A DNA stretch of 34,283 nucleotides from contig DYET01000188.1 of NCBI GenBank assembly GCA_020725625.1, positions 1 to 34,283 of the forward strand. Direction: 5' to 3'. Numbering within the stretch: position 1 is the first letter of the stretch; every line of letters begins with the position of its first letter. Below are positions 1-34,283 of the stretch, piece after piece. This DNA is from Desulfovirgula sp. (GTDB taxonomy: Bacteria; Bacillota; Desulfotomaculia; Desulfotomaculales; Desulfocucumaceae). The translations under genes and the position numbers were made by a program. The notes below the pieces were generated by a model. It saw only the letters and a list, made by a program, of their open reading frames with translations. It searched no databases and was not told the origin of the DNA.

Positions 1-2
1 AG

Positions 3-701
3 CAAGCTCGGGAGAAGGTTAACCACGCCTGGTTCTCCGGCTATCTGGAATCTGAAGAAGAGTATCGCAAATACTTGGCTGAGTACCGTGCCAAGGTCCA
101 GGTGATTAAGCAGGAAATCGAGCACCTGGAGGCCGTAATCAAGGATCAAGAAGCGGCGCAGGAAGGCATAGAAGTTATCCGGTCGTATGCCGCCAAGTTA
201 GCGGGCAGCGTTGAGGATTTACCATTCAAGGCAAAGCAAGAGTTGGTTCGCACCTTGGTAGAGAGAGTGGTGGTGAGGCCCGACCTGATTGAGATCAGGG
301 GGCATTTTGTGATGAGCGAACGCGTTGCACCTGGTGAAGTTGCTAGTGCATTAGATAGCCCACATCGAAAAGCGCGCGCTGTTGAAAATAATCAGGGAAA
401 TGTCCCGCAACGGAGCCGGCAGCTGAACTTTATTTTCACTGAAAACACAGAGGTCCCCTCCCGGGGTAACTCCCGTAGGCTTAATGAGTACCCACCGGAA
501 GATCTCCTTAAAGCCCAGCTGCGACACCCGGCACCTGCCGGGCGTTTTTGTCAGTACAATTGGGACAACCTAATCCTTAGGCTTCGTTTTGAAACGGTTC
601 ACAGACGTGTACAAGTACTTCCCATTGATGAAAAAGAATCTGTATTTCCGCAGCAGCAAAAAAGAACATCTTTCGAAGGCCGCACCTCACTCAAACCTTA
701 A
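3..701 (+). CDS. Large serine recombinase, C-terminal part (partial, cut by window edge)
   Basis: The frame is open from base 3, so the gene enters from the left and only its C-terminal part is present. The first ~120 residues look like the coiled-coil and tail of large serine (resolvase/invertase) recombinases: a charged helix, then a stretch ending KQELVRTLVERVVVRPD and IEIRGHF, which I recognise from the end of Firmicutes recombinases. The catalytic serine domain and zinc ribbon would lie outside the window. The ~120 residues after RGHF are not recognisable, and a rho-independent terminator sits inside them (527-549), so the native protein may have ended earlier and the current tail may be read-through. 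The frame ends 15 bases inside the convergent permease gene. It is probably a mobile-element remnant; whether it is functional cannot be judged. Confidence 0.7.
   Translation, partial: QAREKVNHAWFSGYLESEEEYRKYLAEYRAKVQVIKQEIEHLEAVIKDQEAAQEGIEVIRSYAAKLAGSVEDLPFKAKQELVRTLVERVVVRPDLIEIRGHFVMSERVAPGEVASALDSPHRKARAVENNQGNVPQRSRQLNFIFTENTEVPSRGNSRRLNEYPPEDLLKAQLRHPAPAGRFCQYNWDNLILRLRFETVHRRVQVLPIDEKESVFPQQQKRTSFEGRTSLKP
527..549 (+). terminator. Rho-independent terminator inside the recombinase frame
   Basis: CCCGGC (527-532) pairs with GCCGGG (537-542) around a four-base loop. A run of five T follows at 545-549. The position, ~150 bases before the apparent stop of the recombinase frame, is odd for a gene that is really translated to 701. 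Confidence 0.55.
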
Positions 702-1901
702 AGCGTCTATGGGGTTAAGGCCAGCGGCCTTTTTCGCCGGGTAGTAGCCGAAGAATATGCCCACCGCCGCGGAAAACCCAACCGCCAGCAGCACTGAGGA
801 CAGGGTGACAGCGGTCGGCCAGCCGGCCAGGGCGGAAATCAGCTTGGAACCCAGGAAACCCAGCATAATTCCGATAATCCCTCCCAGCAGGCAAAGGGTC
901 ACGGCCTCAACCAGAAACTGGGTTAAAATCGCCGTTTCCGTCGCCCCCACCGCCATGCGTATCCCGATCTCCCTGGTTCTCTCGGTCACCGATACCAGCA
1001 TTATGTTCATGATCCCGATACCGCCCACCAGGAGCGACACTCCGGCCACGCTGGCCAGCAGCAGGGTCATTATCCTGGTGGTATCCTCGACAGTGGCCAG
1101 CACCGCCTCCAGGTTCCGGATGTTAAAATCGTTAGCTCCATTCGGGGGGATGCGGTGTCTTTCCCTCAGCAGGTTGGTGATGGCTTCTTGCAAGAAAGCC
1201 ATGCTTTCGGAGCTCTGGGCCTGGACATTAATCAGCCTCACGTTGTTCACCCCGAACAGCCTTACCTGGGCGGTGCTTATGGGTATGTACACCACATTAT
1301 CCTGCTCCTGTCCCCCTATGGAGGCGCCCTTCGCCGAGAGAACCCCGACCACCGTGAAATTCAGCCTGTTTATACCTATGTTCCTGCCCACGGGGTTGAC
1401 GCCCGGGGGAAAAAGGTTGTCAGCCACTGTGCGGCCGATTACCGCCACCAGCGCGTTGTCACTTATGTCCCGGTCGCTGAAAAAAGATCCGTTTTGAGGC
1501 GCCCAGTTTTTAACGTACTGCATATCCGGTGTGGTTCCCGAAACCTGGGCGGTCCAGGTCTGACTTTCGTATCTGAGGGTGGCGTTGCCTGAAAGCTCCG
1601 GCGCCACTCTTTCCACATAGGGCAGCATCGCGATGGCCTCCGCATCATCCCTGGTCAGCGTATTGACACTGCCTCCTGCGCCCCTGACCGCACCCCGGCT
1701 GAATTCGGGAAAAACCATCAGCAAATTCGAACCCATGCTTTCGATTTGGGAGGTTATCTTGGCCCTGGCTCCCTGACCAACGGCAATCATTACGATGACC
1801 GCCGCCACACCTATGACTATGCCCAGTACGGTCAGCAGGGACCTCAGCTTGTTGGACCGCAGGCCATTCAAGGCTATCCCCAAATTTCCCGCCAGTCTCA
1901 T
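687..1901 (-). CDS. MacB/FtsX-type ABC transporter permease
   Basis: This is the membrane subunit of a MacB-family ABC transporter (404 residues from the chosen start), which couples ATP hydrolysis on its partner to movement of an extracytoplasmic substrate or adaptor. The N-terminus carries one membrane segment (around residues 20-45, rich in LLTVLGIVIGVAAVIVMIAVG), then a large external MacB-like domain of ~230 residues. Three membrane segments follow, with the FtsX signature TREIGIRMAVGA just after the second. The start is ATG 1901, overlapping the TGA of the ATPase gene as ATGA and preceded by GGAGGTGGAGGA, which shows translational coupling. A longer in-frame extension exists upstream but lies within the ATPase gene. 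It forms a tripartite pump with the two genes upstream. Substrate unknown. Confidence 0.9.
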   Translation of the reverse strand: MRLAGNLGIALNGLRSNKLRSLLTVLGIVIGVAAVIVMIAVGQGARAKITSQIESMGSNLLMVFPEFSRGAVRGAGGSVNTLTRDDAEAIAMLPYVERVAPELSGNATLRYESQTWTAQVSGTTPDMQYVKNWAPQNGSFFSDRDISDNALVAVIGRTVADNLFPPGVNPVGRNIGINRLNFTVVGVLSAKGASIGGQEQDNVVYIPISTAQVRLFGVNNVRLINVQAQSSESMAFLQEAITNLLRERHRIPPNGANDFNIRNLEAVLATVEDTTRIMTLLLASVAGVSLLVGGIGIMNIMLVSVTERTREIGIRMAVGATETAILTQFLVEAVTLCLLGGIIGIMLGFLGSKLISALAGWPTAVTLSSVLLAVGFSAAVGIFFGYYPAKKAAGLNPIDALRFE

Positions 1902-2659
1902 TCCTCCACCTCCACCGGCATTTCCTTCAAATCCTCGGCGGCCACCCTGGGGCGATCCACTCTCAGGTCCTCCTGGATGCGGCCGTCCCTTACCCGTATG
2001 ATCCTTTGACAATATTGGGCTATGTTGAACTCGTGGGTAACGATTATGACGGTAATATTTTTCTGCAGATTCAGGCGCTGAATCACATCCATGACTTCCA
2101 TCCCTGTTCTGGTGTCCAGGGCCCCGGTGGGTTCGTCGGCCAGTATGATGGACGGGCTGTTGACCAGTGCCCTGGCTATGGCCACCCGCTGCTGCTGACC
2201 GCCGGACAGCTGAGTGGGCAGGTGGTGGCCGTATTCTTTCAGTCCAACCCAGGATAGGGCCTCCATGGCCCGCCGTTCAATCTCTTTTTTATTAGGCTGT
2301 GGTTTTTCGTCCGTGTATAAAAGGGGAAGTTGTACGTTGGCCGCCGCAGTAACCCGGCTCAAAAGGTTGAACCCCTGAAAGACAAAGCCTATTTTCTTGT
2401 TTCTGACCCTGGCCAGCTGTTCTTTGGACATTTCCGAAACATTCACCCCGTCGAGAAAGTACCGCCCCCCGGTGGGCCTGTCAAGGCAGCCGATAACGTT
2501 GAGCAGGGTGGACTTACCGGAACCCGAGGGCCCCATAATGGCCGCCATTTCCCCCGGGGCCACCGAGATGGTGATCCCCCTCAGGGCGTTGACATGCCCC
2601 GCCCCCATAAGATACGTCTTACTGATGTCTTCCAACTGAATAACCGGCACAGACTCCAT
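1898..2659 (-). CDS. MacB-like ABC transporter ATP-binding protein
   Basis: This is the cytoplasmic ATPase of the MacB/LolD class (253 residues). Visible motifs are Walker A GPSGSGKS (43-50), a Q-loop glutamine near 95, the ABC signature LSGGQQQR (151-158), Walker B IILADEP (171-177) and the switch histidine near 209. The start is ATG 2659 with AGGAGGTGCGGG directly upstream. It sits between the membrane-fusion gene (21-base gap) and the permease (4-base overlap), so the three should be translated from one message. The C-terminal ~25 residues beyond the usual ~228 are acidic and likely disordered. The efflux substrate cannot be read from the sequence; YknYZ/MacAB-type pumps export peptides or macrolides in other bacteria. 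Confidence 0.92.
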   Translation of the reverse strand: MESVPVIQLEDISKTYLMGAGHVNALRGITISVAPGEMAAIMGPSGSGKSTLLNVIGCLDRPTGGRYFLDGVNVSEMSKEQLARVRNKKIGFVFQGFNLLSRVTAAANVQLPLLYTDEKPQPNKKEIERRAMEALSWVGLKEYGHHLPTQLSGGQQQRVAIARALVNSPSIILADEPTGALDTRTGMEVMDVIQRLNLQKNITVIIVTHEFNIAQYCQRIIRVRDGRIQEDLRVDRPRVAAEDLKEMPVEVEE

Positions 2660-2680
2660 CCCGCACCTCCTGCCGCGTGT

Positions 2681-4204
2681 TTAACGACCGATGCCCCTGG
2701 GTACGTTCCCGAAGGGCAGGGGCTGGCTGCCCGTGCCCTGTCTGTTTGTGGCTCCGGCGGGCTTGGCTGTGCTCCCGATAACCACCTTGTCCCCTTCTTT
2801 CAGGCCGCTGATTACCTCGTAGTTTGTGTTGTCGCTGATCCCTACCTGCACTTGGCGCAAAACCGGCTTGCCGCCTTCCAGGACCAGGACGGGAACCTGC
2901 TGCCTGCCGCCGTCACCGGGCGCTTTGCCGTCTTCGGATCCCTGCCGGCGCAAACTGCCCCGCCTTTCGTCCCCGCTTCCGTCGCCGCCGCCGGATCCCT
3001 GCCGGCGTGCAGTACCCTGCCCTTCGCCTCCGCTTCCGCCTTGGGCGCCCGCAGGGCCCGACTGTACCGAGAGCCTCATTGCCTCCTGGACGGCGTAAGA
3101 AACTGCTATTTTTGGCAGGAGTACGACGCCGGCCTTCTGGTCCACAATGATGCTCACGTTCGACGGCATACCTACCTTCAGCCCGGTGTCCTGCCGGTCC
3201 AGGGCGATAATCACCTCGTACAGCTGCACGTTGGCAACGGTAACGGCCTTGGTGGAAATGCTCTCCACCACTCCCGTGAACCTGCGGCCCGGATAGGAGT
3301 TTACCGTGAAAAAGACCTTTTGACCCACCGCCGCCCTGCCTATGTCGGCCTCGTTGACCTGCGCCCTGACCCGAAGCCGGTCCGAAATGAGCGTGATAAA
3401 TCCGTCCTCGCTGCTGGCGGCGCTCCCCACCCCGCTGGTGCGCTGACCCACCACCGCGCTTACCAGGCCTATTACACCGTCACTGGGAGCGGTAAGCCTG
3501 GCCGCGTTCAAGTTGTTCTGGGCCGCCTGGAGCTGAGCGCGGGCGGATTCTACCTGAGCTTCGGCGGCCATTATGTCTTCGGGCCTGTTGCCTGCCTGCA
3601 GGGCCCTCAATTGTTCCCGGGCCTGGTTGTACTTGGCCTCAGCCAGCTTGTAGTCGTTTTCGGCCTTTTCTTTATCCACCCTGGTCACTGCCCCGTGGGC
3701 GAACAAGGCCTCATAGCGATTATAATTCGACTTGGCCTGTTCATAGGTAATTCTGGCTATATTGACACTTTCCTCGGCCTGGCGTATATCCTCCTGCCTG
3801 GCCCCCGCCTTGGCCAGGGCCAGCCTCGCCTCTGCCGCCTTGAGGCTGGCAAGCTGCTGCTGGTACTGGGTCCTTAAATCTGCGTCGTCCTGCTCGGCCA
3901 GGAGGTCCCCTTTTTTTACCCGCTGGCCCTCCTTTACGTAAATGGCCATGATTACCGCCGAATTCTTGAAAACCAGGGGCACCGAGTTTTCGGCCTCCAC
4001 GACGCCGGACGCGGTGATGGTATTCAGCACCTCCCCAATGACGATATCCTGGGTCAGGTAGGTTCCGCCTTTTGCAAGGGTCCTGTTCCACACCAGAAAA
4101 ATAACCAGCACCGCCAACAGCGCCGCCAGGGCAATCAGCACCTTCCTTCCCTTAGGGTGGAAAACAAGTTCCGGGATTTTGCCTAGTACGGACTCTTTAA
4201 TCAT
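2681..4204 (-). CDS. Membrane-fusion (HlyD/RND-type) adaptor of the MacB-like pump
   Basis: This is a YknX/MacA-like adaptor (507 residues) that is anchored in the membrane and links the pump to the cell exterior. One membrane helix lies at about residues 21-39. A lipoyl/barrel half (75-105) is followed by a long alpha-hairpin with alanine- and glutamine-rich heptads (105-235), the second barrel half (TAPSDGVIGLV), and a beta-barrel domain. At about residues 382-435 there is a Gly/Ser/Arg-rich insertion containing RRQGS twice; its DNA carries a duplicated 15-base block. The start ATG 4204 has GGAGGG six bases upstream; a TTG 18 bases earlier is possible but lies before that site. It follows the kinase gene after 72 bases and is probably co-regulated by the two-component system. 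Confidence 0.88.
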   Translation of the reverse strand: MIKESVLGKIPELVFHPKGRKVLIALAALLAVLVIFLVWNRTLAKGGTYLTQDIVIGEVLNTITASGVVEAENSVPLVFKNSAVIMAIYVKEGQRVKKGDLLAEQDDADLRTQYQQQLASLKAAEARLALAKAGARQEDIRQAEESVNIARITYEQAKSNYNRYEALFAHGAVTRVDKEKAENDYKLAEAKYNQAREQLRALQAGNRPEDIMAAEAQVESARAQLQAAQNNLNAARLTAPSDGVIGLVSAVVGQRTSGVGSAASSEDGFITLISDRLRVRAQVNEADIGRAAVGQKVFFTVNSYPGRRFTGVVESISTKAVTVANVQLYEVIIALDRQDTGLKVGMPSNVSIIVDQKAGVVLLPKIAVSYAVQEAMRLSVQSGPAGAQGGSGGEGQGTARRQGSGGGDGSGDERRGSLRRQGSEDGKAPGDGGRQQVPVLVLEGGKPVLRQVQVGISDNTNYEVISGLKEGDKVVIGSTAKPAGATNRQGTGSQPLPFGNVPRGIGR

Positions 4205-4276
4205 GCCATTCCCTCCAGCCAAACAATATTAGCCATTGTATTTATTTTGCCTTTGCGTTACCCGGGGTTTAAACGT

Positions 4277-5734
4277 TCAGTTTTCCGGCCGCCGGGGACC
4301 CTGGGGCAGGCGGAGGCGGAAGGTGGAGCCCCCGGGTGAACTTTCCGTCAATGCCAGGTCCCCGCCGTGGGCCCGGGCCAGGAGCCGGCCGATGGTTAAA
4401 CCAAGTCCCAGCCCGCGGGATTTTACCTTTCCGTCACCGCCGCAGTAAAACCGCTCAAAGATGTAGGGCTGTTCCTCAGGGGGAATACCCTCCCCGTCAT
4501 CCTTCACGTCAAGGGTTACATCATCCCCAATCTCCCTCAGGACAATCTGGATTTCGGTGGCTGAGGCCTTCCGGCTGTTGTCTATCAGATTTAACAGTAT
4601 CTGGCGAAGCCTCCCGGCGTCGCCGCTGATTAAAACCGGCCCCCCGGGCAGCCGCCGGTCGAACCGGATATTATTGAATTCGGGGAGGACTATGAGTTGC
4701 CGGATCACGTCCTCCACCAGCCCGGACAGATCCACCTCTCCTTTCTCAACGGCCGCTGCGCCGGATTCCAGAGAAGAGAAATCAAGCAGCTCCTCCACCA
4801 TCCGCTGCAGCCTCTTGGCTTCGTCCAGCGAGATTTTCAGAAATTTTTCGGCCTCTTCCCCTTCCACGACCTTGTCCTGCACGGCCTGAATCATGCCCCG
4901 GATTGAGGTGAGCGGGGTGCGCAACTCATGAGACACCCCGGCCAGCAGGCTTGTCCTGAGCCGCTCGAGTTTTTCAAGCTGGGCCGCCATGTTTTCAAAG
5001 GATGTCACCAGCTGCTGCAGTTCCCGTTCCTTCAGCCGCTGCGGCAGAACAACGTCATAATTTCCTCCGGCAATGGACTGGGCGGAGGCAGCCACCTGAA
5101 CAAGGGGGCGGGTTAGTTTCCGGGAAAGAAAATAAAGCACCAGCCAGCCGGCCAGCCCGATAACACCGGTCAGCAGGGCAAGGGACCCGTACAGTCGGCG
5201 CACCTGATCCAGCACTCCCCTGGTGGGCGAGCTGACATACAGCGCGCTGCCTGCCTTTCCGTTCCGCGAGATCGGCACGCCTACGCGGAGCCAGGTTTGA
5301 GAATCGATATCGACACGTTCACGGACGATTTGACCGGAAAGCACCGCGGGGTACGACGGCGGCGCCTCCTGTAAGGCCGGAAGAAAGGAGGCGGGGCTCT
5401 TTATATTCCTGATGACGTGTACCTTGCCCCTCTGGTCCACAATCTGGATCAGCGTCGCAGGCGGCCTGATTTGTCTTAACCGCGCCGTCCTGTCCTGAAT
5501 AAGCCATTCAGGGTACGGGTCCTCCCCCGGCGTCCGCTCGTAACTCTCAGCCAGCTGCAGGGCGCGCAGCTCAAGCAGTTCGTAATGGTGATTATAGGCG
5601 TTTATCCCGATCCAGGCGCCGCTGATTGCAGCCAGTAAAAAAAGGCTCAACAAGAGCACAAGCACATAGAGACGTGTCCAGTACGCCAGCAGGGGCACCG
5701 TTTTGTGTTTGTACCGGTTATTTTTCCTTAACAC
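4277..5734 (-). CDS. Sensor histidine kinase (two membrane segments, HAMP)
   Basis: This membrane sensor kinase of 485 residues autophosphorylates and passes phosphate to the regulator encoded just upstream. Membrane segment 1 lies at about 22-43, an extracytoplasmic sensor region at 44-182, membrane segment 2 at 184-204, HAMP at 205-260, and HisKA with the phospho-acceptor His269 in GVSHELRTP. The ATPase domain has an N-box (NLIDNSRKA), G1 (DDGEGIP) and G2 (GLGLGLTIG). The start GTG 5734 overlaps the regulator gene by 17 bases; a second GTG at 5698 is an alternative. The order regulator-kinase-MFP-ATPase-permease on one strand suggests that the kinase senses envelope stress or a toxic compound and induces the pump. 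The ligand is unknown. Confidence 0.92.
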   Translation of the reverse strand: MLRKNNRYKHKTVPLLAYWTRLYVLVLLLSLFLLAAISGAWIGINAYNHHYELLELRALQLAESYERTPGEDPYPEWLIQDRTARLRQIRPPATLIQIVDQRGKVHVIRNIKSPASFLPALQEAPPSYPAVLSGQIVRERVDIDSQTWLRVGVPISRNGKAGSALYVSSPTRGVLDQVRRLYGSLALLTGVIGLAGWLVLYFLSRKLTRPLVQVAASAQSIAGGNYDVVLPQRLKERELQQLVTSFENMAAQLEKLERLRTSLLAGVSHELRTPLTSIRGMIQAVQDKVVEGEEAEKFLKISLDEAKRLQRMVEELLDFSSLESGAAAVEKGEVDLSGLVEDVIRQLIVLPEFNNIRFDRRLPGGPVLISGDAGRLRQILLNLIDNSRKASATEIQIVLREIGDDVTLDVKDDGEGIPPEEQPYIFERFYCGGDGKVKSRGLGLGLTIGRLLARAHGGDLALTESSPGGSTFRLRLPQGPRRPEN

Positions 5735-6401
5735 GCAGTAAATACCCCGTTCCCCGTATGGCTATGATCTCTCCCTCTTCCGGGGGCCAGTTCCTGAGAG
5801 ACTGCCTAATCCGCTTGACGGCTGTATCCACGGTCCGGTCACCTCCGTCGTAATCAGCGCCCCATACATTATCCAGCAACTGGCTGCGGGTAAAGGCCTT
5901 GTTCGGGTGGCGGACCAGAAAGGCCAGCAGCTCCCAGTCGCGGGGGGTTAGCGGTGCGGGTTCACCCCGGACCGAAGCGGTACGGGAGGCAAAGTCCACT
6001 GCAAGGCTGCCAATTTTGTAAACTTCCGGCTCAACAAGGCGGGCCGGGCGCCGCAGGACGGCCCGTACCCGGGCCACCACTTCATCCGGGTCAAAGGGCT
6101 TGGAAATATAGTCATCGGCCCCCCGGTCAAGCCCTTTTAAGCGGTCTTTGACGGCTCCCCGGGCGGTTATCATAATCACGGGGCAACTGCCCCGGGAGCG
6201 AATTTCATCCAGCACCGCCCACCCGTCTTTTCCGGGCAGCATCAGGTCGAGGAGAACCAGTGAGGGGTTGACTTCGGAAAACTTGGCCAAGGCCTCCTCC
6301 CCGTCGGAGGCGACCTGAACCCGAAAGCCCGCTTTTTCCAGGTAAACCTTTATTAAAAGGGCAATGGGGTCATCGTCTTCCACTACCAGAATGGTCTGCA
6401 T
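5718..6401 (-). CDS. OmpR/PhoB-family response regulator
   Basis: This 227-residue DNA-binding regulator has a receiver domain at 1-118 with the acidic pair Asp10/Asp11, phospho-acceptor Asp52 in LLDLMLPG, a Thr in MITA and Lys101 in ISKPFD. The winged-helix output domain at ~130-225 shows LTPRDWELLAFLVRHPNKAFTR early on and RTVDTAVKRIRQSLR in the recognition region. It starts at ATG 6401 with GGGAGGAAG upstream. It is the first gene of the two-component/efflux cluster and probably activates that cluster, perhaps including its own promoter. A TTGACA lies upstream on the minus strand at 6468-6463, but no convincing -10 is seen at the right distance. Confidence 0.94.
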   Translation of the reverse strand: MQTILVVEDDDPIALLIKVYLEKAGFRVQVASDGEEALAKFSEVNPSLVLLDLMLPGKDGWAVLDEIRSRGSCPVIMITARGAVKDRLKGLDRGADDYISKPFDPDEVVARVRAVLRRPARLVEPEVYKIGSLAVDFASRTASVRGEPAPLTPRDWELLAFLVRHPNKAFTRSQLLDNVWGADYDGGDRTVDTAVKRIRQSLRNWPPEEGEIIAIRGTGYLLRVKEK

Positions 6402-6510
6402 AATCCAACTTCCTCCCTGCTTCCCTAGTTTTTTACTTTACAGTTTTAATGTGTCAGGAATATGTCAAGAGGTTTTTTTTAACTTTATTTTAACAGATGG
6501 ACGCCGGCAA

Positions 6511-6553
6511 AGAAAAAGCAACCCGTTATTTTTAAGATCAAGTAACGGGTTGC
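6511..6553 (-). terminator. Rho-independent terminator after the DUF2680-like gene
   Basis: An 11-base perfect inverted repeat, GCAACCCGTTA (6518-6528) and TAACGGGTTGC (6543-6553), has a 14-base loop. Read on the minus strand, a T-rich run follows at 6517-6511. It lies between the DUF2680-like gene and the response regulator and so separates the two units. Confidence 0.75.
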
Positions 6554-6576
6554 CCAGTGGGAAAACAGGTGGGTAT

Positions 6577-7191
6577 TTATTGACTTGCGCCTGGGGAGAG
6601 TTTATTTTTGCGCTGTTCCATCATTCGGATCATTTTGTCGGCCTGCTCCTGGGTAATCTTGCCTTCCGATACTGCTTTGGCCAGTGCTTCCTGTCTCTTT
6701 TCCAGCATTTTCTGCCGGAACTGTTCGATGGTCAGCCCGCGGTCCGAAAGGACTTGCTCCCAGCTCTTTCCGGACTTCAGCTCTGCTTTCAGCTGATCAG
6801 GGGTCATGCCCAGTATTTCTTCGGCGCCTTTACCCATGTACCTGAATTTGCTGCCGCGGTCATCAAGGCCCTGTTTTTTTACTTGAGGTCTGCCGAACCA
6901 ACCAAAGTTCCAGCTTTCCCGGGCGGCGATTTTATCGGCCTGTTCCTGGGTGAGGTACCCCTTCTGCACTGCCTCGTCCAGCATTTGTTTCTTTGTGGCT
7001 TCAAGGGCCGCCGTGACCTGGTCCTGGCCGACGCCGAGATTGGCCGCAAACTTGGCTACAAAATCCTGGTAAAGGTTTGCTTTGACTGCGCCGGCCTGCG
7101 GGTTTAATCCGGCGAAGGCAACACCCGCCGCTGCCAAAGCCAGGAGCAGCGCCATCACAACTACGCCTGCCAAGATCCGCTTGCGAAACAT
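6577..7191 (-). CDS. Small secreted DUF2680-like protein
   Basis: This 204-residue exported protein of unknown function starts with a typical signal peptide (basic start, long Leu/Ala/Val core to about residue 27, AFA before the likely cut). The mature part is helical and charged. It carries a repeated motif: YLTQEQADKI near the middle and KITQEQADKM near the C-terminus, with a related segment MTPDQLKAEL between. I recognise this pattern from DUF2680-type proteins of clostridia, whose role is not known. The chosen start ATG 7191 lies ten bases after AGGTG; a TTG nine bases upstream is too close to that site. It is transcribed alone, with a terminator behind it, and lies just upstream of the two-component/efflux cluster, so it could be an envelope-stress target of that system. 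That link is inference. Confidence 0.7.
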   Translation of the reverse strand: MFRKRILAGVVVMALLLALAAAGVAFAGLNPQAGAVKANLYQDFVAKFAANLGVGQDQVTAALEATKKQMLDEAVQKGYLTQEQADKIAARESWNFGWFGRPQVKKQGLDDRGSKFRYMGKGAEEILGMTPDQLKAELKSGKSWEQVLSDRGLTIEQFRQKMLEKRQEALAKAVSEGKITQEQADKMIRMMEQRKNKLSPGASQ

Positions 7192-7217
7192 AAAATCCAA
7201 ACACCTGCCTTATACAG

Positions 7218-7245
7218 TTTTTAAACCGGAACGTGAAGGGTTCAA
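7218..7245 (-). promoter_or_regulatory. Possible promoter of the DUF2680-like gene
   Basis: On the minus strand TTGAAC (7245-7240) is followed after 16 bases by TAAAAA (7223-7218). The match is only fair. The rest of 7246-7415 is AT-rich and shows only the palindrome listed at 7326. Confidence 0.3.
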
Positions 7246-7325
7246 GCTCTTGTGATTCTTTCCGAATTCCCCCCTTAAGAAAATCGTTAATCAAAAATTG
7301 TCTATGCAGCCGGCTACTTTTTTAT

Positions 7326-7344
7326 GTTACACATGGTGTGTGAC
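7326..7344. promoter_or_regulatory. Imperfect palindrome in the divergent intergenic region (possible operator)
   Basis: GTTACACA (7326-7333) pairs with TGTGTGAC (7337-7344) around TGG, with one G-T pair. It sits between the divergent DUF2680-like and PilZ genes. No regulator can be assigned; it differs from the hydrogenase-operon sites. Confidence 0.3.
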
Positions 7345-7415
7345 AGGAAAATGACAAGACAATATTTTTTTGTTAGATTTTTTTCAGTTATCCTTGAGTT
7401 AATTTTTTTTATTAG

Positions 7416-7444
7416 TTGAATTTACTACTATTTATATATATATT
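7416..7444 (+). promoter_or_regulatory. Sigma-A-type promoter of the PilZ gene
   Basis: TTGAAT (7416-7421), a 17-base spacer and TATATT (7439-7444) lie in a very AT-rich stretch. The predicted leader is about 120 bases and contains a small hairpin, CAGCCG/CGGCTG (7519-7532). No known riboswitch consensus was recognised in it. Confidence 0.5.
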
Positions 7445-7569
7445 GTTGTCATTGAAACTAAAAAGTTCCCGCCAGGACATCAATCCCGACCTCAGGCCTT
7501 TTAAGATGGAAGCCACCAGCCGTCCGGCTGACGCCTCTGAAAAAACATAAAGCATGGAGGAGTAAGTTT

Positions 7570-8232
7570 ATGTTTAGGCAGTTGCTCAAGGTCGGTAAAA
7601 AAATTAGGGTGTCAAGGATCGATACCGATGAAGTCTGGTATGACTCAACCATCCAGGACGTTAATGAGAAAAATTTCTTCATCGATATACCCTATCAAGA
7701 CAACCTCCCGCTGGTACTGCAAAGGGGTGATCAGGTAAGGGCAAACCTGGCCCTTGAGAACGAAAGATTGGAATTCATAACCACTGTCGTCGGGTTCAAG
7801 CTTGACAATATACCGTTGTTTATTCTTTCTTTACCCAAGAATTACAACCGCATTCAGAATCGAAAATTTTACAGGCTGCCGATCATGATTGAAATTTTTT
7901 ATGCAGAATTGGAAGAAGGCAGCCAACAACAAGAATTCCACCGTTCATATACACTCGATATAAGCGGCGGGGGCGTGCGCATCCTGGTCAGCAAGGCATA
8001 TGCTAAAGGCACCTGCCTGGTAATAAAGATTCCTTTGCCCTGCGGGGATATAGTGGACGAAATTTGTGTACTGGGCCGGGTGATTAGATCCGGAAAAATC
8101 GAATCATCTCCCGCCAGTTATGCGGCAATAGAGTTTACCGACATTACCAGAAGCCAGCAGGATAAAATAGTTAAATTCATTTTTAACAAATTAATCGCGG
8201 CTAAACGAACGAACTTCACGCCATCTGTCTGA
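7570..8232 (+). CDS. PilZ-domain cyclic-di-GMP-binding protein (YcgR-like)
   Basis: This 220-residue cytoplasmic protein has an N-terminal YcgR-like beta domain (about 1-90) and a C-terminal PilZ domain (about 95-210). Both c-di-GMP-binding motifs are visible: Arg98-Lys-Phe-Tyr-Arg102 (the RxxxR loop) and DISGGG at 130-135 (D/NxSxxG). Such proteins bind cyclic di-GMP and act as a flagellar brake or a switch for surface functions; the target here is unknown. The start ATG 7570 follows GGAGGAG by eight bases. No other motility gene is nearby. It converges on the phosphatase gene with a single base between the two stop codons, and no terminator is seen there. Confidence 0.88.
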   Translation: MFRQLLKVGKKIRVSRIDTDEVWYDSTIQDVNEKNFFIDIPYQDNLPLVLQRGDQVRANLALENERLEFITTVVGFKLDNIPLFILSLPKNYNRIQNRKFYRLPIMIEIFYAELEEGSQQQEFHRSYTLDISGGGVRILVSKAYAKGTCLVIKIPLPCGDIVDEICVLGRVIRSGKIESSPASYAAIEFTDITRSQQDKIVKFIFNKLIAAKRTNFTPSV

Positions 8233-8233
8233 T

Positions 8234-9382
8234 TCAATAAAATTCTTCGGTGACGTCTTTCCCCATGTCTTGCAGGATCCGGATCAAATCCCTGATTATG
8301 TACTGCTTGTAAATGTATATGGCCGGAACCTCGGGCCCCTGCCGGACCGGGTTTGCCGCCGTTCCCACGATAAAATGCACGCTGTCGGCGGACAGCAGTA
8401 TGGACGCCAGCCGGCTGGCGCCGTCTCTCCCCCTGACGTCCTTGAGGTCCGGCTTTTTCTTCAGGTGGTCCAGGGCGTCGACCAGAGTGACCGCCCCCTC
8501 GGTAACCAGGTCTATACCGGCGATGGTCCCGACCGGCGGTACCCGGTCGCTTCTGGAGGAAGGGTCGATGCTGAGATCCCTGCCCAGCACCCGGGCCACG
8601 ATATTGCCGGTGGTCCCCCCGCAGACAACCTTGATCCCGCCTGACCGCATCAGCTTATCAACCACTTCCACGTCGTCGTCCATGTTCCGCGGGGGTCCGA
8701 TCAGCACCATCACGTGCAGGGGACGGCGCACCTTGATCACCGCCACGCTGGCGTCATCCGCCGGCCTTTCCCCGTAAATGTGGCTGCAAAGCCTGGCAAT
8801 TTCCCTGGCCCAGTCCGCGGCGCTCAGGGCGGGGGAGTAAGTTCCGGCCAGGTACATGCCCACCCGCCCCCGATCCCAGGCCAAGTTCATTCTTTGCCCG
8901 GATCCGGCGTGGATAACCCCGTCGGTGGCAATGACCAGCCAGTTGCTGTCCCCGACGTTGAAATAGCATTCCCTGATCAGCTTGCCGCCGATAATCCTCT
9001 CGATCCTTTCAGGGTTTTGCAGGCTGTTTTTCTTGCCGATGTAAGCCGGCGGGTTTTCGTATTCCACCAGGTAGGCCCGGCCGTCCTGGGTAATCTGGAG
9101 GATGGTGAAAGTGCTGTAGGCCAGCCGGCGGACCTTGCAGATAGGCAGGGTCTGGGCCAGGGTCTCGATCACGTCGTCTATCTGCCCCCCCATTTTCAGC
9201 ATGGTGCCGGCGGTTTTGGCAGTGAGGCGGGAAAGTATGTTGGCCTTTACCCCGCTGCCGAGGCCGTCTGCCACCACCACGATGTGGCTGCTGTCGGTGC
9301 GCGCCACCTCAATGCTGTCACCGCACAACTCCTCCCCGTCCTTTTTCAACTGGGCGGTTCCGATATCCACACTGACTTTCAT
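8234..9382 (-). CDS. SpoIIE-like PP2C serine phosphatase linked to the sensory hydrogenase
   Basis: Residues 1-220 form a PP2C/SpoIIE-type phosphatase domain. The metal-binding positions are visible as GDS (21-23), VVADGLGSG with Asp39, ATDGVIHAG with Asp154, and ADDAS with Asp209/Asp210. Such enzymes remove phosphate from serine or threonine of partner proteins. Residues ~222-382 form a second, unassigned domain with a glycine-rich VVCGGTTGN segment. The gene starts at ATG 9382 after AAAGGAGAG and lies 28 bases behind the sensory hydrogenase, so the two are co-transcribed. Known family context: PP2C phosphatases often accompany group C sensory [FeFe]-hydrogenases. Inference: H2 or redox state sensed by the hydrogenase alters phosphatase output. 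No partner kinase or anti-anti-sigma substrate lies in this window. Confidence 0.82.
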   Translation of the reverse strand: MKVSVDIGTAQLKKDGEELCGDSIEVARTDSSHIVVVADGLGSGVKANILSRLTAKTAGTMLKMGGQIDDVIETLAQTLPICKVRRLAYSTFTILQITQDGRAYLVEYENPPAYIGKKNSLQNPERIERIIGGKLIRECYFNVGDSNWLVIATDGVIHAGSGQRMNLAWDRGRVGMYLAGTYSPALSAADWAREIARLCSHIYGERPADDASVAVIKVRRPLHVMVLIGPPRNMDDDVEVVDKLMRSGGIKVVCGGTTGNIVARVLGRDLSIDPSSRSDRVPPVGTIAGIDLVTEGAVTLVDALDHLKKKPDLKDVRGRDGASRLASILLSADSVHFIVGTAANPVRQGPEVPAIYIYKQYIIRDLIRILQDMGKDVTEEFY

Positions 9383-9410
9383 CAGCCGGGGCCTCTCCTT
9401 TCAATCATGA

Positions 9411-11126
9411 TCATTCCTTCCCCATCAGGTCGATCAGTTTGCTTAAAAGGACCTTCGTCTCGGCGGTGGTTTCACCCAGCAGGCCGGCAATCTCCTGGGC
9501 CACCGTCATCTGCTTGACCAGCACCTCCTGGGCCCTGGCTATGGTCTGCCCCTTGACCAGTTCGAACTGCTCCCGCTGCCTCTTTTCGGAGGTGATGTCC
9601 ACCAGGATCCCCACCACGGCCTTCTCGCTTTCCAGGGGGAAGATTATCTCCCTGGTGACGATGTCCAGCTCGGGATAGGTATGCAGCCGGTTCAGCATCT
9701 CACCCGTTTCTATAACCTTGAGGAAGTTTTCCGGATTGATCAGACTGTCCAGACTCTTTCCCACCATTTCCCGGGCCTGGCACTTGAAGAGCCGCCCCGC
9801 CGCCGGGTTAACCTCTTTGATGACCAAGCCGTGATCCACTATGATCACGGCGTTGGGCATGGCGGACAGGACCAGGTTAGACATCGATTCGGCCCGCTTG
9901 CGCATGTAGGGGATGCACATCTGCACCTCGGCATTTCCCTGGTACACCGCCACGGCCTTGTCCCGGCAGGTGTCGTAACCGCAGGCTCCGCAGTTCAGCT
10001 CGTCCTCGGGCCGGTATTTGCCGGTTTGGGCCAGGATTTGCCTTAAGACGCCCTCGTCGGGCATGGCCAGGGCCACCTTGCGGTGGCGGTACTTCCTGTA
10101 CATGTTCACCTGCGGCAGATCGGCCCCGCCGGAATTGCGCCCCTCCTGCCCGGCCCTGGCCCGGTAGAAGTCGGTTATCTTTCGGCGGCGGGTAAATATA
10201 TCCTCTTCCCGGCAGAGGGAAAGGGGCCCGTCTATGCAGCCGCCCCGGCAGGCAAGAAGCTCCATGAATACCGGGGGCCGGTCAATTTTGTTCTGGGACA
10301 CGTGCCTCAAAAAGTTAATGCAGTTCTGCAGACCGGTCACCGTGATGAAATCGCTTTCCCCCTCCATCTTCAGCGCCCTGATCATTCCGCCCTCAATGGG
10401 GAAAAGCCTGCCCAGGTCCGGGCAGGGGCCGTCAAAATCTTCCTCGGGAAGATCCCCGGGGTTCAGACCCTCTTCCTGCACCCACTCCCAGACTTCGTCA
10501 AAACCCAGTACGAAGTCAATGGCGTCCTGTACCTCCTCGGTCCTGGCCTCACCTTTCTTGGCCGCGCAGGGGCCGATAAAAACCGTCAGGTGGTCGGGAT
10601 AAACCGTTTTCATATAGCGCCCGTGGGCGATCATGGGCGATACGACCGGGGACAAGACGGGTAAAAGGCCGGGATAGTGCTTTTCAATCAGGTTCACCAC
10701 CACCGGGCAGGCGCTGCTGATCAGCGGCCGGCCGGAGGCCATCCGGCGGTGCTCCCTGACCACCAGTTCGGCCCCCAGGGAAGTCTCCTGAACCCGCCCG
10801 AAACCCAGCCTCCTCAGCAGGGCGGACATTTGACCGGGGTACTTGAGGGGAAGGCCGGCGGCAAAGGACGGGGCCACCCCGGCAGCCAACAGCTTGCCCC
10901 GTTTCAGCAGGTCCTTCACCTGCTCAAGGTCCGAGGCCACCTTCTTGGCCTTCTGGGGGCAGGACAGCACACAACGGGCGTCTTGTACGCACAGGTCGTC
11001 GATGATCCCGGCGTGCAGCACCCCGGACTGGTCCCCGGTGCTGAAGCGTATGGCTTTTACCGCGCAGCCCCTGAGGCAGCGGTAGCAGTCGCGGCATCTG
11101 GCTTCGTTGGTGGTTATCAGCCCCAC
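9411..11126 (-). CDS. Sensory (HydS/HsfB-type) [FeFe]-hydrogenase with PAS domain
   Basis: This 571-residue protein probably senses H2 rather than producing it in bulk. Residues 11-21 form a complete ferredoxin motif (CxxCxxCxxxC); the second motif at 46-56 lacks one cysteine (Asp instead). The H-cluster domain has L1 SSACP (Cys140), L2 GPCAAKKGE (Cys187) and L3 LACRGGC (Cys293, Cys297). L1 has Ala where catalytic hydrogenases carry the proton-transfer cysteine, as is typical of the sensory group. Four cysteines at 379, 382, 387 and 404 probably bind another [4Fe-4S] cluster. A PAS domain follows (~415-520), then a coiled C-terminus. The start GTG 11126 is nine bases after GGGAGGG; ATG 11135 abuts that site. 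A longer open frame to 11498 overlaps the divergent leader and is rejected. Confidence 0.88.
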   Translation of the reverse strand: MGLITTNEARCRDCYRCLRGCAVKAIRFSTGDQSGVLHAGIIDDLCVQDARCVLSCPQKAKKVASDLEQVKDLLKRGKLLAAGVAPSFAAGLPLKYPGQMSALLRRLGFGRVQETSLGAELVVREHRRMASGRPLISSACPVVVNLIEKHYPGLLPVLSPVVSPMIAHGRYMKTVYPDHLTVFIGPCAAKKGEARTEEVQDAIDFVLGFDEVWEWVQEEGLNPGDLPEEDFDGPCPDLGRLFPIEGGMIRALKMEGESDFITVTGLQNCINFLRHVSQNKIDRPPVFMELLACRGGCIDGPLSLCREEDIFTRRRKITDFYRARAGQEGRNSGGADLPQVNMYRKYRHRKVALAMPDEGVLRQILAQTGKYRPEDELNCGACGYDTCRDKAVAVYQGNAEVQMCIPYMRKRAESMSNLVLSAMPNAVIIVDHGLVIKEVNPAAGRLFKCQAREMVGKSLDSLINPENFLKVIETGEMLNRLHTYPELDIVTREIIFPLESEKAVVGILVDITSEKRQREQFELVKGQTIARAQEVLVKQMTVAQEIAGLLGETTAETKVLLSKLIDLMGKE

Positions 11127-11153
11127 GGCAAACATCCCTCCCGGCCGGCTATT

Positions 11154-11169
11154 TGTGACAAATATCACT
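11154..11169. promoter_or_regulatory. CRP/FNR- or Rex-like operator between the divergent hydrogenase operons
   Basis: TGTGA-CAAATA-TCACT is an inverted repeat with a six-base centre. It lies just downstream of the predicted start of the sensory-hydrogenase transcript and just upstream of, touching, the -35 of the maturation operon. Two close copies occur before hydC (20331 and 20442). Confidence 0.65.
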
Positions 11170-11198
11170 TGAATTATTATCATTTTAATGTATATAAT
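11169..11198 (+). promoter_or_regulatory. Promoter of the hydrogenase-maturation operon
   Basis: TTGAAT (11169-11174), an 18-base spacer and TATAAT (11193-11198). The operator at 11154 abuts the -35, a position centred near -43, which would suit an activator. Confidence 0.55.
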
Positions 11199-11210
11199 TA
11201 TATAAATCAA
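11182..11210 (-). promoter_or_regulatory. Promoter of the sensory hydrogenase-phosphatase operon
   Basis: Read on the minus strand: TTGATT (11210-11205), 17 bases, TAAAAT (11187-11182). It overlaps the divergent maturation promoter. The operator at 11169-11154 lies shortly after the expected transcription start, a position that would suit a repressor. Confidence 0.5.
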
Positions 11211-11341
11211 TAATCTCGTTGAACCTGACCGGGGCGGTTCGACTTCCGGGCCGGGAGGGTGCAGCTTGGTCCGTGACCCTGAGGCAGACAGGCGGCGTTC
11301 GGCACTGCAGTCAAGGGGCGGGACGCCGGCTTGGTTTTGCG

Positions 11342-11371
11342 GGCCTGTTTTCCCTCCAGGGAAAACAGGCC
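11342..11371 (+). promoter_or_regulatory. Strong hairpin in the leader of the maturation operon
   Basis: A perfect 14-base inverted repeat, GGCCTGTTTTCCCT and AGGGAAAACAGGCC, is followed by TTTGGTTTG and then, 22 bases on, by the GAGGAGG ribosome-binding site of the first gene. It could be an attenuator or mRNA-stabilising structure. A weaker pair CGGCGT/ACGCCG (about 11293-11327) lies just upstream. No known riboswitch was recognised in the ~200-base leader. Confidence 0.5.
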
Positions 11372-11408
11372 TTTGGTTTGAAGCCATTTGTGAGAGGAGG
11401 AACAACCC

Positions 11409-11660
11409 TTGACCGCCCAACGGCGTATCGGCGTCATTGGCATAGTCATTGAAGACCGGGAACAAGCTCCCAAAATCAACAGCATCCTCAGTTCCCACGG
11501 CGAGGTGATTGTGGGGCGCATGGGCGTCCCCTACCGGGAAAGGGGGCTGTCGGTAATTTCATTGATTGTTGACGGCAGCACCGACGAAATCGGCGCCCTG
11601 GCCGGCAAGCTGGGCCAAATCGGGGGGGTTCGGGTGAAAAGCGCACTGGTGACACGATAA
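11409..11660 (+). CDS. Iron-only hydrogenase system regulator, TM1266 family
   Basis: This 83-residue protein has the ACT/ferredoxin-like fold pattern of the TM1266 family, seen next to [FeFe]-hydrogenase maturases in many Firmicutes and Thermotoga. The recognisable run is RIGVIGIVIEDRE, then INSILSSHGEVIVGRMGVPY and SVISLIVDGSTDEI. The family is thought to have a regulatory or assembly role in hydrogenase systems, but no DNA-binding motif or cofactor ligand is visible. The TTG start at 11409 follows GAGGAGG at a normal distance. It is the first gene of the maturation operon, 59 bases before the small aspartase-like gene. Confidence 0.85.
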   Translation: MTAQRRIGVIGIVIEDREQAPKINSILSSHGEVIVGRMGVPYRERGLSVISLIVDGSTDEIGALAGKLGQIGGVRVKSALVTR

Positions 11661-11719
11661 CCTGAAAATACCTCATGCTGAAGACCTTATTCGGCCGGAA
11701 TATTTCTGGAGGTGTCATT

Positions 11720-11893
11720 ATGACGGTTGGCTACCGGCTGGAAAAGGATTTGCTGGGCGAAATGCCGGTCCCGGCGGACGCATATTACTGCATTCACAGC
11801 CTGAGGGCCCGCAGGAATTTTGACGTCAGCGGCTGCAAGGTACACCCGGGCCTCCTGCGGGCCCTGGCCGAACTGCAGGGCATCCTGCAGTGA
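11720..11893 (+). CDS. Stand-alone N-terminal fragment of aspartate ammonia-lyase (57 residues)
   Basis: The 57-residue product matches only the first ~50 residues of aspartase (AspA): YRLEKDLLGEMPVPADAYY, then IHSLRARRNF and a HPGLLRALAEL helix start. Full aspartases have ~470 residues, and their catalytic serine loop and other active-site parts come much later, so this product cannot be an active lyase. It has its own good ribosome-binding site (GGAGGTG, six bases before ATG 11720) and a clean TGA, and only 75 bases separate it from hydF, so no remainder is hidden. As I recall, full-length aspA genes lie in the same place in maturation operons of other Firmicutes, so this is either a decayed aspA or a reduced gene kept for another role. 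The conserved YYGIHT glycine is Cys here. Confidence 0.75.
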   Translation: MTVGYRLEKDLLGEMPVPADAYYCIHSLRARRNFDVSGCKVHPGLLRALAELQGILQ

Positions 11894-11968
11894 CCCGGCC
11901 GGGCTTCGCCGGGTCCCGGAAGCTTGGCCGCCGGCTGAAAGCGGCAGAACGCAACGGAGGTGAGGACA

Positions 11969-13195
11969 ATGCATGACACACCCCGCGGCAGCAGGCTGCA
12001 CATCGCCATCTTCGGGCGGCGCAACGCCGGCAAGTCCAGCCTGATCAACGCCCTAACCGGGCAGGAAATCGCCATTGTTTCGCCGGTGGCCGGAACCACC
12101 ACCGACCCGGTGTACAAGTCCATGGAAATTCTGCCCATAGGCCCGGTGGTGCTGATCGACACGGCGGGCCTTGACGATACCGGTGAACTGGGAGATTTAA
12201 GGGTGGCCAGGAGCCTGGCGGTGCTGGACAAAACCGACCTGGCGCTGCTGGTGGTGGACCACCGGACCGGACCGGGTGAAATGGAAAGGAACTTCATTGA
12301 CGCAGCCGGCCGGAGAAAAATACCCGTAATCGGCGTGTCGAACAAAACAGACCTGCCGCCCGGCCCCGAGGAAGTGGATTCTAAGCTTCCCGCCATACCC
12401 TGGGTGAGGGTAAGCGCCCTCACCGGCGGAGGCATTACCGAACTGAAGCAGGCCATGATCAGGGTTGCCCCGAAAGAGTGGACCGCCCCCACGATTGCCG
12501 GCGACCTGGTGCCCCCCGGCGAACTGGCACTGCTGGTGGTGCCCATCGACCTGGCCGCCCCCAAAGGCCGGCTGATTTTGCCCCAGGTGCAGACCATCCG
12601 GGACCTGCTGGACCACGACTGCCTGGCCATGGTGGTGAAGGAGCGGGAACTGAAGGCCGCCCTCAGCCGGCTGCAAAAACCGCCGGCCCTGGTGATTACC
12701 GACTCCCAGGCCTTTTTGAAAGTGGACGCCGACACTCCGCCCGGCGTGCCCCTCACCTCCTTCTCCATCCTTTTTGCCCGCTACAAGGGCGACCTGGCCA
12801 CGCTGGCTAGAGGAGCCCTGGCGGTGGAAGACCTGCATCCCGGCGACTGCGTGCTGATTGCCGAGGCCTGCACCCACCACCGGGTTGCCGACGACATCGG
12901 TACGGTGAAGATCCCCCGCTGGCTGCGGCAGGCGGCGGGAGGGGACCTGCGCTTCGAGTGGTCCAGCGGCATCGAACTGCCCAGGGACCTGGCCCGATAC
13001 CGCCTGATCGTGCACTGCGGCGCCTGCATGATCAACCGCCGGGAGATGATCAGCCGGATCATGGCCGCCCAGGCCGCCGGCGTGCCCATAGTCAATTACG
13101 GTGTGTTGATCGCTTACCTGCACGGAATTTTGCGGCGCGCCCTGGGGCTTTTTCCGGACGTGCTGGCGCTGCTGGACGAGAACGAGGTCGGTTAG
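11969..13195 (+). CDS. hydF: [FeFe]-hydrogenase maturation GTPase HydF
   Basis: HydF (408 residues) is the scaffold on which the [2Fe] part of the H-cluster is built and from which it is delivered to apo-hydrogenase. The Era/TrmE-like GTPase domain shows G1 GRRNAGKSS (16-24), a G2 Thr in GTTT, G3 DTAG (64-67) and G4 NKTD (125-128). The C-terminal cluster-binding motif CxH...HCxxC is present as CTH near 300 and HCGAC near 350. The start ATG 11969 has GGAGGTG seven bases upstream; an in-frame GTG at 11960 lies inside that site. It is followed by hydE after two bases. The gene should serve both the sensory and the NADH-linked hydrogenase of this window. Confidence 0.95.
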   Translation: MHDTPRGSRLHIAIFGRRNAGKSSLINALTGQEIAIVSPVAGTTTDPVYKSMEILPIGPVVLIDTAGLDDTGELGDLRVARSLAVLDKTDLALLVVDHRTGPGEMERNFIDAAGRRKIPVIGVSNKTDLPPGPEEVDSKLPAIPWVRVSALTGGGITELKQAMIRVAPKEWTAPTIAGDLVPPGELALLVVPIDLAAPKGRLILPQVQTIRDLLDHDCLAMVVKERELKAALSRLQKPPALVITDSQAFLKVDADTPPGVPLTSFSILFARYKGDLATLARGALAVEDLHPGDCVLIAEACTHHRVADDIGTVKIPRWLRQAAGGDLRFEWSSGIELPRDLARYRLIVHCGACMINRREMISRIMAAQAAGVPIVNYGVLIAYLHGILRRALGLFPDVLALLDENEVG

Positions 13196-13197
13196 TC

Positions 13198-14274
13198 ATG
13201 GAACGTTTTTCCGCCGTCCTGCAAAGCGTGCTGGAGGGCAAAAAGCCGGACAGAGAGGATATTGTCACCCTCCTTTCGGCCCGGGGCAACCAGGTTGCCG
13301 CCCTTTTCCGGGCCGCCGACCACGTCCGCCGGGCCGGGGTGGGCGATGCCGTGCACCTGCGGGCCATTATCGAGTTTTCCAATTACTGCCGCAACAACTG
13401 CCTTTACTGCGGCCTGCGCCGGGACAACAGGCGGCTTCCCCGCTACCGCCTGGCCGAAAAGGAAATCATGTCTTCCGTCGATAAAGCGGCGGCCATGGGA
13501 TTCCGCACCGTGGTCCTGCAGTCCGGCGAGGACCTGTTATACAGCGCCTCGTACATTGCCGGGCTGGTCGAACAAATCAAGCGCAGGCACGGCCTGGCGG
13601 TAACCCTGTCCCTGGGTGAGCGCAGCCGTGAAGAATACAGGATCTGGCGTGAAGCCGGGGCCGACCGCTACCTGCTGAAACACGAAACAGCCGATGAAAA
13701 GCTTTATCAATACCTCAAACCGGACAGCAGCCTGCAGATCCGCCTGCAGTGCCTGTACTGGCTGAAAGAACTAGGCTACCAGACCGGATCCGGAAACATG
13801 GTGGGCCTGCCGGGCCAAAACCTGGACAGCCTGGCCGTAGACATCATCCTTATGCGCAACCTGGACGTGGACATGGCCGGCATCGGCCCCTTTTTGCCCC
13901 ACCCTGCCACGCCCTTGAAGGACGCTGAACCAGGGAGCCTTGAACTGACCCTGAAGATCCTGGCTGTAACCAGGCTGTACCTGCCGCAGGCACACCTTCC
14001 GGCCACCACCGCCCTGGGCACGCTGGCGCCTGATGGCCGAAAGATGGCCTTAAGCTGCGGCGCCAATGTAATCATGCCCAATTTGACACCCGCCGGCATG
14101 CGGGACAAATACCTCATATACCCTCAAAAGGCGGATATTATTGAAGAACCTCATCAGGCGCTGGATAAGATCAAGGCGCTGCTGGCTGAATTGGCCCGGC
14201 CGGTAGCCCGGGATTACGGCCGTGCCAAAATTTTTTCGGGAGGTTATGGAAGCCATGACAACTGCAAAGGCTGA
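13198..14274 (+). CDS. hydE: [FeFe]-hydrogenase maturation radical SAM enzyme HydE
   Basis: HydE (358 residues) is a radical SAM enzyme acting in synthesis of the dithiomethylamine bridge and iron precursor of the H-cluster. The SAM-cluster motif CxxxCxxC is seen at Cys64, Cys68 and Cys71 (NYCRNNCLYCG), followed by RRDN. The rest keeps the (beta-alpha)8 barrel pattern, including VVLQSGED and GNMVGLPGQ. The start ATG 13198 is two bases after the hydF stop, with a GAGGTCGG inside the hydF end as ribosome-binding site. Its end overlaps the hydG start by 20 bases, so hydF, hydE and hydG are translationally linked. Confidence 0.95.
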   Translation: MERFSAVLQSVLEGKKPDREDIVTLLSARGNQVAALFRAADHVRRAGVGDAVHLRAIIEFSNYCRNNCLYCGLRRDNRRLPRYRLAEKEIMSSVDKAAAMGFRTVVLQSGEDLLYSASYIAGLVEQIKRRHGLAVTLSLGERSREEYRIWREAGADRYLLKHETADEKLYQYLKPDSSLQIRLQCLYWLKELGYQTGSGNMVGLPGQNLDSLAVDIILMRNLDVDMAGIGPFLPHPATPLKDAEPGSLELTLKILAVTRLYLPQAHLPATTALGTLAPDGRKMALSCGANVIMPNLTPAGMRDKYLIYPQKADIIEEPHQALDKIKALLAELARPVARDYGRAKIFSGGYGSHDNCKG

Positions 14275-15673
14275 TTTTATCGACGAAGGGCGGATCCAAG
14301 GGTGGCTGGAGGAAGCCCGGACGGCCAGCGGGGAACAGGCCCGGCGGATTATTGACCGGGCCCGCCTGGCCAGGGGCCTGACTCCCCAGGAATGCGCCGT
14401 CCTGCTGCACCTGGAGAACGAAGGACTGCTGGCCGAAATGTACCGGGCGGCCCGGGAGGTGAAGGAAAAAATTTACGGCCGGCGGCTGGTCCTGTTTGCC
14501 CCGCTGTATGTCAGCAATTACTGCGTGAACAATTGCGTGTACTGCGGCTACCGGCGGGACAACGGCTTTCCCCGGCGGAGGCTGACCTTGGACGAACTGA
14601 GGGAAGAAGTGAGGATACTGGAGTCACTGGGGCACAAGCGGTTGGCCCTGGAGGCCGGGGAAGATCCACGGAACTGCCCGATGGAATACATCCTGGAGGC
14701 CATCGGAACCATCTATGAAGTAAAGGACTCAAACGGCAGCATCCGGCGCATCAACGTCAACATCGCCGCCACCACGGTGGAAAACTACCGCCGACTCAAA
14801 GAGGCCGGCATCGGCACGTATATACTTTTCCAGGAAACGTACCACCGGGAAACCTATGCGGCCATGCACCCCAGCGGGCCGAAGCGCGACTACGACTACC
14901 ACACCACGGCCATGGACCGGGCCATGGAGGGCGGCATCGACGACGTGGGCCTGGGGGTGCTGTTCGGCCTCTACGACTTCAAATTCGAGGTGCTGGCCAT
15001 TCTGGCGCATGCCCTGCACCTGGAAGAGGTCTTCAGCGTGGGGCCGCACACCGTTTCGGTGCCCCGGCTGCGCCCGGCGTTGGGGGTGGACTATGGGAGC
15101 TTCCAGTACCTGGTGGGGGATGCCGATTTTAAAAAGATTATTGCCGTTTTGCGCCTGGCGGTTCCCTACACCGGCATTATCCTGTCCACCCGGGAACGGC
15201 CGGAGTTCAGGGACGAACTGATGGCCGTGGGGGTATCCCAGATCAGCGCGGGTTCGTGCACCGGGGTGGGAGGCTACAAGCTGGAACAGGAGAAGAAATC
15301 CTCCTGCGCCGGCCCTGTCGGGGAGGCTTCTCAGTTCCAGGTGGAGGACCACCGCAGCCCCGACGAAGTGCTTCGCAGCGTCTGCCTTTCGGGCTACATC
15401 CCCAGCTTCTGCACCGCCTGCTACCGCAAGGGCCGCACCGGCGACCGCTTCATGGCCCTGGCCAAAAGCGGACAAATTCAAAATGTCTGCCAGCCCAACG
15501 CCATTCTCACCTTCAAGGAGTTCCTGGAGGACTACGCCTCCCCGGCCACCCGGGAGGTGGGGGAAAGGGCAATTGCCGTCCATCTGGAGGATATTACCAG
15601 ACCAGATGTGCGCAGGCTGACCATGGAACGTCTAAAAATGATTGAAATGGGGCAGAGGGACCTTTATTTCTGA
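14255..15673 (+). CDS. hydG: [FeFe]-hydrogenase maturation tyrosine lyase HydG
   Basis: HydG (472 residues from the chosen start) is a radical SAM enzyme that cleaves tyrosine to give CO and cyanide and makes the Fe(CO)2CN synthon of the H-cluster. The N-terminal SAM motif CxxxCxxC is at Cys90, Cys94 and Cys97 (NYCVNNCVYCGYRRDN). The C-terminal auxiliary-cluster motif is seen as SFCTACYRKGRTGD with a further Cys in IQNVCQPNA. Three starts are possible: GTG 14222, ATG 14246 (only two bases after GGGAGG) and ATG 14255 (eleven bases after it); the last is preferred on spacing. It is the final gene of the maturation operon and is followed by a clear terminator. Confidence 0.95.
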   Translation: MTTAKADFIDEGRIQGWLEEARTASGEQARRIIDRARLARGLTPQECAVLLHLENEGLLAEMYRAAREVKEKIYGRRLVLFAPLYVSNYCVNNCVYCGYRRDNGFPRRRLTLDELREEVRILESLGHKRLALEAGEDPRNCPMEYILEAIGTIYEVKDSNGSIRRINVNIAATTVENYRRLKEAGIGTYILFQETYHRETYAAMHPSGPKRDYDYHTTAMDRAMEGGIDDVGLGVLFGLYDFKFEVLAILAHALHLEEVFSVGPHTVSVPRLRPALGVDYGSFQYLVGDADFKKIIAVLRLAVPYTGIILSTRERPEFRDELMAVGVSQISAGSCTGVGGYKLEQEKKSSCAGPVGEASQFQVEDHRSPDEVLRSVCLSGYIPSFCTACYRKGRTGDRFMALAKSGQIQNVCQPNAILTFKEFLEDYASPATREVGERAIAVHLEDITRPDVRRLTMERLKMIEMGQRDLYF

Positions 15674-15755
15674 TCCCGACAAAGGCCGCAGTGAGAAGCG
15701 AAAGTCAGAAGGGGAAGGCAGTAAGGCCGTTCATACCCGCCGCAGGCCGTAAAAA

Positions 15756-15790
15756 ACCAAAAAAAACCCGCCTTTATGCGGGTTTTTGGT
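15756..15790. terminator. Bidirectional terminator between hydG and the universal stress gene
   Basis: AAAAACCCGC (15762-15771) and GCGGGTTTTT (15778-15787) form a ten-base stem with a six-base loop, with A-runs before and T-runs after, so it works in both directions for the convergent genes. The core is nearly identical to the terminator at 27399-27424. Confidence 0.85.
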
Positions 15791-15822
15791 GTCTCAGGAC
15801 CGGGCTTTACAGCCCCGCCCCC

Positions 15823-16266
15823 TTACCTGACCACCAGCACCGGACACTTGGACCTCCTGACCACCCTCTGGCTGACGCTTCCCAGGAGCCATTCCTCGAT
15901 ATCGTCCAGCCCCCGGCTGCCGATGACCACCAGGTCGTACTTGCCCAGCAGTGCCTCCTGCAGGATTTCGCTGGCCGGTTCGCCCCAGACCGCCTTCTCC
16001 TTGAAGTTCACCCTGAAGGAAGAGCACTCCCCGACCGCTGCGGCCAGAACCTTTTCACCGAACTTTTCGACCCGTTCCTTTACCTGGTAGTATATTTCCC
16101 CCATCTTGCCGCTGTAAGTCTCGAATATTTCCATGGGCGAGGGAAGCTGCATTACGTGGAGGAGCATCAGTTCCGACCCGAAGATTTCCGCCATTTTCGC
16201 GGCCGTTTTCAGCGCGGCCGTGGAAGCTTCGGACCCGTCAACAGGAATCAGTATCCTTTTGAACAT
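15823..16266 (-). CDS. Universal stress protein (UspA family)
   Basis: This 147-residue single-domain Usp has the N-terminal strand ILIPVDGSEAS with the Asp that contacts adenine. The C-terminal ATP-binding pattern is seen as VVIGSRGLDDIEEWLLGSVS, followed by the CPVLVVR end strand. Proteins of this type bind ATP and help cells survive starvation or redox stress; the precise role is not defined. ATG 16266 follows AAGG. It lies 57 bases behind hydA on the same strand with no terminator between, so it may be the fourth gene of the hydCBA operon. A degenerate half of the hydrogenase operator (TGTGA at 16311-16307) precedes it. Confidence 0.9.
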   Translation of the reverse strand: MFKRILIPVDGSEASTAALKTAAKMAEIFGSELMLLHVMQLPSPMEIFETYSGKMGEIYYQVKERVEKFGEKVLAAAVGECSSFRVNFKEKAVWGEPASEILQEALLGKYDLVVIGSRGLDDIEEWLLGSVSQRVVRRSKCPVLVVR

Positions 16267-16323
16267 CCTTGAACCCCCTTTTTTACCGGATGTTAACGAA
16301 ATAATATCACAGCCCTCCCCGCT

Positions 16324-18048
16324 TTAGAACCTGCCCCGGGCGGTATATTTGGTGTGCAGGAGGTGGTGCGACTTCTCACCAAGGGGCTGACCCAGGAACT
16401 CCTCGTAAATCCTTTTGATGGAAGGGTTCTCGTGGGATTTTCGGATTTTCAGGTTCTTGTCCTCCTGGTACAGGGCCTGGGCCCTCAGCCTCCTGATTTC
16501 GTCGTTCACCGGAACTGGCTGGCCGCCCCCGCTTACGCACCCGCCGGGGCAGCACATGATTTCGATGAAGTGGTAGTCGGCGGTGCCGTCCTTGATTCTT
16601 TCCATGATCTTCCGGGCATTGCCAAGGCCGTGGGCCACGGCCACCTTGACGTTGCCGATACCGTCCACCGGAACCACGGCCTCCTTGATCCCGTCAAGGC
16701 CCCTGACCGCCTGAAAGTCCAGGTTCTCCAGGGTCTTCCCGGTGGCCACCTCGCAGGCCGTCCTCAGGGCGGCCTCCATGACCCCCCCGGTAGCCCCGAA
16801 AATGGTGGCCGCACCGGTGTACTCACCCAACGGGTCGTCGTAGTACCCGTTCTCCAGGCCGGCGAAGTCTATCCCGGCCTGCCTGATCATTTTGGCCAGC
16901 TCCCTGGTGGTAATCACGTAGTCCACGTCCCTGTACCCGCTGCCGGCCATCTCGGGCCGGCTGCACTCGAACTTCTTGGCGGTGCACGGCATTACCGAGA
17001 CCACCACGATGTCCCTGGGGTCGATGCCCGCCTTTTCTGCGTAATAGGTCTTCGTCAACGCCCCCAGCATCTGGTGGGGGGACTTGCAGGTGGACAGGTG
17101 GGGCAAAAGATCCGGATAGAAGTGCTCGATAAATTTTATCCAGCCGGGGCTGCAGCTGGTAATCATGGGCAGCACGCCGCCCTCCCTGATCCTCTTCAGC
17201 AGCTCGCTGCCTTCCTCAATGATGGTCAGGTCGGCAGCGAAGTTGGTGTCAAAGACCCGGTTAAAGCCCAGCCTCCTGACCGCCGCCAGCATTTTCCCGG
17301 TGACCAGGGTGCCCGGCGGGTAGCCGAACTCCTCTCCCAGGGCCGCCCTTACCGCCGGGGCGTCCTGGATGACCACGAACTTGGAGGGGTCGAAGATGGC
17401 GTGCCAGACCTCTTCAATATTTTCCTTTTCCGTGATCGCCCCCACCGGGCAGACCAGTATGCACTGGCCGCACAGGGTGCAGGAAACGTCGTTCAGGCTC
17501 CGGCCGAAGGCGGGCTCCACCCTGGTCTTGAAGCCCCTGCCCTGGGTGTAGATGGCCGAGACCGTCTGAACCTCCTTGCAGACGGTGACGCACCGCCGGC
17601 AGAGGATGCACTTGGTCTGGTCCCTGACGATGGAGGGGGAAAGGTCGTCGATTTGGCCCCCGCTTTTTTCCCCGGTGAACTTGACCTCCCTGATCCCCAG
17701 ATCGTCGGCCAGCTTCTGCAGTTCGCATTTTTGGTTGCGGGGACAGGTCAGGCAGTCGTCCATCGGGTGGTCGGAGACAATCATTTCCACTGAAAATTTT
17801 CTGGCCCTTCTCACCCTCAGGTTGTTGGTGTGCACCACCAGGCCCTCGCTGGCCGGAAAAACGCAGGCCGGCTGGAGGTTGCGGTTGCCCTCAACCTCCA
17901 CCAGGCACACCCGGCAGGCCCCGATGGCCTGCACTTCCGGCAGGTAGCAGAGGGTCGGAATGCGGACGTTCACCTTCCTGGCCGCCTCCAGGATGGTCGT
18001 TCCCTCTTCAACCTGCACCTTTTGCCCGTCTATGGTCAAAGTTACCAT
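16324..18048 (-). CDS. hydA: NADH-linked [FeFe]-hydrogenase catalytic subunit HydA
   Basis: This 574-residue catalytic subunit has the full N-terminal cluster set: [2Fe-2S] ligands Cys34, Cys45, Cys48 and Cys62; a His-ligated [4Fe-4S] cluster (HPMDDCLTCPRNQKC, 94-108); and two ferredoxin motifs at 147-157 and 190-200. The H-cluster domain shows L1 TSCSPGW (297-303), L2 MPCTAKKFE (353-361) and L3 EIMCCPGGCVSGGGQP. In L1 the residue before Pro, Cys in Clostridium pasteurianum hydrogenase, is Ser; I recall this variant in trimeric enzymes but cannot check it. The protein stops after the H domain, without the C-terminal [2Fe-2S] extension of Thermotoga HydA. It is 19 bases downstream of hydB. The enzyme exchanges electrons between NADH, perhaps ferredoxin, and H2. 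Confidence 0.95.
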   Translation of the reverse strand: MVTLTIDGQKVQVEEGTTILEAARKVNVRIPTLCYLPEVQAIGACRVCLVEVEGNRNLQPACVFPASEGLVVHTNNLRVRRARKFSVEMIVSDHPMDDCLTCPRNQKCELQKLADDLGIREVKFTGEKSGGQIDDLSPSIVRDQTKCILCRRCVTVCKEVQTVSAIYTQGRGFKTRVEPAFGRSLNDVSCTLCGQCILVCPVGAITEKENIEEVWHAIFDPSKFVVIQDAPAVRAALGEEFGYPPGTLVTGKMLAAVRRLGFNRVFDTNFAADLTIIEEGSELLKRIREGGVLPMITSCSPGWIKFIEHFYPDLLPHLSTCKSPHQMLGALTKTYYAEKAGIDPRDIVVVSVMPCTAKKFECSRPEMAGSGYRDVDYVITTRELAKMIRQAGIDFAGLENGYYDDPLGEYTGAATIFGATGGVMEAALRTACEVATGKTLENLDFQAVRGLDGIKEAVVPVDGIGNVKVAVAHGLGNARKIMERIKDGTADYHFIEIMCCPGGCVSGGGQPVPVNDEIRRLRAQALYQEDKNLKIRKSHENPSIKRIYEEFLGQPLGEKSHHLLHTKYTARGRF

Positions 18049-18067
18049 TTATTCTTCACCCTCCTTC

Positions 18068-19714
18068 TTACGAGATTTTTACCGCCGCCTGCTTTTTAAG
18101 CCGCCTGCAAACCCCGGCCCGGCAGTGCTTGTCGTTGATGTGCTCCAGGTACTCATCCCGGAAGTACTTGATAGTGGTGAGCACCGGGTTGGGCGCAGTC
18201 TGCCCGAGGCCGCAGAGGGCGGTGTCCTTGATGTTGTTGCAGAGTTCTACCAGCCTGTCGATGTCGTCCTCCCGGCCCCTGCCCTGGGTGATCCGGATCA
18301 GTATTTCCAGGATTCTCTTGGTGCCGATCCTGCAGGGAGGGCATTTGCCGCAGGACTCGCTCTGGGTGAAGTCCATGAAGAATCTCGCAAAGTCTACAAT
18401 GCAAGTATTCTCGTCGGTGATAATCAGCCCCCCGGAACCCACGATGGCCCCGATCCTGGTCAGCGACTCGTAATCAATCGGTATGTCCAGGTGTTCCGCC
18501 GGGATGCACCCGCCCGACGGCCCGCCGGTCTGGGCGGCCTTGAATTGCTTTTTGTCCATGATGCCGCCGCCGATTTTGAAGACCAGGTCGCGCAGGGTGG
18601 TGCCCATGGGCACCTCCACCAGGCCGGTGTTGATGACGCTTCCGGCCAGGGCGAAAACCTTGGTGCCCTTGCTTTTCTCGGTTCCGAAGGAGGCAAACCA
18701 CTGGGCTCCCTTTAAAATAATGGCCGGGATGTTGGCGTAAGTTTCGACGTTGTTGATCAGGGTGGGAAAGCCGAACAGGCCCTTGACGGCGGGGAACGGA
18801 GGCCTCGGCCGGGGCTCGCCCCGTCTGCCCTCGATGGAAGTCAAAAGCGCGGTCTCCTCGCCGCAGACGAAGGCCCCGGCCCCGATCCTGATTTCCACGT
18901 CAAAATCAAAGCCGGTTCCGAAAATGTTCCTGCCCAGGTACTTGCGTTCCCTGGCCTGCCTGATTGCCCACTCCAGCCGCTCTATGGCCAGGGGATATTC
19001 CGCCCTGATGTATACGTAGCCCTGGCTGGACCCGATGGTGTATCCGGCGATGGCCATGGCCTCGATGACGCTGTGCGGGTCGCCTTCCAGCACGCTGCGG
19101 TCCATGAAGGCCCCCGGATCCCCCTCGTCTGCGTTGCAGACCACGTACTTGAGGGCGCCCTGCGCCTGACGGGCGAACTTCCACTTGAGCCCGGTTGAAA
19201 ACCCCGCTCCCCCGCGGCCCCGGAGCCCCGAGTCGATTATCTCGTCGACAACCTTTTCCGGGGTCATTGAAGTCAGGACCTTGTGCAGGGCCTGGTAGCC
19301 CTCCCGGGCGACGTATTCCTCGATGTTCATGGGGTCGATGAGTCCGCAGTTTCTCAGGACAATCTTTTGCTGGTACTTGAAGAAATCTATTTCCTCAAGC
19401 CTGGCGACGGGCCGGCCCGTGAGCGGGTCCTTGTAAAGCAGCCTTTCCACCAGCTTCCCCCCGGCCAGGTGTTCAGCCACAATGTCCCTGGCGTCCTCCG
19501 GGGTAAGCTTCTGGTATAACACCCCCTCCGGGTTGATCAGCACCAGTGGACCGAGGTTGCAAGATCCGATGCAGCCGGTTTCAATCACCTTGACCTCCTG
19601 CTTCAGGCCGTGATTTTCAACCCCGGCCACGATGGCATCCCTGATTTTGCGGCAGCCCGACGAAACGCAGCCGGCGCCTGCACAGACCAGAACTTGGGCA
19701 CGCCATGATTTCAC
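18068..19714 (-). CDS. hydB: NADH-linked hydrogenase flavin subunit HydB (no C-terminal ferredoxin domain)
   Basis: HydB (548 residues) is the NuoF-like FMN and NAD(H) subunit. Residues 1-100 form a thioredoxin-like [2Fe-2S] domain (Cys11, Cys16, Cys48, Cys52). The NAD/FMN core starts at RGRGGAGFSTG and continues through CNADEGDPG and a GEETALL segment. The [4Fe-4S] site is ESCGKCPPCR plus the later Cys in ALCGLG. Family members from Thermotoga or Moorella continue with two more ferredoxin motifs after the CxAGVC segment; here the protein ends about 12 residues after CRAGVC with a clean TAA, and hydA follows, so the domain is truly absent. The GTG start at 19714 follows GGGAGGG by six bases. 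Absence of this domain bears on whether the enzyme can bifurcate electrons. Confidence 0.93.
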   Translation of the reverse strand: MKSWRAQVLVCAGAGCVSSGCRKIRDAIVAGVENHGLKQEVKVIETGCIGSCNLGPLVLINPEGVLYQKLTPEDARDIVAEHLAGGKLVERLLYKDPLTGRPVARLEEIDFFKYQQKIVLRNCGLIDPMNIEEYVAREGYQALHKVLTSMTPEKVVDEIIDSGLRGRGGAGFSTGLKWKFARQAQGALKYVVCNADEGDPGAFMDRSVLEGDPHSVIEAMAIAGYTIGSSQGYVYIRAEYPLAIERLEWAIRQARERKYLGRNIFGTGFDFDVEIRIGAGAFVCGEETALLTSIEGRRGEPRPRPPFPAVKGLFGFPTLINNVETYANIPAIILKGAQWFASFGTEKSKGTKVFALAGSVINTGLVEVPMGTTLRDLVFKIGGGIMDKKQFKAAQTGGPSGGCIPAEHLDIPIDYESLTRIGAIVGSGGLIITDENTCIVDFARFFMDFTQSESCGKCPPCRIGTKRILEILIRITQGRGREDDIDRLVELCNNIKDTALCGLGQTAPNPVLTTIKYFRDEYLEHINDKHCRAGVCRRLKKQAAVKIS

Positions 19715-19729
19715 CTTTATCCCTCCCTC

Positions 19730-20224
19730 TTACTCGTATTTGACCAAAATCTCGTCGACCTTGGCGGGATCCACCTGGGCATACACGTCATCGTTGACCA
19801 GAACGGCCGGGGCCAGGCTGCATGCCCCCACGCAGCGCACCTCGTTCAGGGAAAATCTCCTGTCCTTGGTGGTGTCGCCGACCCGGACGCCCAGTCCTTT
19901 TTCCAAGTACTCCACTATTTTCTGCCCGCCCCGGACATAACAGGCCGTCCCCAGGCAGACCTTAATCTCGTGCCTGCCCTTGGGCACCATGGAAAAGAAG
20001 GCGTAAAAGGTCGCCACTCCGTAAACCTCGCTTAAGGGGACGCCAAGCCCTAATGACACCATTTCCTGGACCCTTCCGGGCAGGTAGCCAAAGAGGTTCT
20101 GGGCCTTGTGCAGCACCATGATCAGGGCGTTTTGGTTGCCGCGGTGCTGGTTGATAATCTCCTCAATCTTCGGGTAGAGGTCCTCCTCATTTATCGGTGC
20201 ACAGGAGCAGCCTTGGTTTTCCAT
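19730..20224 (-). CDS. hydC: NADH-linked hydrogenase small subunit HydC (NuoE-like)
   Basis: HydC (164 residues) is the NuoE-like [2Fe-2S] subunit that assists the flavin subunit. The four cluster ligands are Cys90 and Cys95 (VCLGTAC) and Cys131 and Cys135 (RCVGAC). The N-terminal helical part includes GYLPGRVQEMVS, and GVATFYAFF is family-typical. The ATG at 20224 follows GGGAGGG. It is the first gene of the operon, with hydB 15 bases behind. The ~230-base leader upstream carries a near-consensus promoter and two copies of the shared operator. Extra cysteines at residues 6 and 8 near the start (GCSC) are unexplained. Confidence 0.95.
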   Translation of the reverse strand: MENQGCSCAPINEEDLYPKIEEIINQHRGNQNALIMVLHKAQNLFGYLPGRVQEMVSLGLGVPLSEVYGVATFYAFFSMVPKGRHEIKVCLGTACYVRGGQKIVEYLEKGLGVRVGDTTKDRRFSLNEVRCVGACSLAPAVLVNDDVYAQVDPAKVDEILVKYE

Positions 20225-20330
20225 TCTTTACCCTCCCTTTTCTGGTTTTCAAACCTTGCTTCCCCTCCTGATAAAAACCGCCTTCCCGCCGGCAATCGGA
20301 TCCTTTTTACCCGACACCACCTCCGGAATT

Positions 20331-20346
20331 TGTGATATAAATCACT
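20331..20346. promoter_or_regulatory. Operator copy 2 (leader of hydCBA)
   Basis: TGTGA-TATAAA-TCACT, with the same design as at 11154 and 20442. It lies about 110 bases downstream of the predicted hydC transcription start, spaced 111 bases from the other copy, so two bound proteins could cooperate or form a roadblock. Confidence 0.6.
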
Positions 20347-20441
20347 ACCTTTTGGGCAAAAAAAGGGGTTCGAAAGCTCTTATTTTTTCAAGCTTATGAC
20401 CACCCCGGCTGAAAATAGGAGTTCAATTTTGCGGCTAGATA

Positions 20442-20457
20442 TGTGATTTATGTCACT
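20442..20457. promoter_or_regulatory. Operator copy 1 (over the hydCBA transcription start)
   Basis: TGTGA-TTTATG-TCACT starts four bases after the -10 box of the hydC promoter and so covers the expected transcription start, a typical repressor position. Confidence 0.65.
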
Positions 20458-20461
20458 TGTA

Positions 20462-20490
20462 ATTCTAGCATTAATTATTATATCTGTCAA
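20462..20490 (-). promoter_or_regulatory. hydC: Promoter of hydCBA
   Basis: On the minus strand TTGACA (20490-20485), 17 bases, TAGAAT (20467-20462): a near-consensus sigma-A promoter. The transcript should start near 20455, giving a leader of about 230 bases. The rest of the 495-base gap (20225-20719) is AT-rich; toward lgt it holds a small CCGGTT/AACCGG hairpin (20600-20616) without a T-run and no gene. Confidence 0.75.
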
Positions 20491-20719
20491 TAAACCAGCT
20501 ATTTATTACAAAATAACCATCTAATAAAAAAATATCATAAATGCGGAAATTTTTGAACATTTCCAATCATTAATAAGGCTAAGTCGGCAAAATGTAATCC
20601 CGGTTATACAAACCGGCCTGCAGTGTTAAAATATCGAAAACAAACCGGGAGGTGCGCCGGGTGACGGACAGGGAAGTTGTCGTGTACACCACCCCCACCG
20701 TTTTTGGTTATTATAACCT

Positions 20720-21502
20720 CTAACCCCTGATTTTCCTTCCTCCCGTCTCCAATCTCCACAGGTAAAGCATGACCGCCAGGGCCGCCAGCAGGGTGGCCAG
20801 GGAGGTGGCCTGGGCCGCCTTCAGGCCCCATATAATCAGGCTGTCGGCCCTGTAGAATTCAAGGAATATACGGCCAACGGCATAAAGGGCAAAGTACAGG
20901 GTGGCAATGAACCCGTGGAAGGGTTTTCTGCTGAAGAGCAATATGATAAGCAGCGCCATAACAGCCAGGTCCCAGCCGGCCTCGAAGAGTACCGTGGGTA
21001 TGAGCGGAGTGGAGCCGTACGCGATAAACGCGTCGGTCCCGGGAGGGTAAACCACCCCCCAGGCCGAGTCCGTCGGCAGGCCGTAGCAGCACCCGTTCAG
21101 ATAGCAGCCAACCCTTCCCACGGCCTGGCCCAGGATTACGCCCGGAGCCAGTATATCACCGAACTCCCAGAAGGGCACCCGGTTCTTCCGGGAATAAACG
21201 ACGACCGCCAGAAGGCCTCCGGCTATGCCTCCCTGAACCGACAGTCCCCCCTGCCACAGGGCCGGGATTTCCGCCAGGTGCCTCCCGTAATAATCCAGGT
21301 CAAACACCACCTCCCACAGCCTGGCCCCCAGCAGGCCGGCCAGCAGCGCATAAAAGGCCACGTTCAGGACGTCTTCCCGGTATCTCCCCCTTTTTCCTGC
21401 CAGGAACCAGGCCAGGGCTACGCCCGCGGCCATGCCCAGCGCGATCATCACTCCGTACGAACGGACAGGGAAGGGCCCTATGTAAAAGAGTATTTGGTGC
21501 AT
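20720..21502 (-). CDS. lgt: Prolipoprotein diacylglyceryl transferase
   Basis: Lgt (260 residues) is the membrane enzyme that transfers diacylglycerol from phosphatidylglycerol to the lipobox cysteine of prolipoproteins. Seven or so hydrophobic segments are visible. The family signature is seen as GQAVGRVGCYLNGCCYG, together with SVQGGIAGG and the conserved YALYAVGRIFLEFYR near the end. The start ATG 21502 is six bases after GGGAGAG; an upstream TTG (21508) touches that site. It is an essential housekeeping gene in many bacteria. The 215 bases upstream hold a strong hairpin (21541-21577). Confidence 0.95.
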   Translation of the reverse strand: MHQILFYIGPFPVRSYGVMIALGMAAGVALAWFLAGKRGRYREDVLNVAFYALLAGLLGARLWEVVFDLDYYGRHLAEIPALWQGGLSVQGGIAGGLLAVVVYSRKNRVPFWEFGDILAPGVILGQAVGRVGCYLNGCCYGLPTDSAWGVVYPPGTDAFIAYGSTPLIPTVLFEAGWDLAVMALLIILLFSRKPFHGFIATLYFALYAVGRIFLEFYRADSLIIWGLKAAQATSLATLLAALAVMLYLWRLETGGRKIRG

Positions 21503-21540
21503 GCGCAACTCTCCCGCGCTTTATTGTAACCAGAGGGAAC

Positions 21541-21577
21541 GCCGGAACACCGGGATAGGTCGGCCTGGTGTTCCGGC
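21541..21577. repeat. Strong hairpin upstream of lgt
   Basis: GCCGGAACACC (21541-21551) and GGTGTTCCGGC (21567-21577) form a perfect 11-base stem with a 15-base loop. No T-run follows in either direction, so it is not a standard terminator. It lies between the FmdB gene and lgt in the minus-strand transcript. Confidence 0.5.
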
Positions 21578-21717
21578 CCCAATCCAGAAAGAGAAAACCC
21601 ATCTGACTTGATGGGCAAAATTATCCTGAATTCCTTGGAATCCCGGCTTCTGACCCGAAAGCACTTCAATCAGTGATTATAGCAGGAAGGCCGGACCGGC
21701 CCTCACTACTATACCCC

Positions 21718-21924
21718 TCACCCGCCCCGGAACCGTGAGCTTCCGGGATCGCCGCCGTGACCGCATGCCGGCCCCGGCCCGGAAAGGATGGAACACCCGG
21801 TAATCAGCTGTTCCACTTCCCCGGTCCCGCACTCCGGGCAGGTCACCTTGTCGCGATCGGAAATTCCCGTGATCACGGTAAACTTGTGGCCACATTTCCT
21901 GCAGCGAAAATCATACATGGGCAC
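21718..21924 (-). CDS. FmdB-family zinc-ribbon protein
   Basis: This 68-residue protein has the FmdB-type zinc ribbon: MPMYDFRCRKCG at the start (Cys8, Cys11) and TCPECG (Cys29, Cys32). The last ~25 residues are glycine-rich and probably disordered. FmdB was named as a putative regulator in formamidase operons; its action is not known. The GTG start at 21924 follows GAGGTG by seven bases and gives the family-typical MPxY N-terminus. It is 15 bases behind the small ferredoxin gene and in one unit with it. Confidence 0.85.
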   Translation of the reverse strand: MPMYDFRCRKCGHKFTVITGISDRDKVTCPECGTGEVEQLITGCSILSGPGPACGHGGDPGSSRFRGG

Positions 21925-21939
21925 CTTCTATCACCTCGC

Positions 21940-22107
21940 TTATCCGCTGATTGCACCGTTGGGACAGGCAAAGACACATTCCTCGCAGTCATCGCACAAA
22001 CTGCCGTTGACTGCAGCGACATTCGCAATTATCCTGATCGCGCCCCGGGAGCACACCCGGCTGCAGATCCCGCATCCCTTGCACAGCCTCTTGATCACAG
22101 TTGCCAT
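21940..22107 (-). CDS. Short 2[4Fe-4S] ferredoxin (55 residues)
   Basis: Reading the minus strand from ATG 22107 to TAA 21940 gives 55 residues with two complete ferredoxin motifs: LCKGCGICSRVCSRGAI near the start and LCDDCEECVFACPNGAI near the end. This is the length and layout of clostridial-type low-potential ferredoxins, which carry single electrons between oxidoreductases such as hydrogenases and 2-oxoacid ferredoxin oxidoreductases. GGAG lies nine bases before the ATG and a good promoter at 22171-22143. The order ferredoxin-FmdB suggests a small bicistronic unit. A free ferredoxin would be a natural partner for redox enzymes of the cell, but no specific partner can be named. Confidence 0.88.
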   Translation of the reverse strand: MATVIKRLCKGCGICSRVCSRGAIRIIANVAAVNGSLCDDCEECVFACPNGAISG

Positions 22108-22142
22108 GTTAATTTCTCCGGTCCGTCGTATTCAATAATGCT

Positions 22143-22171
22143 ATAATATATTTACGCCGGGAATATCGCAA
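22143..22171 (-). promoter_or_regulatory. Promoter of the ferredoxin-FmdB unit
   Basis: On the minus strand TTGCGA (22171-22166), 17 bases, TATTAT (22148-22143), in the 71-base gap behind the XRE-family gene. Confidence 0.55.
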
Positions 22172-22178
22172 CATAAAC

Positions 22179-22946
22179 TCAGCTCAGGTCGGACCGTTTG
22201 AACAGCTGGATGAAGTTCAACACGAACTGCAGTTCCTTTTCATTCAGGTTGCAGATCATGTTCAGTACCGACTGCACGTTGGGGTGCATCAGCAACTCGC
22301 GCAGCTCGGGGTTCATCAGACTCAGCATCTGGTCGACGGCGCCGGGCTCCATGATGAAGTAGCAGGGAGACACCCCCATCACCTCGGCCAGCTTCTCCAG
22401 TGTCTTCAGGGAAGGCTGCACCTTTCCCTGTTCGATCTGGCCGATGAGGCCGGCGGTAACCCCGGCCAGGTTGGCCAGCTGCGCCTGGGTAAGTCCGTAT
22501 TCCTCGCGCAGCGCCTTGAGCTTGTGTCCCAGGGACCCTTCCTGCCCCATCACCGCCGTGGGAGGAACGCCCAGCCCCTCGGCTATCCTCTTCAAGGTGT
22601 TCAGGGCGGGATAGACCGTTCCCCGCTCTATTTCGCTCAGGTAGGAGAGGGAAATGCCGGCCTTGTTGGCCAGGTCCTGGAGGGACAGGTTCTTTTCGCT
22701 TCTCATCAGGCGGATTTTGTCTCCCAGGGACAGGCCTGTGTCGGTCACGTCCCCTTCTATCAGCTGGGCCTTGGACACGTTCAGGGCGGCCGCCAGCTTT
22801 TCTATGGATTTCAGTGAAGGTCTCTTCGACCCCCGTTCAATTTCACTGAGATAGGAGAGTGAAAGGTTTGCCCGCTTGGCCATGTCCTGCAGCGTGTACC
22901 CGCGCTCCTCACGCAGCGCCCGGATCTGTTCACCCTTTACATTCAT
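22179..22946 (-). CDS. Transcriptional regulator with three tandem XRE helix-turn-helix domains
   Basis: This 255-residue DNA-binding protein is built from three successive XRE/Cro-type HTH units at about residues 6-60, 74-128 and 139-195. Units 1 and 2 both contain LSYLSEIERG; unit 3 has AGLIGQIEQG in the same place. A C-terminal helical region (200-255) shows no ligand-binding domain. One XRE unit per chain is normal; three suggest multivalent operator binding or evolution by internal duplication. The start ATG 22946 follows CAGGAG. The upstream stretch holds a promoter and repeated short motifs (GTGTAA twice, TATAGT twice), which could be an autoregulatory operator. Targets are unknown; the ferredoxin gene lies next. 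Confidence 0.88.
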   Translation of the reverse strand: MNVKGEQIRALREERGYTLQDMAKRANLSLSYLSEIERGSKRPSLKSIEKLAAALNVSKAQLIEGDVTDTGLSLGDKIRLMRSEKNLSLQDLANKAGISLSYLSEIERGTVYPALNTLKRIAEGLGVPPTAVMGQEGSLGHKLKALREEYGLTQAQLANLAGVTAGLIGQIEQGKVQPSLKTLEKLAEVMGVSPCYFIMEPGAVDQMLSLMNPELRELLMHPNVQSVLNMICNLNEKELQFVLNFIQLFKRSDLS

Positions 22947-22982
22947 GGCTTACACTCCTGTAGTGACTATAATTACACTGTT

Positions 22983-23011
22983 ATCCTACTATACTTTTAT
23001 TAGGCAGTCAA
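22983..23011 (-). promoter_or_regulatory. Promoter of the triple-XRE regulator
   Basis: On the minus strand TTGACT (23011-23006), 17 bases, TAGGAT (22988-22983). Just downstream are two GTGTAA and a TATAGT copy that may be binding sites. Confidence 0.5.
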
Positions 23012-23075
23012 TCGAACACCCGGCTTTTTAAAATATCAGCGAAAAAAAAATATACTCATCCTATTCAGGGCGTGT

Positions 23076-24782
23076 TTATTTCCCTTCCCCCGCCAGCAAT
23101 CCCTCTATTATTTCCCGGAAAACGGGGGCGGCAGTTTCACCCCCGCTGACCCCCTCCCGTACCAGAACGGTTACGGTGTACTTAGGGTTGTGCAGGGGCC
23201 CGTATCCCGCAAACCAGGCGTTGACTCCCCCGGCGCCTTGCCCCGGCTGGGCCGAACCGGTTTTACCCGCTGTCCCCTCCGGGGCCACCCAGGCCTTCTG
23301 TCCAACCCCCCGCCTGGTGACCATCTCCAGCATCTCCGCAATCCGGCGGGCGACTTCGGGAGACAGAACCCTGACGGGGTCGCCCGGCGCCGTTTTCCGG
23401 GGTTCACCCCTGGCCGGGCGCACTTCCTTCACCAGCCTGGGCTGCAGGTAGACTCCACCGTTGGCCACGGTATTGATCATGGCGGCTACTTGAACCGGCG
23501 TGGCCAGAACCGGCCCCTGCCCGATACTGCTGCTGGCCAGGTTGTACCGGCCGGCAATCAGCCCCAGGTCCTGGCGGAGGTCGGCCGCCGCCGGGTAGCC
23601 GGCGATAATCTGATTATCCAGGCCCAGGGCCCTGGCGTAGCGGATCAATTTGCCGGGGCCCAGGTCCAGGCCCAGATTCACGAAAACAGGATTGCAGGAT
23701 TGGGCAAAGGCCTCCGCCAGGGTAATCGGCCCGTGACCCTCATCCTTCCAGCAGCGGACCGGCTGATCCTGCGATCCCCGGCAGAAAAAGCGGGTGTCCG
23801 GCCCGGCCATACCTTCGGAAAGCGCCGCCGCAGCCACCACCACCTTGAAAATGGACCCGGGCTGGAACAGGGACACCGCCTGGTTCACAAAACGCTCGTC
23901 GCCGGCTGCCGAAGCCAGGCCGCCCCCGGCCGGGTCGGGATTGTACGCCGGCCTGGAGGCCATGGCCAGGATGTCCCCCGTCGACCTGTCCATTACCACC
24001 ACCGCGCCTTTTTTGATTCGCCTGTCCATCACCCTCTCCACCGCTTCCTGTATATCCGCGTCGATGGTGGTAACCACGTCGTTCCGGGTGAAATCCCCAA
24101 GCCGGGTGTCCACCAGCACGGGTTTTCCCGGCAGGGGCTGGCCCAGGGCGTCCGTAAAAAGGCCGGCAAAGCCGGAGGCGTACAGTCCCCTGAGATCGGC
24201 TTCATAGAAGTATTCCAGCCCCTGCCGGCCCACCCAGTCGCTTAGCTGGTAATTCTTTCCTCCCGTCCGGTTGAGGTCTTCAAGCTCACGGGAATCCCTG
24301 ACCCTTCCCAGGTGCCCGACCACGTGGACGGCCAGGGGCCGGGGGCCGTAACGGAAGCTGTAGGGAACCACCAGCACCCCTTTCCAACCCGATTCCAGTA
24401 TTTGCCGCAACTGGGGGCCGGTCAGCCGGTAAGGCAGAACCACGGGGTCCTTTTCCGCCAGCAGTTTCCCTACCTCGCGGAAGTCTGACCCGGTCACGGC
24501 GGACAGACCCAGGGCCACGGACCCGGGATCCTCCAGCAGATCCGGAAACACCAGTATCCTGTTGGCGCTGTATGACCCGGTCAGGGGTCTTAAATGCCGG
24601 TCCAGTATCCTTCCCCGGGGATAGTCCTCCAGGGAGACTCCCACCGTTTCCCCGGCCAGTGCCTTCCTGGCGTAATGCTCTCCCCGGACCACCTGGATAT
24701 AACCGGTGCGGCCGGCCGCCAGGACGAAAAAAAAGACCAGCATGACCAGTGCCCATACCAGCCTTCCCTTGGTCCTTTCCAT
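23076..24782 (-). CDS. Class B penicillin-binding protein (transpeptidase)
   Basis: This 568-residue membrane-anchored peptidoglycan transpeptidase has one N-terminal membrane helix (about 8-26), a dimerisation domain with PRGRILDR (55-62), and a transpeptidase domain with the three active-site motifs: SIFK (nucleophile Ser310, Lys313), SCN (362-364) and KTG (507-509). No PASTA repeat follows, so it resembles PBP2/FtsI-type or sporulation-type enzymes without PASTA; which process it serves cannot be decided. The start ATG 24782 follows GGGGTGA. It has its own promoter (24864-24835) and lies downstream of the U32, MltG and VanW genes, in an envelope-related neighbourhood. Confidence 0.9.
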   Translation of the reverse strand: MERTKGRLVWALVMLVFFFVLAAGRTGYIQVVRGEHYARKALAGETVGVSLEDYPRGRILDRHLRPLTGSYSANRILVFPDLLEDPGSVALGLSAVTGSDFREVGKLLAEKDPVVLPYRLTGPQLRQILESGWKGVLVVPYSFRYGPRPLAVHVVGHLGRVRDSRELEDLNRTGGKNYQLSDWVGRQGLEYFYEADLRGLYASGFAGLFTDALGQPLPGKPVLVDTRLGDFTRNDVVTTIDADIQEAVERVMDRRIKKGAVVVMDRSTGDILAMASRPAYNPDPAGGGLASAAGDERFVNQAVSLFQPGSIFKVVVAAAALSEGMAGPDTRFFCRGSQDQPVRCWKDEGHGPITLAEAFAQSCNPVFVNLGLDLGPGKLIRYARALGLDNQIIAGYPAAADLRQDLGLIAGRYNLASSSIGQGPVLATPVQVAAMINTVANGGVYLQPRLVKEVRPARGEPRKTAPGDPVRVLSPEVARRIAEMLEMVTRRGVGQKAWVAPEGTAGKTGSAQPGQGAGGVNAWFAGYGPLHNPKYTVTVLVREGVSGGETAAPVFREIIEGLLAGEGK

Positions 24783-24834
24783 TCACCCCAGCCTCTTTAA
24801 TACATTATGTTAATAGCTTGGCCGGGAGTTAATA

Positions 24835-24864
24835 ATTATAAACAGCGCCCAAATCCATCACCAA
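24835..24864 (-). promoter_or_regulatory. Promoter of the penicillin-binding protein gene
   Basis: On the minus strand TTGGTG (24864-24859), 18 bases, TATAAT (24840-24835), placed directly after the U32 stop codon. Confidence 0.5.
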
Positions 24865-26082
24865 TTAATCCAACCTCCTAAGCAGGCTGAATTCCGGCAG
24901 GGGCGCCTCCGACGGGATGAAAACGGTCATGCAGGGATGGGGCGCACCGTCTATGGGGCGCCCTTCCCCGTCAAACATGGCCGCAACCTCAAGCCTGCGG
25001 TTAGGGCCGGCCGGGACCAGCACCTCCAGGGTTTCCCCCCGGAAAAAGCGGTTGCGCTGCTCCACCTCCAGCGCCTTCCGACCCGTGTTATAACTCCTGA
25101 TTATCCCCACAAAGGTGCAGTTTCTCCTGTATATGCCCTCCACGCCGCCGTGCCCCTCCAGGCCGGCCCCGCCTGAAAAAAAGCCGGTGGTGTAGTCGCG
25201 GTTGCTGACCTTGCCCAGTTCTTCCAGCCACCCCGGGTCCACCCGGAAGCCCCCGGGATTCCGGGCCAGCCTGTCGATAGCCTCCCGGTAAACCTTGACC
25301 ACCGCGGCAACATAGTGCACGCTCTTGACCCGCCCCTCGATTTTGAGGCTGTCCACCCCTGCCGCCGCCAGGTCCGGCAGGTGCGGGAGCAGGCACAGGT
25401 CCCGGGAGCTCAATATGTAAGTGCCCCTGCCGTCTTCCAGCACGGGAAAATACTGGCCGGGCCTTTTTTCCTCCATCAGGACGTAGCGCCACCGGCAGGC
25501 CTGGGCGCAGTCACCCAGGTTGGCGTCCCGGCCTGTCATGTAGAGGCTCAGCAGGCACCGGCCGGAGTAGGAAATGCACATAGCCCCGTGAACGAAGACC
25601 TCCAGCTGCACCCCCGCCCTGCCCCTGATCTCCCTTATTTCATCCAGGGAAAGTTCCCTGGCCAGCACTATCCTGGACACCCCCTGGGCTTCCCAGAAGG
25701 CGGCCGCGGCTGCGTTGGTGGTGTTGGCCTGGGTGCTGAGGTGCACCGGCAGGCCGGGGACCTCGGATCGCGTCAGGTGTACTATTCCCGGGTCAGCCAA
25801 GATTACCGCGTCGGCGCCGATATCCCGGATCATCAGCAGGTATTCCCTCAGACCCCGGAAATCCCGGTTGTGGGCAAAGATGTTTACCGTCACGTATACC
25901 CTAACGTTGTGCCGGTGGGCAAACCTGACCGCCTCCGGCAATTCTTCCCGGGTAAAATTCTGCGCGCCCATCCGCAGTCCGTACTGCGGGCCGCCCAGGT
26001 AAACGGCATCCGCCCCGTAGAATACCGCCGCCTTGAGTTTTTCCATGTTTCCGGCCGGAGCCAGAAGTTCCGGCTTTTTCAT
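24865..26082 (-). CDS. U32-family protein (TrhP/YegQ/RlhA-like)
   Basis: This 405-residue member of the U32 family starts with the typical PELLAPAGNMEKLKAAV and YGADAVYLGG. The family cysteine signature is EVFVHGAMCISYSGRC followed by GDCAQACRW, which in characterised members binds an iron-sulfur cluster. Although named peptidases, TrhP and RlhA members act in hydroxylation of tRNA or rRNA bases, probably using prephenate-derived chemistry. In Bacillus the equivalent genes (yrrN, yrrO) also lie behind mltG, which supports a tRNA hydroxylation role. The gene is 16 bases behind mltG; the ribosome-binding site is weak. Only one U32 gene is present here, where Bacillus has two. Confidence 0.88.
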   Translation of the reverse strand: MKKPELLAPAGNMEKLKAAVFYGADAVYLGGPQYGLRMGAQNFTREELPEAVRFAHRHNVRVYVTVNIFAHNRDFRGLREYLLMIRDIGADAVILADPGIVHLTRSEVPGLPVHLSTQANTTNAAAAAFWEAQGVSRIVLARELSLDEIREIRGRAGVQLEVFVHGAMCISYSGRCLLSLYMTGRDANLGDCAQACRWRYVLMEEKRPGQYFPVLEDGRGTYILSSRDLCLLPHLPDLAAAGVDSLKIEGRVKSVHYVAAVVKVYREAIDRLARNPGGFRVDPGWLEELGKVSNRDYTTGFFSGGAGLEGHGGVEGIYRRNCTFVGIIRSYNTGRKALEVEQRNRFFRGETLEVLVPAGPNRRLEVAAMFDGEGRPIDGAPHPCMTVFIPSEAPLPEFSLLRRLD

Positions 26083-26098
26083 CCGTTGACAACCCCGT

Positions 26099-27124
26099 CT
26101 ATTGCTGGTATTTTCTCTTGTAGCTGTTGTGATCCTCCAGGTTCGAGGAAAACGCGTGGGTACCGTCGGGCCTGGCCACGTAATACAGGTATTCGGTCAG
26201 TGCGGGGTTCACCGCCGCCAGGAGGGACGCCCGGCCCGGCGAATTGATGGGGCCGGGCGGCAGTCCCGCAACCCGGTATGTGTTGTACGGCGAATCTATT
26301 TCCAGGTCTTTGTAATAAATTTTTTCCCTTTGACCCCCCAGGGCGTATTTAACCGTGGCGTCGATCTGAAGGGGCATGCCCAAGCGGAGCCTGTTGTAGA
26401 TGACGCTGGCGATAAGCGGCCTTTCCTCGTCGACTGCGGCCTCGCCCTCGATCATGGAGGCGATGGTAACCGCCTGGTGCAGGGTCAGGTTCAAATCCCC
26501 GGCCTTCCTCTCGTAATCCAGGCTTTTTATCTCGTCCTCAAACCTGTCCAGCATCATGCTGATAATCTGGATTTCACCGGTCCGGTAGCCGGCGTGGTAG
26601 GTGTCCGGGAACAGGTACCCCTCCAGTCCCTGATCGGGGGGCACCTTTTTTAAAAACTGGTGACCGAACCTTCGTGATTCGCCCAGGGCGGCCCTGAAAC
26701 TTTCCCTGTCCACCAGGCCCTTGCGGACCAGCAGGTCTGTCAGCTGGTCCAGGCTGAATCCCTCGGGCATGGTAAAGACCACCACATCGCTGGGTCCGGC
26801 TACAAGGGAGTTTACAATTTCTGGCAGGGACTGGCTCGTTTTGAACAGGTAGCGCCCCGGCTTGAGTTTCTGGTCCATACCCTGCAGCCTGGCATAAATG
26901 GAAAGGAGGTCGGGCCCTCTGATCAGGCCGTTCTTGTACAGAATCTCCCCTATTTTCGAACAATTGACATTCTCGGGAATGCTGACGCTGACCTCCCGGA
27001 CCTGCTTGCCGTAATCAAGGGGCGACAGGAGGGCTTTCCAGTAAAGCACCGCCAGGTAGGAAAACAATGCCGCCACAAAAACGGCAAAAAATAAAAACGC
27101 TCGCCCGTTCATCTTCCCGTACAT
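26099..27124 (-). CDS. mltG: Endolytic murein transglycosylase MltG
   Basis: MltG (341 residues) is a membrane-anchored YceG-like lytic transglycosylase that cuts nascent glycan strands and so limits their length. The N-terminal membrane helix lies at about 9-30, then a LysM-like subdomain and the catalytic domain. Visible are the active-site region TIASMIEGEA (Glu226 as candidate acid), LQIDATVKYALG, SPYNTYRVAGLPPGPI and the FSSNLEDHNSY end. ATG 27124 is chosen; ATG 27112 is also possible, and neither has a strong ribosome-binding site. A very good promoter lies at 27188-27160. In Bacillus the gene (yrrL) is in the same alaS-ireB-ruvX neighbourhood. Confidence 0.92.
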   Translation of the reverse strand: MYGKMNGRAFLFFAVFVAALFSYLAVLYWKALLSPLDYGKQVREVSVSIPENVNCSKIGEILYKNGLIRGPDLLSIYARLQGMDQKLKPGRYLFKTSQSLPEIVNSLVAGPSDVVVFTMPEGFSLDQLTDLLVRKGLVDRESFRAALGESRRFGHQFLKKVPPDQGLEGYLFPDTYHAGYRTGEIQIISMMLDRFEDEIKSLDYERKAGDLNLTLHQAVTIASMIEGEAAVDEERPLIASVIYNRLRLGMPLQIDATVKYALGGQREKIYYKDLEIDSPYNTYRVAGLPPGPINSPGRASLLAAVNPALTEYLYYVARPDGTHAFSSNLEDHNSYKRKYQQ

Positions 27125-27159
27125 GTTTCACAGCCTGCTTTTTTTGACATTTATACATG

Positions 27160-27188
27160 ATTATACATGCTATCGGAGGGCGGTACAA
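27160..27188 (-). promoter_or_regulatory. Promoter of mltG-U32
   Basis: On the minus strand TTGTAC (27188-27183), 17 bases, TATAAT (27165-27160). The sequence ATACATG is directly repeated across the -10 and just after it. The rest of the 285-base gap to 27409 is described as a finding. Confidence 0.65.
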
Positions 27189-27398
27189 CCCGGCCACCGG
27201 TCGGACCGGCAACAATACTGCCCGGTAAAATTATTTCCATAAATTAGTACTAATAAAAAATTTTTTTTGGGCATAATAATAACAGGCCGCCGAACGATGT
27301 GTTTCAACATAAGGCCTGGCGGCTTGCGGCCGGAGTTCTGGGAACTCGGAACAGTCTAAACGACGCTTTTGCGTAAGGCTTTGACTAAAACGGCCGGG

Positions 27399-27424
27399 AA
27401 AAACCCGCCTTAAAGCGGGTTTTT
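27399..27424 (-). terminator. Terminator overlapping the VanW-family stop codon
   Basis: AAAAACCCGC (27399-27408) and GCGGGTTTTT (27415-27424) form a ten-base stem with the TAA stop (27412-27410) in its six-base loop. It can act in both directions. Its sequence is almost the same as the terminator behind hydG. Confidence 0.85.
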
Positions 27425-28981
27425 CCTATTCTCAGGGGGATTTATTCTTTCCGGCCCGGTGCCGGCGGACGCATCGGCGGTGGTCCCCCCGGTTCCGGTC
27501 TCTGCTGTGCCTGGGCCGGAGGGCGACCTTAAAACCCCGTCCTCGCCGGCCGGCCGGGAAACAGGATCTGTTCCGGCGCCTTCCTGCGGCAAACCGCCAC
27601 CGGCCGGTTCAGACCCCGGCCCGGCAAGGATAATCTCGTCCACCGGCCGGTAGAAACTTGTCGGCAGATTCTCCACACTGGCTGCGCCCTTGTCCAAAAC
27701 AAGCCTTTCGGCAGTGACCCGCATGCCTGGAATCCCCTTCCTTATTACCCTGGTCTCGCCCTCCATCAAAGCGGGGTCTTGCTGGTAAATTTCCCTGAAG
27801 GGTATGGTTTCCACCACCCTGGTCCTGATCGTCACCTCCCGCCGGCAGCCTGAGTTCCCGTATATCTTCACGGTAAGCCTGCCGGGTCCGACCAGAGTCT
27901 TGAGGTATATGTACGTGGGGGTGGAATTTCTAAACCGGAAATCAATCTGATCGAACGTCACGGTGGCGTCCCGCCCGGGCGGGACGTAGAACACCGGCAG
28001 GGAATGGCTGCTGCGCTCAAGAACTTCCAGGTTGGCAAGCAACACGGCGTTGTACAGAGTGCTGCTGACTTGGCAAACCCCCCCGCCCAGGCCGTCCACG
28101 TATTGATTGTTGATGATCACCTTGGCGTTCTTGTAACCGGCCTCGGAACTCCGGGGGCCCACCACCTCGTTAAAGGAAAAGGCCTCCCCCGGGGGAATCA
28201 ACAGGCCGTCCAGGGCGCCTGCGGCCACCCCGATATTGAATGACCGGCCCGTGTCGGCGGCGTCGAAGGCGGTGGTGTAGGAAGACAGCAGCCCGTTTAC
28301 GCCCATATCAAGAACGGCCCGGGTAGTCCTCCGGGGGCCGGCCTTGACCAAGTGCAGGTTGATTTCCGGACTCGGCCCAAAATTTTTAAATGCCTCCCTG
28401 ATGTCACGGCAAGCCTTGTCAAGGTCGACGGCCATGCCTTCCCGGGATGGAACCACCTCCACCGTCTCGTCGGGATTTATTTTCAGCTGGGCGTCCCTGG
28501 GCGGAACGACGATTTCCGCGGCAATGGACTTCAGCTTTTTTTCCAGCCTGGCTTCATCAATCTTTATGTACAGGGGAACCCGAAAACCCTCTTTCCCGGC
28601 CCTGCGCCACTCGTTCAAGCGCTGCAGAACGGACCCCCGCCGGCCGATTTTCATGGCCTCGTCCAGCACCCTGTCCCGGTCGACGGCCACCCCTATCTCC
28701 TCCGGCCTAAGCCGCCAGACCCTGGAGCCGTGCCGGGCAATTAGGGAAGTGGACTGTAAAATTTCCTTTTCCAGCTGCAAAAGCCTGTCGTTGCCCATTC
28801 CCCTGGTCAGCTCCGACAGGTCGCAGTGCAGAATCGAGACCCCGGAAATGATTGTATCAGGTTGAACGGCCACGGCCACCCCGAGGAGAAAGGCCAGGGC
28901 GCCGAGAAAGGCCAGTGAAACGGCCACCACCGCGATTTTACAGGACAGCTTAAACTTCAAGTCGCTCTTCCTCCCTGACAT
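27410..28981 (-). CDS. VanW-family protein with putative peptidoglycan-binding region
   Basis: This 523-residue envelope protein has one membrane helix at about residues 13-37. It then has a peptidoglycan-binding-4-like region and a VanW domain, with FNIGVAAGALDG, PPGEAFSFNEVVGPR and GGGVCQVSSTLYNAVL, followed by a G5-like strand region (REVTIRTRVVETIPF). The last ~80 residues are Pro/Gly/Thr-rich and probably disordered. VanW proteins occur in vancomycin-resistance clusters and widely in clostridial envelopes; their function is unclear. ATG 28981 is chosen; TTG 28960 has a better ribosome-binding site (GGGAGG, nine bases) and is a real alternative. The upstream frame to 29098 adds an unsupported extension. 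Confidence 0.82.
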   Translation of the reverse strand: MSGRKSDLKFKLSCKIAVVAVSLAFLGALAFLLGVAVAVQPDTIISGVSILHCDLSELTRGMGNDRLLQLEKEILQSTSLIARHGSRVWRLRPEEIGVAVDRDRVLDEAMKIGRRGSVLQRLNEWRRAGKEGFRVPLYIKIDEARLEKKLKSIAAEIVVPPRDAQLKINPDETVEVVPSREGMAVDLDKACRDIREAFKNFGPSPEINLHLVKAGPRRTTRAVLDMGVNGLLSSYTTAFDAADTGRSFNIGVAAGALDGLLIPPGEAFSFNEVVGPRSSEAGYKNAKVIINNQYVDGLGGGVCQVSSTLYNAVLLANLEVLERSSHSLPVFYVPPGRDATVTFDQIDFRFRNSTPTYIYLKTLVGPGRLTVKIYGNSGCRREVTIRTRVVETIPFREIYQQDPALMEGETRVIRKGIPGMRVTAERLVLDKGAASVENLPTSFYRPVDEIILAGPGSEPAGGGLPQEGAGTDPVSRPAGEDGVLRSPSGPGTAETGTGGTTADASAGTGPERINPPENRKNPL

Positions 28982-29134
28982 TGGGCCGCGCCCCGCCAGA
29001 AAGTTGTTGCAACAATAAAAGCCGGTAAGGGAAAAGAGTACATTTCCATATACCGACTTCAAATGATATTCAGGCTGCGTGAAAATCATTAGCGGCATTA
29101 ATGCGCCGGCATTTACCCGCAGTAAGTCTTTCAG

Positions 29135-29431
29135 TCAGGACTCTTCCCGGGCCATCATTTCCTCCCAGGTGTCGGCCACCTTCTCCCACTCCTCGTCGTC
29201 CTCGATGTCCACCAGAATCTCATTTCCCTCTTCATCCCTGGCAAATTTTAGGATAATGGCTTCGTCGGATTCCTCGTCATCGACAGGAAGCAGGATGGCG
29301 TACTCGGAACCGTCCATCTCTAGTATATCTATTACAGTAAAATCCCTTTCCTCTCCGTTATCGTCGATTAGGGTGATTACCTCTTGGCACTCCCCGCAGT
29401 CACATCCGTCGTCATGGCCGTGGTGCGTCAT
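29135..29431 (-). CDS. DUF1292 protein (YrzB family)
   Basis: This 98-residue strongly acidic protein matches DUF1292: EVITLIDDNGEERDFTVID, then a YAILLPVDDE strand and a DEEGNEILVDIEDDEEWE segment. Its function is unknown. It starts with a His/Asp/Cys-rich stretch (HHGHDDGCDCGEC) that could bind a metal, but that is only a visual impression. The start ATG 29431 follows AGAGGTG by six bases; an in-frame GTG lies inside that site. In Bacillus the homologue yrzB is next to ruvX (yrrK), as here. Confidence 0.85.
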   Translation of the reverse strand: MTHHGHDDGCDCGECQEVITLIDDNGEERDFTVIDILEMDGSEYAILLPVDDEESDEAIILKFARDEEGNEILVDIEDDEEWEKVADTWEEMMAREES

Positions 29432-29512
29432 TTCTCTCACCTCTGTTTACAAAAAGTTGAAGATATTGTATCCTTTTGTTATATAAATGTCAAGAAAAGC
29501 CAGTTCAGGTGT

Positions 29513-29944
29513 TCAGGACGAGGGGCCCCTTTTGCCCCTGGCGTCGAGGTACCCCTGGAGGATGACCGCGGCAGCCACCTTGTCGACATTTTTCTTCCTT
29601 TTGGCCCTGCTCAGGTCGGCCTCCAGAAGAACCCTTTCCGCCGCTACGGTGCTCAGCCTCTCATCCCACATCTCCACCGGCAGCCCCAGTTCCTCCCTGA
29701 TCAGGCCGGCATACTCAACGGCCTTCCGGCCCCGCTCACCCAGGGTCCCGTTCATGTTTTTCGGCAGCCCCAGAAGAATCTTTTTCACCCCGTAGCATTC
29801 AACCAGTTCCCGGATCCTCCGGATTTCCGCGGAAACATCCCCACCCCGCCGGATTACTTCGACCGCCTGGGCAGTCCAGCCCATGGGGTCGCTTACCGCC
29901 ACACCAATGGTTCTGTCCCCCAGGTCAAGACCCATTACGCGCAT
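29513..29944 (-). CDS. ruvX: Holliday-junction resolvase-like RuvX (YqgF family)
   Basis: RuvX (143 residues) has the RNase H-like fold of the YqgF family, which works in 16S rRNA 5'-end processing and possibly on Holliday junctions. The metal-binding start VMGLDLGDRTIGVAVSDP with Asp7, the central ILLGLPKNMNGTLGERG, EMWDERLST and the final DKVAAAVILQGYLD are all visible. ATG 29944 follows GGTGAGA by two bases at its closest part. A longer open frame (to 29992) lacks a ribosome-binding site. The 154 bases between it and the aldo/keto reductase show no clear promoter or terminator. Confidence 0.92.
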   Translation of the reverse strand: MRVMGLDLGDRTIGVAVSDPMGWTAQAVEVIRRGGDVSAEIRRIRELVECYGVKKILLGLPKNMNGTLGERGRKAVEYAGLIREELGLPVEMWDERLSTVAAERVLLEADLSRAKRKKNVDKVAAAVILQGYLDARGKRGPSS

Positions 29945-30098
29945 ATTCTCACCGCACAGTATTAATATAACCACGGAAGCCCCGGAGAACACAGGCCCGT
30001 TGAAAATTCATTCAGCCCATATAACACAATATTCCGGGAGGCCTGAAAAGAGAATTAAAAAATATTCCCACATATCCCCTTTTGAACCTCCGCGGCAG

Positions 30099-31046
30099 CT
30101 ATATAATTTTGATGCACAGGTCCCGGCAGGCCTCGGCACAGTACCCGCAAAGACGGCACCTTGACTCGTCGACCACCGCCTTCCCGCCGGCCAGGGAAAG
30201 CGCCCCCTGGCTGCACCTCTCGGCACAGCGGCCGCAGCCGCTGCACCAGTCCTCGATGTGAAGCCTCCTGTTCTGCCGCGAAACCGCCAGATCAAGCTCC
30301 CGGTCCACCGGCCTCCCCTCGAAAAAGGCGGTGTTGTACAAGACCTCGGACCGGCTCTGCATGCCCACCGCCAGGGAGGCCAGGCCGGGCACCGAGAGGG
30401 CGAAGGACAGGGCCTCCTCCCTCGCACCGATCAGGGCGCCCCCCCCCAGGGCCTTCATTCCGTACAGCCCCTTCCCGGTCCGGGCCGCGGCGGCTATGGC
30501 CGCCTTCATATCCTCTGCCGTGCCGTCCCTGATACCGATGCCTTTTAAATTGACCAGGGGGTGAATGACGTCCAGTTCCCGGATTGCCGCCGCGGCCCGG
30601 ACCGCCCGGACTGAATGGGTGGATATCCCCACCGCCCTGACATCCCCTCTTTTCTTTGCCCTGATCAGTTCTTCCACGGCCTCCCAGTGGCCCCGGATGG
30701 TAAATTCGGACTCTTGCTCGTGAAGCAGGAAGATATCAATGCAGTCCTTTCCTGTTTCCCTGAGGGCCTTCTCTATGCTGCCGCGCATGTTTTTCCCGGT
30801 GTAGGCGTATGACTTGGAAGCCAGTACAACGCCGCCGGACCGGCCTCGTATGCCTTCCCTGATGTGCCTGTAGTTGTGGTATAATTCAGCGGTGTCTATG
30901 AAGTTGACACCGGCATCCAGGGCGCACCTGATTATATTTGCCCCTTCCCTGACAGGCAGGTTGGCCTGCAGGGGACCGATGGTCAAGGATCCAAAACACA
31001 GGCGGGATACCCTGATCCCGGTCCGGCCCAGCACTCTATACTCCAA
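30099..31046 (-). CDS. Aldo/keto reductase with C-terminal 2[4Fe-4S] ferredoxin domain
   Basis: This 315-residue protein has an aldo/keto-reductase barrel (about 1-240) with the catalytic tetrad visible as Asp51, Tyr56, Lys78 and His109. It is fused to a ferredoxin domain at the C-terminus with two motifs (CSGCGRCAERC and CRLCGYCAEAC). Such fusions occur in anaerobes and may link NAD(P)H-type reduction to an iron-sulfur electron chain; the substrate is unknown. The chosen start is TTG 31046, giving the family-typical MEYRxLGxTG beginning with GAGAGAGG shortly before it; ATG 31061 is an alternative with little ribosome-binding site. It sits between ireB and ruvX, which are direct neighbours in Bacillus. 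Confidence 0.85.
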   Translation of the reverse strand: MEYRVLGRTGIRVSRLCFGSLTIGPLQANLPVREGANIIRCALDAGVNFIDTAELYHNYRHIREGIRGRSGGVVLASKSYAYTGKNMRGSIEKALRETGKDCIDIFLLHEQESEFTIRGHWEAVEELIRAKKRGDVRAVGISTHSVRAVRAAAAIRELDVIHPLVNLKGIGIRDGTAEDMKAAIAAAARTGKGLYGMKALGGGALIGAREEALSFALSVPGLASLAVGMQSRSEVLYNTAFFEGRPVDRELDLAVSRQNRRLHIEDWCSGCGRCAERCSQGALSLAGGKAVVDESRCRLCGYCAEACRDLCIKII

Positions 31047-31093
31047 AGATCCTCTCTCCATGCAACTTATTACCTATAGCTTATGGCTAAAGA

Positions 31094-31117
31094 AAGCCCT
31101 GCTTAGCCGCAGGGCTT
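31094..31117 (-). terminator. Terminator overlapping the ireB stop codon
   Basis: AAGCCCTGC (31094-31102) and GCAGGGCTT (31109-31117) form a nine-base stem; the six-base loop contains the TAA stop of ireB (31105-31103). On the minus strand a partly T-rich run (TTTCTTT) overlaps and follows the stem. Confidence 0.7.
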
Positions 31118-31378
31118 GGACTCAAGGTAGTTTTTTAGCAGTTCTTCCAGGAGCTCATCCCTTTCCAGCCGCCTCACCAGGCTCCTGGCGTTGTTGTGGC
31201 TGGTAATGTAGGCGGGGTCACCGGACAGGAGGTAGCCCACGAGCTGATTGATGGGATTATAACCTTTCTGTTTCAGAGCGGAGTATACCGAGAAAAGAAT
31301 ATCCCTGGCCTGGTTCATTTCCTCCCCCTGAACGTTGAACATCATGGTTTCTTCTATTTGATCCCGCTCACTGGTCAC
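31103..31378 (-). CDS. IreB family regulatory phosphoprotein (DUF965)
   Basis: This 91-residue protein belongs to the IreB/YrzL family. Visible are the N-terminal [11 protein letters not shown], then [41 protein letters not shown] in the family order (not all shown here as one motif). In Enterococcus IreB is phosphorylated on N-terminal threonines by the PASTA kinase IreK and affects cephalosporin resistance; Thr11 before the MxFN segment could be the matching site. The GTG start at 31378 is eight bases after GAGGGGGG; a GTG at 31387 touches it. Together with alaS and ruvX it is in a conserved Firmicutes arrangement. No PASTA kinase is in this window. Confidence 0.9.
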
Positions 31379-31490
31379 GGTATGCACCCCCCTCTAACAT
31401 AAGAATATAACCTGAATCATTATCTATATTCGTTCTTTTTCACCGTTTTCCTTTTAACGTATGATTTAGTATTTGCGACAAATTTCACCC

Positions 31491-34160
<2,670 letters not shown>

Positions 34161-34201
34161 ATAACTTCCTTATTTTTCCATTTATTATTTTATGCGGTAT
34201 A

Positions 34202-34230
34202 ATTATACAAATACACGCACGCAGTGTCAA
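34202..34230 (-). promoter_or_regulatory. alaS: Consensus promoter of alaS
   Basis: On the minus strand TTGACA (34230-34225), 17 bases, TATAAT (34207-34202): a perfect sigma-A match. Expected leader about 35-40 bases. Confidence 0.85.
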
Positions 34231-34283
34231 GAATCGAATCCCTTTAGTAGCTGTCAAGTAAAATTGGGGAACATCAAAAACCT

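Follow-up and report, generated by a model that had tools for sequence, protein, structure and literature searches.

A Very Probable aspA Pseudogene within the Hydrogenase Maturation Operon of a Desulfovirgula sp.

The window, the whole stretch of 34,283 nucleotides analyzed here, carries the hydEFG maturase genes for [FeFe]-hydrogenase (Table 1). A gene for a putative TM1266-family regulator is the first of the maturation operon, with an aspA remnant downstream. The remnant begins with a 57-residue ORF, which sits between the regulator gene and hydF, and intact hydE and hydG follow. The hydF start is the ATG at 11969, which has GGAGGTGA immediately 5' of it, within the aspA tail; the ORF list opens this frame at a GTG at 11960. 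An [FeFe]-hydrogenase gene lies at 16324–18048 on the strand opposite to the maturation operon.

Table 1. Features of the maturation operon in the window, and broken aspA copies between the TM1266-family gene and hydF in relatives
Feature	Position or genome	Strand	Basis
TM1266-family putative regulator gene	11409..11660	+	NCBIfam TIGR03959, E = 6e-34; Pfam PF21699, E = 5e-33
GGAGGT, ribosome-binding site of the former aspA gene	11708..11713	+	direct reading; 6 nt 5' of the ATG
aspA N-terminal remnant, codons 1–51 (MTVGYRLEKDLLGEMPVPADAYYCIHSLRARRNFDVSGCKVHPGLLRALAE)	11720..11872	+	57-aa ORF against the AspA start of L064, 68% identity
aspA C-terminal segment fused in frame (LQGILQ)	11873..11890	+	C-side +8.05, N-side -2.98
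CAGTGA, apparent second loss of ~10 nt (PxxL-coding stretch)	11888..11893	+	comparison with C-parts of L064, L065 and L066; exact extent presumed
aspA C-terminal remnant, 27 codons plus stop (TRPGFAGSRKLGRRLKAAERNGGEDNA-stop), out of frame with the ORF	11893..11976	+	alignment to the AspA C-terminus
hydF	11969..13195	+	TIGR03918, E = 4.5e-174
hydE, intact, start approximate	13192..14274	+	TIGR03956, E = 4e-108
hydG, intact	14222..15673	+	TIGR03955, E = 9e-194
Broken aspA, internal deletion	L077 (Pelotomaculum PtaB.Bin104)
Broken aspA, several frameshifts	L078 (Desulfotomaculaceae STF1_176)
aspA C-terminal stub with stop	L072 (Pelotomaculum SL1-B34.2)		score 63 vs 37 in shuffles
Decayed aspA N-terminal stub	L083 (Pelotomaculum UBA1371)		score 48 vs 38
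Decayed aspA N-terminal stub with internal loss	L097 (Desulfotomaculaceae STF1_190)		score 69 vs 48

Divergent from the maturation operon, the minus strand encodes an [FeFe]-hydrogenase-like protein with FeS and PAS domains (9411–11498), and a SpoIIE-type phosphatase gene adjoins it (8234–9382, minus strand). Together, these two genes resemble a sensory hydrogenase module. Three CRP/FNR-type palindromes of the form TGTGA-N6-TCACT(T/A) were found against 0.2 expected, at 11154–11170, 20331–20347, and 20442–20458. The one at 11154–11170 precedes the maturation operon, and in the sister species (L063) hydF has a similar, wider-spaced palindrome upstream of it.

The original prediction described a 57-residue ORF with its own ribosome-binding site, and this ORF is present at 11720–11893 on the plus strand, from an ATG with GGAGGT 6 nt upstream to a TGA at 11891–11893. 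Its family was assigned by phmmer searches against PDB and NCBIfam. The aspartate ammonia lyase of PDB entry 8rj1 matched residues 4–52 (E = 7e-13), and the NCBIfam AspA models matched over profile positions 4–53 of 474 (E about 1e-12); a Pfam search with the 57-residue peptide returned no match. The ORF was also said to match only the AspA N-terminus. This holds for residues 1–51, but residues 52–57, LQGILQ, fit a C-terminal segment of the enzyme and are equivalent to the AspA residues directly before PxxLTRPG. The usual N-terminal continuation after AspA residue 51 is VKWAAA or VKQAAA. Compared with 60 AspAs, residues 52–57 reached a mean BLOSUM62 score of +8.05 against the C-terminal segment versus -2.98 against the N-terminal continuation, and the homologous offset was the best one for LQGILQ in 52 of the 60. 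From these alignments, the predicted deletion junction is at or beside 11872/11873.

AspA sequence continues past the stop codon of the ORF. Bases 11890–11976, read in another frame, encode V-TRPGFAGSRKLGRRLKAAERNGGEDNA-stop, and TRPGFAGSRKLGRRLKAAERNGGEDNA aligned to the AspA C-terminus with a best score of 73 (to L144), against 47 for the best of 200 shuffles; for comparison, the AspA of Desulfallas sp. Bu1-1 (L064) ends in TRPGIAGARMLAGRLISKLEQGDDENA-stop. The statement that nothing of AspA is left in the 75 bases before hydF was therefore wrong. The TGA of this remnant overlaps the hydF start (ATGCATGA), as it does in intact relatives such as L064. Directly after LQGILQ, the window reads CAG-TG-ACC where relatives have the PxxL-coding stretch. 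An apparent loss of ~10 nt, its exact extent presumed from the comparison, shifted the frame here and made a premature TGA. The clean stop of the ORF would thus be a frameshift product.

Because LQGILQ and the out-of-frame tail both correspond to the AspA C-terminus, the locus reads as one aspA pseudogene. Homology to both ends of aspA is kept in the original order and place, the N-part at 11720–11872 and the C-part at 11873–11890 plus 11890–11976. From aspA start to stop, the window has 257 bp versus 1458 bp in L064. The first 51 and the last roughly 33 codons are present, and ~398 between them are absent relative to L064; the counterparts of L064 residues about 52–449, the central region with the catalytic signature, are missing. 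Against TIGR00839, whose cutoff for a functional AspA is 681 bits, the genome's own match covered positions 1–48 of 468 at 35.8 bits. We conclude that the locus is very probably an aspA (aspartate ammonia-lyase) pseudogene within an operon of the order TM1266-aspA-hydF-hydE-hydG.

The nearest genomes having aspA hold a full-length copy in the equivalent slot. Such copies, in the order TM1266-aspA-hydF, were found in Desulfallas Bu1-1 (L064), L065, L066 Desulfotruncus, and many Pelotomaculum, L070 among them. In a survey of 113 genomes of the order, the AspA N-terminus matched full-length frames; the exceptions were the window and a few copies that were visibly broken or partial. The search for the same short ORF between the TM1266-type gene and hydF, a check proposed with the original prediction, yielded no equivalent intact ORF in these 113 genomes or in 80 hydF loci. 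Five relatives instead carry broken copies in the slot (Table 1). A HydF tree of 50 loci shows at least 11 changes in the state of aspA, intact or lost; the tree was built by a quick method, and this count is a guide only, gain and loss being indistinguishable from the tree alone. Where a remnant is left in the slot, it shows the change to be a loss. The original prediction had left two options, and the recent deletion remnant is the one borne out by the kept ends of aspA, the missing middle, the shifted frame, the full-length genes in the slot of relatives, and the other broken copies.

In the sister species (L063/G001), whose HydF is 90% identical, both TM1266 and aspA are missing from the region upstream of hydF. 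In L063, a promoter-like stretch similar to the window's lies directly 5' of hydF, and a DNA alignment of the two upstream regions is mostly noise save near hydF. A candidate AspA tail there was not accepted, with 24 of 48 nt matching in register, 95 of 20000 shuffles as good, and a nonsignificant protein score; a tail remnant in L063 is only suggested. L063 bears the label "remnant" on the HydF tree, though this tail is not counted as shown.

Two further arrangements were seen among relatives. The aspA of L067 (MAG.313) lies between imperfect direct repeats of ~86 nt (4437–4522 and 5916–6002); the downstream repeat extends as far as the hydF start, and the upstream one takes the place of the first ~27 AspA residues. 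Its sisters, L068 and L069, have one repeat-like stretch (5930–6001) and no aspA. This looks like a loss of aspA, or a rearrangement, by way of flanking repeats. Candidatus Syntrophopropionicum ammoniitolerans (L089), ammonia-tolerant by its name, has no aspA before hydF, and aspA loss might track ammonium-rich habitats.

The N-terminal part in the window has decayed little. Its pairwise dN/dS to relatives was about 0.11–0.15, like that of pairs of intact copies. Position 24, G in all 59 other AspAs with a residue there, has become C, the sole loss among the near-invariant positions listed. In branch tests, which were underpowered at 46 codons and shifted with the taxon set, omega was 0.13–0.14 on the window branch versus 0.11 in the background; setting omega to 1 for the whole branch gave a delta lnL of 3.2 or 1.5 in the two taxon sets, and neutrality along all of this branch appears disfavored, though not firmly. 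Synonymous divergence between the window and L063 was 0.31–0.36 in hydE, hydF, and hydG (NG86). Neutrality since their split would predict about 12 of 46 residues changed; by our reading of the alignment, 6 changes are specific to the window, and 6 or fewer without a stop have a probability of about 0.015 under neutrality (d = 0.155). As so few changes would be unlikely under neutrality, either the split from L063 predates the break or selection has acted on the fragment. A recent deletion would explain the slight decay, as would selection on the fragment. A break younger than the split needs no new function, and it fits the C-terminal remnant, which looks as fresh as the N-terminal part though it is not translated from the ORF. 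The original prediction held that full-length aspA in relatives together with neutral decay of this ORF would speak against it; the relatives do carry full-length aspA in the slot, but this copy has shown no neutral decay so far.

The shortage of changes also speaks for a reduced, non-enzymatic microprotein derived from AspA and kept for a role in hydrogenase maturation or regulation; it could, for instance, bind HydF or a partner. The ribosome-binding site, the open frame, and the well-kept N-terminal sequence agree with such a protein, and AlphaFold2, run on the 57 residues with 16 relatives, predicted a hairpin and two helices at a mean pLDDT of 82, though with a pTM of 0.46; this predicted model is uninformative on function. 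In AspA, the N-terminal stretch is one piece of a larger domain, not a separate domain. The frame itself closes with C-terminal aspA sequence and a stop made by a frameshift, the ORF is wholly absent from the sister species, and N-terminal stubs elsewhere (L083 and L097) have decayed. The reduced protein with a non-enzymatic role, the other option of the original prediction, found no positive support, no relative having a comparable intact ORF, and we regard it as highly improbable. It is just as hard to credit that a truncated AspA peptide was recruited as a small maturation partner in one species, with selection preserving its N-terminus once the enzyme was gone. The fragment might alternatively matter as a 5' translation element, in which ribosomes loading at the aspA site keep the leader translated and aid hydF expression, the peptide being irrelevant. 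The aspA stop and hydF start overlap in intact relatives, and here, where the ORF stops 75 nt before hydF, the GTGA at 11890–11893 could restart translation into the tail frame that overlaps hydF. This GTG has no ribosome-binding site before it, while hydF has its own GGAGGTGA site; hydF is intact without such a leader ORF in the sister species and in L068 and L069, and the length of the ORF bears no sign of selection. A role of this kind is very doubtful.

An assembly or binning artefact, in which a collapse in the draft contig mimics a deletion from an aspA that is truly intact, has equally little to recommend it. The draft genome comprises 205 contigs, and the locus is known from a single copy in one assembly. 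The missing middle of aspA was not found elsewhere in this 97%-complete genome, the congener likewise lacks AspA, a single collapse would hardly produce two separate losses, one of about 1.2 kb and one of about 10 nt, and several independent genomes have broken copies in the slot. The truncated AspA is probably what a fairly recent breakage has left of a common hydrogenase-operon gene, rather than a novel small protein.

For this pseudogene, the following history can be proposed. About 1.2 kb of the middle of aspA would have been deleted, nearly or exactly in frame (ALAE|LQGILQ), leaving the frame open. GCCGAA is present at both junction-equivalent sites in L064, which makes a deletion between short repeats of this kind plausible; among close relatives of the window's aspA, none is unbroken and could fix the ancestral junction. 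A further ~10 nt may then have been lost after LQGILQ, shifting the frame into the TGA. The deletion would be recent, later than the split from the sister species, which would explain why the N-terminal part still resembles a working aspA. The original ribosome-binding site may still yield a short, non-functional peptide. Loss of the kept aspA tail would harm hydF, because the tail carries the hydF ribosome-binding site. The absence of AspA may be tolerated if ammonium for the dithiomethylamine ligand comes from other sources, such as IlvA or free ammonium.

No other AspA was found in the window's own genome (97% complete) or in the congener (88% complete), and SdaA (PF03313) was likewise not found in either; both proteins are likely absent from the two genomes. 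C87 and C129, the two further members of the lyase superfamily in the window's own genome, were rejected as AspA, as their sequences read as argininosuccinate lyase and adenylosuccinate lyase, respectively. The threonine ammonia-lyase IlvA was found in both genomes, and the T- and H-proteins of glycine cleavage are present. These findings suggest that a single other ammonia-lyase, or else free ammonium, is enough. Viewed by itself, the window's aspA is an unremarkable deletion pseudogene. Set beside the broken copies of relatives, it indicates that aspA, thought to supply ammonium for [FeFe]-hydrogenase cofactor assembly, has been lost repeatedly from otherwise intact hydEFG operons. The window's genome keeps hydEFG and an [FeFe]-hydrogenase, with IlvA alone detected and neither AspA nor SdaA. 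A lineage apparently coping without both enzymes offers a natural test of the in vivo need for a dedicated ammonia-lyase.

A literature search turned up no specific account of broken aspA genes in hyd operons. The locus is best compared with intact and decayed copies of the gene. The aspA of Desulfallas sp. Bu1-1 (TIGR00839/PRK12273) shares with the window its position, a ribosome-binding site before the same start, an N-terminal part 68% identical, the TRPG(I/F)AG tail, and the overlap with the hydF start. The Desulfallas gene is complete, whereas the window lacks about 398 codons, is shifted in frame, and has lost the active-site regions. The pseudogenes of L077, L078, L097, L072, and L083 are, like the window's, remnants located between TM1266 and hydF in operons that retain the maturase genes; unlike it, they have other deletion ends, more decay, and no clean 57-codon ORF. 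The association of aspA with hydF has been explained as an ammonium source for the dithiomethylamine ligand, and organisms without aspA have been reported to possess both sdaA and ilvA (Pagnier et al. 2024, PMC11736057). The intact ancestor of the window's gene belongs to this aspA-hydF association. The window's genome and its congener depart from the reported pattern: neither AspA nor SdaA was detected in them, only IlvA, despite the presence of hydEFG.
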